DNA from: Sporocytophaga myxococcoides DSM 11118
GTDB taxonomy: Bacteria > Bacteroidota > Bacteroidia > Cytophagales > Cytophagaceae
DNA: 64,000 nucleotides
NCBI RefSeq assembly: GCF_000426725.1
Contig: NZ_KE384560.1
Location: forward strand, 952,960-1,016,959
Direction: 5' to 3'
Shown here one piece after another: positions 1 to 64,000 of this stretch (position 1 is its first letter; the number at the start of each line of letters is the position of its first letter). A program made the position numbers and the translations under genes. The notes beneath the pieces are model-generated. The model was not told the DNA's origin, did not search any database, and was given only the letters and a program-made list of their open reading frames with translations.

Positions 1-1884
1 TCCTCTGCCGGGAGCCCCGTAAAGAAATCCATTGTATCTTGAAAGTCTTTGATCTGTAACTGTTCCATTGGTAGAAGTTCTTCCACTTATCGATTGATAG
101 GAAGGTCCGCCGAACAGATTCGAAAAATCAGGTCGATAGGTGTAGTTCAAAGTTGGAATCAAAGTATGACGGACACCCATCAGTCTACCTTTTTTAAAAT
201 AAACAGATCCGAAAACTCTGGTAGTTAAATCCGTACTGAAATTGAAATCATATGCATTTGAAAATCCTTTAAGAGTATCATAAGTTATGACTTGGTTACC
301 AAAGGTTCGGTAATTCAGTCTGTTAAAATACATGTACTCATTAAAGTTCAAGGATGGGTTAAGGTTGAAATATTTCAAAGCCTTAATAGTGGTGGCGACA
401 CTTGCCGAATGTCTCAACCCGCTTCTGGCATATGGAGGGGAGAATATCCTGCCCAAATTGTTAAAATTTAACTTTAAGGTATCCAGGTTTTCTCCTTCTG
501 GAGATATGCCTCTCGGTACACCACTTACGTTCCTGGCCTGGATTGAACCTACCGAACTATAAGAGATGTTGATCTTTTCATACCAGCTGTTTCCATCTCC
601 GATTTTTTTCTTGAATGGATAAATCCTGTTCATGTTAAGGGCGAAATCAGGAAAGGTAAAATCGTATACTCCTGTATTATTATTCTGAGTAGATCTTGCA
701 GCGAGTGATAAATTGAATGGTGTGCCTCCAAAGAATTTCGAATAGGAAATACTTGAGGTCATAGTATTTGTTAAATACGCTGCCGGGTTGTAAGCGTTAT
801 TTCTGTTAAAAGTAGTACTGGCAAAATTAACCCCTGCAGAAAGTTTACTGTTCTTCTTAGAAACAGTCTGATGGTTCCAGACTATTTTATAATCATCAAC
901 AAAGTAAAATTCTTTGGCTCCCTCTGCTAGGCCAAAATTTGGATTGGTGCTTTTTCTGTGATTGAATGCTAAATCCACATTTCCCCGGAATTTGTACCTG
1001 CTTATATAGTCTGTCTGAGATTGTAATCCATAGCTTCCTAAAGTATAAATCTCTCCGATCAGTCTTGAGCCGATATAGTCATTTACTGCAAAATAATAAC
1101 CCCCATTTCTCAGGAAAAATCCTCTGTCGCGGGACTCTCCATACATTGGAAAAATCAACCCGGATTTGTTCTTTTTAGGTACGGGAAATATTCCAAGAAT
1201 AAAGCCCAGTGGGGTAGGGACGTCCGCAACGTAAAGGTTAAACGGTCCTGTTACAATTTTGTCCTGTGGGATTACCTTTAATTTATTAGCCCTGATATGG
1301 AAATGCGGATGAGCCAGATTACAGGTTGTATAGTTAGCGCTGTTTATAAATAATGCTTCGTCTGTCCTTTTTACTTTTTCACCATGAATATATCCTTCTC
1401 CCTGCTGAGTGATAATGCCCGAAATTACTCCTTTGCGGGTTTTGAAGTTGTATTTGATGATATCTGCAGAATATTTATCATCCTTTTCTTTAAACAGCGG
1501 GACGCCTTTTACCTTTCCAGTAGAATCGGGAACACCCACTGCGGTCAGTGTTGAGGTTGCCCAGTTTATTTCAATTTGCTCGGCTTCCAGAGTAATATCT
1601 CCGTAATTGATTTTTGCATCACCATATAAATATGCGGTTTGAGTCACTACGTCAAGACGTATGGAATCTCTTGCAGAATATTTAATAGTAGTTTCAATGT
1701 CGCCTTTGTGTTTCACATTAAGCGAATCAGAAGTGCCTGTAGTATCCTTTACTGCAGCGGCTTCCGTGCTTTCTGCCGGAGCCAGCACCTCGGTAGAATC
1801 TGACTGAGAAAAAGCAGCTCTGCTAGAAAGCAGGAAGATCGTCAGAAAAAATACCCCTAAATTTTGTACTAGTTTTTTCAGAAT
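1..1884 (-). CDS. lptD: LPS-assembly outer-membrane protein LptD (3' end beyond window)
   Basis: Predicted outer-membrane translocon that inserts lipopolysaccharide into the outer leaflet. The reading frame is open for 628 codons on the minus strand and leaves the window at base 1, so the C-terminus is missing. After a hydrophobic signal segment (FFLTIFLLSS) comes an OstA/LptD-type periplasmic domain (SIRLDVVTQTAYLYGDAKI), then a region rich in alternating beta strands with RHTLIPTLNYTYRPDF, typical of LptD barrels. No ATG, GTG or TTG lies between the in-frame tandem stops at 1885-1890 and the signal peptide. The first codons are ATT (1884-1882) and CTG, so the start is probably ATT. A perfect -7 box lies 27 nt upstream. 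The gene is divergent from the amidase gene. The family call is confident; the start is inferred. Confidence 0.85.
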   Translation of the reverse strand, partial: MLKKLVQNLGVFFLTIFLLSSRAAFSQSDSTEVLAPAESTEAAAVKDTTGTSDSLNVKHKGDIETTIKYSARDSIRLDVVTQTAYLYGDAKINYGDITLEAEQIEINWATSTLTAVGVPDSTGKVKGVPLFKEKDDKYSADIIKYNFKTRKGVISGIITQQGEGYIHGEKVKRTDEALFINSANYTTCNLAHPHFHIRANKLKVIPQDKIVTGPFNLYVADVPTPLGFILGIFPVPKKNKSGLIFPMYGESRDRGFFLRNGGYYFAVNDYIGSRLIGEIYTLGSYGLQSQTDYISRYKFRGNVDLAFNHRKSTNPNFGLAEGAKEFYFVDDYKIVWNHQTVSKKNSKLSAGVNFASTTFNRNNAYNPAAYLTNTMTSSISYSKFFGGTPFNLSLAARSTQNNNTGVYDFTFPDFALNMNRIYPFKKKIGDGNSWYEKINISYSSVGSIQARNVSGVPRGISPEGENLDTLKLNFNNLGRIFSPPYARSGLRHSASVATTIKALKYFNLNPSLNFNEYMYFNRLNYRTFGNQVITYDTLKGFSNAYDFNFSTDLTTRVFGSVYFKKGRLMGVRHTLIPTLNYTYRPDFSNLFGGPSYQSISGRTSTNGTVTDQRLSRYNGFLYGAPGRG

Positions 1885-1911
1885 TTATTAAAAATTTACA
1901 ATTTTTGTGTG

Positions 1912-1919
1912 CAAAGTTA
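1912..1919 (-). promoter_or_regulatory. -7 promoter box for lptD
   Basis: TAACTTTG on the minus strand matches the Bacteroidota -7 consensus TAnnTTTG exactly. It predicts a transcript starting near 1908 with a leader of about 24 nt before the ATT start. No clear -33 TTTG is visible. Confidence 0.5.
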
Positions 1920-1946
1920 TCGTAATAACTTTTAAAATCGAATATT

Positions 1947-2729
1947 TTGAACAATATTGTATTGACCATTCTCCTCTCAGCAATTATTGTGCTAACTTCC
2001 TTCAGTCCTGTTGAGGTCAAACAATACAAGCTTAAGACAGTTGTAATTGATGCAGGTCACGGAGGCAAAGATCCCGGTTGTCATGGAAAGAACTCCCACG
2101 AGTCGGCAATCACTCTCGCTACTGCACTTGAACTTGGCAGAATCATCAAAGAGAATCTCCCGGGCGTAAAGGTAATCTATACCAGAACAAAAAACGAATT
2201 TGTTGAGCTTCACGACCGCGCCGGTATTGCAAACCGGAACAATGCAGATTTGTTTATTTCTATTCATTGTAACTCTGGCCCTAAGCATGTGTTTGGTACT
2301 GAGACATATACAATGGGATTACACACCTCTGAAGATAATCTGGAAGTGGCCAAAAGAGAAAATTCTGTAATATTGAAAGAGACAAATTATAAGAAAAATT
2401 ATCAGGGATTTGACCCAAGCTCTCCTCAGGCACATATCCTGTTTTCAGTATACCAGAATGCTTTTATCGAAAATAGTCTTAGATTTGCACAGAAGGTGGA
2501 AAAACAATTTTCTTCAAGAATTGGAAGAACTAGCAGAGGAGTAAAGCAGGCAGGATTGGTAGTGTTATGGAAAAGTGCAATGCCCAGCGCATTGATAGAA
2601 ATTGGTTTCTTAACAAACCCTGCTGAAGAAAAATATTTGAAAAACAAAACAAGCCAGGTTTATATAGCTTCAGGAATTTATAGAGCCTTGAAAGAATATA
2701 AAACCGAACTTGAATCAATGAATAAATAA
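1947..2729 (+). CDS. N-acetylmuramoyl-L-alanine amidase (Amidase_3)
   Basis: Zinc-dependent periplasmic amidase that cuts the bond between MurNAc and the stem peptide of peptidoglycan, used in cell separation or wall turnover. The 260 residues begin with a signal-like helix (VLTILLSAIIVLTSF). The Amidase_3 signatures follow: DAGHGG (zinc His), the Glu of SHESAI, SIHCN (second zinc His) and IEIGFLTNP near the C-terminus with the catalytic Glu. The start is TTG at 1947; no ATG is available after the in-frame stop at 1926. It is divergent from lptD and followed 2 nt later by the MCE gene, so the two are likely cotranscribed. Confidence 0.9.
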   Translation: MNNIVLTILLSAIIVLTSFSPVEVKQYKLKTVVIDAGHGGKDPGCHGKNSHESAITLATALELGRIIKENLPGVKVIYTRTKNEFVELHDRAGIANRNNADLFISIHCNSGPKHVFGTETYTMGLHTSEDNLEVAKRENSVILKETNYKKNYQGFDPSSPQAHILFSVYQNAFIENSLRFAQKVEKQFSSRIGRTSRGVKQAGLVVLWKSAMPSALIEIGFLTNPAEEKYLKNKTSQVYIASGIYRALKEYKTELESMNK

Positions 2730-2731
2730 AA

Positions 2732-3667
2732 GTGAAAATATCTAAAGAAGTAAAGGTAGGACTCCTGGCCTTGGTTGCTGGTGTGATACTATATATCGGA
2801 TTTAATTTTTTAAAAGGAGTTGACTTTTTTTCTCCTACAAAAAAATACTACATCGTTTATAATCAGATTGACGGACTTACAGTTTCGAATCCCGTTACTC
2901 TGAATGGTATGACGATTGGCCGTGTAGACGGACTTAAAATGGTAACTTCCCAAAACAATAAAATTGTTGTTCAGATTCAGGTAGATGAACACATAGTTTT
3001 AGGAGATTCAACAAGTGCTTTCATTTCCAACACCGATTTGTTGGGAGGTAAATCTATCGATCTTAAACTTGGTAGGAATAGCAGAACTTTTGAAAATGGA
3101 GATACGCTTAAAGGTAACATTGAGAAAAATATTACCGAAATGCTCAGTGAAAAAGCAATTCCAATTCTCACAAATCTTGATTCAACAGTAGTAAATCTTA
3201 ACAAGATTTTTGGTGATGAACTTGGAATGAGCGTAAAAACAACCCTACACAACTTTGAGCTTGCTTCAGGAGACTTGAAATTACTTATAGGAGAAAACAG
3301 AAAGAACCTTTATGTAATGACATCAAATCTTTCGGCAATGACATCCTCTTTGGCACAAACAGAGAAGGAATTAAAGCCATTGATTGCTAAAATGAATCAT
3401 TTTGCCGATTCTCTGAATGATCTTGAGTTGAAAGCGACAGTTGCAAATGCTAATAAAGCAATGGCCAATCTTAGTTCTATTACAAATAAAATTAACACAG
3501 GACAAGGCAGCATTGGTGCTCTCGTGAATGATAAAGCATTTATTGACAACCTTAATAATGCTGTAAAAAATATGGATAAGCTGGTTACAGACCTTAGAAA
3601 TAATCCAAAGCATTACTTCTCTCCTCTTGGCCAGAAACCTAAAAAGGGATATGTAGCTCCTGAATAG
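2732..3667 (+). CDS. MCE/MlaD family lipid-transport protein
   Basis: Inner-membrane-anchored periplasmic protein of the MCE family, which binds phospholipid for transport between the two membranes. It has one N-terminal membrane helix (about residues 7-28), a single MCE domain (about 36-115, including GLTVSNPVTLNGMTIGRV), then a long helical tail to about residue 290. The single domain and 311 residues fit the MlaD class. The start is GTG, 2 nt after the amidase stop. The usual ABC partners (MlaE, MlaF) are not in the window. Bacteroidota often carry this amidase-MCE pair next to lptD. The exact lipid cargo is unknown. Confidence 0.85.
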   Translation: MKISKEVKVGLLALVAGVILYIGFNFLKGVDFFSPTKKYYIVYNQIDGLTVSNPVTLNGMTIGRVDGLKMVTSQNNKIVVQIQVDEHIVLGDSTSAFISNTDLLGGKSIDLKLGRNSRTFENGDTLKGNIEKNITEMLSEKAIPILTNLDSTVVNLNKIFGDELGMSVKTTLHNFELASGDLKLLIGENRKNLYVMTSNLSAMTSSLAQTEKELKPLIAKMNHFADSLNDLELKATVANANKAMANLSSITNKINTGQGSIGALVNDKAFIDNLNNAVKNMDKLVTDLRNNPKHYFSPLGQKPKKGYVAPE

Positions 3668-3697
3668 TCATAAGAAATTATTTGAAAAGAAATTAAG

Positions 3698-3722
3698 AAT
3701 CCCGCATCTGCGGGATTTTTTG
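3698..3722 (+). terminator. Intrinsic terminator after the MCE gene
   Basis: The stem AATCCCGC / GCGGGATT with a 4-nt loop is followed by a T tract, 31 nt after the MCE stop codon. Confidence 0.85.
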
Positions 3723-3945
3723 TTTTAAATTACTAGTCTTAAAAGAGAACAAAATTTTTTATACTAAGTAAATATTCAATAAAGTATCCTAAGGACAACT
3801 TGGACTTTGAAAAGTCAGATAAAAATTTTTATTCAGCATTTTCAATTTTAAAATAAGATGTATGACTTATTTAAAATACTGGTAAGTTCACACAGTTTAT
3901 CCTAAGTAGTAATTTTCAGATTATTTCATTTTAACCCTAAAGGTC

Positions 3946-5574
3946 ATGAATATTGAGTTCAACAAAAATGAAGATGTTTTCAAACAACTTTCCTTTCAGT
4001 TAAAAACAAGATTGCAAAAAGTAAAACTAGGCGGAGGTGAGAAGAAGATAGATGAGCAGCATGAGAAGGGTAAGCTAACAGCAAGGGAAAGAATTGAAAA
4101 ATTAATAGATAAGGATTCTCAGTTCCTTGAAATAGCAGCCTTGGCGGGTGACGGCATGTATTCAGAAGTGGGGGGATGTCCGTCTGCTGGTGTGGTGACT
4201 GGGATGGGGTATATTCACGGGCGCATTTGTATGATTGTTGCCAATGATGCCACTGTGAAAGCCGGAGCCTGGTTTCCGATCACAGCAAAGAAAAATCTCC
4301 GTGCCCAGGAAATAGCAATGGAGAATAAATTACCTATAATATATCTGGTAGACAGTGCAGGTGTTTTTCTGCCAATGCAAGATGAGGTCTTTCCGGATAA
4401 AGAACACTTTGGTCGGATATTCAGAAACAATGCCATCATGTCTTCATCTGGAATAGTGCAGATTTCAGCCATTATGGGAAGCTGTGTTGCTGGTGGAGCA
4501 TATCTTCCAATTATGTCAGACGAGGCTTTGATTGTTGAAAACACAGGCTCCATTTATCTTGCCGGACCTTATCTGGTAAAAGCAGCTATTGGTGAAACTG
4601 TAGATAATGAAACGCTCGGAGGTGCATCTACACATTCTGAAATTTCAGGAGTAACAGACTATAAGTGTGCTAATGATGAGGAATGTCTTGAAAAGATTAG
4701 AAGTATCATTAGTAAAATCGGGCATCCGGACAAGGCAGGATTTGATAGGGTAGAACCAAAGGTGCCAGCAAAGAACCCTGATGAAATCTATGGAGTTTTA
4801 CCTGCAGATAGGGTAAAGCCTTATGATATGCGGGAAATAATTGAACGCCTCGTTGATAATTCAGAATTTGAAGAATACAAAGAATTGTATGGTAAAACTA
4901 TTTTGTGCGGTCTAGCCAGAATAGATGGCTGGTCAGTGGGAATTGTTGCCAATCAGCGCAAAATGGTTAAGAGTAAAAAGGACGAGATGCAGATGGGAGG
5001 GGTGATATATTCAGATTCTGCTGATAAAGCCGCTCGTTTTATAATGAATTGTAATCAAAAGAAAATTCCTTTATTGTTTATTCAGGACGTTACAGGATTT
5101 ATGGTCGGTAGCAGATCTGAGCATGGTGGGATTATAAAAGATGGAGCTAAAATGGTTAACGCAGTGGCTAATTCAGTAGTGCCAAAGTTTACTCTGATCA
5201 TTGGGAATTCTTTTGGAGCAGGAAACTATGCAATGTGTGGGAAGGCTTATGATCCAAGACTGATTTTTGCCTGGCCAACCGCACAATTAGGAGTAATGAG
5301 TGGAGCTTCAGCCGGCAAAACACTTCTTCAGATAAAAGTTTCCTCTATGAAAGCTAAAGGGCAAACCATCACTCAGGAAGAGGAGAAGAAAATCCTTGAC
5401 GAAATAATGGCCCAATACAATGAAAAGCTTTCTCCTTATTATGCAGCTTCTCGCATATGGGTTGATGGAATAATTGATCCTAAAGAAACCAGAACATCAA
5501 TTTCCATGGGTATCGAAGCGGCCAACAACGCTCCAATTGAAAAAAAGTTCAACCCCGGAATCCTTCAAACATGA
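3946..5574 (+). CDS. Acyl-CoA carboxylase carboxyltransferase beta subunit (methylcrotonyl-CoA type)
   Basis: Carboxyltransferase half of a biotin-dependent acyl-CoA carboxylase, moving the carboxyl group from biotin to an acyl-CoA. The 542 residues cover both crotonase-like halves. The N-half has GGAYLPIMSDEALIV and the DEVFPDKEHFGRIFRN stretch, which closely resembles the equivalent DVFPDRDHFGRIF of methylcrotonyl-CoA carboxylase. The C-half has GFMVGSRSEHGGIIKDGAKM and GAGNYAMCG. A leucine-degradation role is therefore favoured over propionyl-CoA carboxylase, but substrate cannot be fixed from sequence alone. No biotin carboxylase or carrier subunit is nearby, so its partner must be encoded elsewhere. 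Confidence 0.9.
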   Translation: MNIEFNKNEDVFKQLSFQLKTRLQKVKLGGGEKKIDEQHEKGKLTARERIEKLIDKDSQFLEIAALAGDGMYSEVGGCPSAGVVTGMGYIHGRICMIVANDATVKAGAWFPITAKKNLRAQEIAMENKLPIIYLVDSAGVFLPMQDEVFPDKEHFGRIFRNNAIMSSSGIVQISAIMGSCVAGGAYLPIMSDEALIVENTGSIYLAGPYLVKAAIGETVDNETLGGASTHSEISGVTDYKCANDEECLEKIRSIISKIGHPDKAGFDRVEPKVPAKNPDEIYGVLPADRVKPYDMREIIERLVDNSEFEEYKELYGKTILCGLARIDGWSVGIVANQRKMVKSKKDEMQMGGVIYSDSADKAARFIMNCNQKKIPLLFIQDVTGFMVGSRSEHGGIIKDGAKMVNAVANSVVPKFTLIIGNSFGAGNYAMCGKAYDPRLIFAWPTAQLGVMSGASAGKTLLQIKVSSMKAKGQTITQEEEKKILDEIMAQYNEKLSPYYAASRIWVDGIIDPKETRTSISMGIEAANNAPIEKKFNPGILQT

Positions 5575-5649
5575 TGTTTTCAGGTTTACTGTATATCTTT
5601 ATAGTTTTAAAATTGGTTTATATATAGGTAGAAGGTAGTTAGTATAGTA

Positions 5650-6501
5650 ATGGACAATAAGAAAATCAAAGCTTTAATTTCACTTTTGGATGATGAAGAT
5701 ACAGAGGTGCTTTTGCATGTAGAAAAGGAAATTCTTGCCTTGGGTGAAGGAATTATCCCATTTTTAGAGAATGAATGGGAGAATAATTTTAACCCCATTG
5801 TTCAGAAAAGAATAGAAGAGCTGATCCATACTGTCCATTATGATTTGTTGAAAGTGAGATTAGCTGCATGGAAGGACGGTGGTGGAAAGGACCTTCTTGA
5901 AGGAATGTGGATTATTGCTACTTACCAGTATCCTGATCTTGAAATGGGTAAATTAAAGTCTGAGCTAGATCAAATATACTTTGAAGCCTGGACAAATATG
6001 AAAAATGAAATTCATCCGTTTGACCAGGTCAAAATTTTAAATAATGTAATTTTCAGTCAATATAGATTTTCAGCAAATACTAAAAACTTTCACTCTCCCT
6101 CTAATTCAATGATTAACATTGTTTTAGAAAGCAAAAAGGGAAATCCGATTACGCTTTGTGTTATCTATCTGCTGATTGCTCAAAAACTGAATATGCCAGT
6201 ATATGGTGTAAATCTTCCTAATTTATTCATACTTACATATAAATCGGAATCCGTTCAGTTCTACATTAATGCATTTAACAAGGGATTGATTTTTTCTAAA
6301 GCTGATATTGACAACTATTTGTCTCACCTTAACATTAACCCATTGGATATTTTTTACCAGCCATGTTCTAATCTGGATATTGTGAGAAGGATGCTGAGAA
6401 ATTTATCAGTTTCCTTTGAAAAACTTGGCGATGCGGTGAAGGTGGAAGAAATTAAACAGTTATTAGATTCAATTTCAGATGGAAGAGAAATAATTGACTA
6501 G
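5650..6501 (+). CDS. SirB1-like / transglutaminase-fold family protein
   Basis: The 283-residue protein matches the SirB1 family (transglutaminase-like core 2), whose function is not established. The family region runs from about residue 115 to 215, with an SMINIVLESKKGNPITLCV segment followed by IYLLIAQKLNMPVYGVNLP, the usual pattern of short-chain start, Gly-Asn-Pro turn and hydrophobic helix. The N-terminal 100 residues are helical and the C-terminus resembles a TPR-like helical hairpin. No signal peptide is present, so it is cytoplasmic. It follows the carboxyltransferase by 75 nt with no terminator between, so readthrough is possible. In other bacteria SirB1 often lies near prmC or prfA; that context is absent here. 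Confidence 0.75.
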   Translation: MDNKKIKALISLLDDEDTEVLLHVEKEILALGEGIIPFLENEWENNFNPIVQKRIEELIHTVHYDLLKVRLAAWKDGGGKDLLEGMWIIATYQYPDLEMGKLKSELDQIYFEAWTNMKNEIHPFDQVKILNNVIFSQYRFSANTKNFHSPSNSMINIVLESKKGNPITLCVIYLLIAQKLNMPVYGVNLPNLFILTYKSESVQFYINAFNKGLIFSKADIDNYLSHLNINPLDIFYQPCSNLDIVRRMLRNLSVSFEKLGDAVKVEEIKQLLDSISDGREIID

Positions 6502-6512
6502 GTTTTAATTAT

Positions 6513-7109
6513 TTATCTTTTAACAATACAGCCTATAGCTCTTTTTTCAGAAACCTTGAGTGTATTATCCTGAACCAATGCAAGTAAAGCATCTCTCAGA
6601 TAATGATAATGAACATCTTTTGGTACCTGAGGATTGTCATCAATTGCTCCTTTATAAAAAAGCACGAAAGACTTATTGATGTTCTTTAATACAAATACTT
6701 CAGGTGTTTTTGTGGCTCCGAAGGCATTTGATATTTCAAAGTTTTTATCTGGTAAATATGGGAAATTGTAAGCCATTTCCTTTGCCCTGTTAGTCATCTC
6801 ATTTACTCCATCAGATGGGCAGGCTGCAGGATTGTTAGGGTTTATCAATATGAATTTAACTTTGTTGATTTCAAATTCACTTGCTAATCGAATGATCCTT
6901 TCTTCATATAATTTAGAATAAGGACAATCCTGACTTGTGAAAACAATGACTATGCCTTTGTCTTCTGAATACTCAGCCAAACTGATCTTATTCTGACTTG
7001 TTACATTACTTGCTGTAAAGTTTTTTACCTTGTCTCCAACATTGTAACCTGTCTGAGCAAATAGATTTAAGGCAAAAAAAGAAAAGAAAATAGTCCCGAT
7101 AATTTTCAT
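6513..7109 (-). CDS. Exported redoxin/thioredoxin-fold protein
   Basis: A 198-residue periplasmic protein of the AhpC/TSA-redoxin superfamily. Residues 1-19 form a signal peptide ending at FAQ. The thioredoxin fold begins near residue 25, with the active-site-like segment FTSQDCPYSKLYEER around Cys62. The motif is CxxS, so the second active-site Cys of thioredoxins is missing. Another Cys (Cys97) and the C-terminal AIGCIVKR motif remain. This pattern resembles peroxiredoxin-like proteins of Bacteroidota with a single peroxidatic Cys. It converges with the SirB1-like gene with an 11-nt gap. A redox role is likely; the substrate is unknown. Confidence 0.75.
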   Translation of the reverse strand: MKIIGTIFFSFFALNLFAQTGYNVGDKVKNFTASNVTSQNKISLAEYSEDKGIVIVFTSQDCPYSKLYEERIIRLASEFEINKVKFILINPNNPAACPSDGVNEMTNRAKEMAYNFPYLPDKNFEISNAFGATKTPEVFVLKNINKSFVLFYKGAIDDNPQVPKDVHYHYLRDALLALVQDNTLKVSEKRAIGCIVKR

Positions 7110-7135
7110 CTTTTTCCCGGATTAGTGCTACTAAT

Positions 7136-7765
7136 TTAATAATTAAAAGCTAAAATGTAATTTCCAAATCTTGAAATTTTCATTGGAATTGTTTTAAGTA
7201 CACTATCTTCACTTTTAATCTCACAAAAACAATGTGTGTCGTTATTTGAAAAGTCAAAAGGTTTAATTCGGATTGACTCTTTAAAATTCAGCTTGAGTTC
7301 CGAAAACATTTTGTATACAGCTTCCTTCACGCACCAATACGCAGACAAAACATGTAGGTTATCCCCAGCTTCGGCTAATTCAGTTTCGCTCAGAAATTTA
7401 TCTTTGACTCGTATAATTTTTTCTGAAGAAAGTTCAATATCTATACCAACTTTTCCGGATTTATTTAAAATCGCGCAGCACATCGACTTCGAATGGCTTA
7501 AAGAAACCTCCGCAGTTGAGGGTACTAAAACAGGTTTTCCAAGTTCATCTTTTTGAATATCATGAAATTCAATCCCGCTAAAAGAGCATAATTTTTCTAA
7601 AAGTATTCTTGAAGCAAGCCACTCTTTTTTTCTTTTTTCACTCCAAGTGTCCTCACATTTCTTTTCTGGCCTATACATTTGGAGGAGTTCATCAAGATTT
7701 TCTTCAATTTCCCAGATTCCCCAGCAGGAATTATCATCAATAGAATTAATAGAAACTAAGGGCAT
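7136..7765 (-). CDS. 4'-phosphopantetheinyl transferase family protein
   Basis: Transfers the phosphopantetheine arm of coenzyme A to carrier proteins such as acyl carrier protein. The 209-residue protein has the Sfp-type signatures: VGIDIE (magnesium-binding Asp109 and Glu111) and WCVKEAVYK (Trp144, Lys147, Glu148), plus SLSHS near residue 91 for phosphate contact. The length lies near the Sfp type rather than the short AcpS type. It lies 26 nt upstream of the redoxin gene on the same strand. No polyketide or peptide synthetase gene is in the window, so a housekeeping target is as likely as a secondary-metabolite one. Confidence 0.85.
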   Translation of the reverse strand: MPLVSINSIDDNSCWGIWEIEENLDELLQMYRPEKKCEDTWSEKRKKEWLASRILLEKLCSFSGIEFHDIQKDELGKPVLVPSTAEVSLSHSKSMCCAILNKSGKVGIDIELSSEKIIRVKDKFLSETELAEAGDNLHVLSAYWCVKEAVYKMFSELKLNFKESIRIKPFDFSNNDTHCFCEIKSEDSVLKTIPMKISRFGNYILAFNY

Positions 7766-7843
7766 CAGGAAGTTGAATTTTTTATATGTGTAAAATCGTT
7801 TATTTAATTGCTAAATTTAGACAAAATTCCAAAACTACGCTCC

Positions 7844-8752
7844 ATGACAAAAATTGAGGTAGAAAAGATAGCTTCCTTAACTGGTCATAAAGACTGCATT
7901 TACACAATTGAAAAGGGGGAATCCGATCAGGTGATTTATTCTGCAGGCGGAGATGGTATGGTTGTTAAGTGGGACCTCAATCAACCTGACCTTGGTAAGT
8001 TGGTTGCGAAGGTGGAAAACTCTGTTTACGCTTTGAGATTTCATCAGGGACGACTCCTTGTAGGTCATAATTTTAATGGTATTCACCTCATAAATCCTGG
8101 TTTAAATAAAGAGGAATTATCTGCTTCAGTAAGCAGTTCTCAGATTTTTGATGTGAAATCTACTGGAAAGAATATCTATTTAGCTTGCGGTGATGGTACT
8201 TTGGTTGTTTTGGATGCCGAAGATTTGTCCACAATTGCCAAGATTAAAGTTTCTGATAAAAGCCTGAGAGCAATTGCCATAAATGAAGCAGATAATTTGC
8301 TCGTAATAGGATCCAGTAATTTTACAATCAGTGTTTTTGATCTCCAATCGCTACAATTAACTGATCAGCAAAATGCCCATGAAAATTCTGTTTTTACATT
8401 GGCGTTTTCTCCTGATGGGATATATTTGCTAAGTGGAGGAAGGGATGCAAAATTAAAAGTGTGGGCAATAAGGCAAAAAAAACTTGAGATTGTAGAAACA
8501 ATAGCTGCTCACTTGTTTGCGATAAACAATATTGCATTTAGGGAAGATGGAAAATATTTTGCTACTTGCAGCATGGATAAGTCAGTGAAAGTATGGGATG
8601 CCGGAACTTTTTCCCTCATAAAAGTTATTGATAAATCCAGACATGCAGGTCATGGTACTTCAGTGAATAAAGTCCTTTGGTCTTCTTCAGATACCATTGT
8701 CTCCTGCAGCGATGACAGATCAATTTCTGTCTGGAAGGTGAAAAATTTATAA
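7844..8752 (+). CDS. WD40 repeat protein
   Basis: A 302-residue cytoplasmic beta-propeller made almost entirely of WD40 repeats. Clear repeat ends are VVKWDLNQ, LKVWAIRQ, VKVWDAGT and ISVWKVKN, with matching GH or AH turns (LTGHKD, NAHENSV, AAHLFAI). Six to seven blades are expected. WD40 propellers act as protein-interaction platforms; no catalytic residues are visible. I chose the ATG at 7844 because the upstream TTG at 7808 lies before a near-consensus -7 box (TAAATTTA, 7812-7819). It heads a tightly spaced same-strand run with the DivIVA-domain, folB and ChaN-like genes. Confidence 0.85.
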   Translation: MTKIEVEKIASLTGHKDCIYTIEKGESDQVIYSAGGDGMVVKWDLNQPDLGKLVAKVENSVYALRFHQGRLLVGHNFNGIHLINPGLNKEELSASVSSSQIFDVKSTGKNIYLACGDGTLVVLDAEDLSTIAKIKVSDKSLRAIAINEADNLLVIGSSNFTISVFDLQSLQLTDQQNAHENSVFTLAFSPDGIYLLSGGRDAKLKVWAIRQKKLEIVETIAAHLFAINNIAFREDGKYFATCSMDKSVKVWDAGTFSLIKVIDKSRHAGHGTSVNKVLWSSSDTIVSCSDDRSISVWKVKNL

Positions 8753-8808
8753 ATACCCTGACGAAAGATAGAAGGGCTGAACAGTTTAGTTTTAAATTAG
8801 TATCGAAA

Positions 8809-9522
8809 ATGAAAATAACCCCAATTGAAATCAGGCAGAAAGAATTTGAGAAAGCTTTCAGAGGGTATGAAAAGGAAGAGGTAGATGCTTTTTTGCTTTC
8901 TCTGTCTCAGGAATGGGAGCGCCTGCTCGAAGAAAATAAAGAACTGAAGAGAAGATTGGACACTTCTGAAAAGGAAGTTTCCAGATTACGAGAGGTTGAG
9001 CATTCTTTATTCCGCACGCTTAAGACTGCCGAAGATACAGGGGCTCATATGATAGATGCAGCTAATAAATCAGCTGAACTACATTTGAGAGAAGCTCAGA
9101 TGAAAGCTGAGGCTTTGCTGAATGATGCTAGTTTTAAAGCTAAGTCAATTTTGGAAGATGCTGAAGAGAAGGCCAAAGATATAATGGACTCACTTCAGGA
9201 TGAGGTAAAAGCGGTAGAAAGAGAATATAATTATATTGCTGATCAGAGAGACAATCTGCATTCAGAATTAAAAAGTCTGGTCAATGATACTAATGAAAAG
9301 GTTTCAAGAGCTATTGCTAAGTCTGGTTCTCAGGAACGTATTGATGCAAAGCTAAAGGAATTCAGAAGAAGCTTAGGTTTTGAGAAAAAGAAGGATCAGG
9401 TACCTCTTCCTGAAATTAAACCTATAGAAAACCCTGTTAAAAAAACAGAAGCCCCGAAATCTGCTAATAATACATCAGAGCCGGGCAAAAAAAGTGACGG
9501 TTCATTTTTTGATTCACTCTGA
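8809..9522 (+). CDS. DivIVA domain-containing coiled-coil protein
   Basis: The N-terminus (ITPIEIRQKEFEKAFRGYE followed by KEEVDAFL) matches the DivIVA/GpsB lipid-binding domain, which in Gram-positive bacteria marks curved membrane at poles and division sites. Residues about 25-60 and 85-170 are strongly coiled-coil, and the C-terminus (about 190-237) is a Lys/Pro-rich disordered tail. It is 237 residues long. DivIVA-domain proteins are known in Bacteroidota but their role is little studied. Its stop codon overlaps the folB start by 1 nt (TGATG), suggesting translational coupling. A scaffold role at the membrane is inferred. Confidence 0.85.
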   Translation: MKITPIEIRQKEFEKAFRGYEKEEVDAFLLSLSQEWERLLEENKELKRRLDTSEKEVSRLREVEHSLFRTLKTAEDTGAHMIDAANKSAELHLREAQMKAEALLNDASFKAKSILEDAEEKAKDIMDSLQDEVKAVEREYNYIADQRDNLHSELKSLVNDTNEKVSRAIAKSGSQERIDAKLKEFRRSLGFEKKKDQVPLPEIKPIENPVKKTEAPKSANNTSEPGKKSDGSFFDSL

Positions 9523-9887
9523 TGAAGGAAGAAATTGAGGTAGCATTGGAAGGATTGGAGTTCTATGCTTATCATGGATTGTATGAGGAAGAGACCAGAA
9601 CAGGTAATCGTTTTATCGTTGATCTGAAGGTTATTTACCCTAAAACCAATCCTCTGAGTGATAATATTTCTGAAGTAGTAGATTATGTAAAGCTTTTTCA
9701 GATTGTAAAACTCGAAATGGAGATTCCGAGCAAGCTACTCGAAGTAGTAGCTCAGAAAATCGTAGATGCCATTTTTAATTTATATCCTACTATTACCTCT
9801 GCAGAAGCAGCAGTATCCAAAATGAATCCTCCACTTGGAAGTCTTTGCAATAAGTCAAAGGTAACTATCAGAAGAGTCAATGAATAG
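9522..9887 (+). CDS. folB: Dihydroneopterin aldolase FolB
   Basis: Folate-pathway enzyme that converts 7,8-dihydroneopterin to 6-hydroxymethyl-dihydropterin and glycolaldehyde. The 121-residue length is normal. The family signature is visible at the N-terminus (GLEFYAYHGLYEEETRTGN with the conserved His-Gly and Glu), followed by VDYVKLFQIV and the C-terminal KVTIRR strand. It overlaps the DivIVA gene by 1 nt and the ChaN-like gene by 8 nt, so all three are probably translated from one transcript. No other folate gene is in the window. Confidence 0.9.
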   Translation: MKEEIEVALEGLEFYAYHGLYEEETRTGNRFIVDLKVIYPKTNPLSDNISEVVDYVKLFQIVKLEMEIPSKLLEVVAQKIVDAIFNLYPTITSAEAAVSKMNPPLGSLCNKSKVTIRRVNE

Positions 9888-10740
9888 GTTAGTTTTTTAT
9901 ATACTGCTTACACTATTTCCATTAAATATTTTTGCTCAGGATGCTTATACTTTGTTTGATAAACAGGGTAAAAAGATTTCCTATGAAAAATTTCTTAATG
10001 GATTGGAAGATGCGGATATTATTTTATTTGGTGAAATTCACGATAATACACTTTGTCACTGGCTTGAACTTCAGATTTTAAAGAATTTGGAAGCCAATAA
10101 AAAGGGGCAAGTCATTGTGGGAGGGGAGTTTTTTGAAGCAGATGACCAGATTATCATTGATGAATATTTGAAAGGTTATTTTTCTCTAAGCAATTTTAAA
10201 GATGAGGCAAAAACCTGGAATAATTTTGAACAGGCTTACCTTCCGATCATTCAGTTTTCCAAAGAGAAAAGCCTTCCGTTTATAGCGACCAATATCCCAA
10301 GAAGGTATGCTTCAATTGTAGCTAAAAAGGGAGTAGATTCACTTAAAATCCTACAAAATGAAGTTTTTAAGTGGATTGTTCCTTTGCCATTTGAAATAGA
10401 TAAAAAACTGCCCGGATACAAACAGTTTGCAGAATCATCAGCTCAGGGGCATGGGTTTAGTCTTCCTTTTATGGTTGAAGCTCAAGCGATAAAAGATGCC
10501 ACAATGGCACATTTTATTAACCTCAACAGAACGGATAAAATATTTTTTCATATCAACGGAAGCTACCATTCCGACGGGTATGAGGGAATTTATTGGTATC
10601 TGAAAAGGAAAAATTCTACTTTAAAAATAGTTACGATAAGTTCAAAAGAGCAGAAAAAACTGTCAGTGTTGGATAAAGAGCATTTAAATATTGCGGATTA
10701 TATTATTTGTTTTCCGGAAGACATGACCAGAACTAAATAA
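9880..10740 (+). CDS. ChaN family haem-binding-like protein, exported
   Basis: A 286-residue protein of the ChaN family (PF04187), members of which bind haem as dimers and are linked to iron use. Residues 1-20 are a signal peptide ending FAQ. No lipobox Cys follows, so unlike ChaN it looks periplasmic rather than lipidated. Family motifs are ILFGEIHDNTLCHWLE, GGEFFEADDQ and the C-terminal HINGSYHSD. The start overlaps folB by 8 nt. The iron or haem role is family knowledge; no haem transporter genes lie nearby. Confidence 0.8.
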   Translation: MNRLVFYILLTLFPLNIFAQDAYTLFDKQGKKISYEKFLNGLEDADIILFGEIHDNTLCHWLELQILKNLEANKKGQVIVGGEFFEADDQIIIDEYLKGYFSLSNFKDEAKTWNNFEQAYLPIIQFSKEKSLPFIATNIPRRYASIVAKKGVDSLKILQNEVFKWIVPLPFEIDKKLPGYKQFAESSAQGHGFSLPFMVEAQAIKDATMAHFINLNRTDKIFFHINGSYHSDGYEGIYWYLKRKNSTLKIVTISSKEQKKLSVLDKEHLNIADYIICFPEDMTRTK

Positions 10741-10781
10741 ATCAGATATTAGGTTAAGTATTGATAATTAAAGTAAATAAT

Positions 10782-11303
10782 ATGCAAGAGTTTGTAGATC
10801 TTTTAAAAATTTTATTGCCAGCCGGAGTTGTTTTATATGGTATGTATTTGACTGTTAAAGCATTTTTGAATAAAGAGTTTGAAAAGAAACTTGTTGATAT
10901 AAAAATCAAGAACACGGAAACTGTTCTTCCTATCAGACTTCAGGCATATGAAAGAATGGCATTATTCCTTGAAAGAATCTCTCCAGCCAATCTGGTTGTG
11001 AGGGTTAATGATGCTTCATTTAGCTCTGTGGCTTTTCATCAGCAACTATTGCACGAAATTCGTGAAGAATTCAGCCATAATCTCTCTCAACAGGTATATA
11101 TGAGTGATCAGGCCTGGGAAAATGTAAAGAAAGCCATGGATGATATTATTTCAACAATTAACATGGCAGCAGATAAAACCAATCCTCAGTCGAGAAGTAT
11201 TGAGCTTGCTAAAAATATTTTTGAGCTGCTATCTACCAGAAGTGAAGATCCTGTAAATAATGCTCTTAAGTTCCTAAAGAATGAAATCAGACAATCTTTT
11301 TAA
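10782..11303 (+). CDS. Membrane-anchored protein of unknown function
   Basis: I do not recognise a named function. The 173-residue protein has one N-terminal membrane helix (about residues 6-28, LLKILLPAGVVLYGMYLTV), then a soluble, mostly helical cytoplasmic domain. An LPIRLQAYERMALFLERI segment near residue 50 is reminiscent of a Bacteroidota-specific conserved family of membrane-anchored proteins. I chose ATG at 10782; a TTG at 10761 would add 7 unlikely residues. It follows the ChaN-like gene by 41 nt and could be the last gene of that operon. A large inverted repeat follows its stop codon. Confidence 0.6.
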   Translation: MQEFVDLLKILLPAGVVLYGMYLTVKAFLNKEFEKKLVDIKIKNTETVLPIRLQAYERMALFLERISPANLVVRVNDASFSSVAFHQQLLHEIREEFSHNLSQQVYMSDQAWENVKKAMDDIISTINMAADKTNPQSRSIELAKNIFELLSTRSEDPVNNALKFLKNEIRQSF

Positions 11304-11317
11304 TAAGAAATGGAGAT

Positions 11318-11385
11318 ATTGAAGTTTACTTTTTATAGGTGTTAATGTATTTACACCTATAAAATTTAAACAAGTAAACTTCAAT
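11318..11385. repeat. Nested inverted repeat (two-tier hairpin)
   Basis: Two perfect inverted repeats are nested. The outer arms are 11318-11330 and 11373-11385 (ATTGAAGTTTACT and its complement). The inner arms are 11331-11342 and 11353-11364 (TTTTATAGGTGT and its complement) around a 10-nt loop. An unpaired 8-nt stretch, 11365-11372, interrupts one side. It lies 14 nt after the preceding stop codon and 5 nt before the next small ORF. No T tract follows, so it is not a standard intrinsic terminator. It may stabilise mRNA, end transcription or bind a regulator. Confidence 0.7.
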
Positions 11386-11390
11386 AATCT

Positions 11391-11546
11391 ATGGACTTTC
11401 TAAGAGACCTCTTAAACTCTCAAACTGCCGGAGATTCATTTTTTTCTTATGCCTCATTTTATATTTTTTTATTGATTTTTGTTCCGGTTACATTCATTCT
11501 AATAGTTTTCATCGACTATTTCATTTCAAAGGTTTTAAAAAAATAG
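11391..11546 (+). CDS. Small predicted membrane protein (51 aa)
   Basis: An ATG-started ORF of 51 residues, starting MDFLRDLLNSQTAGDSFF. It has a single strongly hydrophobic helix (about residues 23-44) and a basic end (SKVLKK), the pattern of a one-pass membrane peptide with a cytoplasmic positive tail. It starts 5 nt after the nested inverted repeat. I do not recognise a family. The coherent membrane topology and clean start support translation, but the length leaves doubt. Confidence 0.4.
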   Translation: MDFLRDLLNSQTAGDSFFSYASFYIFLLIFVPVTFILIVFIDYFISKVLKK

Positions 11547-11566
11547 CTTATATCTTAGACGAAAAT

Positions 11567-11598
11567 TTTGCTTTCTTTATAAGAACAAATTAAATTTG
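11567..11598 (+). promoter_or_regulatory. Promoter of the pheA leader
   Basis: A -33 TTTG (11567-11570) and a perfect -7 TAAATTTG (11591-11598) are separated by 20 nt, matching the Bacteroidota consensus in both parts. The predicted transcription start, near 11602, falls 2 nt before the leader-peptide ATG. Confidence 0.7.
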
Positions 11599-11603
11599 AA
11601 AGT

Positions 11604-11654
11604 ATGGTCCGAGGTTTAATGTTATTTGCATTTTACTATTTCTATCAGTCCTAA
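11604..11654 (+). CDS. Phe/Tyr-rich leader peptide of the pheA attenuator
   Basis: A 16-codon ORF encodes MVRGLMLFAFYYFYQS, then TAA. Six of its last nine residues are Phe or Tyr (FAFYYFY). This resembles pheL-type leaders, where a ribosome stalled for lack of charged tRNA lets an antiterminator form. The promoter -7 box ends 5 nt before the ATG, so the mRNA is nearly leaderless. An internal ATG at 11619 could also start an 11-residue version (MLFAFYYFYQS). The peptide itself probably has no function beyond sensing. Confidence 0.7.
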   Translation: MVRGLMLFAFYYFYQS

Positions 11655-11684
11655 TAGGAGGGATCAGAATTGCTATTGTTGATG

Positions 11685-11707
11685 GTCCCGTTAGGGACTT
11701 TTTTTTT
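11685..11707 (+). terminator. Attenuator terminator upstream of pheA
   Basis: The stem GTCCC / GGGAC with a GTTA loop is followed by nine T. It lies between the leader peptide and pheA, 20 nt before the pheA start, so it acts on pheA rather than on an upstream gene. Confidence 0.8.
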
Positions 11708-11727
11708 ATATATGGTTTAAACAGAGT

Positions 11728-12576
11728 ATGGTAAAAGTTGCAATACAAGGTGGCAGAGCATCATTTCATGAGATAGCGGCTCGAAATTATTTTAAAGATG
11801 ATGTGGAGATGATAGAATGTGCCTCTTTCCCTATCTTATGTGAGACTTTAAAAAAGGAAGAAGTTGATTATGCGGTAATGGCAATTGAAAACTCAATTGC
11901 AGGAAGCATTCTGCCCAATTATGCTCTATTGCAGAAATTTGATTTTTTAATAATCGGGGAGATTTATCTAAGGATAGAACAAAATCTGATGGCCTTGCCT
12001 GGCACTACCATTGATAAAGTTGAAAAGGCCAGATCTCATTATATGGCATTGCTTCAATGCCAGGACTTTCTTCAGAAATACCCTCATATTAAACTGGAAG
12101 AATATCATGATACCGCTGATAGTGCTCGAGATATCAGATTAAATGGGGAGAAGAATGTTGCTGCTATTGCCGGAAGGTACGCTGCAGAACTGTATAATCT
12201 GGATATTCTGGCGGAAAGCATTGAAACAGAGAAGAAGAATTATACAAGATTTTTGATTCTTTCCAGAGATAAAAGATTTAAAACTGAAAATAAGAATAAA
12301 GCAACCATTAGCTTTCATCTTCCGAATAGGGTAGGAGCTTTGGCAGATGTACTAAGGGTCATAGTTGAAAATAATATTAACCTAACCAAAATTCAATCTC
12401 TGCCTATTATTGGGAGACCAAATGAATACACATTTTATGTAGACTGTGAATTCTTCAATTATGAAGATTTCAAAAAGTCAATCGAAATAAAAAACATTGT
12501 AGAAAATCTCAGGATACTGGGAGAGTATAGAAAAGGAGAAACTATTCATGATTATACCAAAAGCAGACAGGCTTAA
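11728..12576 (+). CDS. pheA: Prephenate dehydratase
   Basis: Converts prephenate to phenylpyruvate in phenylalanine synthesis. The 282 residues hold a dehydratase domain (about 1-180) with AIENSIAGSI and the catalytic-region KKNYTRFLIL, then an ACT regulatory domain (about 195-275) with NRVGALADVL and KIQSLPI. These correspond to the GALV and ESRP motifs that bind phenylalanine in the family, so feedback inhibition is likely. No chorismate mutase domain is fused. It overlaps the downstream aminotransferase by 29 nt and is preceded by the Phe/Tyr attenuator. Confidence 0.95.
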   Translation: MVKVAIQGGRASFHEIAARNYFKDDVEMIECASFPILCETLKKEEVDYAVMAIENSIAGSILPNYALLQKFDFLIIGEIYLRIEQNLMALPGTTIDKVEKARSHYMALLQCQDFLQKYPHIKLEEYHDTADSARDIRLNGEKNVAAIAGRYAAELYNLDILAESIETEKKNYTRFLILSRDKRFKTENKNKATISFHLPNRVGALADVLRVIVENNINLTKIQSLPIIGRPNEYTFYVDCEFFNYEDFKKSIEIKNIVENLRILGEYRKGETIHDYTKSRQA

Positions 12577-13726
12577 TCTTGTAAAAGAATATTATTTCGT
12601 AAGGAAATTAGAAGAAATCGCCAAACTCAATAAAGAGGGCAAAAATGTAATCAATTTTGGAATCGGCAGTCCTGATCTTGCACCTTCGAGGGAAACTGTT
12701 CAGGCAATAGTTGCCACTGCAGAAAGGGATAATACACATGGATATCAGCCTTACAGAGGGATTCCCGAATTCAGACAAAAAATTGTGGAATGGTATAAAA
12801 AGACTTACAAAGTAGATCTTAATCCAAATGATGAAGTATTGCCATTGCTTGGCTCCAAAGAAGGGATTTTGCATCTTACAATGGCATTTTTAAATCCTGG
12901 AGAAGAAGTATTGGTGCCAAACCCGGGCTATCCTGGTTATTCATCCCTAACAATGCTTTCAGGAGGTACAATTCGTTATTATGATCTTAAGGAAGAGAAT
13001 AACTGGTTTCCAGATTTTGATGCATTAAAAAAGGCTAACCTATCCAAAGTTAAAATTATGTGGGTGAATTATCCCCATATGCCAACCGGGACGGTAGCTA
13101 ATAAGGATATGCTGAAAAAGCTTATCGACTTTGCAAAAGAGAAGAAGATTCTGATCTGTTATGATAATCCATATAGTCTTGTACTGAATAAAGAAGAACC
13201 ATTCAGTATTTTGCAGATAGAAGGAGCAAAGGAAGTAGCAGTAGAACTTAATTCTTTCAGTAAATCTCATAATATGGCTGGTTGGAGAGTTGGAATGATG
13301 TTGGGGAAAAAGGAATATCTAGATGCTGCTTTAGCAATTAAAAGTAATATCGACTCAGGTATGTTTCTTGGTATTCAGCAAGCTGCTATGAAAGCTTTGG
13401 ATAATGATGCAGCTTGGCATGCAAGAAGAAATGACGTTTACAGAGAAAGAAGAGACTGGGTTTATAAAATTCTGGATTTGCTCAATTTCGAATACAGCAA
13501 AGATCAGGTAGGTTTATTTATCTGGGCAAAACCAAAAGATCCTATAGCTATTCCTGATATTGCAGCATTTGTGGATCAGATTCTGTATTCTTCTTATGTA
13601 TTCTTTACACCTGGAGAAATATTCGGTTCTAATGGAAAGAACTTCTTGAGACTATCTTTATGCGTGCCAGCTGAAAGAATGAAAGAAGCTTATGAAAGAT
13701 TGGAAAAAGTAATGACAAAAGCTTAG
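12548..13726 (+). CDS. PLP-dependent aminotransferase, probably aromatic
   Basis: Fold-type I class I/II aminotransferase of 392 residues. The PLP lysine is Lys239 in SFSKSHNMAGWRVG, and the pyridoxal-phosphate pocket motifs NYPHMPTGTV and YDNPYS are intact. It overlaps pheA by 29 nt, so it is translationally coupled and probably does the last step to phenylalanine and perhaps tyrosine, or amination of prephenate. Sequence resembles the LL-diaminopimelate-aminotransferase-like group, so that substrate cannot be excluded. The gene context and leader favour aromatic substrates (inference). A bidirectional terminator follows. Confidence 0.85.
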   Translation: MIIPKADRLNLVKEYYFVRKLEEIAKLNKEGKNVINFGIGSPDLAPSRETVQAIVATAERDNTHGYQPYRGIPEFRQKIVEWYKKTYKVDLNPNDEVLPLLGSKEGILHLTMAFLNPGEEVLVPNPGYPGYSSLTMLSGGTIRYYDLKEENNWFPDFDALKKANLSKVKIMWVNYPHMPTGTVANKDMLKKLIDFAKEKKILICYDNPYSLVLNKEEPFSILQIEGAKEVAVELNSFSKSHNMAGWRVGMMLGKKEYLDAALAIKSNIDSGMFLGIQQAAMKALDNDAAWHARRNDVYRERRDWVYKILDLLNFEYSKDQVGLFIWAKPKDPIAIPDIAAFVDQILYSSYVFFTPGEIFGSNGKNFLRLSLCVPAERMKEAYERLEKVMTKA

Positions 13727-13748
13727 AGTTTATAAATCGCCCAAAAAG

Positions 13749-13790
13749 AAAGCGGCTCCCTTTATTAGAAAGGAGCCGCTTTTATTTTAT
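13749..13790. terminator. Bidirectional terminator between the aminotransferase and MFS genes
   Basis: A GC-rich stem AAAGCGGCTC / GAGCCGCTTT is extended inward by CTTT / AAAG with one bulged C. T-rich tracts lie on both sides, serving the two convergent genes. Confidence 0.85.
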
Positions 13791-13801
13791 TAACTTACTA
13801 C

Positions 13802-15274
13802 TTATTGAGTAACTCTTTTCGGTTTGGAACCTGCAAAGCCGTAATAAGCAATGTACAGGTAGCACAGTAACGGTATAATAAATGAGAACTGAAGTCCGCT
13901 ATTTCCTTCACCATAAAATAACCCTTGAATCGGAGGGATGATTGCTCCACCAACTATTGCCATGATAAGCAATGAAGCTCCCTGAGAAGTGTCAACTCCT
14001 AAATCTTTGATTGCAAGAGTGAAGATAGTTGGGAACATGATAGAATTAAATAACCCAATTGATAGAACAGACCACATTGCAATGTCACCTTTTCCAACAA
14101 TTGCAATTAGAAGTAATCCAACTACAATAGAAGCAAAAAGACCTAGAGTGAATCCTGGCTTATTCTTGCCAATATAAAATGCAACTAAATTTAAAAGCGC
14201 AACGCCAGTGAAAATGATTGGTGTTTGGAAATCTACTAAATCTGCAGGAGAAGGTTTTCTTAAGATTAAAGCCATGATTAAATCTTTATTCATAAGGAAT
14301 ACTCCTAGTGCGTAAGACAACAGAATTACAGAGAAGATTACCCCTTTTTGTTTACTTATATCTGTTTTTTCATCCAAAAACACAGCTCCGAAGAAACGGC
14401 CAACCATAGCTCCACCCCAGTAAAATGAAAGAAACTTATCAGCTTTGTGTGCTGGCAATCCTGCAATATTATCTAATTCAAGAAAGTTGATTATTGCAGA
14501 ACCAATTGAAACTTCACCACCAACATAAAAGAAAATACAAAGAACTCCCAAAAGCAAATGTGAGTATTTCCAAGCTCCAATACCTTTCTCCATAGAAATA
14601 TCCCCACTTACTTTTGGTAAGGGTATTATTGCTATAATTAAAGCCAGAGCAAAGAGAGCAGAAGCCAAACCTACATACGGAATTTTGACAGAATCTAACC
14701 CCCCAGCAAGAATAAACATACCTCCGATAACAGGAGCTATTGTAGTTCCTAGAGCGTTAAATGCCTGAGTCATGTTTAGACGTGAAGAACTACCTTCTGC
14801 AGGACCAAGAAGGGCCACATATGGGTTAGCTCCCATTTGAAGTATCGTTATACCTGAAGCTAAAACAAAGAGTGCTCCAAGAAACTGGTAGAAACTTTCA
14901 TTGTCAGCTGCAGGAATGAAAAGCAAACAACCTGCCCCACATATTGATAGACCTAAAATTATAGCGTTTTTGTAACCGATTTTAGAAATAAGGTCAAATC
15001 CTCCTGCTGAGGCAATAAAATAAATAAATGATATTAAGAAATAAGCACTGAAAAAAGCAGACTGCACTAGCATTGCTTCCCAACCTTGTAATGCAAAATG
15101 ACTTTTGAATTTAGGAATCAAAATGTCGTTTAAGCAGGTGATAAATCCCCACATGAAAAATAGCGAGGTAATTACTATAAGTGGTACCTTATAGTTTTTA
15201 TTGTCCTTCTGCACATTGGACGATGAGGTATTGTCTTTAACAGCATTGCTCACAGGTGCACTAATTCCGGCCAT
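13802..15274 (-). CDS. Sugar MFS transporter (FucP/GluP-like)
   Basis: A 490-residue inner-membrane sugar:proton symporter of the fucose/glucose-galactose group in the major facilitator superfamily. Evidence is the N-terminal SLFFMWGFITCLNDILIPKF signature typical of that group, about 12 membrane helices, and the ANPYVALLGP motif on helix 5. The C-half has an insertion of extra hydrophobic segments between helices 7 and 11, giving a longer protein than fucP. The substrate could be glucose, galactose or another monosaccharide; with cellulase and galT/galE in the window a glucose or galactose role is plausible (inference). Confidence 0.85.
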   Translation of the reverse strand: MAGISAPVSNAVKDNTSSSNVQKDNKNYKVPLIVITSLFFMWGFITCLNDILIPKFKSHFALQGWEAMLVQSAFFSAYFLISFIYFIASAGGFDLISKIGYKNAIILGLSICGAGCLLFIPAADNESFYQFLGALFVLASGITILQMGANPYVALLGPAEGSSSRLNMTQAFNALGTTIAPVIGGMFILAGGLDSVKIPYVGLASALFALALIIAIIPLPKVSGDISMEKGIGAWKYSHLLLGVLCIFFYVGGEVSIGSAIINFLELDNIAGLPAHKADKFLSFYWGGAMVGRFFGAVFLDEKTDISKQKGVIFSVILLSYALGVFLMNKDLIMALILRKPSPADLVDFQTPIIFTGVALLNLVAFYIGKNKPGFTLGLFASIVVGLLLIAIVGKGDIAMWSVLSIGLFNSIMFPTIFTLAIKDLGVDTSQGASLLIMAIVGGAIIPPIQGLFYGEGNSGLQFSFIIPLLCYLYIAYYGFAGSKPKRVTQ

Positions 15275-15599
15275 AAAATTTATTAGATCGTTTTGGGTGA
15301 AAAAGATTAGATTTTACAAATCCAATTTTACAAACTTACAATTTTCGCATCTTCGGTCAAAGTGATAAAGTGCAAATAAATACAAAATAAATTATAAAAA
15401 TTAGCTTTATAAGTACTTCAGTTTTATTTAATTATTGTTGAAATTTTGTAACGGCTAAGGTAAGAAAAAAAACAGTTATGAAACATTTTTAATTCTATTT
15501 AATCTTAGTTTTTAATTAGTTAAATGTTAATAATTGAGTTTTTGTCGAACTTTTTTATGGTAACTTTTGTATGAAATTACACGCCTAAAGACTTTAATA
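15275..15599. other. Intergenic region between divergent MFS and T9SS-tail genes
   Basis: This very AT-rich stretch of about 325 nt contains the minus-strand MFS promoter box at 15331-15338 and a possible plus-strand -7 region near 15561-15569. I see no further RNA gene or repeat in it. Confidence 0.6.
15331..15338 (-). promoter_or_regulatory. -7 promoter box for the MFS transporter
   Basis: TAAGTTTG on the minus strand matches TAnnTTTG exactly, giving a predicted 5' leader of about 53 nt. Confidence 0.45.
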
Positions 15600-15926
15600 A
15601 TGGATAAAAGATATAGATATATTACTTCAAGACCAGGTCATGAATGTATTTCTCTTGACGATTCTGACCTTATATCATTTTGTTTAAGGAAGATAAAACA
15701 GGAAAATACCCAAAATGTTAATCTGGATCTTACTATAAAGAATGAGGGAGAAATGAACTTCTCCGTTTTGAATGTTTTAGGGAAAAGCGTTTTTCATGCC
15801 AAAAAATATTTTAAATCTGGCTTTAACACTATAAATATCGGTGTCGAGAAGCTTGAACGAGGTGTCTATTTTATTGAATTACTATTTCAGGGAAAATCCT
15901 TTGTGAAAAAAATGGTATTGGATTAG
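15600..15926 (+). CDS. Small protein resembling a free-standing T9SS C-terminal domain
   Basis: A 108-residue protein. Residues about 38-108 resemble the type A T9SS sorting domain: NFSVLNVLGKSVF, then the turn-strand ERGVYFIELLFQGKSFVKKMVLD, where secreted proteins end in similar GxYxxxI...KKxxxx patterns. There is no signal peptide and no cargo domain; the first 35 residues are polar. It cannot enter the T9SS route without a Sec signal, so it may be a gene remnant or an adapted cytoplasmic protein. I chose ATG at 15600; a TTG at 15567 overlaps the probable -7 promoter region. Confidence 0.6.
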   Translation: MDKRYRYITSRPGHECISLDDSDLISFCLRKIKQENTQNVNLDLTIKNEGEMNFSVLNVLGKSVFHAKKYFKSGFNTINIGVEKLERGVYFIELLFQGKSFVKKMVLD

Positions 15927-15969
15927 AAAGCTATTATTTTTTTAATCTGATATCTGTATTTTTCTTTTA

Positions 15970-15977
15970 TATCTTTG
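15970..15977 (+). promoter_or_regulatory. -7 promoter box for hemE
   Basis: TATCTTTG matches TAnnTTTG exactly and ends 4 nt before the hemE ATG, so transcription is predicted to begin at or one base before the start codon (leaderless). Confidence 0.55.
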
Positions 15978-15981
15978 CGGC

Positions 15982-17022
15982 ATGCAATTGAAAAATGATT
16001 TAATCCTGCGAACGGCCAAAGGAGAAAAAACAGAAAGAACTCCTGTATGGCTTATGAGGCAGGCGGGTAGAATTCTTCCTGAGTACAGAAAAGTAAGGGA
16101 AAGTTTAAGTGGATTTAAAGAACTAGTAACAAATCCTGCCCTGGCTGCAGAAGTAACAATACAACCTGTTGACATTTTAGGGGTAGATGCTGCGATCATT
16201 TTTTCAGATATTCTGGTAATTCCTGAAGCAATGGGACTTCCTTATGAAATGATCGAAGCAAAAGGTCCATTGTTTCCTAAAACCATACAATCGGAAAGTG
16301 ACATTCAGCAATTGAAAGAAAAAGAAGCTGCTGCTGATGAACTTCAGTATGTATATGATGCGATAAAAATTACCAAAAAAGAGTTAGGTGGGAGAGTACC
16401 TTTGATTGGTTTTGCGGGTGCGCCTTTTACAATAATGGCTTACATGGTTGATGGTGGTGGTTCTAAGACATTCAGCAAAACAAAAAAGATGCTTTATGCA
16501 GAACCTGCTCTGGCTCATGCATTACTTAGCAGAATTACTTCAGCAACTATTGCTTATCTGAAAAGACAAATCACTGCTGGAGCTGATATGCTCCAGATAT
16601 TTGATTCATGGGCAGGTATACTCGCTCCAGACGTATACAACGAATTTTCGTTGAAGTACATCAATGATATATGCAATGCCATAAATGAAGTACCTATAAC
16701 AGTATTTGCGAAAGGTGCCTTTTTTGCAAGAAAGGAAATGGCTGCATTAAAATGCAATACGATCGGTCTTGACTGGAATATGGATATTAAAGAATCCAGG
16801 GCAATCATAGGAGAATCAAAAACGCTTCAAGGGAATCTTGACCCTTGCGTATTATATGCATCGTTTGATGATATTAAAAAGGAAACACTTAAAATGCTAA
16901 ATGCCTTTGGACCTTATAAACACATAGCGAACCTGGGGCATGGAGTATATCCGGATACAGATCCGGAAAAGGTTAAGTGTTTTGTCGAAACAGTTAAGGA
17001 ATACAGTCCAAAGATGAGATAA
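15982..17022 (+). CDS. hemE: Uroporphyrinogen decarboxylase HemE
   Basis: Removes four carboxyl groups from uroporphyrinogen III to give coproporphyrinogen III in haem synthesis. It is 346 residues with the family N-terminal signature [17 protein letters not shown] (substrate-binding Arg residues), then [18 protein letters not shown], and [10 protein letters not shown] in the C-half. Length and ends fit the family well. A perfect -7 box ends 4 nt before the ATG, so its mRNA is probably leaderless. It stands alone between the T9SS-tail-like gene and a terminator; other haem genes are outside the window. Confidence 0.95.
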
Positions 17023-17061
17023 AAAAAATGGAGTTCTTAAATTTAAGAACTCCATTTTTTT
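17023..17061. terminator. Bidirectional palindromic terminator between hemE and hldA
   Basis: A perfect palindrome pairs a 19-nt arm (AAAAAATGGAGTTCTTAAA) with its exact complement and has A and T tracts at its ends, serving both convergent genes. Confidence 0.85.
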
Positions 17062-17076
17062 ATGATTAAAATTTAA

Positions 17077-18102
17077 TTAACTATTGTTTACCTGCACATT
17101 CAGTCTCTTTGCTTCTGCAATTAACATTTTTTTGTCTATTGGAACGACTCCAACATGCTCGCAGACAATCCCACCGGCAAGATTGGATAGTTCAGCCAAG
17201 GCTTTATGGGGTATATTTAGAGCACAACATAATGCAGCAGCACTTACTACAGTGTCTCCCGCTCCTGATACATCAGCAATTTCGCGAAGGTGAGCGGGAA
17301 TATGGTGTGTTACCTCTGAATTGGTAATGATTACACCTTTTTCTGACAGCGTAACTAAAATTGTATCTGCATTCAAAGTTGACCTTAGTATGTCGATAGA
17401 GCTTTTAAGCTCATTGATATTATCAAGATCTCCGTCAAGCTTTAATCCCTCTTTCATTTCCTTTTTATTGGGTTTGAAAAGAGTTACTCCTTTGTAATGC
17501 AGGAAGTTTCGTTTTTTCGGATCTACAACTGTAGGAATGTTGTAGTCTCTGGCGAGCTTTACAATTTCAGCAATCAGGTCCCTATGCAGTGTTCCTTTGT
17601 CGTAATCTTCAAATATTATGACATCAGCTTCCTGAATTAATTTTTTTGCTTTTTCTATCAGAAGAATGGTTTCTTCCTTGGTAATAGGAGTGTCAATTTC
17701 TTGATCCACTCTTAGCATGTGATATGATCCGGAAATTACCCTGTGTTTAATCGTAGTAATCCTGGAATCACTTTTAATAATCCCTTCTGTGGAAAGGTTA
17801 TTTTGCTCTAAAAGTGTGATGAAGTCTTTAGCTTCGGTGTCGTTACCTATTACACTGCATAGAATTGGCGTAGCGCCCAATGATTGCACGTTTAATGCAA
17901 CATTGGCCGCTCCTCCAAGTCTTTGGTCCTTTTTCTGGACATTAATAATAGGGACGGGAGCCTCCGGAGATATTCTTTCGACCTTACCCCAAAGGTAAGA
18001 GTCAATCATAACATCTCCGAAGATCAATACTTTCAGACTTTCAAATGCCTTGAAAAGCCCGTCTATAGAATCAATATTCGTTATTTTAGTTTTGCCAGGC
18101 AT
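17077..18102 (-). CDS. hldA: Heptose-7-phosphate kinase (RfaE domain I / HldA type)
   Basis: PfkB-family kinase that phosphorylates D-glycero-beta-D-manno-heptose 7-phosphate at C1 for the LPS-core heptose precursor. The 341 residues show VLIFGDVMIDSYLWG, then ERISPEAPVPI, GGAANVALN and the C-terminal DVSGAGDT motif with the catalytic Asp. It contains only the kinase half; the nucleotidyltransferase half found in HldE is absent, so the two activities are probably separate. It overlaps the upstream aspartate aminotransferase gene by 22 nt. An alternative PfkB sugar kinase role is less likely given the RfaE-specific motifs. Confidence 0.88.
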   Translation of the reverse strand: MPGKTKITNIDSIDGLFKAFESLKVLIFGDVMIDSYLWGKVERISPEAPVPIINVQKKDQRLGGAANVALNVQSLGATPILCSVIGNDTEAKDFITLLEQNNLSTEGIIKSDSRITTIKHRVISGSYHMLRVDQEIDTPITKEETILLIEKAKKLIQEADVIIFEDYDKGTLHRDLIAEIVKLARDYNIPTVVDPKKRNFLHYKGVTLFKPNKKEMKEGLKLDGDLDNINELKSSIDILRSTLNADTILVTLSEKGVIITNSEVTHHIPAHLREIADVSGAGDTVVSAAALCCALNIPHKALAELSNLAGGIVCEHVGVVPIDKKMLIAEAKRLNVQVNNS

Positions 18103-19292
18103 TCTTTGATTCTTCTCAATGCTTCTTTCAGATTTTCATCAGAAGCTGCAAATGAAATACGAATACAGTTTGGTGCACCAAAAGCATCACCACCTACCGA
18201 AGAAACGTGTCCTTCATTAAGCAGAAACATTGCAAGGTCACTTGCTTTATTGATAACAGTTCCGTTATAGCTTTTCCCAATATAAGAGCTGATATCAGGG
18301 AATGTGTAGAATGCTCCCTGAGGTACATTTACCTTAACTCCCGGAATCTCTTTTAATAATCCTGTAACCAGGTCTCTTCTTCTCTTATATGCAACAGCCA
18401 TTTCTTTTGCGGCAGATAGATCTCCAGTAACAGCCGCATATGCTGCTTTTTGAGCAATTGAGCATGTACCTGAAGTAACCTGTCCCTGGATTTTATCACA
18501 TGCAGCAGCTATCCATTTTGGAGCTCCGATGTATCCAACTCTCCAACCAGTCATTGCATAACCTTTAGAGAATCCGTTTACTGTGATTACTCTGTCTTTT
18601 ATAGCAGGTACACTTCCTATGCTAAAGTGACTTCCTTCAAAGTTGATATATTCGTAGATTTCATCTGCTATCACAAATATTCTTTCGTTTTTAGCAACGA
18701 TGTTAGCAATAGCTGTTAATTCTTCTTTAGAGAATACTGCACCAGATGGGTTACATGGACTAGAGAATAGTATTGCTTTAGTTCTTGGAGTGATAGCAGC
18801 TTCAAGATCAGAAGGTTTTACTTTGTAGTCATTCTCTATTGTTCCTTCAACGATTACAGATTTACCTTCAGCAAGTTTTACCATTTCTACATAACTTACC
18901 CAGTATGGAGCAAAGATTATTACTTCATCTCCTGGATCGATGATGCTTAAAAGAACATTTGCTATAGATTGCTTAGCTCCTGTAGATACTACAATATTCT
19001 CAGCAGTATAATCTAACCCGTTTTCTTTTTTCAGCTTATCTGCAATAGCTTGTCTCAGTTCTGCAGTTCCCGGAACCGGGGTATAGAAAGTAAAACCATC
19101 ATCAATGGCCTTCTTTGCTGCATCCTTTATATGTTGTGGTGTTTGAAAATCAGGCTCACCCACGCTGAGGCTTATTACTTTATGTCCTTGTCCTGCCAGC
19201 TCACGCGCTTTTTTAGTCATGGCTAGTGTTTCAGATTCTGACAAGGCTCTGAGTCTTTCAGACAAAAGATTAGTTTCTGTGATTGTACTCAT
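18081..19292 (-). CDS. Aspartate aminotransferase-type PLP enzyme
   Basis: Fold-type I aminotransferase of 403 residues, close to the aspartate aminotransferase subgroup of class I. Motifs: VSLSVGEPDFQTP near residue 45, FSSPCNPSGAVFS, IADEIYEYINFEG, and the PLP-Lys motif NGFSKGYAMTGWRVGY. It probably interconverts aspartate and oxaloacetate; some relatives also act on prephenate. I chose ATG at 19292 because the upstream TTG at 19316 sits inside a perfect -7 box. hldA follows with a 22-nt overlap, an unusual pairing of amino acid and LPS genes. Confidence 0.88.
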   Translation of the reverse strand: MSTITETNLLSERLRALSESETLAMTKKARELAGQGHKVISLSVGEPDFQTPQHIKDAAKKAIDDGFTFYTPVPGTAELRQAIADKLKKENGLDYTAENIVVSTGAKQSIANVLLSIIDPGDEVIIFAPYWVSYVEMVKLAEGKSVIVEGTIENDYKVKPSDLEAAITPRTKAILFSSPCNPSGAVFSKEELTAIANIVAKNERIFVIADEIYEYINFEGSHFSIGSVPAIKDRVITVNGFSKGYAMTGWRVGYIGAPKWIAAACDKIQGQVTSGTCSIAQKAAYAAVTGDLSAAKEMAVAYKRRRDLVTGLLKEIPGVKVNVPQGAFYTFPDISSYIGKSYNGTVINKASDLAMFLLNEGHVSSVGGDAFGAPNCIRISFAASDENLKEALRRIKECLAKLK

Positions 19293-19313
19293 TTTAGATG
19301 TTTTTTGCGGGTT

Positions 19314-19321
19314 CAAAATTA
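19314..19321 (-). promoter_or_regulatory. -7 promoter box for the aspartate aminotransferase-hldA pair
   Basis: TAATTTTG on the minus strand matches TAnnTTTG exactly and predicts an 18-nt leader. It overlaps the alternative TTG start at 19316, supporting the ATG at 19292. Confidence 0.5.
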
Positions 19322-19527
19322 TGGATTATCCACCTATATTGCTAATCAATTTTGGGTTTTTTCTCTATTTTATTAAATTTTTTTTATTTAATGTTTTATT
19401 TTCTTTTTATTGATTTATAGCTAGTTACCTGGGCTAATGCTAGGGTTCCCTTTGCTATTTTTTGCCAAATTCAACATTCTTGAATTTTCTATTGTTCTAT
19501 TGATAGTGAGAAAGAAAGTGGAGGGAT

Positions 19528-20109
19528 ATGAGACTATTAATGAGTATTGTAGGGATATTAGGTTTGTTTTTGGCTTCTTGTTCGCCAAAAGTACACTCCA
19601 ATCTTGCAAGTGGTGCTGATTTTAAGAATTATAAAACTTATGCCTGGATTAGAGAAGAAAACGATACTTCAGGATCAGATCAGGACCAGCAATTTAGCGC
19701 GTATAACAACCAGATTATAAAGGGTAATGTGAAGAATAATATTAATAGCGAATTACAATCGAGAGGATTTACAATAGATACTGTTAATCCAGATTTTCTG
19801 GTATCTCTAAAAGCTGTTTTTGAGAAAAAAACGGAGCTTGTAGGGTACCCGCTATATAGTAGTTACTATAACTTCTATTATCCAGGATATTACGCACTTT
19901 ACCCCGGATATTATTATTCTTATCCTTTTGCCTATGACTACTATGACTATACCTATACTGAAGGTACCTTGGTTGTAGATATCATAGACAGAGAAACCAA
20001 AAAGCTGGTTTGGAGAGGGTGGTCAGACGAGAGAGAAATCAAACCTAAAAAGGTAGAAAAAGAACTTGCTAAAGATGTAGATGAAATTTTTCAGGAATTT
20101 CCTTCTTAA
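19528..20109 (+). CDS. DUF4136 lipoprotein with Tyr-rich insert
   Basis: Predicted lipoprotein of 193 residues; the lipobox LASC places the lipidated Cys at residue 18. The mature part matches DUF4136: FKNYKTYAWIRE near the start, NNINSELQSRGF in the middle, and LVVDIIDRETKKLVWRGW near the end. Between these, about residues 108-147, lies a segment containing about 20 Tyr residues (for example YYNFYYPGYY), unusual for the family. The family function is unknown. It is followed by an intrinsic terminator and then tamB on the same strand. Confidence 0.8.
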   Translation: MRLLMSIVGILGLFLASCSPKVHSNLASGADFKNYKTYAWIREENDTSGSDQDQQFSAYNNQIIKGNVKNNINSELQSRGFTIDTVNPDFLVSLKAVFEKKTELVGYPLYSSYYNFYYPGYYALYPGYYYSYPFAYDYYDYTYTEGTLVVDIIDRETKKLVWRGWSDEREIKPKKVEKELAKDVDEIFQEFPS

Positions 20110-20124
20110 GCAATGTTTATCACT

Positions 20125-20173
20125 AAAGGCAAATCCAGTAGTATAAGTTCATACTACTGGGTTTGCCTTTTCA
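20125..20173 (+). terminator. Intrinsic terminator after the DUF4136 gene
   Basis: A long stem AAAGGCAAA-CCAGTAGTAT / ATACTACTGG-TTTGCCTTT with a short loop is followed by a T-rich tract. Confidence 0.85.
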
Positions 20174-20240
20174 TTTAATGCCTTATAAAACAATCTGCCA
20201 TTTATTTTAATTAGTATAATGTACCAATGATTTTACCACT

Positions 20241-23200
20241 ATTAAATCCATAAAGAAGTTTTTCTTATTATTTATTAAAGGCTCGCTGTTTTTCTTTGGG
20301 TCTATACTTATTTTATTTTTTCTCGTTGTCATATCTTTAAGATTACCCGCCGTTCAACGTGTTATAGCCAATAAGTTATCATTTTACTTATCACACAAGA
20401 TTGGTACCACTGCGTCTGTTGAAAAAGTTTATATGGACCTCACTGGGAAAATTGTTTTAAAGAATCTTTATATAGAAGATCAGAATAAAGATACGCTGAT
20501 CTCTGCTGAAGAACTCAAAGGCGGCGTCAGTTTACCAAGACTTCTTTACAGATCTGTTGATATTAATTATGCTTTAGCGGATCATGCTGTAATGAATATT
20601 AAACGAAATTCTAACAGTAATATATTTAATTATCAATTCTTGTTAGATGCTTTTAAAAATAATTCTTCAAATACTCAAGCATTTGGTTTTAACCTGAATC
20701 AAGCGGAGCTCCATACGTTACAAATGGTATACGACGATTTTTATACAGGTGTAGTGTTTTCCTATTTTTTAAAATCAGCAAAACTAGATTTTGAGGATTT
20801 GCCTGTGTCTTCAAAAAAATTAATAGTAACAGGTTCAAAGATCGATGGGCTATTTTTTAAGCTTGACCTGATAAGCAGAGAGAGACAGCCACGAAATGAT
20901 ACTATATCAACAAACTCAGGATCAATTTATATTCAGATATCAGACCTGAATGTCAGTAATTCAAGGTTCATTTATAATAATCATAACTTTTCGTTAGCAG
21001 AAAAGGGCTTTGATGTTAATCATTTTAATACATCGGTTGATGGCTTGTTGAATAGCTTTATAATGACAGGAGACTCATTATTTCTTTCACTGGATGATCT
21101 GAATTTAAAAAACTCAGATGGTTTTTTGGTTAAAGACTTAAGTGGAAAGCTTGAAATGCCAGGAGATCTAATGAAAATTTATGTGCGAAGATTCATGACG
21201 GAAAAGTCAGAGTTTAATGGAAGTTTAGTGCTTAAATTCCCTTCGATAGATTATTTGTCTGATTCGACCTCAGGTATTTTTACTACAACTACCTTTAACA
21301 AAGACAAGATATCACTTGAAGATATTCATTATTTCTATCCCGATATTTATACTATCATGGATAAAAGGAAAAAGGACATCTTTATTCATGGCAATATAAA
21401 CGGTTACTTGTCTGGTTTCACTTTCAAAAATGCGTTTATAGGCTTTGATTCTTCTAACTATTTCAAGGGAAATCTATCTCTCTATGGTTTACCGGATCTT
21501 AAGAAGTCTGCGGTAGATGCGGATATCCATAGACTAAACCTTGATATTCCATGGTTTCTTTCTTTTATCAAAACACCTAAAATCTCAAATGTCAATCTTA
21601 ATGAGTTGGGGCAATCTCATGTAGAGGGCAGTTTAAAGGGAACCTTTGAAAAACTTAAATTTAATGGCCGTGCAATAACTAAAGCCGGAGAGGTCAATGG
21701 GAATGTAAATATTAATTCTGATAGCCATTTGAAATTTAAGGGTGCTTCCGGGAGCTTGTCAGGCCGAGATATTCATGTGTCCAAAATTATAACGGGGATG
21801 AATGCATTTGGCAGATTATCAGCTCACGCGATTTTTAATTTTGAAAATAACAATTTATCCTATCTGGAATCTGATATTAAAAAACTTGAATACAATAAAA
21901 AGACTTTGACTAATCTCTCAGTGGTCGGATCTTTAATCGAAAATAGAGGAAGGTTTCAATTGAAGTCTGCTGGAAACTATGCTCATGCAGATCTTTGGAC
22001 TGATCTTGATCTCAATCAAAACAAATACAAAATTAAAGGAGCCTTAGGCGAACTCGATCTTTCCTTATTTGATGAAAATCTGAAAAAAACTTTTGTTGGA
22101 GGAGATATTAATGCAATAGTTGTGGCATCAAAGCTTGATAACCTTAATGCAGAGGTTAAGATTGTAAATTTTTATGCGCAAAATTCACAATCGATATATC
22201 ACTCCGATACAGTTATAGCACAATGCAAAGGTGATAATATTTACAGGAAGTTATCATTGCATTCTGATAGCATTGAAGCTGTGGCTGAAGGAAAATTTGT
22301 ATTATCTGAATTACCAGAGCTTTTAAGTAGCGATTATTTAAAGGAAGAAAAGAATAATAGAAATTATATTTCGGAAAATATTGAATTAAATATATCGGCA
22401 GGACAGGTTACTTCATTGATTTCAATGTTTCGGAAGGATGTTTCCGCCAGTAACATCGAAGTAGACGGAAGCTTTGATTTTTATAACAAAACGGGAGTGT
22501 TAAGTGGATTTGCAGAACGATTTAATTATAGTAAATACTCTTTAGAAAATTTGACAGTTAATACTGAGGGAGGATTCGATGGTCTTCGATTTGATCTGGC
22601 CGGGGACAGGTTGAAACTTTCAAATGGTTTGTACTTAAGCAGCCCATCAATCAGAGGAGAACTTCGGGAAAATGTTACTTCGTTCGTTTTGAATCTTTAT
22701 GAGAATCAATCTAACTCAGCTTTGAGTATGACAGGAGCACTCACTTTTCCTGGAGATACCATGAACTTGAGTGTTCGGGATCTTGATCTCAAGTTAAAAG
22801 GAGAAGAATGGAGATCTGAAGGTAATGCCAGGGTGATGTATTATCAAAAGAGTCTTGCTATTCAAAATATTCTGCTCACTCAGGGATCTCAAAAGATAAA
22901 GATACATTCACAGGATTTGCTTGGAGAAGGGGAGCTTGAAGCTCAATTATGGAATCTGAAGCTTGAACCTGTGCTATACTTTACGCCATTAAATAAGTAT
23001 TCTATAAAAGGTTCTTTGAATGGAGGGATTCAGGTAAAAGGGCTTTTTACATCACCAGCCATTGATGTGGACCTTATTATTGATAGTTTGATAGTTGGAA
23101 ATACAGCAGCAGGAAGATTAGCATTGCTAGCTGCTCCAATTGGTAAGGAAAGACATTCAATAAATCTAAGTCTGTCAGGTAAAGAGAACAATGCTTATGT

Positions 23201-24881
23201 ACATGGATTTGTAGATAAGGTAACACAGATAAGCGAAGCCACAGGAAATATAAACGTTGACATACCCAAATTGAGCTTACATTTTTTTGAGCCTTTTTTG
23301 AAGAATTATTTATTTGCTATGCATGGTTATATGTCTGGAAAAATGGCATTAAAAGGAAAACTTCTTCGTCCTGATGTGAAAGGAAAAATAGCATTTGAAG
23401 AGAGAAATGTTCTGGGGCTTCACTTTACTGAAAGTAAATATGTGATAGCTAACCAATACATAACATTTAATAATAACAAAATTATTTTTGATAATCTTGA
23501 TTTCAGAGATTTTGAAGGAAATAAAGCGCGTGTAGATGGATATATTCTTCATGATTATTTTAAGAATTTTGATATCAATCTTTCTCTTGAAGCCACGAAT
23601 TTTCAAGTGATGAACACTGAAAAGGTGAATCAGGCTGGTTTTTATGGAGTTCTCTTTGCTGATATTAATATGGAACTCAGAGGACCGGCAAATGACCTTG
23701 CAATTAATCTTAAACTCACCACAAGGCCTAAGTCTACAATAAACATCCCTCTTCAAACATCTAATTCTGAATTTAAAACACCGAGTTATATCATCTTTAT
23801 TGGAGAAGAGGAAAAATCTGATACATCGGAAGGTGTATTTCACGGTGTACCTATAAATCTGTCAAGATTTAAGTTTACAGGTAATCTTGCAATTACCAAA
23901 GATGCTCAGATAAATATTATTGTAGACCCTGCCAATGGAGATAAAATCTCAGCCAAGGGATCAGGTAAGTTTGAAGTAAAGGTAGATCAGGATAATGTTC
24001 CGGAACTTTATGGTTCTTATCAAATCCGAGAAGGTAGTTATACTTTTACCTTTGCCAGCCTTGTAAAGAAGGATTTTATAATAGAGAAAGGAAGCAGGCT
24101 ATCCTGGAATGGAGATATTATGGAGGGGCTTTTGAATGTAAAGGCAAGTTATACTACCAAAGCATCCAGGTACGACTTGATAAGTAATTATACAACTGCA
24201 TTAAATGATGAGTTTGTAAGATCTTCGAAAAGAAATCATCCTGTAACTGTAAAACTTAATGTTACGGGTGAGCTTGCTGAACCAGAGGTGAGCTTTCAGA
24301 TTGAAATGCCGGAGAGTAATGACCCCTTTCTAGGTAATATTATTTCACAAAGGATTAACGAAATTAACAATGATCAGCAACAGTTGCAGAGGCAGGTGTT
24401 TGGATTGATTGTTCTGAATAGATTTTTTCCGGAAGGGACAGGATATGTAAATTCCGGAGGAGGCATAGCAATGGAGCAGGCAAATCAAAGTGTGAGTCAG
24501 ATTCTTAATTCTGAGTTGAATAAAATTGCACCTGAATCAATCGCAGGCTTTGATATTGATGTAAATATAGAAGCACTTTCACCCGATAATCCGGGGCTTG
24601 CGCAAAGTTTACAGTTTAAAGCCAGTAGACAGATTAGTGAAAGGATTACGATTACAGCAGGAGGGAATGTTAATGTGGGCAATGTGCCAAATTCCGGACA
24701 GTTTCTTGGAGATTATACTGTCGTTTATAGGTTGAATAGTTCAGGAAGTGTCAATCTCAAGTTTTTCAGTACGACTTATCAAAGTTATTACTATTACTAT
24801 TATGATGATATCACTACACGTTCAGGTGTTAGTATTCAACATAGAAAATCTTTTAATGAATTTAAGGAACTATTTAAGTAA
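20241..24881 (+). CDS. tamB: Translocation and assembly module protein TamB
   Basis: Large inner-membrane-anchored periplasmic protein of the AsmA/TamB class, linked to outer-membrane protein assembly and phospholipid transport. It has an N-terminal membrane helix (FFFGSILILFFLVVISL), a very long repetitive beta-strand body and a C-terminal DUF490 domain (roughly the last 450 residues). The first ATG in frame (20433) would remove the membrane anchor. Upstream, between the stop at 20217-20219 and that ATG, the only AUH-type start is ATT at 20241, or ATA at 20250, giving about 1546 residues. The start is therefore inferred to be ATT. It converges with the EamA gene with a 4-nt gap. Confidence 0.88.
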   Translation: MKSIKKFFLLFIKGSLFFFGSILILFFLVVISLRLPAVQRVIANKLSFYLSHKIGTTASVEKVYMDLTGKIVLKNLYIEDQNKDTLISAEELKGGVSLPRLLYRSVDINYALADHAVMNIKRNSNSNIFNYQFLLDAFKNNSSNTQAFGFNLNQAELHTLQMVYDDFYTGVVFSYFLKSAKLDFEDLPVSSKKLIVTGSKIDGLFFKLDLISRERQPRNDTISTNSGSIYIQISDLNVSNSRFIYNNHNFSLAEKGFDVNHFNTSVDGLLNSFIMTGDSLFLSLDDLNLKNSDGFLVKDLSGKLEMPGDLMKIYVRRFMTEKSEFNGSLVLKFPSIDYLSDSTSGIFTTTTFNKDKISLEDIHYFYPDIYTIMDKRKKDIFIHGNINGYLSGFTFKNAFIGFDSSNYFKGNLSLYGLPDLKKSAVDADIHRLNLDIPWFLSFIKTPKISNVNLNELGQSHVEGSLKGTFEKLKFNGRAITKAGEVNGNVNINSDSHLKFKGASGSLSGRDIHVSKIITGMNAFGRLSAHAIFNFENNNLSYLESDIKKLEYNKKTLTNLSVVGSLIENRGRFQLKSAGNYAHADLWTDLDLNQNKYKIKGALGELDLSLFDENLKKTFVGGDINAIVVASKLDNLNAEVKIVNFYAQNSQSIYHSDTVIAQCKGDNIYRKLSLHSDSIEAVAEGKFVLSELPELLSSDYLKEEKNNRNYISENIELNISAGQVTSLISMFRKDVSASNIEVDGSFDFYNKTGVLSGFAERFNYSKYSLENLTVNTEGGFDGLRFDLAGDRLKLSNGLYLSSPSIRGELRENVTSFVLNLYENQSNSALSMTGALTFPGDTMNLSVRDLDLKLKGEEWRSEGNARVMYYQKSLAIQNILLTQGSQKIKIHSQDLLGEGELEAQLWNLKLEPVLYFTPLNKYSIKGSLNGGIQVKGLFTSPAIDVDLIIDSLIVGNTAAGRLALLAAPIGKERHSINLSLSGKENNAYVHGFVDKVTQISEATGNINVDIPKLSLHFFEPFLKNYLFAMHGYMSGKMALKGKLLRPDVKGKIAFEERNVLGLHFTESKYVIANQYITFNNNKIIFDNLDFRDFEGNKARVDGYILHDYFKNFDINLSLEATNFQVMNTEKVNQAGFYGVLFADINMELRGPANDLAINLKLTTRPKSTINIPLQTSNSEFKTPSYIIFIGEEEKSDTSEGVFHGVPINLSRFKFTGNLAITKDAQINIIVDPANGDKISAKGSGKFEVKVDQDNVPELYGSYQIREGSYTFTFASLVKKDFIIEKGSRLSWNGDIMEGLLNVKASYTTKASRYDLISNYTTALNDEFVRSSKRNHPVTVKLNVTGELAEPEVSFQIEMPESNDPFLGNIISQRINEINNDQQQLQRQVFGLIVLNRFFPEGTGYVNSGGGIAMEQANQSVSQILNSELNKIAPESIAGFDIDVNIEALSPDNPGLAQSLQFKASRQISERITITAGGNVNVGNVPNSGQFLGDYTVVYRLNSSGSVNLKFFSTTYQSYYYYYYDDITTRSGVSIQHRKSFNEFKELFK

Positions 24882-24885
24882 TTCT

Positions 24886-25779
24886 TTATTTACTTCTACT
24901 GACCAACAAAACTCCTGCAAGCACGAAGGCTGTTCCTAAAATCTGAAGCATGGTAATTTCTTCATTTAGAAATATGTTTGCAAGTATAATCGTGGAGACA
25001 GGGCCGACACTGCCGATAATGGAAGCTTTTCCTGCTCCTATGAGTCTTATACCCTCTGCCAGAAGAAAACTTGGGATAACAGTTGCTACAATGGCCATAA
25101 ATACGCTAAGCGCATATACCTGCCATTCATAGTGGAATAGATTACCTTCGGCATTCAATAAATAATGTATCAGCACTATCAATGTTGATACAATCATCGA
25201 AATGGAATTATATCTGACAGCACCAATTTTAGGGATAAGTTTTCCACTTCCTACAAGGTAAAATGAATAAGTGAGCGCACTTCCAAAAATGAGAAGTCCT
25301 CCAGTAATTACATTTTTTTGATCAAACTTTAAATCGTTAAGAAAAACAACTGCTATGCCACTATATGTCAGTAGTAAAGCAATAATTTCATTGCGCGTAA
25401 TTTTCTTTTTATAAAGAGCAGCTGATAAAAGTACTACAAGGGTAGGATAGATAAAGAGGATAAGCCGCTCAAGACTGGCAGTGATATATTCAAGTCCTTT
25501 GAAATCAAAGTAACTAGCCAGGTAATAACCCATTAACCCTAAAATAATCAAGAAAAGCCAATCGTTTTTTTCAATAGGTTTGGGTTTTTCTTTAAGCCTT
25601 GAATATGCAAGAGCACCAACGAAAAATGGTAAAGAAAACAGCATTCGTAAAGCAAGAAGAGACACTGAATCTATATGATAATTATAAGCTAATTTGACTA
25701 TTACCGCTTTGGAAGAGAAGCATATTGCTCCAATAAAAATGATAATAGATCCCCAAATGTTTTTGTACTTAGTATTCAA
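24886..25779 (-). CDS. EamA/DMT family transporter
   Basis: A 297-residue inner-membrane protein with ten predicted helices in two EamA repeats (about 10-145 and 155-295), the drug/metabolite transporter superfamily. The second repeat holds the family pattern GPVSTIILANIFLNEEITMLQILGTAFVLAGV. It starts with TTG at 25779; no ATG is usable. The substrate is unknown; family members export amino acids, nucleotides or other small metabolites. It converges with tamB, so no shared operon. A second EamA gene lies at 53920-54870. Confidence 0.85.
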   Translation of the reverse strand: MNTKYKNIWGSIIIFIGAICFSSKAVIVKLAYNYHIDSVSLLALRMLFSLPFFVGALAYSRLKEKPKPIEKNDWLFLIILGLMGYYLASYFDFKGLEYITASLERLILFIYPTLVVLLSAALYKKKITRNEIIALLLTYSGIAVVFLNDLKFDQKNVITGGLLIFGSALTYSFYLVGSGKLIPKIGAVRYNSISMIVSTLIVLIHYLLNAEGNLFHYEWQVYALSVFMAIVATVIPSFLLAEGIRLIGAGKASIIGSVGPVSTIILANIFLNEEITMLQILGTAFVLAGVLLVSRSK

Positions 25780-25928
25780 TTGAATTCTTTTTCCGGTTTT
25801 ATCCGGTGACTTAAATTAGTGAAATTACAGGTGCATTTTCCCTAGAATTTTTAAAACAAATCGTCTAAAAAAAACGTTTTAAAATTACTTCTAAGGGAGG
25901 TATTGATAAATATTAAATTTTTTAGAAA

Positions 25929-26150
25929 ATGGTAATGCAAGGAAATAAATTAAAAGTTTTCATTCAGGAAGATGATAAACTTTTGCAAAAAAGAATAGCG
26001 GAAGATCTTAAAGAATATAACTACAAATTACATTTTTTCTCCAAAGATGATTCTGTATTTGATTTGCTTAAATTCAATCCGGATATTCTGATTCAGGATT
26101 ATTACAAAAACAAAGTAATAAACTGCTATCAATGGACATTTCCTTATTAA
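25929..26150 (+). CDS. Truncated response-regulator receiver-like protein
   Basis: A 73-residue ORF that resembles the first half of a receiver domain: KVFIQEDDKLLQKRIAEDL has the acidic pair, and FNPDILIQDYYK aligns with the beta3 strand that carries the phospho-accepting Asp. The later beta4, beta5 and the conserved Lys are missing because the ORF ends at 26150. No output domain follows. It is either a remnant or a mini-receiver. It ends overlapping the convergent glycosyltransferase gene by 4 nt. An alternative start is the ATG at 25935. Confidence 0.45.
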   Translation: MVMQGNKLKVFIQEDDKLLQKRIAEDLKEYNYKLHFFSKDDSVFDLLKFNPDILIQDYYKNKVINCYQWTFPY

Positions 26151-28087
26151 GTTCCCAGATTTCTGAGGGATCTGAAGATAAGCTGTATATCGTTTATTGG
26201 TGTATAATCCCTGGAGTATAAATAATTAAGCCTTTTAACGGTCTCTTCATCCAGGGATTCGCTGGATATGCCTGTGATAGGGTTAATTATACCATTTTTC
26301 CCCTGTTGCAAATCTTTATTCTTAAGACCAACCCAAGAAATCTTTCCACTTATAACATTAAAGATATTTCTTAAAAATTTTCCAGGATTTTTTACCAGAA
26401 AAACCAATAGTGGAAAAGATATTAGAAAGAATAGTGCTATTAAGGTGTCAAATATTCTTTTAGTTTTTATCTTTTCATCATCAGTCTTATTAAGCTTAAT
26501 ATCAAGTGTATAAAATGATCCAGGAGCATTAGATGAATTGCTTCCTATGACAAAATTACTTTCATCCGGAACAATTTTGTATTCAGGTATATCTTCCCCA
26601 TGAGTAAGCATCCATTCTATAATCTGCGAAGTATCAAGCCCCTTAGAGCAAAATATGATTTCATGAGGTTTGTATAGAAGGCATATTTCGTCTAAACGAT
26701 CAATATTGCCAAGCCAGAAATCCTTATTGGTTCTTTTGTCCGGACTTACAAAACCTAGAATTTCAAGGTTATAATCCTGGGTGTTCAAAGTCCTGATAAC
26801 ACGTAAGCACTCTTCTTCGCGTCCTGCAATAATTACTTTTTTATTGAGATTTTCCGGAAGTAGTTTTTTTGACTTGATAAAATTGATAATTAAGCGGATC
26901 AAAAAACTACAAGCTATTGTCAAAATTCCACCCAGCACAATCAATGCTTTTGAAAAGCGGTAGTCATCAAAAAAATTGCTTACAGCCGAAATAATTAAAG
27001 TGCCTATTAAAGCCCCTTGAATAATTTTTCTTGGTTGAAATGATTTACGATACCCCCCAAAGAAATAGATGCTTAATGACCATACACAAATGTATGCCGG
27101 TACAATAAACTTCATATATACAGGAGGATACGGCAACGGAACATATTTGTGATTGTTCTCCCAATATGTTTTTAATAAAAACATGCCGACATAAATTAAT
27201 GAGGCCTCGGCAAAAGGGATAGAGCACTTTTGTATAAATCTTGAAGAAATGGATAAAAATGCTCTCAGGTAAATTGCAATTCTGATTAAGAATGAAAATG
27301 CACCTGCCTTACTGTCTGGAAAATGCTTTTGAGCAAAGATTATCATTGCCTTATAAAAGATAAACACGTAGTTTATGCTAGTTTTCTTCGTGCTTTCTCC
27401 TTTATAGTGGATAATCCGTGTTTCTGGATAGTAATAGTTTTTATATCCTCCTTTAAGAATTCTGTAGGAGAGGTCAATATCTTCTCCATACATGAAATAA
27501 TCCTCGTCAAGTAGGCCGATTTTATCAAGCACAGATTTGCGGATTATCATAAAAGCTCCACTGAGAACTTCTACTTCATGTATTTTATCTTTATCTAAAT
27601 AGGTGAGGTGATATTTTCCAAATTTTTTTGATTTAGGAAAAAGGAAAGATAAGCCGAACATTTTGTAGAATGCAATCCACGGAGTAGGTAAGCCTCTTTT
27701 AGATTCAGGAAGAAAATTTCCTCTACCATCCAGCATTTTTACTCCCAAGCCACCACCATCAGGATTACTGTCCAAAAAAGAAATACATTTTTCAAATGTT
27801 TTTTCCTCAACAACAGTATCAGGGTTGAGCAACAAAATATATTCGCCGTTTGCTTGCCTGATAGCCTGATTGTTAGCTTTTGAAAAACCACAATTGACCT
27901 TATTTTCAATAAGATTAAATTCAGGAAATTTTTCTTTAACCATTTCTACCGAATTGTCGGCAGAGTTGTTGTCAACAATCCAAACTTCACCGTCTATTCC
28001 GGTAAGTGCTTTTTTTACGCTTATCAAAGTCTGCTCTAAAAAATAACAGACATTATAATTGACGATAATAATGGAAAGTTTTTTCAA
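26147..28087 (-). CDS. Family 2 glycosyltransferase fused to a degenerate phosphoglycosyltransferase-like module
   Basis: The 646 residues combine two modules. Residues 1-235 are a GT2 glycosyltransferase (LSIIIVNYNV, VDNNSADNS, LLLNPDT with the metal-binding DxD-like site). From about 265 come four to five membrane helices, a Rossmann-like domain (about 415-535) and a last helix (KRIFDTLIALFFLISFPLLV) followed by NVISGKISWVGLKN. This layout mirrors polyprenol-phosphate sugar transferases (WbaP type), whose tail reads GDMSxVGPRP, but the central catalytic stretch with KFRSM and Asp-Glu appears lost. It probably builds a surface polysaccharide. recR ends 5 nt before it on the same strand. Confidence 0.75.
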   Translation of the reverse strand: MKKLSIIIVNYNVCYFLEQTLISVKKALTGIDGEVWIVDNNSADNSVEMVKEKFPEFNLIENKVNCGFSKANNQAIRQANGEYILLLNPDTVVEEKTFEKCISFLDSNPDGGGLGVKMLDGRGNFLPESKRGLPTPWIAFYKMFGLSFLFPKSKKFGKYHLTYLDKDKIHEVEVLSGAFMIIRKSVLDKIGLLDEDYFMYGEDIDLSYRILKGGYKNYYYPETRIIHYKGESTKKTSINYVFIFYKAMIIFAQKHFPDSKAGAFSFLIRIAIYLRAFLSISSRFIQKCSIPFAEASLIYVGMFLLKTYWENNHKYVPLPYPPVYMKFIVPAYICVWSLSIYFFGGYRKSFQPRKIIQGALIGTLIISAVSNFFDDYRFSKALIVLGGILTIACSFLIRLIINFIKSKKLLPENLNKKVIIAGREEECLRVIRTLNTQDYNLEILGFVSPDKRTNKDFWLGNIDRLDEICLLYKPHEIIFCSKGLDTSQIIEWMLTHGEDIPEYKIVPDESNFVIGSNSSNAPGSFYTLDIKLNKTDDEKIKTKRIFDTLIALFFLISFPLLVFLVKNPGKFLRNIFNVISGKISWVGLKNKDLQQGKNGIINPITGISSESLDEETVKRLNYLYSRDYTPINDIQLIFRSLRNLGT

Positions 28088-28092
28088 GGATT

Positions 28093-28698
28093 TTAATGTT
28101 CGTACGTTGTTCGTGCTGTAATACTTCTTCCAAGAGTTATTTCATCAGTATACTCCAATTCTCCTCCAACGGGAATTCCCCTTGAAATGGTACTTATTTT
28201 CACGTTAAAATCCTTAATTTTTTTGGTGATGTAAAAAGCAGTGGTGTCACCTTCCATAGTTGGACTAAGAGCTAATATCACTTCTTTGATTTCCGAACCT
28301 GGTATTCTTCGAGTCAGGGCGTCAATTTTTAAGTCGGTGGGACCTATGCCTTGAAGCGGAGAAATGATACCTCCAAGTACATGGTAAATTCCATTATACT
28401 GATGCGTATTTTCTATTGCCATAACATCTCTGGTATCTTCAACAATACACAGGACTGAAGGATCTCTTCTTGGATTATTACAGACATTACACAAGTGATC
28501 ATCTGCAATATTATGGCATTCTTTACAATAGGTAATATTTTTTCTCAGGGTCAGCAAAGCTGAGCTAAGGGATTCTGTAGCGGTACTTTGCTCTTTTAAT
28601 AAGTGCAATACCAGTCTAAATGCTGTTTTTTTCCCTATGCCAGGTAGTTTTGAGACTTCATTAACGGCGTCTTCAATCAGCTTTGAGGGGTATATCAT
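28093..28698 (-). CDS. recR: Recombination mediator RecR
   Basis: DNA-repair protein that with RecF and RecO loads RecA at gaps. The 201 residues are the usual length. It has the N-terminal helix-hairpin-helix (SKLPGIGKKTAFRL), the zinc site with Cys58, Cys61, Cys70 and Cys73, and the Toprim segment VLCIVEDTRDVMAIE. The fused glycosyltransferase starts 5 nt after its stop, so the two are likely cotranscribed. Confidence 0.95.
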   Translation of the reverse strand: MIYPSKLIEDAVNEVSKLPGIGKKTAFRLVLHLLKEQSTATESLSSALLTLRKNITYCKECHNIADDHLCNVCNNPRRDPSVLCIVEDTRDVMAIENTHQYNGIYHVLGGIISPLQGIGPTDLKIDALTRRIPGSEIKEVILALSPTMEGDTTAFYITKKIKDFNVKISTISRGIPVGGELEYTDEITLGRSITARTTYEH

Positions 28699-28765
28699 AC
28701 TTTAATATAATTATTTAGGTTCAACCCGTTTTTCACAGAAATGATTTCCGAATAAAGCCTAAAAA

Positions 28766-29074
28766 TTAAAGTATTTCTGCAGAAATGCCTCTGTTACAGA
28801 TGGCTTGCCTCATTGGTATGAGCTTTTCAAAATTCCCTGATTTTACAGTGCATTTACCCTTGTAGTGAATAATAAGAGTACATTGTTCTGCCTGCTCGGA
28901 TGAGTGTTCACATATTTCGATTAGAGTATTAATGACATGATCAAAAGTATTCACATCATCATTAAAGACAACCAAATCAAAATTTTCTGAAGTTTTTTCA
29001 AGCTCTAGAACTTCAATTTCTTCTTCGTGAAATGGACGCATGTTAGAAATTGTGGTCATATATGTGATTGACAT
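28766..29074 (-). CDS. clpS: Clp protease adaptor ClpS
   Basis: Adaptor that delivers N-degron substrates to the Clp unfoldase and ClpP. The 102 residues contain the ClpS core: LVVFNDDVNTFDHVINTLIEI, in which the N-degron-binding Asn-Asp residues sit, then CTLIIHYKGKCTV. The N-terminal 25 residues form the usual flexible arm. A perfect -7 box (29087-29080) ends 5 nt before the ATG, predicting an almost leaderless mRNA. clpC at 43755 could be its partner unfoldase, as ClpC can work with ClpS homologs. Confidence 0.9.
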   Translation of the reverse strand: MSITYMTTISNMRPFHEEEIEVLELEKTSENFDLVVFNDDVNTFDHVINTLIEICEHSSEQAEQCTLIIHYKGKCTVKSGNFEKLIPMRQAICNRGISAEIL

Positions 29075-29079
29075 TTTAG

Positions 29080-29087
29080 CAAATTTA
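29080..29087 (-). promoter_or_regulatory. -7 promoter box for clpS
   Basis: TAAATTTG on the minus strand is a perfect -7 box ending 5 nt from the clpS ATG. Predicted transcription starts about 2 nt before the ATG. Confidence 0.5.
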
Positions 29088-29128
29088 AAAAAAAATAAAC
29101 AATTTTATCGCTCATTTATTGATAAAAT

Positions 29129-30616
29129 ATGTCTCCTTCTCTGATTATCACTATTATAGCAGTCTATTTCAGCGCATTATTGGTAATTGCTTATATTACA
29201 GGCAAAAATGCTGACACGAAAACTTTTTTTACTGCCGATCGGAAATCGCCATGGTATTTGGTGGCTTTTGGAATGATAGGAACATCAATCAGCGGAGTAA
29301 CGTTCATTTCTGTTCCTGGAGCTGTTGGCTTGGTCAATCAGTCAGGAGAATTGAAAGCATTTTCCTACTTCCAGATTATCCTGGGCCACCTGGTCGGATA
29401 TTTTATCATCGCCACTGTTCTAATGCCTTTATATTATCGTCTGAATCTTATAAGCATTTATACTTATCTTGAACAGCGATTCGGTTTCTGGGCCTATAAA
29501 ACAGGATCTTTTTTCTTTTTGCTTTCCCGCACAATAGGATCTTCTTTAAGACTCTTTCTGGCTGCTATGGTGCTGCAGTTGTTTTTATTTGACAAGCTTA
29601 ATGTGCCGTTTTTTATGACGGTATTAATTACTATTGTTCTTATCTGGATCTATACTTTTAAAGGGGGGGTAAAAACCATCATTTGGACAGACAGTTTCCA
29701 GACTCTGTTTTTGGTTGGCGCAGTTGGAATCAGTTTGGTGTTGATCTCCCAGCATTTAGGTTTATCAGTACCTAAAATGTTCACCATGATCCAAAGCACT
29801 GATTACTCTAAAGTTTTCTTTTTTGATGATATAAAAAGCGATAAATACTTCTTTAAGCAATTCATTGCAGGAATTTTTATCGCAGTTGCAATGACAGGTC
29901 TCGATCAAGACCTGATGCAAAAGAATCTGACTTGTAAAAACATAAAGGAAGCCCAGAAAAATATGTTTTCCTTTTCCATTATCATGGCTATAGTAAACTA
30001 TATGTTTTTAATGCTGGGAGCTTTGCTCTATATCTATTCTACACAAAAGGGAATTCTACTCCCTGCAGGTGCTGATAAAGCATATCCTTTTCTGGCAATG
30101 AATGAATTTGGTACTTTAGCTGCTGTGTTTTTTCTGCTTGGAATTATCGCTTCATCTTATGCCAGTTCAGACTCTGCACTTGCTGCCTTAACAACATCGT
30201 TTTGTATTGATTTTCTTGATTTTAAAAATAAGCCTGAAAATGTAAAAGCAAAGCAGAAAACTATTGTCCATGTGGGATTTTCCCTGGCATTTTTGATAAT
30301 TATAGTTCTTTTTAAAGAACTAAAACAGACTTCTGTAATTGATGCCGTATTATCCGCAGCCAGCTATACCTATGGCCCTCTCTTGGGATTATTTAGCTTT
30401 GGAATATTGACTAAAAGAAAGGTAAAGGACACCTTGGTGCCACTTATCTGTATTCTGAGCCCATTTATTACACTGCTTATCAGTTATAATTCGGATGTTT
30501 TACTTTGGGGATATAAATTTTCGTTTGAAACCCTGATTTTGAATGGATTTATTTGTTTTCTTGGATTGTATCTGATTTCAAACTCTTCCCAAAAGGAAGA
30601 AAAAATAGTTATATGA
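29129..30616 (+). CDS. Sodium:solute symporter (SSS family)
   Basis: A 495-residue inner-membrane protein with about 13 helices and the LeuT-like SSS fold. Motifs include FTADRKSPWYLVAFGMIGTSISGVTF near residue 40 and FKGGVKTIIWTDSFQTLF near 180, both typical of SSS proteins, plus ASSYASSDSALAALTTSF near residue 345 where sodium-site Ser/Thr residues occur. The cargo may be a sugar, sialic acid or an amino acid; I cannot tell which. It converges with the alkyltransferase-like gene with only 2 nt between. Confidence 0.87.
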   Translation: MSPSLIITIIAVYFSALLVIAYITGKNADTKTFFTADRKSPWYLVAFGMIGTSISGVTFISVPGAVGLVNQSGELKAFSYFQIILGHLVGYFIIATVLMPLYYRLNLISIYTYLEQRFGFWAYKTGSFFFLLSRTIGSSLRLFLAAMVLQLFLFDKLNVPFFMTVLITIVLIWIYTFKGGVKTIIWTDSFQTLFLVGAVGISLVLISQHLGLSVPKMFTMIQSTDYSKVFFFDDIKSDKYFFKQFIAGIFIAVAMTGLDQDLMQKNLTCKNIKEAQKNMFSFSIIMAIVNYMFLMLGALLYIYSTQKGILLPAGADKAYPFLAMNEFGTLAAVFFLLGIIASSYASSDSALAALTTSFCIDFLDFKNKPENVKAKQKTIVHVGFSLAFLIIIVLFKELKQTSVIDAVLSAASYTYGPLLGLFSFGILTKRKVKDTLVPLICILSPFITLLISYNSDVLLWGYKFSFETLILNGFICFLGLYLISNSSQKEEKIVI

Positions 30617-30618
30617 TT

Positions 30619-30948
30619 TTAAAGCAGTTCAATTGAAGGATCCCAAAAAAACGATTTAAAATCTTTTATTTTATCATTAATAACTTGAATTCCTTCCTTT
30701 TCCAGCTTTTCCTGCATTAAGGTAGGAGGGGAGAAATGCATTTTTCCAGTAAGCAGTCCGGAGCTGTTTACAACGCGATGAGCAGGAATATTTTTTTTGA
30801 TATGTGATGACTTTAATGCCCATCCCACCATCCTGGCACCCGATTTTATTCCAAGATATTTTGCGATTGCTCCATAAGAAGTAACTCTTCCTTTAGGGAT
30901 GAGCTTAACAACTTCATAGACATTTTCAAAGAAAGATTCAGATAGCAT
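30619..30948 (-). CDS. Alkyltransferase-like (ATL) DNA-repair protein
   Basis: MGMT-family protein of 109 residues. The usual active-site PCHRV is PAHRV here (Ala56), so the methyl-accepting Cys is missing. Such ATL proteins bind O6-alkylguanine and are thought to flag it for nucleotide excision repair. The DNA-binding helix region (RMVGWALKSS) and the GRVTSYGAIAKYLG stretch are intact. A perfect -7 box (TAATTTTG at 30975-30968) predicts a 16-nt leader. Confidence 0.85.
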   Translation of the reverse strand: MLSESFFENVYEVVKLIPKGRVTSYGAIAKYLGIKSGARMVGWALKSSHIKKNIPAHRVVNSSGLLTGKMHFSPPTLMQEKLEKEGIQVINDKIKDFKSFFWDPSIELL

Positions 30949-31006
30949 GGAGTAAAAGTAGGAGAAACAAAATTAAAATTAAAAAGTCAGGGTATTGGCC
31001 CTGACC

Positions 31007-31441
31007 TTACTTAATTTCGATAGATTTAACATTTTTAATATCCTTGTCGGCTATTTTAGGAATAAATAATGCTAAAATTCCATTTTCATATTTTGCTTCT
31101 ACCTTATTTTTATCTGCTGTTTTTGGCAATATAAAAGACCTTGAAAAACTTGAATAGCTGAATTCTTTTCGACTATATTTTTCATTCGATTCTTCTTCAC
31201 TTACCTCTTTTTCAGCAGAAATGGTTAACGTATCATTATCGATATTAACCTTAAAGTCCCCCTTTTCCATACCAGGAGCAGCCACATCCACTTGAAATCC
31301 TTTATCTTCCTCTTTCACATTTACAGCTGGCACAATGTCAGCAGAAGTGCCGAGAAAATCAGAGACGTCTCTTCCAAAAAAGTCTTCCAATACGTTTGTG
31401 ATGCCAGGAACCCTGGATTTATTAAATTTAACAATTCCCAT
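31007..31441 (-). CDS. Hsp20/alpha-crystallin small heat-shock protein
   Basis: A 144-residue ATP-independent chaperone. The alpha-crystallin domain covers about residues 38-140, from ADIVPAVNVKEEDKGF to the C-terminal NGILALFIPK, with the VDVAAPGMEKGDFKVNI strand pair. I chose ATG at 31441 because a strong Shine-Dalgarno-like GGAGGG lies 9 nt before it, a rare feature in this genome type; the longer reading would add nine residues. The next gene upstream, the 64-residue protein at 31503-31697, may share the transcript. Confidence 0.9.
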   Translation of the reverse strand: MGIVKFNKSRVPGITNVLEDFFGRDVSDFLGTSADIVPAVNVKEEDKGFQVDVAAPGMEKGDFKVNIDNDTLTISAEKEVSEEESNEKYSRKEFSYSSFSRSFILPKTADKNKVEAKYENGILALFIPKIADKDIKNVKSIEIK

Positions 31442-31449
31442 AATTATAT

Positions 31450-31455
31450 CCCTCC
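31450..31455 (-). promoter_or_regulatory. Shine-Dalgarno-like site of hsp20
   Basis: GGAGGG on the minus strand lies 9 nt before the hsp20 ATG. This decides the start and is notable because most genes in the window lack such a site. Confidence 0.55.
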
Positions 31456-31502
31456 ATATAAAAAACAATGGGTTATGGAATATAATTCTTACCCAGGAAC
31501 CC

Positions 31503-31697
31503 CTATTTTCTTTTCAGAATAGGTAAGCCTGTTTTTTCATTTTCAATAATTGTATAGCCATCTGGCATGTCTTCAATGACATCGGTTCCTTGGCTTTTGG
31601 AAAAAAAATAAAGTTTACCTTTACCCTCTTGTTTTGCCGGGCCCCTTAAATGAAGATAGTAGGTAATTCCTTTTTTGTTTTTGTAGCTGAATGGCAT
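31503..31697 (-). CDS. Conserved 64-residue protein of unknown function
   Basis: A small soluble protein with an LYFFSK segment, MPDGYTIIENEKTGLPILKRK at the end and a basic, Gly-rich N-terminus. The pattern of a DxPxGY turn followed by a TGLPxLK tail resembles short proteins found in many archaea and bacteria; their function is not known to me. It is upstream of hsp20 on the same strand, 61 nt from it, and may be part of the same stress transcript. Confidence 0.65.
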   Translation of the reverse strand: MPFSYKNKKGITYYLHLRGPAKQEGKGKLYFFSKSQGTDVIEDMPDGYTIIENEKTGLPILKRK

Positions 31698-32038
31698 AGT
31701 AGTTCTGATTTGTTTGGTACAACTACCCGTGAAAAGCTATTTTGTTAAATCTTTTTGAAAAAAAATGAAAATATAAGGCAAATTTAAGGGAGGATCTCTT
31801 TGTAATAAATGTTCGATAGTACTTTTCGTTGAATATTTTTGGCCTATTTAAGAAGGGGTTCCTGTAAGTTTCCGAAATTCAAGTGCAAAAAATACCTTTC
31901 CATTTTAATGTAATAAAATGTCAATTGGATTTTTACCCAATTTATATAATTTATTTGTCTTCCATTCGGATCTTTCTTAATTTGTAGTCAATTTTTTAGA
32001 TAAAAAATGCAAAAATTAAATCTTTTTATAACTAAACT
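31698..32038. other. AT-rich intergenic region upstream of the GH8 gene
   Basis: About 340 nt, very AT-rich, containing the divergent control regions of the 64-residue gene and GH8. I see no perfect TAnnTTTG box in GH8 orientation, no repeat and no RNA gene. Confidence 0.5.
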
Positions 32039-35000
32039 ATGATAAAACAATACAGTCTCAGACTATGTGTGTTTTTGATTTGTAGCTTTTTCTCCATTGG
32101 GGCGATAGCGCAGATTAATACACCGGCAGGGGCGGTTGTACCATTTAACGCAAACCCTAAGTATGCTAATGGTATAATGCCTAAAACCCTGCCTACTTCA
32201 GGAGCGTATGGCAAATCAACAGATGCAGCTAACGCTTACAATGAATGGAAGGCAAACTATACTGAAAGCTGCGGAAGTGGGAAGTGGCGTGTAAAATTTG
32301 ATGATCCGTCAAAAACGGTTTCTGAAGGTATCGCTTATGGTATGTTGCTGTCTGCTTATGCTGCAGATAAAGCTCTTTTCGATGGACTTTGGGCATTTTA
32401 TAAAGCAAATTCTAATAATGGATTCAGCTTTATGAATTGGAAAACAAATGGATGTGTGGCGAACCCGGAAACAACCGGTGGAGCTACAGATGCTGATCTT
32501 GATGTAGCATTTGCATTATTAATTGCCAAAACACAGTGGCCATCAGGAACATATGGAGTTGATGCAACAAACTTGATTAATGCTATCAAACAATCAGAAA
32601 TACATTCTTCAGGGATTGCCAACAATGGTAATGGCTGGGGAATGGGTTCTGTGGATGGATCCAATGGAAAACAAGCTTGCGTTAATCCAAGTTACCAATC
32701 GCCTGCATATTATAAGGTGTTTAAGGATTATACAAAAGATAATTCATGGGATAACGCTGTAACTGGTGGTTACAACTTGATCAATGCAAATGCTCATACT
32801 ACAACCGGGCTTGTTTCAGACTGGTCAACCAACACTGGTGTAAGAAATACTTGTAATAATTCAGGAACAGGTTCTTCCCCTACTGATGGGTATGGTTATG
32901 ATGCTTGCCGTAACCCTTGGAGATTGGCTCAGGATGTAATATGGAATAATGAAGCGAAAGCTAAAAGTATACTTGGCAAAATATCCACTTATTTAGCAGG
33001 AAAGGGGGCATCAAATGTAAGAGGACCTTTATATCAGGATGGTGGACTTTACAGCGGAAATGCCCATAATGCAACATTCGTTTCTACATTTGCTGTTGCT
33101 GTGATGGGCTCTACAAATCAGACTTTAATGGACCAGATGTATACTGAGACTGTAAATACTAAAGATCTGATTCAAAATCAAACATTGTCTGGTTATTATG
33201 GAAATACGCTACGTTGTATTTCTCTTTTCATGATGACTGGTAATTTCTGGCCTTATGGTACAACGTCCGAGCAAGAGATAAATGTAAGACAGGGATCGGT
33301 TAATATTGAAAACAATACTACTTTTGATTTCCAGAATGGACAGATCGGTGTCGGCAAATCTATTAATTTTACAATAGAAAACCTTGGTTTTGCTCCTTTA
33401 ACCTTATCTGGTTCACCAATAGTTGTTTTAACTCCTACAACAGATTTTACTGTAACAACTCAGCCATCTGGTCCCCTTGCTCTAAACGCAAATACGATTT
33501 TTACTGTAAAATTTAACCCAACATCAGCAGGTTTGAAAACTGCTACAATTACTATTGCAAGTAATGATGCAGACGAGGGTACTTATAAAATAACATTAAT
33601 CGGAACAGGAACTACAAATGCTACTGCTCCGAAATTAGTAGCTAAAAATGACAATGTAATTTTAGCTAATTTAGGTACATTTGATTTAGGCAATGTAACT
33701 TCAGGTGCTACTGGTACTAAAAAGTTGAAAATCATTAACAATGGTGATGCTCCTTTAAACTTGAGTAAACCAACTGTTGCTACTGATTTTATTTCAGGAG
33801 GAACTCATCCAACAAACTACTCTGTCACTAGCACTTTGCCTATAACAATCGCTAAAGGAGACTCTGCATATATTACAATTAGTTTTGTAGCTCCGTCTAC
33901 AATTCCTTCAAATCCAGTCGCTACAACAACTCTTAAACTGGTAACCGATGATCCGTCTTATGCGACCTTTACTTTAACATTAAATGCCACAATAGTAAAT
34001 TGTGCTAAATCTATTAGCGATTCAAAAATCTTAACTGATTTTGATGGAAATTATAATGTTAAACATACATGGGATCCTAAACCTGCTGGAGCTTTTAGCC
34101 AGGCAACTGCAAATCCATCAGCTACAGGTTTGAACTTAAGTGCTACGGTTGCAAGTTATAACAGACCTTCAACTGGAACATTTGAAATTATCAGATATTT
34201 CCCTTGTTCAGGAACAAATTTTGACGGACTTACTCTTGCAACCCCTGCAATCAGCATGCTGGTATATTCACCTGCTGTGGGAATCAAAGTTACTTTGGCA
34301 GCACAAACTGGAACAGATGCAGCTGCTAAACCAATTTATACTGACTATTCAAGTAATGTTAACGTTTTCACTACTAAAGCAAATCAATGGGAAAGGTTAA
34401 CATTTGATTTGTCTAAAGTTGTTAAAAATGGAGATGTAAGCAAATTTACTATTCTTGATATTCAAATAGATCCAGAATTGGGTTATAGCGGATGGCCTGC
34501 AAAATTCTATATTGATGATATTAAATATAGTGGTTTGGCCTGTGTAAATGACCTTCCTGCATCTCAGGTTCTTCTTGATTTTGATAACCATAATAACGTA
34601 TCTCTTGATTATGGTGTATCATCTCTGTCTGCCCCAACTGGCAATGTAGTATCTGGTGGATTAAATACTAGTGCAAATGTTGGTAAATTCACAAAAGAAG
34701 CTGCAGCTGCAGCATATTCAGATGGCTTAAGATACAATGGTTGTGGTGGAGTGTTTGACCTGAGCTCTAAGAAAATCATTAGCATGCTAGTTTATTCTAC
34801 TGTGGCTGATGCTCCGATTCAAATCAGCGCAAAAATTCCTGATGGATCAGATTTAGATACATATCCGGATGATGCTGCAACAGCCATTGTTAGAACTGTT
34901 TTTGCAAATAAATGGCATAGGCTTTATTTCGATCTTTCAAGTGTTCCGACAGCTCAAATACCTAATGTTTTTGCATTTGATGTAAACTTTGATCCAAATA

Positions 35001-38000
35001 ATACAAAGAAAGCTCAAACTTATTATTTTGATGATATCAGATATGAGACAGCAACGCCATGTGTTACAGGTATTCCTGCGACAAATGTGTTGAATGACTT
35101 TGATGACAATAGATATTTAGATATCGTGTTCCCTGGAACTTTCAATACTATCTATCCAAACCCTACTACTACAGGAATCAATAATAGTGCAACTGCAGGG
35201 CAATTTGTAAGAGATGCAGGAACTACAACAGGTACTTCTTTCAGATTCAAAGCTTGTCAATCAAATATTGATTTGGGTGCTGGTAAAGCTGTTATTAACT
35301 TAATGGTAAATGCTCCGAATGCAGGTACTACATTCTTGATGTCTTTGAAAAATGCTGCTGGTACAGATTTAAGCAGTGTTGAAGCTACTACTACTGGTGC
35401 AGCCGGTGTTTGGGAAGAACTTTCATTCGACCATTCTGCTATTCTGAACTCCTCAGATGTTGCATTTATTGATGTAATAGTTGATCCGAATGCTAAGTTT
35501 TCGGCAGCAGGAAGCTCAGTTGCAGCTCGTACTTATCTTGTAGATAATTTGAGATATGGTTATGTTCCTGCTCAACCAGAGATTAACGTTAGAGTGCAGA
35601 CAGCTACACCAACAAATATACTTACTACCCAGTCATTTAACATGGGAACTATAAGTGTGGGTGATAGTAGTGCTGCCATTACATTCAGTATCCAGAATAA
35701 TGGTTTGGTTGACTTATTGTTGAATGGAACTCCTGACCTTGCAATTGCGGGAGCAAATCCAGGTGATTTTACCATCTCGAAGAGCCCAACTTATACTACT
35801 ACAGTAGGAGCCCTTTCAGCAAGTAACTTTGTTGTAAGATTTAAACCAACTGCTGGTGGTGCAAGATCTGCTTCAATTACTATCAAAAATACTGATAGCA
35901 ATGAAGGTTCCTACATCATCTATCTAAACGGAACGGCGAAACAACCTACTATGTCCTTAAAGCAGGGAGCAACAATTTACAACGCTGCTTCTGCTGCATA
36001 TGACTTCGGTACTTCTTTATTGAACACAGCTACCTCTCCTGTTACTTTCACAATTACAAGTATAGGTGACGATACACTAAGATTGTCTGGTACTCCAGTT
36101 GTAACTATCACTGGTACTAATGCTGCTGACTTCTCGGTAACTCAGCCAGTGATAACTAAATTACATCCTTCAACAGGTACAGTTCTTACAACTACATTTA
36201 CAGTAACATTTAAGCCAACAACTTCTGGTGTTAAAAATGCTGTAATCAATATCGGAAATAACTCTTCTGTTAATCCTTATACTTTCAAAGTAACAGGTAA
36301 CGGAGATTGTCCACTGCCTACAGCACCTCTTGCCGGTCCTGATCAGTCAACTTGTGATGCATCAGTTACTCTTGCTGGAAATACTCCAACTGTTGGAACC
36401 GGAACTTGGTCTATTGTAGGAACGTCTTCTGCAACTATTAAAACTCCATCTTCGGCTACTTCGGTGGTTGAAAATTTGACAGCAGGTCAAAGTGTAACAT
36501 TAAGATGGACAATTGCCAATACTTGCGGTACTAACTTTGACGAGGTGGTAATTAAAAGGAATGTTACACCAAGTGTTTCTTTCCCTGAAATAACATCAGT
36601 TTGTGCCGGAGGATCTGTAGATCTTTTCCCAACTGTAACTGGTGGAACTCAGCCTTATGTTTATACTTGGACTGCAAGTGCTGGAACAGCGCCAACTGGA
36701 CCTATTCCAACTGTTACTCCATCTGCTACAACAACATATTCATTAGTGGTTAAAGATGCGAACAATTGCTCAAACGTCGCTGTTCAGAAAGTAATTTCTG
36801 TTAATGCAAAACCAGTATTAACTGTTACTCCTGCAACATCAGATATTTGTGCTGGTGGATCAGCAGCATTAACTGCAAGTGCAACTGGGGGAACTGTTCC
36901 ATATTCATATGCTTGGGATTCTGCTCCTGCATTGGTTATTAATAATGACAAAGCAACTGCATCACCTTCTGTAACATCAACATATTATGTGACTGCATCA
37001 GATGGAAATGGTTGTACAAGTGATAAGAAAAGTGCTTTAGTTAATGTCACATCTGGTGGTGTTGCTTCTGTTACTATTTCGCCGGCTACAGTTGCTGTTT
37101 GTGATGGAACTCCGGTTACCTTAACTGCTACTGGTGTTAATGGTGGTGTACCAACTTATGAGTGGTTTGTTAATGGTAATAAAGTTACTGCGGGGGTAAA
37201 CGGTTCAGAATTTACTTCTTCTGCTCTGCCAAACAATGCTCAGGTAACAGTTAAAATGACTTCAAGCATTGCTTGTGCTACAGGTTCTCCTGCTACTTCA
37301 GGTGCAACAACTGTTACAATTAATTCTCTTCCTTCAGTAGCAGTAAATACATCAGCTGCAGAAATCTGTAATGGAGGATCAGTTAATGTAAGTGCTGTAG
37401 TAAATAATGGTAAAGCTCCATATGCTTATGCATGGACATCTTCTGTAGGAAATAAACCTGCTGATGCTGGATCTACTTTAAGCCCGACGGAAACTACAAC
37501 TTATTCAGTTCAAGTAACCGATGCTAATAATTGCAAAAATACTGTGGCTGCATCTAAACAAGTTGTTGTAAATGCTAAACCTTCAGTTGCTGTTACTCCT
37601 TCATCTACAGATGTATGTACTGGACAATCTACTGTTCTTACTGCTAACGTTATCGGAGGAACTGCACCGTTCAACTATCAGTGGACAAATGTTGTGGGTA
37701 ATACTGCAAGTGTAACAGTAGCTCCAACTGCTGAAACTACTTACTCTGTGGTTGTAACAGATGGTAAAAGCTGTCAAAGTGCTGCAGCAACTTCTTTGGT
37801 AAAAGTAAGTTCTACTGTAGAAGCTAAAGTAGTAATTACAGCTTCAACAGAAAAAGCTTGTGATGCTGGAACAAATGCAACATTCACTTTAACATCTCAG
37901 GGTGGAGGAACTAGTCCGGTTTATACTTGGTCAGTAAATAACATAAATGCAAGTAATAGTTCTGAAACTTATTCGGCATCGGTAAAACCTGGTGATATCG

Positions 38001-38620
38001 TAAAAGTTGTAATGACTTCAAGCCTTGCTTGTGCGACAGGTTCTCCAGCAACTTCTAATGTGATCACTATAGCTAATGCAGGTAATATTTGCGTAGTTCC
38101 TGCTAAGAAAACTATAACAGGTCCGACATCGGTAACTGCTGGTGATGAAGCTACATATATGACTGATGGTGCCCCTGAAGGATCTGAATATACATGGTCT
38201 CTTCCTGAAGGTGCTACAATTGTAGAGCATAATGCAGATTATTCAACTATCAAAGTTAAGTTTGCATCTAATTCGGGAAATGTAGTGCTTCACGAAACAA
38301 ATCCTGCCGGAACTACTGATTCCGATCCGATTAGTGTAGTTGTTACGCCTGCTGGAATATCTGCTTTATTAAGCAATTCTATAAGCGTAATGCCAAACCC
38401 TGGTGTAGACTTCCTAGTTACTTTAGGAGAAGTGTTCTCAGGAAATGTTAATATTATTGTGAAAAATGCTCTTGGTACTTCAGTACTTGAAGAAAATGTA
38501 TTTAAAGGTTCTTCTTCTGCTGATTACAATGTTAACCTAAGTGGTTTTGCTTCTGGGATTTACTTCCTTGAAATCAGAACTGAGCAAGGTAATGCAGTTA
38601 AGAGATTGATAAAACAATAA
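32039..38620 (+). CDS. Secreted multidomain GH8 glycoside hydrolase with T9SS sorting domain
   Basis: A 2193-residue exported enzyme. After a signal peptide (1-25) comes a GH8 domain (about 26-405), the endoglucanase/chitosanase/xylanase family. Probable catalytic acid is Glu96 in VSEGIAYGM, base Asp288 in YDACRNPWR, and the family signature runs around GATDADLDVAFALLIAKTQW. Next are two choice-of-anchor-D-like repeats (411-654), three related carbohydrate-binding-like jelly-roll domains (657-1176), two more anchor-D-like repeats (1177-1420), about six Ig/PKD-like repeats (1424-2020), a further PKD-like domain (2023-2107) and a T9SS type A tail (2108-2193). It is thus secreted and held at the cell surface. 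Cellulose or another beta-1,4-glucan is the likely substrate. Confidence 0.92.
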   Translation: MIKQYSLRLCVFLICSFFSIGAIAQINTPAGAVVPFNANPKYANGIMPKTLPTSGAYGKSTDAANAYNEWKANYTESCGSGKWRVKFDDPSKTVSEGIAYGMLLSAYAADKALFDGLWAFYKANSNNGFSFMNWKTNGCVANPETTGGATDADLDVAFALLIAKTQWPSGTYGVDATNLINAIKQSEIHSSGIANNGNGWGMGSVDGSNGKQACVNPSYQSPAYYKVFKDYTKDNSWDNAVTGGYNLINANAHTTTGLVSDWSTNTGVRNTCNNSGTGSSPTDGYGYDACRNPWRLAQDVIWNNEAKAKSILGKISTYLAGKGASNVRGPLYQDGGLYSGNAHNATFVSTFAVAVMGSTNQTLMDQMYTETVNTKDLIQNQTLSGYYGNTLRCISLFMMTGNFWPYGTTSEQEINVRQGSVNIENNTTFDFQNGQIGVGKSINFTIENLGFAPLTLSGSPIVVLTPTTDFTVTTQPSGPLALNANTIFTVKFNPTSAGLKTATITIASNDADEGTYKITLIGTGTTNATAPKLVAKNDNVILANLGTFDLGNVTSGATGTKKLKIINNGDAPLNLSKPTVATDFISGGTHPTNYSVTSTLPITIAKGDSAYITISFVAPSTIPSNPVATTTLKLVTDDPSYATFTLTLNATIVNCAKSISDSKILTDFDGNYNVKHTWDPKPAGAFSQATANPSATGLNLSATVASYNRPSTGTFEIIRYFPCSGTNFDGLTLATPAISMLVYSPAVGIKVTLAAQTGTDAAAKPIYTDYSSNVNVFTTKANQWERLTFDLSKVVKNGDVSKFTILDIQIDPELGYSGWPAKFYIDDIKYSGLACVNDLPASQVLLDFDNHNNVSLDYGVSSLSAPTGNVVSGGLNTSANVGKFTKEAAAAAYSDGLRYNGCGGVFDLSSKKIISMLVYSTVADAPIQISAKIPDGSDLDTYPDDAATAIVRTVFANKWHRLYFDLSSVPTAQIPNVFAFDVNFDPNNTKKAQTYYFDDIRYETATPCVTGIPATNVLNDFDDNRYLDIVFPGTFNTIYPNPTTTGINNSATAGQFVRDAGTTTGTSFRFKACQSNIDLGAGKAVINLMVNAPNAGTTFLMSLKNAAGTDLSSVEATTTGAAGVWEELSFDHSAILNSSDVAFIDVIVDPNAKFSAAGSSVAARTYLVDNLRYGYVPAQPEINVRVQTATPTNILTTQSFNMGTISVGDSSAAITFSIQNNGLVDLLLNGTPDLAIAGANPGDFTISKSPTYTTTVGALSASNFVVRFKPTAGGARSASITIKNTDSNEGSYIIYLNGTAKQPTMSLKQGATIYNAASAAYDFGTSLLNTATSPVTFTITSIGDDTLRLSGTPVVTITGTNAADFSVTQPVITKLHPSTGTVLTTTFTVTFKPTTSGVKNAVINIGNNSSVNPYTFKVTGNGDCPLPTAPLAGPDQSTCDASVTLAGNTPTVGTGTWSIVGTSSATIKTPSSATSVVENLTAGQSVTLRWTIANTCGTNFDEVVIKRNVTPSVSFPEITSVCAGGSVDLFPTVTGGTQPYVYTWTASAGTAPTGPIPTVTPSATTTYSLVVKDANNCSNVAVQKVISVNAKPVLTVTPATSDICAGGSAALTASATGGTVPYSYAWDSAPALVINNDKATASPSVTSTYYVTASDGNGCTSDKKSALVNVTSGGVASVTISPATVAVCDGTPVTLTATGVNGGVPTYEWFVNGNKVTAGVNGSEFTSSALPNNAQVTVKMTSSIACATGSPATSGATTVTINSLPSVAVNTSAAEICNGGSVNVSAVVNNGKAPYAYAWTSSVGNKPADAGSTLSPTETTTYSVQVTDANNCKNTVAASKQVVVNAKPSVAVTPSSTDVCTGQSTVLTANVIGGTAPFNYQWTNVVGNTASVTVAPTAETTYSVVVTDGKSCQSAAATSLVKVSSTVEAKVVITASTEKACDAGTNATFTLTSQGGGTSPVYTWSVNNINASNSSETYSASVKPGDIVKVVMTSSLACATGSPATSNVITIANAGNICVVPAKKTITGPTSVTAGDEATYMTDGAPEGSEYTWSLPEGATIVEHNADYSTIKVKFASNSGNVVLHETNPAGTTDSDPISVVVTPAGISALLSNSISVMPNPGVDFLVTLGEVFSGNVNIIVKNALGTSVLEENVFKGSSSADYNVNLSGFASGIYFLEIRTEQGNAVKRLIKQ

Positions 38621-38642
38621 CAATACATCTCTTTAATAAATA

Positions 38643-38680
38643 AAAGCGGCTACCTCATTAGGGTAGCCGCTTTCTTTTTA
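38643..38680 (+). terminator. Intrinsic terminator after the GH8 gene
   Basis: The stem AAAGCGGCTACC / GGTAGCCGCTTT (12 bp, with a loop of about 7 nt) is followed by a T-rich tract. Confidence 0.85.
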
Positions 38681-38776
38681 TACCAGAATGAATCAGTTAA
38701 TGAATCTTTATTTTGTTCGGCAACTATACATTTATTTTTAAGTACAAATTTGGATTTTCTTTTTAATAAAGAATTT

Positions 38777-39331
38777 TCAGCTAATAATTCTTATATAATC
38801 CTCTTGAATCGAATTTAGTATACATCCATAATCTTTCTCCGAAATATTTGCAAGAGAAATGACTAATTGACCTTCGGAGATCTCAGTTTTTCCAAACTTT
38901 GAAATATTATGAATGGAAGTACATTCATAAAGTTTTTCATTTATTTCATCAGAGTGTATTTCATTAAAAGAAAAACAAATTGAATTCATCCCCTTTTCAA
39001 GTGTCGAATAATAATTGAATAAAACATTGTTGATCATTAAAGGATGATATGGGCCTGTTTGAAGGGGTATAGTATTCAAGTTTATATGAGTTATGCAGCC
39101 GGGATGTTCATACAAAAACAATTTTTTCTGATCCCGGAAGAAGAAATAGGTTGTTTCATTAACACCCCAATATAATCTATAACTGTTGTAAAGCTTATAG
39201 TAATCATGTATTAGCGTCCTCTTCAGATCAGAAGCATGAAAACTAATACGATAAGCCGTTTCTTCATTCGAATCATGAATAGGGAAGAGAATAACCTTGC
39301 CTTCTTTAATTTCCCGTCCTCCGTTCTTCAT
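38777..39331 (-). CDS. Hypothetical protein downstream of the GH8 gene
   Basis: I do not recognise this 184-residue protein. It is polar, without signal peptide or membrane segment, and rich in aromatic residues (RLYWGVNETTYFFF). Its ATG lies inside the end of the next upstream gene (39306-39530), a 26-nt overlap that suggests translational coupling. The unknown pair is transcribed convergently to GH8. No motif gives a function. Confidence 0.5.
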   Translation of the reverse strand: MKNGGREIKEGKVILFPIHDSNEETAYRISFHASDLKRTLIHDYYKLYNSYRLYWGVNETTYFFFRDQKKLFLYEHPGCITHINLNTIPLQTGPYHPLMINNVLFNYYSTLEKGMNSICFSFNEIHSDEINEKLYECTSIHNISKFGKTEISEGQLVISLANISEKDYGCILNSIQEDYIRIIS

Positions 39332-39530
39332 AAAGAAACAGAGTGTTTGAGTTGCTTGGCTTTAGTTCTTCATAATTTAAACTTCCTTCTTCTGCATATG
39401 GTATTTTATGATAATCACAGAGTTTGTTGTAAGGTAGGTCATTGTTCAAATTGTCGATATAGAGATTAGGAGGGTTAGGCAGAAGTTCAAGAGTCATTTG
39501 ATTAATGACCGCATAAGGTATTCTTTCCAC
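39306..39530 (-). CDS. Small hypothetical protein, coupled to the 38777-39331 gene
   Basis: A 74-residue protein starting with GTG at 39530 (MERIPYAVINQMTLELLPN). It is rich in Asn, Pro and Leu with no recognisable domain. It ends 26 nt inside the downstream ORF. Both ORFs have natural composition, and the overlap is in different frames, so a frameshifted single gene is possible but not shown; the small ORF has no evident sequence similarity to the larger one. Confidence 0.4.
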   Translation of the reverse strand: MERIPYAVINQMTLELLPNPPNLYIDNLNNDLPYNKLCDYHKIPYAEEGSLNYEELKPSNSNTLFLYEERRTGN

Positions 39531-39645
39531 AAATTTTTAAAGTTTGATAATAAAAAAAAAAGATTTGGGAGCTTAAAGTTAATCAGTTATATGCACCTAT
39601 TTTTAAAATATTTTATAACCAAAGGTCATTAAGACGAATAGATAA

Positions 39646-39682
39646 AAATAAAAAACCTCAGTTTTTTCAAACTGAGGTTTTT
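39646..39682 (-). terminator. Intrinsic terminator of tRNA-Ser
   Basis: The stem AAAAACCTCAGTTT / AAACTGAGGTTTTT with a 4-nt loop is followed on the minus strand by T-rich sequence, directly 3' of the tRNA. Confidence 0.8.
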
Positions 39683-39683
39683 G

Positions 39684-39768
39684 CAGAGAGAGAGGGATTC
39701 GAACCCCCGGACCTGTTACAGTCAACGGTTTTCAAGACCGCCGCATTCGACCGCTCTGCCATCTCTCT
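39684..39768 (-). tRNA. tRNA-Ser(TGA)
   Basis: The minus strand reads as an 85-nt tRNA. The acceptor arm AGAGAGA / TCTCTCT plus discriminator G encloses a D arm (GCAGAGCGGTCGAATGC), the anticodon loop CTTGAAA with anticodon TGA, a long variable arm typical of Ser, and a T arm with GGTTCGAATCC. CCA is not fully encoded. Confidence 0.92.
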
Positions 39769-39829
39769 GTGATTTGGACTGCAAAGATAGATAAAATGAT
39801 ATTGTGTCCAAATAATTCAAGTAATTTTT

Positions 39830-40249
39830 TTAAAATTTTTCCTTAAGAAAATAACTACTTGTTGTTCTTTCAAATTCTTCCGGGGCCACACATGGTTTAC
39901 CGGTTTCAGAATTCACGAATACTAATGTTGTTTCACCTATATTAAGCAGAACATTTTGTTCATTATATGTTTCGTATTCAAATTTTATTCTGACTCTTGG
40001 AATTTCCTTAATAAAAACTTTAATCCTGAGTAAATCATCGTAGAGTGCCGGTTTGATAAACTTTGTTTTATATTCCAGTACAGGCATCATTATGCCGGTT
40101 TCTTCTAGTTTTTTGTAGCTTAATCCTAAATGACGCATCATTTCGACACGGGCTACTTCATAGAAAGCAGCATAGTTGCCGTAGTAAACATAGCCCATTT
40201 TATCAGTTTCAGCATATCTGACTCTTACCTGAACTTCAAATTCAATCAT
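39830..40249 (-). CDS. Acyl-CoA thioesterase, hotdog fold (YbgC/4-HBT type)
   Basis: A 139-residue hotdog-fold thioesterase with the 4-HBT signature VRYAETDKMGYVYYGNYAAFYEVARVE (catalytic Asp-region in TDKMG). It hydrolyses acyl-CoA of short or medium chains in this family; the exact substrate is unknown. Its start overlaps the mltG stop by 1 nt, so the two are translated together. In many bacteria YbgC clusters with the Tol-Pal system; here the partner is mltG. Confidence 0.87.
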   Translation of the reverse strand: MIEFEVQVRVRYAETDKMGYVYYGNYAAFYEVARVEMMRHLGLSYKKLEETGIMMPVLEYKTKFIKPALYDDLLRIKVFIKEIPRVRIKFEYETYNEQNVLLNIGETTLVFVNSETGKPCVAPEEFERTTSSYFLKEKF

Positions 40250-41283
40250 TATTTAATATTCAGTTTATTTAAAGCTCTTCTATACTTTTCAGCATTCACC
40301 TGATGTTGTTCGTATGTTTCTGCGAAATTATGGTGTCCTGTAAGATCGTCACTGGCGCAGAAGTATACATACTTATGATTGGCAGTATTTAGAACAGCAT
40401 CAATACATTTAGTAGAAGGAAGATTTATGGGTCCTGGAGGAAGTCCTGTATATTTATATGTATTGTAAGGCGAGTCTATAGCAAGGTGACCATCATAAAT
40501 TCTTTTAATTGTAAAATCACCTACAGCGAATTTAACAGTTGGGTCTGCTTGCAAAGGCATTCCCTGTCTTAGCCGGTTTATATAAACTCCTGAAATGATT
40601 GATCTTTCATCTTGTTTGTTAGTTTCTGCCTCTACGATAGATGCCAGAATTGTAATTTCCACTGGAGTAAATCCAAGACTTTTAGCTTGAGCTTTTCTTT
40701 CATTGTTCCAGAAACTATCGTATTCTTTTTTCATCCTATCAAAGAGTTCTTTCCCTTTAATATTCCAGTATACTTCATAAGTATTGGGAATAAACATGGT
40801 AATGATTGTTGTGGTGTCAAAACCATACTGGGAAACAAATTTAGGGTCACTTAATAATTTCAGAATTTCCTCTTTAGAAAGAGACAATTGGTTATCAAGT
40901 TTTTCAGCTAAATCTTGTTTAAGTCTTATTGTATTAAAAACAAGTTTAGCTGGCTCTTGTCTGCCTCGTTTTAACATGCGAACTGCATTTAAATTTGACA
41001 TATTGGCAGAAATACGATACATCCCCGGCTTTACAGCCTCCTGATAACCTAAAAGCCTGGATATAAATGCGAAAGACAAATAGTCAGTTACTATTTCATT
41101 CTTTTTTAAACTATCTGAAACAGTTTGGAAATTAGCACCTTCAGGAATAAACAAGTATGTATCACCTTTTTTAAATTGCAGATTAGGTGTGAAGAAAATC
41201 TGGTATGCATAAAATGAAAAGCATACAAATGAAATTGCAAAAACAACTGCAAAGACTTTAATTTTGTACTTTCTATCTTTCAT
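40249..41283 (-). CDS. mltG: Endolytic transglycosylase MltG
   Basis: Inner-membrane enzyme that cuts glycan strands during synthesis and limits their length. The 344 residues have an N-terminal membrane anchor (VFAVVFAISFVCFSFYAY), a LysM-like/YceG region and the catalytic Glu in ILASIVEAETN. LPPGPINLPS and DDLTGHHNFAETYEQH are family-typical. It overlaps the thioesterase start by 1 nt. A perfect -7 box (41298-41291) ends 7 nt before the ATG, predicting a very short leader. Confidence 0.93.
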   Translation of the reverse strand: MKDRKYKIKVFAVVFAISFVCFSFYAYQIFFTPNLQFKKGDTYLFIPEGANFQTVSDSLKKNEIVTDYLSFAFISRLLGYQEAVKPGMYRISANMSNLNAVRMLKRGRQEPAKLVFNTIRLKQDLAEKLDNQLSLSKEEILKLLSDPKFVSQYGFDTTTIITMFIPNTYEVYWNIKGKELFDRMKKEYDSFWNNERKAQAKSLGFTPVEITILASIVEAETNKQDERSIISGVYINRLRQGMPLQADPTVKFAVGDFTIKRIYDGHLAIDSPYNTYKYTGLPPGPINLPSTKCIDAVLNTANHKYVYFCASDDLTGHHNFAETYEQHQVNAEKYRRALNKLNIK

Positions 41284-41290
41284 AAGTCTT

Positions 41291-41298
41291 CAAAAATA
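41291..41298 (-). promoter_or_regulatory. -7 promoter box for mltG
   Basis: TATTTTTG on the minus strand matches TAnnTTTG exactly. The predicted start lies about 4 nt from the ATG. Confidence 0.5.
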
Positions 41299-41394
41299 AT
41301 CAATTCATTTGGAAACAGGAAAAGGGTATTAAGAGGTTCTATTTAAAGTGTGAATTTTTAATAAATAAAATAAGGTTTATATTAAAAAGCAGGG

Positions 41395-42024
41395 ATGAAA
41401 GCTAAATTAATAAAAATTAACCCAATAAATCCGCAAATGAATAAAATCGCGGAGGTGGTAGAAGTTTTGCAAAAAGGTGGGGTTATTATATATCCAACGG
41501 ATACTGTATATGGAATTGGATGTGATATACATAATCAAAAGGCGGTAGAGAGAGTTTGTAAAATTAAAAATATCAACCCTCAAAAAATAAATCTTTCTTT
41601 TATCTGCTACGATTTAAGTCATATTTCGGAATACACAAAAAATTTACCAACAAACATTTTTAAAATTATGAAGAAGGCTTTACCAGGTCCTTTTACATTT
41701 ATTTTAAATGCAAGTGGGAAAGTACCTAAAATTCTTCATACTAAAAAAAATACTGTAGGAATAAGAGTTCCTGATAATACAATTCCTCGACTGATTGTTA
41801 AGGAATTAGGAAACCCTATTATTACAACTTCAATAAAAGATGAAGATGCAATACTGGAATATTCAACAGACCCTGAATTGATTTATGAGAGATTCAAAGG
41901 ACTTGTGGATATCGTCGTTGATGGTGGGTTGGGGAATATTGAGGCTTCTACTATTGTAGATTGTACGACTGACGAGCCTGAAATTTTACGTGAAGGTCTA
42001 GGAAAGATTGAGGAAGTATTATAA
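41395..42024 (+). CDS. YciO/TsaC (Sua5-YrdC) family protein
   Basis: A 209-residue protein of the Sua5/YrdC/YciO family, whose best-known member makes threonylcarbamoyl-AMP for tRNA t6A modification. The nucleotide and threonine pocket is shown by [15 protein letters not shown], and the fold by [17 protein letters not shown] and the [10 protein letters not shown] end. YciO-group proteins lack some TsaC residues; the sequence cannot decide between TsaC and YciO. A 13-bp hairpin overlaps its stop codon. Confidence 0.82.
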
Positions 42025-42050
42025 CCTGTTTGGTTATAATACTTTTAGCT
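42014..42050. terminator. Bidirectional terminator overlapping the YciO/TsaC stop codon
   Basis: A perfect 13-bp stem (AAGTATTATAACC / GGTTATAATACTT) has a 5-nt loop followed by a T-rich end; it spans the gene 3' ends of both convergent genes. Confidence 0.75.
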
Positions 42051-42899
42051 TTTTAGCCAGACGTTTTTCCAGCGTTTGTGAGACCAAAGCCAATCTGAGG
42101 GAGATTCTATTATGGTTTTTTCAAGTGCTTTAGCATATTTTTCAACAAGAGAAAATTTTTCTTCAGGAAAGGGTGGTTCAGCCAAAAGTTCATATTTTGT
42201 TTCATAAAATCCTCTCTTTATTCGTTTCATGCTGAGATAAAATACGGGAAAGGATGTATTTCGTGCTATTTTGTCAGCCCCCACGAAAAAAGGCGTGTCT
42301 TGATTTAAAAATTTGGTCCAATACTGAATTTCACCTCCCGGAGGTGTTTGATCTGCAACCATCGCAATACCTCTAGTAATGTCTTTTCTCTTGATAATAC
42401 TTCTTAACGTATCTTTCATTGGAATCAAGTTAGCTCCAAATTTGGACCTCATTTTTAAGAAAAAAAGATCTGAGCTTTTGTTTTTTAAAGGACGGTAGAT
42501 AGCATCAACACTATATTCTGAAAGCATAGAGGAACTTAAGAGGAGCCATTCCCAGTTACATTGATGCCCTGTGAGAACTATAATAGACTGACCTTTTCTC
42601 AGGTATTCAAGAGGAAGCTCAATATTTTTTTGTATGACTTTCTTATTTAGCTGATCTTTTGTTAGAGAAGGAATTAATAGTGTTTCCAGAATGGTATCAG
42701 TAAGATTAGAATAAAATTTTCTGGATATTAAGTTCAGCTCATGGACTTCCTTTTGAGGAAAGGAATTTTGAAGATTTTGAAATACAACTTTTCTTCGGTA
42801 TTTGATTATATGATAGAGTACAAAACTTAAAAAATCAGAGAATAAATAAATCAATGAATTTGGGATAAAATAAAAGACAACTTTTAAAATCGAATACAT
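42045..42899 (-). CDS. LpxL/HtrB-like lysophospholipid/lipid A acyltransferase
   Basis: Membrane-bound acyltransferase of 284 residues in the LpxL-HtrB family, adding secondary acyl chains to lipid A. The N-terminus has a membrane helix, and the catalytic region shows VLTGHQCNWEWLLL (H-x4-E-like motif, His then Glu), with MVADQTPPGGEIQYW and WSHKRWKNVW near the C-terminus. In Bacteroidota such proteins may instead modify other lipids, so the specific substrate is uncertain. It converges with the YciO/TsaC gene. Confidence 0.85.
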   Translation of the reverse strand: MYSILKVVFYFIPNSLIYLFSDFLSFVLYHIIKYRRKVVFQNLQNSFPQKEVHELNLISRKFYSNLTDTILETLLIPSLTKDQLNKKVIQKNIELPLEYLRKGQSIIVLTGHQCNWEWLLLSSSMLSEYSVDAIYRPLKNKSSDLFFLKMRSKFGANLIPMKDTLRSIIKRKDITRGIAMVADQTPPGGEIQYWTKFLNQDTPFFVGADKIARNTSFPVFYLSMKRIKRGFYETKYELLAEPPFPEEKFSLVEKYAKALEKTIIESPSDWLWSHKRWKNVWLKS

Positions 42900-42975
42900 T
42901 GGGGGAGATAATTATTACGAATGGATAAATTTATTAAAATCATTTCTAAAATTGTATTAAATTTTTAGAACATTG

Positions 42976-43596
42976 ATGCAACAAGAATCACAAAGAATAG
43001 TATTAGACTTACAGTACCTTCCCTGTATCGAATATTTTTTAAATATATTGAAAGCGAAGGAAGTTGTTTTTGAAAATTCGGAAAATTATCTCAGGCATAC
43101 TTACAGAAATCGTTGTAAAATATTAACGGCAGATAAGGTTTTGGAATTGTCTGTTCCTGTTAAGCATGAAGGTAAAAAGCTATATACGGAAGTAGAAATC
43201 GATTATTCCCAAAAGTGGCTTCAGGTCCATCAAAGGGCGATTGTTTCAGCTTATAGAAATGCTCCTTATTTTGAGTATTACTGGCCGTTTTTTGAGGGTA
43301 TTTATTCCAAAAATCACAGAACTTTATTTGATATGAATTTTGAATTTCTGACACTTTGTCTGAAATTATTTCAAATTGAAAAGAATATTTCCTTTACAAA
43401 CAGTTATATAAAAGAATATGAGGACGTTTTTGATATGAGAAATCATATTATCCCTAAAAGAAATCAGGCAGAAGACCCCAAACTTGGCAGAATAACATAT
43501 CGACAAGTGTTTGGCAGGAATTTTGTAAATAACATGAGCATAATTGATTTATTATTTTGTGAAGGAAATAATGCAATAAATGTTATGAATACGTAA
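42976..43596 (+). CDS. WbqC family protein
   Basis: A 206-residue cytoplasmic protein of the WbqC family, which is often encoded near polysaccharide or T9SS-linked genes and has no settled enzyme activity. Evidence is LDLQYLPCIEYFLNIL near the start, YRNRCKILT, the central VEIDYSQKWLQVHQRAI, AYRNAPYFEYYWPFF and the tail NNMSIIDLLFCEG. I chose ATG at 42976; a TTG one codon earlier also exists. The flanking intergenic regions are short, and the gene appears single. Confidence 0.82.
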   Translation: MQQESQRIVLDLQYLPCIEYFLNILKAKEVVFENSENYLRHTYRNRCKILTADKVLELSVPVKHEGKKLYTEVEIDYSQKWLQVHQRAIVSAYRNAPYFEYYWPFFEGIYSKNHRTLFDMNFEFLTLCLKLFQIEKNISFTNSYIKEYEDVFDMRNHIIPKRNQAEDPKLGRITYRQVFGRNFVNNMSIIDLLFCEGNNAINVMNT

Positions 43597-43754
43597 GGGA
43601 TCCAATTAGGGAAAAGTGAAGATGATCGAACAAAGGGAAAAATCAGTTTGTTCTCTATTTAAGAGAAAGATAGAAATAAAATATATAAAATAGTTGGTTA
43701 TTTATAGTAAAAATAATTTAGATTTACGCTATTACTAAATAGCTCCTTTATAAT

Positions 43755-46292
43755 ATGGAAGCAAAATTTTCAAACCGAGTTAAAGAAGTAATTTCCCTCA
43801 GCAGGGAAGAGGCACTTCGTTTAGGCCATGATTATATTGGAGCAGAACATCTTTTGCTTGGAATGATCAGGGAAGGGGAAGGAGTTGCAATCAGCTTGTT
43901 AAAAAAACTGGGTGTTTCTCTTGAAGAGTTGAGACTTGCGGTGGAGCAAGCTACAAAAGGTACTGCTACAGGCAATGTCAAAAACCTGGCCAACATTCCC
44001 CTAACAAGGCAATCAGAAAAGGTATTAAAAATCACTTATCTGGAGGCCAAAATTTTTAAAAGTGAATTAATAGGGACCGAGCATCTGCTTCTGTCAATAT
44101 TAAGAGATGAAGACAACATCGCGACTCAGATTCTGGAAAAATTTGAAGTGAGTTATGATGTGATCAAAGAATTATTAGAATATCATCAGCAAAATCCTAT
44201 GGCATCAGGCGATACAGACGATTCTGACGAAGATAGCTCAAGAATCTTCGGAGGAAGTGGTTCAGGAGCTGGCAAAGAGCCGGCCAAAGGAACCACGGAA
44301 AAATCCAGAACCCCCGTTTTGGATAATTTTGGCAGAGACCTTACAAAACTCGCAGAAGAAAATAAACTCGATCCTATAGTGGGTAGAGAGAAAGAAATTG
44401 AAAGAGTAGCTCAGGTGTTGAGCCGTAGGAAAAAGAATAACCCTATTCTTATCGGTGAACCTGGTGTGGGAAAAACAGCTATTGCTGAAGGTTTGGCTTT
44501 GAGAATTATTCAAAAGAAAGTTTCAAGGGTACTTTTCGGTAAAAGAGTAGTTACTCTGGATCTTGCCTCTTTGGTTGCAGGAACTAAATACAGAGGACAA
44601 TTTGAAGAGAGAATGAAAGCCGTTATGAACGAGCTCGAAAAATCTCCTGAAGTTATTCTCTTTATCGATGAGATTCACACAATTGTAGGAGCAGGAGGTG
44701 CCTCAGGTTCGCTTGATGCTTCTAATATGTTCAAACCAGCTCTTGCTAGGGGAGATATACAATGTATAGGTGCTACTACTTTAGATGAGTATAGACAATA
44801 CATTGAAAAAGATGGAGCCCTTGCAAGAAGGTTCCAGATTGTAATGGTTGATGCAACTACTCCTGAGGAGACAATAGAGATATTGACTAACATTAAGGAT
44901 AAGTATGAAGATCACCACCATGTAAATTACTCTGACGAAGCAATTGCTGCGTGCGTAAAATTATCAGATAGATATATCAGCGATAGATTTTTACCAGATA
45001 AAGCAATAGATGTTCTTGATGAGGCTGGTGCAAGAGTGCATATTAATAATATTCACGTTCCGGCTGATATCGTGAAGCTGGAAGAGCAGATCGAAAATAT
45101 CAAGAAGGAAAAAAATAAAGTCGTAAAAAGTCAAAAATACGAGGAAGCTGCCCAACTGCGCGATAAGGAGAAAAAATTTCTTGAGCAGCTTGATGCTGCT
45201 AAAGTAAGATGGGAAGAAGAAACTCGTAAAAAAAGATATTCTGTTACTGAAGAAAACGTTGCTGAAGTAATTGCTATGATGACAGGAATTCCTGTAAACA
45301 GAGTAGCACAAAATGAAGGTAACAAATTGCTTGGAATGGGTGGCGAGCTTAAAGGTAAAGTTATCGGTCAGGATCAGGCAATTGAAAAGCTTGTAAAAGC
45401 AATTCAGAGAACAAGAGTGGGGTTGAAAGATCCTAAAAAACCAATTGGATCATTCATATTCTTAGGTCCTACAGGTGTTGGTAAAACAGAGCTTGCTAAA
45501 GTACTTGCAACTTATCTGTTCGACAAAGAAGATTCACTTGTAAGAATAGACATGAGTGAATACATGGAGAAATTCTCCGTAAGTAGACTTGTGGGGGCGC
45601 CTCCAGGATACGTTGGATACGAAGAAGGTGGTCAGCTTACAGAAAAAATCAGAAGAAAGCCATACAGCGTAGTTCTTCTTGATGAAATCGAAAAAGCTCA
45701 CCCTGATGTATTCAACTTGTTACTTCAGGTACTAGATGATGGTATCCTTACAGACGGTTTAGGAAGGAGAGTTGACTTCAGAAATACCATCATTATCATG
45801 ACATCTAATATTGGTGCAAGAGATCTAAAAGATTTCGGTGCCGGTATCGGTTTCGCAACAAAAGCAAAACAGGATAATATAGATGAATTGATGAGAGGAA
45901 CGATTCAAAATGCTCTTAGAAAAGCATTCTCTCCTGAGTTTCTGAACAGACTTGATGATGTGATTGTATTCAACTCTCTTGGTAGAGAAGATCTTCATAG
46001 AATTATTGATATCACATTGAACAATGTTTTCAAAAGAATCAATACTCTCGGCTACTCAGTAGAATTGACTGAAAAAGCAAAAGATTTTCTAGCTGAAAAA
46101 GGTTACGATCCTCAATATGGAGCTCGTCCTTTAAACAGGGCCATTCAGAAGTATCTTGAAGATCCTGTAGCTGAGGAAATACTTAAGGGAGAAGTTCAGG
46201 AAGGTGATACTCTTACAGCAGATTATGATGGAAAGAGTGAGACTCTTACCTTCAAGGTAAAAAAGAAAAAAGTTGAGAAAACTGATGAATAA
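43755..46292 (+). CDS. clpC: Clp protease ATP-binding subunit ClpC
   Basis: HSP100 unfoldase of 845 residues that feeds unfolded proteins to ClpP. It has the Clp N-domain with two repeats (about 1-145), AAA1 (Walker A GEPGVGKT, Walker [11 protein letters not shown]), a UVR-type middle region (about 430-470, [15 protein letters not shown]) and AAA2 ([27 protein letters not shown]). The UVR motif marks ClpC rather than ClpA or ClpB. It is followed by an intrinsic terminator. Confidence 0.95.
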
Positions 46293-46320
46293 AAAAAGGC
46301 CCGTTAAGGGCCTTTTTTAT
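46292..46320 (+). terminator. Intrinsic terminator after clpC
   Basis: The stem AAAAAAGGCCC / GGGCCTTTTTT with a GTTAA loop and T tract lies directly after the stop codon. Confidence 0.85.
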
Positions 46321-46353
46321 TTAATTAATTACAAAGAATATAAAGATCTGACT

Positions 46354-47055
46354 TTATTCCTCAAGGATGTGATCCACATATATTCCTGAATTTTTCATGT
46401 GGTTAAGCAAAGTTATTTTCCAACCACCTTTAGGTTTAAATTCTTCATAAGATATACCCTGAAAATTTAAACCCGTTTCAATGAATTTGTCACTTGGATA
46501 AAAGGCTATCAGGTTTTTTAGTGATGATTGTCCAATAAAATATCCAAGCTCAAGCATAACATTTGAATTGGTCTGAAATTTTCCTGTTGTTCCAATTTCC
46601 TGATCTGCGGAAAACAAGAAAATTCCGTATTCACAATCTTTAGCATATTTTACGAATGTTTCAGGAGAATAAGGAACGTCTTCTTCATCAATAACTACAA
46701 AATCCATTTTTGTCTTACCAAGAAAGGTACATACCTTATCTTTCATTCTTGATTCCTTCCCAAAACTTACGAAGATCTTTTTGTTCTCTTCTTTTATTTG
46801 ATAAAGTAAATCAATAATATGTTTTTGGTTTCTTCTAAATGTCAACTTCTCTTCATGACCAAGGCTGTGTGGAAGATCCATCATTATGCCATTGAATTCA
46901 TCAAGAGATTTTATGTAAATGTTTCTTTTGGGATAAAGAGAATTGTTTAACAGTTCATAGGACTTTTCATACAAATGATAATATTGCTCTTTCCACTCTC
47001 CCTTATACCCAAAATCCTGGAATCGTTTTAGTAAAAAATTAACCTCTTTCATCAA
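46354..47055 (-). CDS. TIR-like predicted nucleotide-binding protein, possible defence effector
   Basis: A 233-residue protein whose C-half (about 91-225) resembles the predicted nucleotide-binding TIR-like family (PF10137) found in CBASS-type effectors. It begins KKIFVSFGKE, continues through MDFVVIDEEDVPYS and GIFLFSADQEIG, and carries NVMLELGYFIGQ (Glu169 in the position expected for NADase activity) followed by the FQGISY turn. The N-terminal 90 residues match nothing I recognise. No cyclase, SAVED domain or other defence gene is adjacent. Enzymatic activity is inferred from family similarity, and a signalling or regulatory role is also possible. Confidence 0.6.
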   Translation of the reverse strand: MMKEVNFLLKRFQDFGYKGEWKEQYYHLYEKSYELLNNSLYPKRNIYIKSLDEFNGIMMDLPHSLGHEEKLTFRRNQKHIIDLLYQIKEENKKIFVSFGKESRMKDKVCTFLGKTKMDFVVIDEEDVPYSPETFVKYAKDCEYGIFLFSADQEIGTTGKFQTNSNVMLELGYFIGQSSLKNLIAFYPSDKFIETGLNFQGISYEEFKPKGGWKITLLNHMKNSGIYVDHILEE

Positions 47056-47133
47056 TACAAATTTAAAGAATAGACTAGAACTATAGCGTAATAACGGCTA
47101 AAATGTTATAGTCTTATTTAAAGATTAACTTGC

Positions 47134-49206
47134 TTAATAACCTCCTTTAAATTTTCTAAAAAACCACTCTAATGTAATAAGGCTGAGTAGCAGGAAGAAT
47201 ACCCACTTTAGATTAATAACTTCAGATAGCTCTTCATTGCTATGTATAATACTTTGGGGAGATGATTTTTTTAATATCTCAGGTAATGATGATAACTTGG
47301 TAACAGGAAGAAACAGACCTTTATTTTTTTCCGATATTGTCCTTAATAAATCAAAATCTGAAGTTCCATTTATCAATTCAATATTTAATTCTTTAATTAA
47401 AAATTCACCTTCTGATGTTTCTTTTTTACCATTAAGAACTGTACTGGCAACATATTTATAAATTCCCTGGCTTAATCCTTTGATTTCAAATCTGGAATTT
47501 TCAGTATTTACATAGGAATAATGTTTCTTTTCATTTTTCTCTGAGACGATTGTCAGATCTATGTTTTGACCATAAATCTTTTCATAAATGTCATTGTATA
47601 CTTCTGTCTCAAAAAGTACAGGATCGCTGGAGTAAAATTCAGAGTTAATTGGGTATACTTTGAATTTTCTTTTTTCTTCTCTGGAAGATAAAAGTTGTAT
47701 GAGGTTACCTATAAGTTTGTCAAAAACTTTAGTTGAGCCGGTTTCTTTAAATTCAAGTAATCTCCATTCCCAAAGTCCTTCCCCTGAAAATACTGCCACT
47801 TTTTTATCATTAAAATTGGAAAAAAGAAGTAGAGGTTTTACTGTTTGAATATTTCCCAATCTCTGAAATAGGATTACTTCAGCATTATTCATTGGCTTGA
47901 ACTCTCCAAAAGGAACAGATACGGGCGGATATTTGGATATAACAGAAGCTTCTTCTGCTGTAAGTGAAAACTTGTTGAAATCGGAATTATACAAAGCAGT
48001 AACTTGATCTAGTTGCTGCCCCCTTTGGCTAATCTTCAAAGCATTGTTGATCTGATTGAAGTTTGCATAGTTTACTTTGTTGCCCGTGATATACCAAATT
48101 GAACTATTGTCTTTACTATATTTATTTAATATTTCAGCTGCAGTATTTTGTAGATCTGGTAGTTGATGGAAAATGATCAGATCGTATTTTTCGTTTTTAA
48201 ATTCCGTAATTCCTGGAATATATATATTCAGACTATAATTTTCTTTTTGATCAGTGACACTTTTAATCGCTTTAATATCAGGGTGAGGTGAGGAAGCTAC
48301 TAACAGAATTTTTTCTTTCCCTTCAATAACATCAATGTATGCATGACCTGTATTATTTTTATCTGTAAACTCTCCTTCTTGTGGAACAATCTCAATTTCA
48401 TAATGCTGAAGTCCTTTTTCGTCCGATGTCAGTCTAAATTCAACTTCTTTTAAATCATAGTTTCTGGAAAATTTTATGACCTTTTTGTCTAGTACTTTTC
48501 CTTTGTTTTTTATAGTAACAGTGATGTCCTTCCCTTCGAAACCCTGGTTTTGAATTTCGGCTACTATTGGAAAAGAATTACCCTGATAAGTAAGTTTATT
48601 ATAAAGTATATTTTTAAGAATTATATCTTTCTTTGCTGTTGTGTCTCCTAGACCAATAGTGTACAAAGGATATCCCAGTTCCTTGTATGCTGGGGATAGT
48701 CCTTGATTATAAATACCATCGGAAAACAATACAGCTCCGGCAAGATTTCTATTTTCATAGTTGGATTCAATATTATCCAGCAGATAGTCAAGGTTAGTGG
48801 AAGGATTCTTGAAGTTTATATCATCAATGGCCTGTTTACCTGATAGGGTTACTATATCAACAGTATAATCTTCTTGTTGTATGCTTCTTTTAATTTGATC
48901 TATCTGATTTTTAAGAGCATCTAACTTTGATGCTCCTGTAGAAATAGTATTAGATTCTGAATCGTCTATTGCAAAGACAAAGATTGGTTTTTCAAAATCA
49001 TTTTTGATGTATTGAAGCAGCGGTCCTATAAGCAAAAAGCATAGTAGAAAAATCAGAATGAACCTGACAGAGAAAAGTATTTTGTTTAATAGAGGGGACC
49101 AAGGCCCTTTTTTGGAATATAGGAGCCAGGAATAAGCACCGGCAACACATAGCGCCGGGATTATAAACCAAAGGGAGTATTCTGTTATGAGTTTAAAGCT
49201 TGACAT
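47134..49206 (-). CDS. Large membrane protein with vWA-like domain
   Basis: A 690-residue inner-membrane protein. Two N-terminal helices (about 9-31 and 44-66) precede a periplasmic or cytoplasmic domain that begins with FVFAIDDSESN; the DDSES segment at 81-85 matches the vWA metal-site DxSxS, and AGAVLFSDGIYNQG is its TSDG-like strand. A long beta-rich region follows and a C-terminal helix (WVFFLLLSLITLEWFF) ends the protein. Bacteroidota have such proteins near BatA/BatB genes; those are not here. The function is unknown. Confidence 0.75.
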   Translation of the reverse strand: MSSFKLITEYSLWFIIPALCVAGAYSWLLYSKKGPWSPLLNKILFSVRFILIFLLCFLLIGPLLQYIKNDFEKPIFVFAIDDSESNTISTGASKLDALKNQIDQIKRSIQQEDYTVDIVTLSGKQAIDDINFKNPSTNLDYLLDNIESNYENRNLAGAVLFSDGIYNQGLSPAYKELGYPLYTIGLGDTTAKKDIILKNILYNKLTYQGNSFPIVAEIQNQGFEGKDITVTIKNKGKVLDKKVIKFSRNYDLKEVEFRLTSDEKGLQHYEIEIVPQEGEFTDKNNTGHAYIDVIEGKEKILLVASSPHPDIKAIKSVTDQKENYSLNIYIPGITEFKNEKYDLIIFHQLPDLQNTAAEILNKYSKDNSSIWYITGNKVNYANFNQINNALKISQRGQQLDQVTALYNSDFNKFSLTAEEASVISKYPPVSVPFGEFKPMNNAEVILFQRLGNIQTVKPLLLFSNFNDKKVAVFSGEGLWEWRLLEFKETGSTKVFDKLIGNLIQLLSSREEKRKFKVYPINSEFYSSDPVLFETEVYNDIYEKIYGQNIDLTIVSEKNEKKHYSYVNTENSRFEIKGLSQGIYKYVASTVLNGKKETSEGEFLIKELNIELINGTSDFDLLRTISEKNKGLFLPVTKLSSLPEILKKSSPQSIIHSNEELSEVINLKWVFFLLLSLITLEWFFRKFKGGY

Positions 49207-49222
49207 TTTGATTATAAATGAA

Positions 49223-49251
49223 ACAGCCTTTCAAAGAACGTGAAAGGCTGT
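49223..49251 (-). terminator. Terminator between fabG and the vWA-like gene
   Basis: The stem ACAGCCTTTC / GAAAGGCTGT has a 9-nt loop with a short T-rich tract on the minus strand, separating fabG from the downstream gene. Confidence 0.65.
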
Positions 49252-49277
49252 AATTTTATTTTTATAATTTTGTAAAA

Positions 49278-50024
49278 CTAGGTAAGCATACCACCATCAA
49301 CCTGCAGTACTTGTCCGCTTATATATTTTGATAAATCGGAACCCAGGAATACAGCACAATCAGCTACTTCTTCAGGTAAACCAGCTCTTTTCATCGGAAT
49401 TGAATCTTTCCAACCCTGAACTACTTTTTCATCAAGTTCGCCGGTCATTTCAGTTTCAATAAATCCAGGAGCAATGGAATTACAACGAATATTTCTTGAA
49501 CCTAATTCAAGAGCTACAGATTTAGTAAAACCAATGATTCCCGCCTTTGACGCTGCGTAATTTGCCTGGCCGGCATTGCCTCTGATTCCGACAACTGAAG
49601 TTATATTAATGATAGAACCGTATTTTTGTTTCATAAGCTGTTTGGTGGCAGCTTTAGTAAGGTTGAAAACAGATTTCAGGTTGGTATTAATGACATCATC
49701 CCAATGCTGTTCAGTCATTCTCATTAAAAGGGTATCACGAGTAATACCTGCATTATTTATCAATACATCCAATGTTCCGAATTCTGCAATGAAGCTGTTG
49801 ACTAAGTCTTCAGCAGCAACAAAATTAGAAGCATCAGATCTGAATCCTTTAGCTTTTATACCTTTAGATTGTAATTCCGCTTCTAAAGCCTGACCTTTTT
49901 CTATACTTGAAAGAAAAGTAAAGCCTACATTAGCTCCTTCCTGAGCATATCTCAAAGCAATCGCTCTGCCTATTCCTTTTGAAGCACCTGTAACTAGTAC
50001 ATTTTTTCCGGATAATAGTCCCAT
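49278..50024 (-). CDS. fabG: 3-oxoacyl-ACP reductase FabG
   Basis: NADPH-dependent short-chain dehydrogenase that reduces 3-oxoacyl-ACP in fatty-acid elongation. It is 248 residues with the NADP motif TGASKGIGRAIALRYA, NNAGITRD, the catalytic Ser in INITSVVGIRGNAGQANYAASKAG (YxxxK), and the C-terminal GQVLQVDGGM. A perfect -7 box (50053-50046) predicts an 18-nt leader. It is divergent from lpd. Confidence 0.92.
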   Translation of the reverse strand: MGLLSGKNVLVTGASKGIGRAIALRYAQEGANVGFTFLSSIEKGQALEAELQSKGIKAKGFRSDASNFVAAEDLVNSFIAEFGTLDVLINNAGITRDTLLMRMTEQHWDDVINTNLKSVFNLTKAATKQLMKQKYGSIINITSVVGIRGNAGQANYAASKAGIIGFTKSVALELGSRNIRCNSIAPGFIETEMTGELDEKVVQGWKDSIPMKRAGLPEEVADCAVFLGSDLSKYISGQVLQVDGGMLT

Positions 50025-50045
50025 TTAAATTTTACGTTTTGGGCC

Positions 50046-50053
50046 CAAAAATA
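50046..50053 (-). promoter_or_regulatory. -7 promoter box for fabG
   Basis: TATTTTTG on the minus strand matches the consensus TAnnTTTG. Confidence 0.45.
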
Positions 50054-50177
50054 ACTATATAATCCGAAAAACCTAGAATGAAGGCTCAAATTCAGAGTCA
50101 TTTAATTGAAATCGTGTCGGATTAATAATATTTACCGCACTAAATTTCCCTGAATTTTTTTATAATCCTAAATAATT

Positions 50178-50185
50178 TAAATTTG
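50178..50185 (+). promoter_or_regulatory. -7 promoter box for lpd
   Basis: TAAATTTG is a perfect -7 box, giving a predicted leader of about 22 nt. Confidence 0.5.
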
Positions 50186-50210
50186 CCCCCTGTAAAACTA
50201 AAAGTACTTT

Positions 50211-51605
50211 ATGTCTGCAAAATATGATTTAATTGTGATAGGAAGCGGTCCTGGTGGATATGTTGCTGCTATCAGAGCTTCTCAACTTGGAATGAAAGTA
50301 GGAGTGGTGGAAAAAGCAGAGTTGGGCGGTATTTGCCTCAACTGGGGATGTATTCCTACAAAAGCTTTGTTGAAAAGCGCTCAGGTATTTGAGTATGTAA
50401 AGCATGCAAAAGAATATGGTATCAATGTCGGTGAAAGTCAGGCGGATTTTTCAGCAGTTGTAAAAAGAAGCCGCGACGTTGCCAGTGGAATGAGTAAAGG
50501 TATCCAATTCCTTTTCCGTAAAAATAAGATCGATCATATTTCTGGATTCGGTAAAATACTTCCTGGAAAAAAAGTTGAAGTAACTGATGCAGCAGGTAAA
50601 AAAGAAGTTTACAATGCTGACCATGTTATCCTTGCAACTGGTGGCAGATCTAGAGAGTTGCCTAATGTTAAAATTGATAACGAAAAGATTATTGGGTATA
50701 GAAAAGCCATGGTTTTGGAGAAAAAACCTGAATCTATGGTTATCATGGGATCAGGAGCAATTGGTGTTGAGTTTGCATATTTCTACAATTCAATGGGTAC
50801 TAAAGTTACTATTGTAGAGTTTATGCCGAATATTGTTCCTGTAGAAGATGAGGATGTCTCTAAACAGCTTGAAAAAGAATTTAAAAAGGCAGGAATAGCA
50901 GTGATGACAAACTCTGCTGTTGAATCTGTAGATACGAGCGGCGCTAAATGCAAAGTAAAAGTTAAAACTGCTTCTGGAGCTGAAACTATTGAAGCTGATA
51001 TAGTTCTTTCTGCAGTAGGTATTGCTACAAACATTGAGGGTATAGGACTTGAAGAAGTTGGTGTTGCTACTGACAAGGGAAAAGTTATAGTTGATGATTA
51101 TTATAGAACAAACATCCCGGGAGTTTATGCAATCGGTGATATTGTAAAAGGACAAGCACTTGCACACGTTGCTTCTGCTGAAGGTATTATTTGTGTTGAA
51201 AAAATTGCAGGTCAGAACCCTCATCCATTAAACTATAATAATATTCCAGGCTGTACTTATTGCACTCCTGAAATTGCATCTGTAGGTCTTACTGAAAAGC
51301 AAGCTAAGGAAAAAGGGTACGAGATTAAAGTTGGTAAATTTCCTTTCACAGCATCAGGAAAAGCAAAGGCTGCAGGAGCAAGCGAAGGATTTATTAAAGT
51401 TATTTTCGACGCGAAATATGGTGAGTGGCTTGGAGCTCATTTTATCGGAGCTAATGTAACCGAAATGATTGCTGAAGTTGTTGTTGCAAGAAATCTTGAA
51501 ACTACTGGACATGAAATCATAAAATCAGTTCACCCACATCCTACTATGTCAGAAGCTATCATGGAAGCTGCAGCAGCTGCATACAATGAAGTTATTCACT
51601 TGTAG
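50211..51605 (+). CDS. lpd: Dihydrolipoyl dehydrogenase
   Basis: FAD enzyme that reoxidises lipoyl groups in the pyruvate, 2-oxoglutarate and glycine-cleavage complexes. The 464 residues have GSGPGG (11-16) for FAD, the redox disulphide GGICLNWGCIP (Cys42, Cys47), a second nucleotide site around GSGAIGVEFA, the C-terminal dimer domain and the catalytic HPHPTMSE. No other complex subunit is adjacent, so the gene is isolated. A bidirectional terminator follows. Confidence 0.95.
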   Translation: MSAKYDLIVIGSGPGGYVAAIRASQLGMKVGVVEKAELGGICLNWGCIPTKALLKSAQVFEYVKHAKEYGINVGESQADFSAVVKRSRDVASGMSKGIQFLFRKNKIDHISGFGKILPGKKVEVTDAAGKKEVYNADHVILATGGRSRELPNVKIDNEKIIGYRKAMVLEKKPESMVIMGSGAIGVEFAYFYNSMGTKVTIVEFMPNIVPVEDEDVSKQLEKEFKKAGIAVMTNSAVESVDTSGAKCKVKVKTASGAETIEADIVLSAVGIATNIEGIGLEEVGVATDKGKVIVDDYYRTNIPGVYAIGDIVKGQALAHVASAEGIICVEKIAGQNPHPLNYNNIPGCTYCTPEIASVGLTEKQAKEKGYEIKVGKFPFTASGKAKAAGASEGFIKVIFDAKYGEWLGAHFIGANVTEMIAEVVVARNLETTGHEIIKSVHPHPTMSEAIMEAAAAAYNEVIHL

Positions 51606-51625
51606 TTCGATAACTTTTTTTTAAA

Positions 51626-51656
51626 AAAGAGGCAGTTTTACTGCCTCTTTCATTTT
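51626..51656. terminator. Bidirectional terminator between lpd and galT
   Basis: The stem AAAGAGGCAG / CTGCCTCTTT with a 5-nt loop has T-rich ends, located between the convergent genes. Confidence 0.85.
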
Positions 51657-51658
51657 TA

Positions 51659-52639
51659 TCATCTCCCAGCTTTTTTAAATATTTGTAAAGCATTCCGAAG
51701 TATTTCAGCACTTTCTTCTGCTGGTTTGGTGCTGATGTTTGCCCAGGCACCCATTTCAGATCCCCCATGGAATTTTACATTAGACGCGTCTTTAAGAACA
51801 GGTGAAAATTCGATATGTAAGCTGTAATAATTTTTATTATCGAAATATTCTTTTGACTTATGTGGTGCCTGATGAATGGACATTGTATATGGTAATGGCT
51901 TTTTATAAACAGCGTCCAAAGCTCCGGTAACGTCCTTTAAAATCATTGCAAGATCAGTTATTTCTTCATTCGTGAAGTCAGTCAAAAAACTCTTTTGTCT
52001 TCTGGAAGAAATGAATACGCCTAACGGATGTTCGGCAAAATATGGGATATAAGCAAGAAAGCTTTTGTTGGATGTGATAATCCTTTTTTGTTCGCTTTCT
52101 TCCTGTGCGTTTAATTCTAGTATAAGGTTCTTGTTGGTTTGTAAAAAATATTCCTTGCAAGAATCCAGTTCTGTTTTAAGTTTCAGAGGAATAAATGGAT
52201 ATCCATAAATCTGCCCATGTGGGTGATGTATGGAAGAACCTACCTCCTGACCTCTGTTCTCAAATATATGTATATACTCAATTGAAGCATTCTTACTCAA
52301 CTCGAGACTGCGATCTCTCCATAACTTTATTAACTTCTCAACGTGTGAATTTTCCAAGTCATATAGGGTCGCAAAATGATCAGGGGAGTAAAGTATTACT
52401 TCACATTGACCATAACTTGCTCCGGATTTAAAAAAAGATCCGTTTTCTTGTATGGGAGCTTTAAATTCATTTGACAATACGGGAAACTCATTTGGAAGAT
52501 AGAGAACGTCATAGGTGTCTTTTATTTTTCCACTTCCTGGACAAAATGGACACTCATCCGGAAATATAGGTCTCTGAATTCGATTAGTGGCGATTAAAGT
52601 GTAAGTTTTTAGTAAAGGATTCCACCTTAAATGATTCAT
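51659..52639 (-). CDS. galT: Galactose-1-phosphate uridylyltransferase GalT
   Basis: Leloir-pathway enzyme that transfers UMP from UDP-glucose to galactose-1-phosphate. The 326 residues hold DECPFCPGSG, a zinc-type CxxC region near the N-terminus, and the active-site HxH-type motif HPHGQIYGYPFIP (with catalytic His). The C-half has YSLHIEFSPVL and the histidine-triad fold. It is divergent from galE over a 222-nt intergenic region, which suggests shared control, but no galK is in the window. Confidence 0.92.
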   Translation of the reverse strand: MNHLRWNPLLKTYTLIATNRIQRPIFPDECPFCPGSGKIKDTYDVLYLPNEFPVLSNEFKAPIQENGSFFKSGASYGQCEVILYSPDHFATLYDLENSHVEKLIKLWRDRSLELSKNASIEYIHIFENRGQEVGSSIHHPHGQIYGYPFIPLKLKTELDSCKEYFLQTNKNLILELNAQEESEQKRIITSNKSFLAYIPYFAEHPLGVFISSRRQKSFLTDFTNEEITDLAMILKDVTGALDAVYKKPLPYTMSIHQAPHKSKEYFDNKNYYSLHIEFSPVLKDASNVKFHGGSEMGAWANISTKPAEESAEILRNALQIFKKAGR

Positions 52640-52861
52640 GCGGTAAAAATTTAAACAAAATATACTCCAGGTAAATTAATCGGGAACTATAATTTTTAAC
52701 TGAATATAGATTTAAAAGGTTGCCAGGATATTAATTTTCTTTAAAAAGTAATATTAATGATGATTTAAGTTCTTTTTACTTTAATTTTTTAAAAAATATC
52801 AAAATCTCAGAACTTTATAAATACAAATTAATTAACTTTAATAGAACGCATTTTTTATATA

Positions 52862-53890
52862 ATGGAAGGTAAAACAATATTAGTAACTGGCGGAGCCGGA
52901 TATATCGGTTCTCATACTGTAAGACTCCTTGCAGAAAAAAAATATAAGGTAATTGTCGTAGACAATCTTGTTTATGGTCATGAAGAGGCTATTCTGGATA
53001 AAAATGTAAAGTTAGTAAAAGCCAATATCGCAGATGGCAAGGCTATGACAACTATATTTTCCGAAAACAAAATAGATGCAGTACTTCATTTTGCTGCGTA
53101 TGCTTATGTTGGTGAGTCTGTTAAAGACCCTGCAAAATACTATTTGAATAATATAGCAGCTCCTCTTAGCCTGATAGAAGTGATGAGGACATATAACTGC
53201 AATAATTTTATATTTTCTTCTACATGTGCTTCTTATGGAAATCCTGTAAGATTACCTATTGATGAGAATCATCCTCAGGATCCGATAAATCCTTATGGCC
53301 AAAGCAAATTAATGCTTGAAAAAATCCTTAAGGATTATGGTACTGCTTATAACCTGAATTACTTTTTTTTAAGATATTTTAATGCTTCAGGTGCATCGAA
53401 AGATGGACTCATAGGTGAAGATCATGATCCGGAAACACATTTAATCCCATTGGTGATTGAAGCAGCTAAAGGTACAAGAGGTCCTGTAACTGTATTTGGT
53501 ACTGATTATGATACTCCCGACGGCACATGTATCAGAGATTATATCCATGTGGAAGATCTTGGGAGGGCTCATATACTTGCTCTTGAGCATTTGTTGAATA
53601 ATAAAGGATCTGCAATCTGTAATTTAGGGACAGGAAAAGGCTGTTCTGTAAAAGAGGTGATTGAAACAGTGGAGAAAGTTACCGGCTTAAAAGTGCCGGT
53701 CATATATGGGCCAAGGAGAGAAGGGGATCCAGCACTTTTGGTTTCAGATCCTTCCGCTGCAAAAAATATTCTCGGATGGGTGGCTGAATACCAGGATCTT
53801 TCTGGAATTATTGAAACTGCCTGGAAATGGCATAATGGAGAGAGAAATGGCAGATACGCCCCTAAAAGCAATGAGATAAATGCTATTTAA
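52862..53890 (+). CDS. galE: UDP-glucose 4-epimerase GalE
   Basis: NAD-dependent epimerase that interconverts UDP-glucose and UDP-galactose. The 342 residues have the Rossmann motif TGGAGYIGSHTVRLL, the catalytic SSTCASYG with YGQSK (YxxxK), DGTCIRDYIHVEDL and NLGTGKGCSVKEVI. It is divergent from galT and also provides UDP-galactose for surface glycans. Confidence 0.94.
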   Translation: MEGKTILVTGGAGYIGSHTVRLLAEKKYKVIVVDNLVYGHEEAILDKNVKLVKANIADGKAMTTIFSENKIDAVLHFAAYAYVGESVKDPAKYYLNNIAAPLSLIEVMRTYNCNNFIFSSTCASYGNPVRLPIDENHPQDPINPYGQSKLMLEKILKDYGTAYNLNYFFLRYFNASGASKDGLIGEDHDPETHLIPLVIEAAKGTRGPVTVFGTDYDTPDGTCIRDYIHVEDLGRAHILALEHLLNNKGSAICNLGTGKGCSVKEVIETVEKVTGLKVPVIYGPRREGDPALLVSDPSAAKNILGWVAEYQDLSGIIETAWKWHNGERNGRYAPKSNEINAI

Positions 53891-53913
53891 CTTATTAAAA
53901 TAATTGATTATTA

Positions 53914-53955
53914 GTGAGATCAGTTTGAATAAAGCTGATCTCTTACTTTTTTATG
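53914..53955. terminator. Bidirectional terminator after galE and the EamA gene
   Basis: The stem GAGATCAG / CTGATCTC (extended by flanking GT/AC) is followed by a T tract and lies over the EamA 3' end. Confidence 0.7.
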
Positions 53956-54870
53956 AGGTTGCTTATTTATAAGAAATACACCGGTTAGAATTAAAATGCT
54001 GTAAGCAATTTTTTCTGATGTTAATTCGTCTTTTCCCAGCATTAAAGCAATGAAAGCGGCAAATATAGGCTGTAAATAGATATAACTTCCAGCAACAGAA
54101 GGGTTTACTTTTTTTAGTACTCCAACATTGAGAATATAAGAAATGTATGTTGCGAAGATTATTATGAAACCAATAGACAGATATGCAGTGGAATCGAAGT
54201 TTTGCCATTTAGTTTCCATAAATGAATTAATACTAAAAGGAAAAACGAGGAAGAAGCCCAGGTTAAACATCCATCTGGAAACTGTGATAAAATGATATTT
54301 CGCTAACAGAGGCTTTGCAATAACAAGAAACAGTGCCCAGCTAACTGCATTTAAAAGAACAAGGGTATCACCTATGAAAAGTTCGTTAAACTGATCTTTT
54401 CCGGACAGCAGCAAAGCACTCGTCCCTATAGTACCCAATAATAATCCTAAAATTCTAAAAGGGGTAATTCTTTCAAAGCCATTAATAGCAGAGATAACAA
54501 GGACAATAATTGGGCTCACTGTCATCATTAAAGAAGCATTGATAGGAGATGTAAGACTCAGGCCTTTATAAAAAAGTAATTGATTGCATGCAACTCCAAA
54601 GAGTGCGCAAAGGAATATTCTTTTTCTGTCAGATAGATCTATTTTTTCTTTAACGAAAAAACCTAATGCATTAAAAAGAAGTATAGTAGCGATGATTCTC
54701 AATAAAATAATTGCGGAAGGAGCAATATATTCCGGTGTTGCAAATTTTGAGATTGTATAATTAGCTCCTGCTATGAGGGTTGATAATAATAACAGCCCAT
54801 GAGATTTTAAATCCTGCTTCAAAATTATGTTTCTAAGGTAAACCGGAAGATTTTTTAATTTGTTAAACAT
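53920..54870 (-). CDS. EamA/DMT family transporter
   Basis: A 316-residue inner-membrane protein with ten helices in two EamA repeats, including IVLVISAINGFERITPFRILGLLLG in repeat one and SYIYLQPIFAAFIALMLGKDELT in repeat two. The longer reading to 54939 would overlap the rarA start, so I chose ATG at 54870. The substrate is unknown. It is divergent from rarA with a 42-nt gap. A second EamA protein is at 24886-25779. Confidence 0.85.
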   Translation of the reverse strand: MFNKLKNLPVYLRNIILKQDLKSHGLLLLSTLIAGANYTISKFATPEYIAPSAIILLRIIATILLFNALGFFVKEKIDLSDRKRIFLCALFGVACNQLLFYKGLSLTSPINASLMMTVSPIIVLVISAINGFERITPFRILGLLLGTIGTSALLLSGKDQFNELFIGDTLVLLNAVSWALFLVIAKPLLAKYHFITVSRWMFNLGFFLVFPFSINSFMETKWQNFDSTAYLSIGFIIIFATYISYILNVGVLKKVNPSVAGSYIYLQPIFAAFIALMLGKDELTSEKIAYSILILTGVFLINKQPHKKVRDQLYSN

Positions 54871-54912
54871 AAGAAAATTTTCAAATTTTGATTTCCAAAA
54901 CTCTGTTAAATC

Positions 54913-56193
54913 ATAGAAAATAAATATACATCCGGACAACCACTGGCCGAAAGACTCAGACCAACAAGCCTAGATGATTTTATAGGTCAGAAACATCTCG
55001 TAGGAAAAGGCGCTGTATTAAGAAAAATTATAGAGACAGGATCTATTCCATCTATGATTTTCTGGGGACCGCCCGGGGTGGGTAAGACAACACTGGCTAA
55101 TATTATTGCAGCACAGTTAAAGACTCCCTTTGTTACACTCAGCGCTATAAGTGGTGGTGTAAAAGATGTAAGAGAAGTAATTGAAAGAGCTAAAGGTACC
55201 CGAAAGACTGTCCTCTTCATTGATGAGATTCACAGGTTTAATAAATCTCAGCAAGATGCTTTGTTAAATGCTGTCGAGAAAGGGATAATTACTCTAATCG
55301 GAGCTACCACTGAGAATCCTTCATTTGAAGTCAATAGCGCCCTTCTGTCGAGATCACAGGTTTATACTCTTAAAGCATTGGAAGAGGATGAGTTGAAAGG
55401 TATGTTGACTCAGGCTATGGAAAAAGATTTTCTTCTGAAACAAAAAAAGATTGAAATAAAGGAATATGCTGCAATGCTCAATCTTTCTGGTGGTGATGGA
55501 AGGAAATTGTTGAATTTGTTTGAACTGGTAGTTGACAATTTAAGTGACAAGGAACCGGTTGAAATTACTGATGAAGTTGTCTTAAACATAGCGCAGAGGA
55601 AAGTTGCATTATATGATAAACAAGGGGAGATGCATTATGATATTATCTCCGCTTTTATAAAGTCAATAAGAGGAAGTGATCCGAATGCCGCTGTATACTG
55701 GCTTGCAAGAATGATAGAAGGTGGAGAGGATGTAAAATTTATAGCAAGAAGATTGGTTATACTTGCTTCGGAAGATATTGGAAATGCCAACCCTACTGCT
55801 CTAGTGATGGCTACAACCTGTTTTCAGGCTGTACAGGTTATCGGTTACCCAGAGTCGGATATTATCCTTTCCCAATGTGTTACTTACCTTGCTTCTTCTC
55901 CTAAAAGCAATGCGTCATATGTTGCTATCAAAGAGGCTCATGAGCTTGTCAGGCAAACAGGAGATTTGCCTGTGCCGATTCATTTGAGGAATGCCCCAAC
56001 CAAATTTATGAAAGAGCAAGGATATGGGAAGGACTATAAATATTCACATGATTATGAAAATAACTTTGTAGAACAAGAGTTTCTACCAGATAAAATCAAG
56101 GGGCGAAAATTATTTGAACCCGGAAATAATGCCAGAGAAAACGAACTCCGAACGAGGCTGAAAAAGCTATGGAAAACCAAATATGGGTATTAA
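54913..56193 (+). CDS. rarA: Replication-associated recombination protein RarA (MgsA)
   Basis: AAA+ ATPase that acts at stalled replication forks. The 426-residue reading covers the full family: N-terminal SGQPLAERLRPTSLDDFIGQ, Walker A GPPGVGKTTLAN, Walker B VLFIDEIHRFNK, sensor 1 (LIGATTENPSFE), and the C-terminal tetramerisation part ending LRNAPTKFMKEQGYG. The first ATG in frame (55054) sits just before Walker A and would delete the N-terminal motif. Upstream of it only ATA (54913) or ATC (54910) can start the protein, following an in-frame stop at 54907-54909. The start is therefore probably ATA or ATC. Confidence 0.9.
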   Translation: MENKYTSGQPLAERLRPTSLDDFIGQKHLVGKGAVLRKIIETGSIPSMIFWGPPGVGKTTLANIIAAQLKTPFVTLSAISGGVKDVREVIERAKGTRKTVLFIDEIHRFNKSQQDALLNAVEKGIITLIGATTENPSFEVNSALLSRSQVYTLKALEEDELKGMLTQAMEKDFLLKQKKIEIKEYAAMLNLSGGDGRKLLNLFELVVDNLSDKEPVEITDEVVLNIAQRKVALYDKQGEMHYDIISAFIKSIRGSDPNAAVYWLARMIEGGEDVKFIARRLVILASEDIGNANPTALVMATTCFQAVQVIGYPESDIILSQCVTYLASSPKSNASYVAIKEAHELVRQTGDLPVPIHLRNAPTKFMKEQGYGKDYKYSHDYENNFVEQEFLPDKIKGRKLFEPGNNARENELRTRLKKLWKTKYGY

Positions 56194-56298
56194 TCTTTAG
56201 GTAGCGTATATTCAGTTTTTTAAGGTTAAAATAAATAAGCTTGCACTAAAGAATCTGCAATATTTGTTAATTTACTAAAGAGTAAAACATGTAGGAAT

Positions 56299-56796
56299 AT
56301 GAAGGTTAGAAGTTTTGACGATCTATTCATAGACCTCTTTCGAGATCTATATAGTGCAGAAACCCAGTTGGCTGAAGCTTTGCCAGAGATTATAGAATGC
56401 TGTTCGAATCCAGATTTAAAAAGGGCTTTTGAAAAAAGTTTGACAACAACATTAAAGGATAAGGAAAGACTGGACAGTATTGCAAGAGAAATGGAGGTTG
56501 ATCCATATGGACAAACTTGTCCGGTGATGGGTGGCTTAATAAGCGAAATAAAAGAATATATAAATGATATAGAAGATGACAGCGTAATGGATGCAGCTCT
56601 GATTGTGGGCCTTCAAAAGGCAAGGCATTATGAAATTGCAAGCTATGGCACGGTTGCTGCATTTGCCCATACCTTAGATTACGGCAATGTAGGAAATGTC
56701 TTTCATGAAATAAAGGATGAAAAGCAGGAAGATGATGCGGATTTGAGTAATCTTGCGAAAGGTTTGATCAATGAAAAGGCATTATTTCATTATTAA
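56299..56796 (+). CDS. Ferritin-like DUF892 (YciE-like) protein
   Basis: A 165-residue protein of the DUF892 ferritin-like family, which often relates to stress response. It opens with FDDLFIDLFRDLYSAETQLAEALPEI, and the metal-site pattern includes Glu in YSAETQ and the KARHYEIASYGT helix with Glu and His. The fold is a four-helix bundle. Whether it binds iron is unknown. It is followed by a terminator. Confidence 0.82.
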   Translation: MKVRSFDDLFIDLFRDLYSAETQLAEALPEIIECCSNPDLKRAFEKSLTTTLKDKERLDSIAREMEVDPYGQTCPVMGGLISEIKEYINDIEDDSVMDAALIVGLQKARHYEIASYGTVAAFAHTLDYGNVGNVFHEIKDEKQEDDADLSNLAKGLINEKALFHY

Positions 56797-56811
56797 TATT
56801 ATTACTGACCA

Positions 56812-56866
56812 TGAAAAGGTTGAAACTAAAAAGATATGATTTCAACCTTTTCAGGATTATTTTACT
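56812..56866 (+). terminator. Intrinsic terminator after the DUF892 gene
   Basis: The stem TGAAAAGGTTGAAA / TTTCAACCTTTTCA has a 14-nt loop followed by T-rich sequence. Confidence 0.75.
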
Positions 56867-56950
56867 TTTTTGCAGTAAATTGTGTTTACATAAATCCGAA
56901 TTTCAATATTAAGTAAGGAGCGTGAAAAACGTATAGTTTAAATTTAATTC

Positions 56951-57865
56951 GTGAGAAATTTTTTATACTTTTTTTTATTGTTGATCTTAATTGCTTGCCA
57001 TTCAGTAAGTGCACAGCCATATAATTACAGATGTAAATACCCTTCTTTTGTTCTTGGGGGAGTAGGAAGCTATGCAAATGGAGATATTAAATCCTCACTG
57101 ACTACCATAAGACCAGGTTTGTCACTTGGTTTTAACAAAAGAATTTATCCAAGACTATCATATGAATTTGACTTTCTATGGTTTAGAATTTTAGGAGACG
57201 ATTATCTGGCTTCAGATAAAAAACTGGAATCTGATAATTACCTTAGAAATCTTCATTTTAGAAATGATATAAAAGAGTTATCATTTACTTTAAGATATGA
57301 TTTGTTGCCTAATACAGATCATTATCGCAAACGTCCTATTTACAATGCTTATGTTTTATTGGGAGGTGGTGTTTTTTACCATAATCCAATGGCAAAAAAC
57401 GACGCAGGTTCTTGGATAAACCTACGAAAGCTACAAACCGAAGGTAAGTCATATTCAAATATACAATTTTCTGTACCTGCAGGTTTTGGATTTCGATATA
57501 AGCTAGCAATTCAATGGGATCTTGAGTTGGAATTTACATATCGTTATACTTCTACCGATTACCTGGATGATGTAAGCGGAAGATATATCAATCCTGATCT
57601 TTTAAAAAGTGATCAGTCCAGACAAATGTCAAACCGTTCAGCATCAGTTGCTGGATCTTACAACGGAGAGAAGAGAGATCTGGATTTTATACATAATACC
57701 CTCGAAGAACAATTTTTTAATCAAGGCTCCGGATATTCTTATTCAACATCCAAAGCACCTGGAAGCAAAAGAGGAAGTAAAGATGGCCCAGATAGTTATG
57801 CTTTGGTTTCTTTGAGGTTAATTTACATTATTCCCGGTAAGATATATTGCCCAAAATTTAGATAG
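56951..57865 (+). CDS. Outer-membrane beta-barrel protein (PorG/DUF6089-like)
   Basis: A 304-residue exported protein that starts with GTG at 56951. A signal peptide (1-21, ending VSAQ) precedes a barrel of alternating amphipathic strands, including LSLGFNKRIYPRLSYEFDFL, NAYVLLGGGVFYHNP, and the LELEFTYRYTSTDYLDDVSG pattern found in PorG-like barrels of the T9SS and related proteins. The C-terminal third has a Ser/Gly/Arg-rich loop. PorG membership is tentative; a general OmpW/PorG-like barrel is the safer call. Confidence 0.68.
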   Translation: MRNFLYFFLLLILIACHSVSAQPYNYRCKYPSFVLGGVGSYANGDIKSSLTTIRPGLSLGFNKRIYPRLSYEFDFLWFRILGDDYLASDKKLESDNYLRNLHFRNDIKELSFTLRYDLLPNTDHYRKRPIYNAYVLLGGGVFYHNPMAKNDAGSWINLRKLQTEGKSYSNIQFSVPAGFGFRYKLAIQWDLELEFTYRYTSTDYLDDVSGRYINPDLLKSDQSRQMSNRSASVAGSYNGEKRDLDFIHNTLEEQFFNQGSGYSYSTSKAPGSKRGSKDGPDSYALVSLRLIYIIPGKIYCPKFR

Positions 57866-57952
57866 TAAGCCTAAAAAGTAGCCTGGAAATTTCATTTTTT
57901 AAAGATTTCAGTATTTTATGCTTAGGATTTTTTTATAAGAACCAAAAACTTT

Positions 57953-57960
57953 TATTTTTG
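57953..57960 (+). promoter_or_regulatory. -7 promoter box for sucD
   Basis: TATTTTTG matches TAnnTTTG, with a predicted 22-nt leader. Confidence 0.45.
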
Positions 57961-57985
57961 TGGGGTATAATCTAACTAAAGATTC

Positions 57986-58873
57986 ATGAGCGTACTAGTC
58001 AATAAACAGTCCAAAGTGATAGTGCAGGGTTTTACAGGCTCTGAAGGAACATTCCATGCCGGTCAGATGATCGAATACGGAACAAACGTTGTTGGAGGAG
58101 TAACTCCGGGTAAAGGCGGCACTAAACATCTTGAAAAACCTGTATTCAATACAGTGGAAGATGCAGTTAAAGAAACAGGTGCTAATGTTTCTATAATTTT
58201 TGTACCTCCGGCTTTCGCGGCAGATGCTATTATGGAAGCTGCTGATGCAGGTATCAAAGTAATCATATGTATTACAGAAGGAATTCCAGTAAAAGATATG
58301 ATTAAAGCAAAAGAATATATCAAAGGAAAGAATCTTACGCTTATCGGACCTAACTGTCCTGGAGTAATGACTCCTGGAGAAGCTAAGGTTGGTATAATGC
58401 CAGCATTTATTCATAAACCAGGTAAAATAGGTATCGTGTCTCGTTCCGGTACATTAACTTATGAAGCAGTAGATCAACTATCTAAAGTTGGTTTGGGACA
58501 ATCTACCTGTATCGGTATTGGTGGAGATCCTGTAATTGGAACTACTACTAAAGAAGCCGTTAAACTTTTAATGGACGATCCTCATACAGAAGGTATCATT
58601 ATGATCGGTGAGATTGGTGGAAGCATGGAGTCAGAAGCTGCTAAATGGATCAAAGAAAATGGTACTAAACCAGTTGTTGGTTTCATTGCTGGTCAGACTG
58701 CTCCGGCAGGTAGAAGAATGGGACATGCTGGTGCTATCGTTGGTGGTGCAGATGATACTGCTGCTGCAAAAATGAAAATCATGAAAGATTGCGGACTGTT
58801 TGTGGTTGAGTCTCCTGCTGATATTGGAGAGACAATGCTAAAGGCGCTTCAAAAAAGCAAAGCAACTGCTTAA
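57986..58873 (+). CDS. sucD: Succinate-CoA ligase subunit alpha
   Basis: Alpha subunit of succinyl-CoA synthetase in the citric acid cycle, forming succinate with ATP or GTP. The 295 residues contain the CoA-binding Rossmann start ([17 protein letters not shown]) and [11 protein letters not shown], and the phosphohistidine motif [15 protein letters not shown]. The sucC gene is not adjacent, as in many Bacteroidota. A strong terminator follows. Confidence 0.95.
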
Positions 58874-58880
58874 AACATAA

Positions 58881-58916
58881 AGAGGCTGTTTCATTGAAAC
58901 AGCCTCTCTTTTTTAT
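58881..58916 (+). terminator. Intrinsic terminator after sucD
   Basis: The stem AGAGGCTGTTTCA / TGAAACAGCCTCT with a very short loop is followed by a T-rich run. It also serves the convergent chalcone isomerase-like gene. Confidence 0.87.
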
Positions 58917-59482
58917 TTCCCAAGCATATTGTCTTTAAGGTCCTCATCTGCCGGATCATCACCAAGCCAGATTGTGAATAGCAATTTTTTAAAATCAAGT
59001 CCTTCCACCTGAGTTTTTAGCTTCCCGTTTTTATAAAGTTTTACACCGGAGCCAGGTAAATAGATAATATCAATCAAGTCTTTATTATGGATCTCTTCCT
59101 TAAAAGCCTGCAATAACTGATCAATTTTTGACTTATATGGTGCTGTATTGCCCTTAGTAGCTTTTTCAAAGCCTTCTTTAATGGACTCTTCCATTTTTTT
59201 ATTTGTAATCTTATCAGATATAACATACATTCTAATGGCTTGAGGAGCATCCTGATTGATTATAGATTTAGGATCTTTATTTTTTTCTTTTAAATAGAGG
59301 GCGCCAACATAAAGGTCAAATATGTATTTGGTTCTCACTCCGGCTCCATTAAGCTGGAGCTTGCCCTTTTCTGTATCAATAGAAGATGGAACATCCACTC
59401 CTTCGATTTTTGTCTGAGCATGGCTTTTAAAGGGCAGAAGACTTAAAATGCCAATGAAAAAAAGTATCTGATTTTTTGTCAT
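58913..59482 (-). CDS. Chalcone isomerase-like periplasmic protein
   Basis: A 189-residue exported protein of the Chalcone_3 family (PF16036), which shares the chalcone-isomerase fold but is not thought to act on flavonoids. A signal peptide (1-22, HAQ) precedes KLQLNGAGVRTKYIFDLYVGALYL and the IRMYVISDKITNKKM segment typical of the family. It probably binds a lipid or small hydrophobic molecule (family inference). No partner gene is next to it. Confidence 0.78.
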   Translation of the reverse strand: MTKNQILFFIGILSLLPFKSHAQTKIEGVDVPSSIDTEKGKLQLNGAGVRTKYIFDLYVGALYLKEKNKDPKSIINQDAPQAIRMYVISDKITNKKMEESIKEGFEKATKGNTAPYKSKIDQLLQAFKEEIHNKDLIDIIYLPGSGVKLYKNGKLKTQVEGLDFKKLLFTIWLGDDPADEDLKDNMLGK

Positions 59483-59569
59483 ATTCTTAGTCAGTTTTAA
59501 TAATAATAGCAGTTAGGATATTTTGTTTGATTCGATGATTTTAATTAAAAATCTGATTTAATTTGAATT

Positions 59570-60055
59570 ATGAAAGCAGAGGAACTAATTAACCAACTAA
59601 AGCTGGAAAAGCATCCCGAAGGAGGTTATTTCAGAGAGATATACAGAAGTGAGTCTGAAATTCCAGAGTCAGCCTTATCTAAAGATTATTCAGGGAAAAG
59701 AAATACTGCAACGAGTATCTATTTTTTACTTACAGATAATGAGTTTTCAGCCTTTCATAAAATTAAATCAGATGAAATTTGGTATTTCCATCAAGGAAAC
59801 TCTGTGGAAATTTATATGTTATCTCCAGAAGGTCTGGACGTTAAAAAGCTAGGTGTACAAATTGGAGACCAATTTCAATTGCTTATACCAAAAAATACCT
59901 GGTTTGGAGCCAAAGTAGTTGGAAAAGGATATACTCTTGTTAGCTGTATGGTGGCCCCAGGGTTTTCTTTTGATGATTTTGAACTCGGAAAAAGGGAAGA
60001 TTTACTGAAATTATTTCCAGAGCAGGCTACTATAGTCAAGGAACTTTCAAGGTAA
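59570..60055 (+). CDS. Cupin-fold protein of the DUF985 family
   Basis: A 161-residue cupin with EGGYFREIYRSE at the N-terminus, SIYFLLTDNEFSAFHKIKSDEIWYFHQGNSVEIY in the first half (His and Glu metal-site residues) and WFGAKVVGKGYTLVSCMVAPGFSFDDFELG at the end. DUF985 proteins resemble epimerase-like cupins but the reaction is unknown. Its end overlaps the convergent lipoprotein gene by 9 nt. Confidence 0.83.
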   Translation: MKAEELINQLKLEKHPEGGYFREIYRSESEIPESALSKDYSGKRNTATSIYFLLTDNEFSAFHKIKSDEIWYFHQGNSVEIYMLSPEGLDVKKLGVQIGDQFQLLIPKNTWFGAKVVGKGYTLVSCMVAPGFSFDDFELGKREDLLKLFPEQATIVKELSR

Positions 60056-60598
60056 GTTGCAAACAAAGCTTTTCTGAATTTCTTCAAAACCAGTATTATT
60101 TTTCACCTCATCTTCCTGAGCAGTTTGAAAAATAAGACCTAATGTTCTGCCTTTGCAATTGAAGCAGACAATTTGTCCAGAATGTTTCAGCCCGGATAAT
60201 TGTGTGATGAATCCTGTGCTTGAAACTTGAAAATGCCCAAGATTTTTAATTGGTTGGATTTCATTAAACAGAATCCCCGTATTTTTATAAAAAGAATTTT
60301 GAGACAGCTGTTTTTTGAGAAGCAATAAAAACTCTTCTTTGCTTACCTCCTGGTTAATCCAGCTTAGAGTAAACATGCCACTCTCATTCATCCCTTTTTT
60401 TTCACAGGTAAGGAAAAATCCAAGTGTATCATTTATGCTTTCCGATTGCGTAATCACCCAGCCCTCTGGAATGGTAAAAGAAACTCCGTGTTCAGCGAAA
60501 GTGTTCTTTTGTGGCTCTTTGCAGGAAACGAGGACTAGAACGAAAAAAGCCCAAACTAAGGAATTTTTCAATTTTTGCATCTGTTGAATAATTGACAT
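60047..60598 (-). CDS. Hypothetical lipoprotein
   Basis: A 183-residue predicted lipoprotein: hydrophobic LVWAFFVLVLVSC gives the lipobox LVSC followed by KEPQ. A start at 60580 (MQKLKNS) would fit a normal lipoprotein signal better, so the first six residues may not be real. The mature part, with FTIPEGWVITQS near its start, looks like a small alpha-beta domain; no family is recognised. It converges with the cupin gene. Confidence 0.6.
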   Translation of the reverse strand: MSIIQQMQKLKNSLVWAFFVLVLVSCKEPQKNTFAEHGVSFTIPEGWVITQSESINDTLGFFLTCEKKGMNESGMFTLSWINQEVSKEEFLLLLKKQLSQNSFYKNTGILFNEIQPIKNLGHFQVSSTGFITQLSGLKHSGQIVCFNCKGRTLGLIFQTAQEDEVKNNTGFEEIQKSFVCNLP

Positions 60599-60840
60599 AA
60601 AATATTAATTGGTCTTTATTTCTATAAAATGAAACTGCTGAAACTAATTTTGGTTTTCTCGCTATTTTTCGGAGTTAATTACTTCTCAAAAATTAATAGT
60701 TCCTCGATACAAAGTTCATTATCAAAAAATCGAACTATGTCTAGCTATTCATTATTTAAACAAATCAGCAGATTTACGGCTCTTACCTTTCAATAGTGAA
60801 TTTCCGATAATACCTTTGGATTTCTATTTATACATGAAAG

Positions 60841-61695
60841 ATGATAACCTTTAGATTAGGCGGAGTTCCGGAGCATTTTAATTTACCTATTCATTTAGCT
60901 AAGCAAAGCGGAAAATTTGAAGAAGCTGGCATTGACCTTGTCTGGACAGATTTTCCTGGAGGTACCGGAGCAATGTGCTCTGCTCTTAAGGAAGATCAGA
61001 TTGATTGCGCAATATTGCTTACCGAAGGAATCACAGCCGATATCGTAAAAGGAAGTCCTCTTAAAATTCTTAAAGTATATGTGGAGACTCCATTAATTTG
61101 GGGGATTCACGTCTCTGCAAGTTCGCCATATATCAACATTGATCAGCTGGAAGGTAAAAGGTATGCAATAAGCAGGCAAGGGTCAGGTTCTCATCTTATG
61201 TCCTATGTAGATGCAGACCAAAGAAACTGGAAGATTTCAGAATCTCAGATGGTTGTGGTTGGTAATCTTGAAGGTGCAAGAACTTATTTATCAGAAGATA
61301 AAGCAGATATTTTTTTATGGGAAAAATATATGACCAAACCATTAGTTGATGCAGGTGAATTCCGAAGAATAGGAGAAAGGCTCACCCCATGGCCTTGTTT
61401 TGTATTTGCTGCATCAGAAAACTTTATCGAAAAGCATGGTTCCATACTAACAACATTTTTTAAAATTGTTAATAAATCAGTAGAAACTTTCATGCAAAAC
61501 CCTGAAGCGTCGAATATGGTCTCAGAACGATATTCATTGAAGAAAGAAGATGCAAAGCAGTGGTTTGAAAGTACAAAGTGGAATATTGAAAATGGTATTG
61601 ATGTAAAAATTCTAGATAATATTCAGGAATGGCTATATAGATTGCATATAATTTCTGCTAAAAAAATATCGACTCAATTGATTTTTAAGTATTAA
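60841..61695 (+). CDS. Substrate-binding-like protein without signal peptide (NMT1/SsuA-like)
   Basis: A 284-residue protein of the type II periplasmic-binding fold, closest to NMT1/THI5 and SsuA-like proteins. It opens GGVPEHFNLPIHLAKQSGKF and has the WTDFPGGTGAMCSALKEDQ segment and YAISRQGSGSHLM typical of that group. Such proteins normally carry a Sec signal, but here residue 1 begins the mature fold directly. No ABC permease or ATPase is next to it. It may be a cytoplasmic binding protein or enzyme. The family call is moderate, the function unknown. Confidence 0.7.
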   Translation: MITFRLGGVPEHFNLPIHLAKQSGKFEEAGIDLVWTDFPGGTGAMCSALKEDQIDCAILLTEGITADIVKGSPLKILKVYVETPLIWGIHVSASSPYINIDQLEGKRYAISRQGSGSHLMSYVDADQRNWKISESQMVVVGNLEGARTYLSEDKADIFLWEKYMTKPLVDAGEFRRIGERLTPWPCFVFAASENFIEKHGSILTTFFKIVNKSVETFMQNPEASNMVSERYSLKKEDAKQWFESTKWNIENGIDVKILDNIQEWLYRLHIISAKKISTQLIFKY

Positions 61696-61733
61696 ATATC
61701 CGCTCAATACTTTTATAAATGGATGCCCTTAAT

Positions 61734-61741
61734 TAATTTTG
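61734..61741 (+). promoter_or_regulatory. -7 promoter box for the lipoprotein/barrel pair
   Basis: TAATTTTG matches TAnnTTTG, with a predicted leader of about 57 nt. Confidence 0.45.
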
Positions 61742-61801
61742 GGTACAACTTTTAAGTTTAAATAATTCAAATTTTTAACAAACAAAACTGATTTTTAAAT
61801 C

Positions 61802-62305
61802 ATGAAACAAAATTTTAGAAAGCTACTTATTGGTGGAACTCTTGCTCTATTTGTAGGGATGACATTGGTTGGATGTAAAAAGGATGATGATAATGGTCCT
61901 GTTGTGTCAAATGGAAAAGCTACGATTATAGGATATCTAAAAGCTGAACTAAACACTAATAATGGAGATTTTGAGCCGGCAGCAAATGTTAAAGTTCAGG
62001 CTATTATTAATTCAGCGGATCTTGTAACTAATCCTGATCCGAATAAAGACTATCCAAATATTGTGTACAACACAGTAACTGATGTGAATGGAAAGTATAC
62101 ATTCAATGTAGATGCGAATGGAAGATCAGTTGATGTAAGAATCATACCTCAGGATTTTGAAGCAAAACAAAACAACAATGGGGACGAAAGAGCGATGATT
62201 TACAAATTTCCTGGATCATTCTATGTATCAGATGACGTTTATGCAGGAACCATCACTTATGAGAATTACAGAGTTTATGATGAATATGTAAAGGCTAATT
62301 TTTAA
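61802..62305 (+). CDS. Lipoprotein, probably surface exposed
   Basis: A 167-residue lipoprotein with lipobox LVGC (Cys25). The following KKDDDNG resembles the acidic export signal that takes Bacteroidota lipoproteins to the cell surface. The mature part (TIIGYLKAELN, and NTVTDVNGKYTFNVD) has a carboxypeptidase-regulatory-like fold. It is followed 23 nt later by an outer-membrane barrel gene, so the two may work as a pair. Confidence 0.72.
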   Translation: MKQNFRKLLIGGTLALFVGMTLVGCKKDDDNGPVVSNGKATIIGYLKAELNTNNGDFEPAANVKVQAIINSADLVTNPDPNKDYPNIVYNTVTDVNGKYTFNVDANGRSVDVRIIPQDFEAKQNNNGDERAMIYKFPGSFYVSDDVYAGTITYENYRVYDEYVKANF

Positions 62306-62328
62306 TCTGATTTTTTAAGCAAATAATA

Positions 62329-63258
62329 ATGAAAAAAATAATCCTAGTAGCATTGCTGGCTATATCAGCATGCAAACTTGCGACTGCTCAGGAAACAGCA
62401 GCAAGTCAGGAAACTGTTGAATTAAGATCAAAAAGAGGTGTTTTAATTTTACCAAAAAAGGGAGAATATGCTATAGGATTCTCTGCTGATCCAGTTTTGT
62501 TGTACCTGGGTAATTTCTTCAGTGGAGGTAACCAAGCTCCAGCAGTTGATTACCCTAGTGGCTTCAGTAATACAGTATTAGGAGGCAGAATTGGTAATGC
62601 TTTCACTGGTAAATATCTTCTTGATGATCATACTGCTGTTAGAGCAAGATTCCAGTTTAACTTTACTAAGGCAACTAATAAATACATCGTTGCGGCAAAT
62701 AATGATGGTACGGCAAATAACCTTGCGCCTCAGTTTGCGGAAGATAAAGTAACCATAAGAAATAACGCAGTATTGCTGGCTTTAGGACTCGAAAAAAGAA
62801 GAGGAGCGAGCAGAGTTCAGGGAGTATATGGAGGAGAAATACTTTTAGGATTCAATAAGGTAAAGGAAAAGGCTGATTATGGAAATGGAATGGGAGCAAA
62901 TTTCCCAACACCAGTTTCTTATGAAAATGCTTATAACAGGATTCCAGGAGCAGATTCTACTACTTCAAGATGGACAGAATACAATCATGGAGCTACATTT
63001 TTTGCTGGTGTTAGAGGATTTGCCGGAATCGAATATTTCTTCGCTCCAAAGATCTCCTTAGGCGCTGAATTTGGTTATACATTAGGTTTTGCCAGCAAAA
63101 AAAGCGATTCTGTAAAGCTTCAAGCAATGAATAATACAAGCGGAAATGCAGTAGAATATGAAGCGAAACCAACTCCAAACAATTCAACAGGAATTAATAA
63201 CTTTGGATTAGGATTGGATAATTTTAATGCTAATCTGAACCTACATTTCTATTTTTAA
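62329..63258 (+). CDS. Outer-membrane beta-barrel protein
   Basis: A 309-residue exported protein. A signal peptide (1-20, ATAQ) precedes a barrel of alternating strands: EYAIGFSADPVLLYLGNFFSG, GRIGNAFTGKYLLDDHTAVR, KISLGAEFGYTLGFASKK and a C-terminal aromatic strand NLNLHFYF, as expected for outer-membrane barrels. No catalytic site is visible. It follows the lipoprotein gene at 23 nt, suggesting a cotranscribed pair. Confidence 0.75.
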   Translation: MKKIILVALLAISACKLATAQETAASQETVELRSKRGVLILPKKGEYAIGFSADPVLLYLGNFFSGGNQAPAVDYPSGFSNTVLGGRIGNAFTGKYLLDDHTAVRARFQFNFTKATNKYIVAANNDGTANNLAPQFAEDKVTIRNNAVLLALGLEKRRGASRVQGVYGGEILLGFNKVKEKADYGNGMGANFPTPVSYENAYNRIPGADSTTSRWTEYNHGATFFAGVRGFAGIEYFFAPKISLGAEFGYTLGFASKKSDSVKLQAMNNTSGNAVEYEAKPTPNNSTGINNFGLGLDNFNANLNLHFYF

Positions 63259-63280
63259 TAAGAAATAATCAGTAATACTT

Positions 63281-63309
63281 AAAGCTGTCCTCAAAGGCAG
63301 CTTTTTTTA
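63281..63309 (+). terminator. Intrinsic terminator after the barrel gene
   Basis: AAAGCTG / CAGCTTT, extended by CC/GG with one bulged T, is followed by a T tract. Confidence 0.8.
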
Positions 63310-63326
63310 TTTCCCGACAATTAATG

Positions 63327-63656
63327 TTATCCGCAAATGATTGAAGCTGCTGCAGGAAGGGCCATTGGATAGTCAAGTCGATATTTTACCCTACATTTGG
63401 TACCATTATCAAAGAGTTGGACACTATCGGTGTAAAATACTGCATCTCCAACATGTGGATTATTAGGACTAGACCACTCCATCATCCAAACGGTTATACA
63501 TTTAGTTCCCAGTGGCAGGCTATGTATGATCACCTCATTTTCTCCCGGTTGTGCATCAAGGGAAATTCTTGCAAAAAATCCGGAGAAAGCTCCAGCCATT
63601 CTTGTTTCTGATGATGAAATATCCATTGTGGTGGTTGAAGAGAGTATAGTTTCCAT
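63327..63656 (-). CDS. Hypothetical protein
   Basis: A 109-residue ORF without signal peptide or membrane segment; ISLDAQPGENEVIIHSLPLGTK reads as beta-rich. I do not recognise a family. It is transcribed toward the terminator after the barrel gene and is separate from rny, which runs parallel upstream of it. Confidence 0.45.
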   Translation of the reverse strand: METILSSTTTMDISSSETRMAGAFSGFFARISLDAQPGENEVIIHSLPLGTKCITVWMMEWSSPNNPHVGDAVFYTDSVQLFDNGTKCRVKYRLDYPMALPAAASIICG

Positions 63657-63725
63657 TTTAAATTCTTTTATTAAGAAAACTGGTGGAAAATTAAAAAAGT
63701 TAAAAGTGTTACTTCAGCTAATAAA

Positions 63726-63757
63726 AAAGGCTGACCATTAAACTGGCCAGCCTTTTG
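63726..63757 (-). terminator. Intrinsic terminator of rny
   Basis: AAGGCTG...CAGCCTT with internal pairing is followed by a T run on the minus strand, just after the rny stop. Confidence 0.75.
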
Positions 63758-63777
63758 TTTAAAGTCTGAATTCTTTG

Positions 63778-64000
63778 TTATTTCGCGTAGCTTACAGCTC
63801 TCATTTCTCTGATTACGGTTACCTTAATCTGACCAGGGTACTGCATGTCGGTTTCGATTTTTTTCGATATATCGAAAGATAATGTTCCTGCTTTTTCATC
63901 AGAAACATTTTCAGCATCAACCATTATTCGCAGCTCTCTACCAGCCTGAATAGCATAACATTTAGTAACTCCATCAAATGAAAGCGCCAGTTCTTCCAAT
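63778..64000 (-). CDS. rny: Ribonuclease Y, C-terminal end (5' part beyond window)
   Basis: The last 74 codons of ribonuclease Y, a membrane-anchored endoribonuclease that starts mRNA decay. The tail [36 protein letters not shown] and RAVSYAK is the highly conserved RNase Y C-terminus. The HD and KH domains and membrane anchor lie outside the window. Confidence 0.92.

Follow-up and report, generated by a model that had tools for sequence, protein, structure and literature searches.

A Phe/Tyr-rich leader peptide and a putative transcription attenuator upstream of pheA in Sporocytophaga myxococcoides and other Bacteroidota

In the window analyzed here, a 64,000-nt stretch of the Sporocytophaga myxococcoides DSM 11118 genome, pheA is followed by an overlapping aminotransferase gene and preceded by a short open reading frame (ORF) and an intrinsic terminator (Table 1). 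The encoded PheA has PRK11898 as its best NCBIfam match, at 199.6 bits and thus below the cut-off of 219, and the operon likely ends, judging from the DNA, at a GC-rich hairpin behind the aminotransferase gene. An original prediction made from the letters alone had placed at this site a Phe/Tyr leader-peptide attenuator with a 16-codon leader, a nine-T terminator 20 nt before pheA and an exact repeat of ATGGTCC. These elements read from the sequence as claimed, with the repeat at 11604-11610 and 11682-11688 and 20 nt between the last T (11707) and the pheA ATG (11728), and the terminator between the leader ORF and pheA was also picked up by a terminator scan. When folded alone, the pairing of segments 2 and 3 (2:3) reached -11.1 kcal/mol and that of segments 3 and 4 (3:4) -10.0 kcal/mol. 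The leader start at 11604 is favored because its length and FYQS tail match those of Cyclobacteriaceae leaders by eye, while codon 6 (ATG 11619) may be an alternative start.

Table 1. Coordinates of the features at the pheA locus, in positions of the window.
Feature	Position	Strand	Remarks
Bacteroidota-type promoter	11567..11598	+	TTTG 11567-11570, 20-nt spacer, TAAATTTG 11591-11598; transcription start predicted at about 11603
Leader peptide ORF, MVRGLMLFAFYYFYQS and stop	11604..11654	+	16 codons; in-frame alternative start 11619 (MLFAFYYFYQS and stop)
Aromatic codon run F A F Y Y F Y, regulatory (codons 8-14)	11625..11645	+	Sequence; comparison with pheA loci
Putative segment 1, TGGTCC	11605..11610	+	Could pair with 11661-11666; in MFE fold
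Segment 2, GGGATCA, antiterminator 5' arm	11660..11666	+	14 nt past last aromatic codon
Segment 3, TGGTCCC	11683..11689	+	Common to antiterminator and terminator
Segment 4, GGGACT	11694..11699	+	Pairs with segment 3
Intrinsic terminator, stem 3:4 (GGTCCC GTTA GGGACT) and nine T (11699-11707)	11684..11707	+	Terminator scan; -10.0 kcal/mol
pheA, prephenate dehydratase with ACT domain	11728..12576	+	PF00800 198.3 bits; PF01842 ACT 35.5 bits
Class I/II aminotransferase, second operon gene, overlaps pheA end	12548..13726	+	PF00155 221.5 bits
GC-rich hairpin between convergent aminotransferase and transporter genes	13750..13781	.	Read by eye

The consensus promoter that had been proposed is present as TTTG-N20-TAAATTTG, but such a match by itself is at chance level: the bipartite pattern, counted as TTTG-N19..21-TAnnTTTG, occurs three times in the window against 2.15 expected. 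An E. coli-type promoter scan of the window did not list it. One of the three matches, an exact TTTG-N19-TAnnTTTG at 39782-39812 on the minus strand, lies 5' of a tRNA-Ser(TGA) gene (39683-39768, minus strand). Passages of a Flavobacterium psychrophilum transcriptome paper assign the TAnnTTTG box of sigma-A to positions -12 to -5 (PMC9723704), and with this position the transcript start at our locus is predicted at 11603. The leader AUG at 11604 would then be at +2 (that of L013, a locus from another genus of the same family, at +1), so that the leader mRNA would be effectively leaderless if 11604 is used. Of 101 loci, 41 have an exact TAnnTTTG in the 90 nt preceding the leader start, and the median 5' UTR in those 41 was 14 nt. 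Leaderless mRNAs make up just 5.5% in F. psychrophilum according to the same passages (PMC9723704), which counts against either translation from 11604 or the predicted start of transcription.

A detector requiring at least six Phe, Tyr or Trp codons within nine codons of a short ORF, followed within 150 nt by a T-tailed hairpin, was applied to the 300 nt 5' of pheA at 186 loci (L005-L190; 182 distinct upstream strings). These loci were picked mostly by similarity to the PheA of the window and include some genomes more than once and a few PheA fragments (such as L020 and L024). The comparison strongly supported the attenuator, with 103 of the 186 loci (100 of the 182 distinct strings) positive and none of 8095 overlapping control tiles from elsewhere in L005-L150. 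Dinucleotide shuffles gave one positive in 3720, and on the window the detector fired in one of 834 tiles, the attenuator site itself. The bulk folding stability of the whole region was not unusual (z -0.92). Removal of identical leader-terminator strings left 100 leaders for further analysis.

Those 100 leaders contain 485 Phe, 339 Tyr and 28 Trp residues. Tyr accompanies Phe in 99 of them; none is without Phe and one is without Tyr. Between close leader pairs, 65 synonymous changes and 91 interchanges among Phe, Tyr and Trp were counted within the run versus 8 changes from an aromatic to another residue, in pairs that are non-independent and with a detector that itself demands aromatic codons. 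The mixture of codons had been taken to mean that both amino acids are sensed, a suggestion that these comparisons bear out at the level of sequence. The leaders are thus short ORFs rich in codons for the amino acids that the operon makes. Among the 51 positive loci from named records, 44 have a DAHP-synthase/chorismate mutase gene that follows pheA in the same orientation; 38 of these also have an aminotransferase gene and 27 a detectable tyrA. The other seven are L025 and L026 (Sporocytophaga, 3.8 kb of downstream sequence) and L033, L071, L074, L089 and L100 (less than 2.7 kb). Among the 29 detector-negative named loci, four (L053, L092, L093 and L097) carry the DAHP-synthase/chorismate mutase gene, and three of these have aromatic leaders by a relaxed test and L097 by eye; the L053 hairpin was scored in one of the runs only.

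The operon of Sporocytophaga is the odd one, since tyrA (G000:C20:47364-47660) and the DAHP-synthase/chorismate mutase gene (G000:C19:701641-702372; domains confirmed for both) lie elsewhere in the genome and in many relatives beside pheA. We infer that it was reduced from a larger operon. In the version of the window the putative sensor is kept where the operon is split. No strict leader was found at the tyrA, the DAHP synthase/chorismate mutase gene or a second DAHP-synthase-family gene of this genome (L191-L193). Ten relaxed aromatic ORFs in these three loci were considered and rejected; just one of them, an ORF of L192 on the plus strand and so in the orientation opposite to that of the gene, has a terminator-like hairpin no more than 180 nt away.

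Among named genomes, the closest are two Sporocytophaga metagenome-assembled genomes (MAGs), with PheA 95 and 98% identical. The element is present in all four Sporocytophaga genomes compared, with segments 2-4 identical and substitutions confined to the promoter, leader codons, spacer and loop, including one Tyr codon replaced by a Phe codon in L008. In the family of the window, four of 18 genomes pass the strict detector, all of them Sporocytophaga; L013 has MFSAIHPYFFFYHGSAR and a terminator, failing the strict threshold and passing the relaxed one. An evenly spread draw of 198 genomes from the phylum contained 45 genomes of the same class with a PheA match, of which 42 were examined, three with weak matches (E 1e-20 to 1e-30) being left out, and 38 of the 42 were positive. 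One of the negatives, G046 (L114), has an aromatic leader by the relaxed test and, by eye, a T-tailed hairpin before pheA that escaped the detector. Among genomes of other classes, 4 of 26 examined were positive. A draw from the order yielded PheA matches in 88 of 118 genomes, and 12 of 33 examined were positive. Of the loci from named records, 51 of 80 were positive, including records from Cyclobacteriaceae, Solitalea, Ohtaekwangia, Chryseolinea, Chitinophagales, one Ignavibacteriae MAG (L103), and Wenyingzhuangia and Ochrovirga, which we take to be Flavobacteriaceae. The pheA records from Draconibacterium, Maribellus, Mariniphaga and Prolixibacteraceae were negative with the detector.

Pairing of segments 2, 3 and 4 was assessed in the 100 leaders. 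The gap behind the aromatic run (about 35-80 nt, the only region in which segment 2 was sought) had a mean best complement score of 19.3 against its own segment 3 versus 9.4 when the gaps were shuffled, and 75 of 100 loci reached p <= 0.02. With segment 3 taken from loci that have a different one, the score was 13.4, and a locus' own segment exceeded the 90th percentile in 79 of 100. All three segments co-vary, as in GGGACTT/AAGTCCC/GGGACTT and AGGATT/AATCCT/AGGATT (segments 2/3/4), and likewise in GAGGCTTT/AAAGCCTC/GAGGCTTT, CGAGACCT/AGGTCTCG/CGGGACTT and GGGGCCT/GGGCCCC/GAGGCCC. Complementarity was the criterion for picking segment 2, and the stem that for picking the terminator, so the listed positions pair by construction; the evidence for segment pairing is the shuffle and swap controls. 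The mutually exclusive antiterminator thereby has phylogenetic support, and comparison with relatives, proposed at the outset as a check, found both the aromatic codons conserved upstream of pheA and the co-variation of segments 2-4. A MAFFT alignment of 53 of 66 non-redundant stretches (A1) was rejected as a basis for pair counts: gap lengths differ and segment 2 is therefore misplaced in it. The leaders of L151 and L153 (MNTITQNTCFCFFFYFYGKWE and MTNILNNTCFCFFFYFYAKVR) mix Cys with aromatic codons and have another segment 3 core (GGAGTTCT).

A 70S ribosome with a codon in the A site protects approximately 10 nt beyond it, by E. coli toeprint geometry. Segment 2 starts at a median of 10 nt after the last aromatic codon (IQR 9-11, SD 3.0; 100 leaders), which is about the edge of a ribosome stalled at that codon. 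Its distance from the stop codon is far more variable (SD 13.8); the stop codon lies before segment 2 in 15 of 100 leaders, after it in 58 and no more than 9 nt from its start in the other 27.

The effect of ribosome position was modelled by folding with this footprint imposed at 90 loci, those of the 100 in which segment 2 was neither short nor non-significant. Before segment 4 was made, the mean probability of 2:3 was 0.94-0.97 with the ribosome six to one codons short of the last aromatic one, 0.83 at the last aromatic codon, and 0.38, 0.07 and 0.00 one, two and three codons on. In the window it was at least 0.99 through Q15, then dropped to 0.17 at S16 and to 0.00 at the stop codon, in agreement with the earlier claim that the stop codon is placed so that a ribosome there covers segment 2. 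Once segment 4 was included, 2:3 kept 0.76-0.99 with F8, F10, Y11 or Y12 in the A site, and equilibrium favored the terminator with F13 (0.90) or Y14 (0.65) there; in six modelled relatives the terminator was favored for nearly every ribosome position. Ribosome position thus selects the structure in the model solely in the state before segment 4 is made. Since equilibrium often favors the terminator despite a stalled ribosome, antitermination would depend on segment 2 being the first to capture segment 3, that is, on kinetic trapping.

The same model departs from the simplest scheme in two respects. Without a ribosome, the probability of 2:3 in the window was 0.98 before segment 4 and 0.81 after it, and over the 90 loci it averaged 0.74 and fell below 0.3 in just 19%, so that termination as the default without translation is unexplained in most loci. 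With a ribosome at the stop codon, the probability was below 0.3 in 67% of 89 loci and segment 2 was free in the rest; approximately one third of loci therefore misfit the picture of a ribosome parked at the stop. Folding of the region, another check proposed at the outset, gave a divided result: 2:3 forms and is lost with a ribosome at the stop, but without a ribosome the antiterminator is favored rather than termination.

Of the three alternative pairings first suggested (1:2, 2:3 and 3:4), the last two are backed by co-variation while the first is weak. In the window, 1:2 comprises 6 bp including one G-U (p 0.043 versus shuffles), and it is predicted only before segment 3 emerges (probability 0.68-0.84 to position 11684 and 0.00 at 11690). 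In relatives, a stem of the start region pairing downstream of segment 2 instead was found in 34 of 100 at p <= 0.05. A role for segment 1 in the window is accordingly not well supported, the modelled hairpin being weak and marginal. Some Cyclobacteriaceae show, by eye, a local CCC hairpin past the last aromatic codon and ahead of segment 2; that such a hairpin generally serves as segment 1 was rejected (2 of 100 at p <= 0.05).

We consider it about 90% probable, from sequence comparison and folding models, that the region is a ribosome-mediated transcription attenuator through which pheA and the aminotransferase gene behind it respond to shortage of Phe or Tyr. The leader ORF, the aromatic run, the co-varying segments 2-4, the terminator and the spacing of segment 2 are on this footing established as sequence features, and the steps that would connect them are as follows. 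Transcription would start near 11603 and a ribosome would start on the AUG at the 5' end of the RNA. When charged tRNA-Phe or tRNA-Tyr is scarce, the ribosome would stall within codons 8-14 and leave segment 2 free to capture segment 3, and RNA polymerase would read through this antiterminator into pheA. When both tRNAs are plentiful, the ribosome would reach the stop codon and cover segment 2, segment 3 would pair with segment 4, and transcription would end at the nine T (11699-11707). Since the run interleaves Phe with Tyr codons, shortage of either should relieve termination (an OR gate).

The geometry shows only that a ribosome detained within the run would cause antitermination, whatever detains it. 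Nascent-peptide arrest, or a stall on the aromatic peptide induced by a drug or metabolite, might therefore drive the 2:3/3:4 switch in place of tRNA charging, and the FYQS tail common to Cyclobacteriaceae leaders would suit such an arrest. We regard this as quite improbable, given that an arrest peptide is expected to keep specific residues while here Phe and Tyr codons interchange in close leaders and the sequence outside the run varies, and given that the controlled genes make Phe and Tyr. That a ligand-binding riboswitch, a T-box or an RNA-binding protein acts on the 5' region appears highly improbable: passages of the F. psychrophilum paper do describe a structured pheA 5' element without an Rfam match (PMC9723704), but no riboswitch or T-box family reached its gathering score in the window, where the only RNA-family match was a tRNA, and what is conserved is codons and short alternative helices, with no aptamer-like core visible by eye in alignment A1. 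It is scarcely credible, finally, that the hairpin does no more than terminate transcription constitutively or mark a processing site, with an ORF that is open by chance in T-rich DNA; the AT-rich region, ordinary bulk folding and chance-level promoter pattern would fit this, and the comparative data contradict it, through the control tiles and shuffles as well as the co-variation and spacing of the segments over the phylum.

The attenuator would belong to a known mechanism, as classical leader-peptide attenuation is textbook knowledge, and probably represents a large family without an Rfam model of its own rather than a new mechanism. It resembles E. coli pheL-pheA (RF01859, Phe_leader) in its short aromatic leader ORF, overlapping alternative helices and terminator just before pheA, as well as in spacing, the GGGAGGC segment of the E. 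coli leader starting 8 nt after the last Phe codon by eye. Unlike the leaders described here, PheL has Phe but no Tyr, and in E. coli pheA encodes chorismate mutase fused to the dehydratase and is convergent with tyrA. The window scored 13.7 bits with RF01859, short of the gathering score of 55. Among 20 sources scanned with this model only L030 passed, at 55.2 (L034 reached 52.4), so that Rfam may already hold stray Bacteroidota members as Phe_leader; the match in L030, at L030:2833-2965, is a Cyclobacteriaceae leader. Multivalent leader attenuators such as thrL and ilvL likewise have one leader with codons for several amino acids, and differ in the amino acids and the operon.

The Bacteroid-trp motif precedes trp genes. 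It is tabulated in PMC2864571 (RF01692) as a cis-regulatory motif of Bacteroidetes, and so is likewise a predicted regulatory element of this group; it had no match in the window or its genome, and the window leader has no Trp codon. In Bacteroides thetaiotaomicron, short ORFs reminiscent of leader peptides are mentioned in passages of PMC7366714. Closest to the present case is the 2021 F. psychrophilum transcriptome paper, passages of which describe a structured element in the 5' region of pheA that is conserved across Flavobacteriaceae, together with strong indications that leader peptides attenuate amino-acid operons (PMC9723704). That element concerns the same gene in the same phylum and is probably also what L051 and L083 carry, the loci from Wenyingzhuangia and Ochrovirga; those passages give no Phe/Tyr codons, segment pairings or phylum-wide range (PMC9723704). 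The original prediction was aware of no such attenuation in the phylum, which in light of the F. psychrophilum and Bacteroid-trp passages is not blank; a Phe/Tyr leader in Bacteroidota is what we found no description of. No paper on it was found in the literature searched; Lopatovskaya et al. (2010), a comparative survey of attenuation cited in PMC4833913, could contain one. The main text of PMC2965389 mentions neither Bacteroidetes nor pheA.

A single sighting thus becomes a widespread attenuator class with an anatomy fit for codon-by-codon testing, and suggests how many Bacteroidota may tie synthesis of Phe and Tyr to tRNA charging. We put at even odds a broader reading, that one ancestral Phe-or-Tyr attenuator, far older than the genus, heads a combined Phe/Tyr operon in much of Bacteroidota and beyond (L103), with segment 2 kept immediately beyond the reach of a ribosome that stalls on the last aromatic codon, and free to lie inside the reading frame, and with a leaderless AUG in some lineages. 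If the mechanism works, the lead ribosome must stay close to RNA polymerase in bacteria reported, like F. psychrophilum (PMC9723704), to be without Shine-Dalgarno sequences, and the leader would for that reason be a ready-made reporter for transcription-translation coupling in them; were the ancestral reading true, such coupling would have to be tight there. Just 5' of the attenuator, at 11391-11546 on the plus strand, lies an ORF that encodes a small membrane protein of 51 aa (MDFLRDLLNSQTAGDSFFSYASFYIFLLIFVPVTFILIVFIDYFISKVLKK), and similar short hydrophobic ORFs are seen by eye 5' of pheA in L006-L008, L011-L014, L016 and L023.
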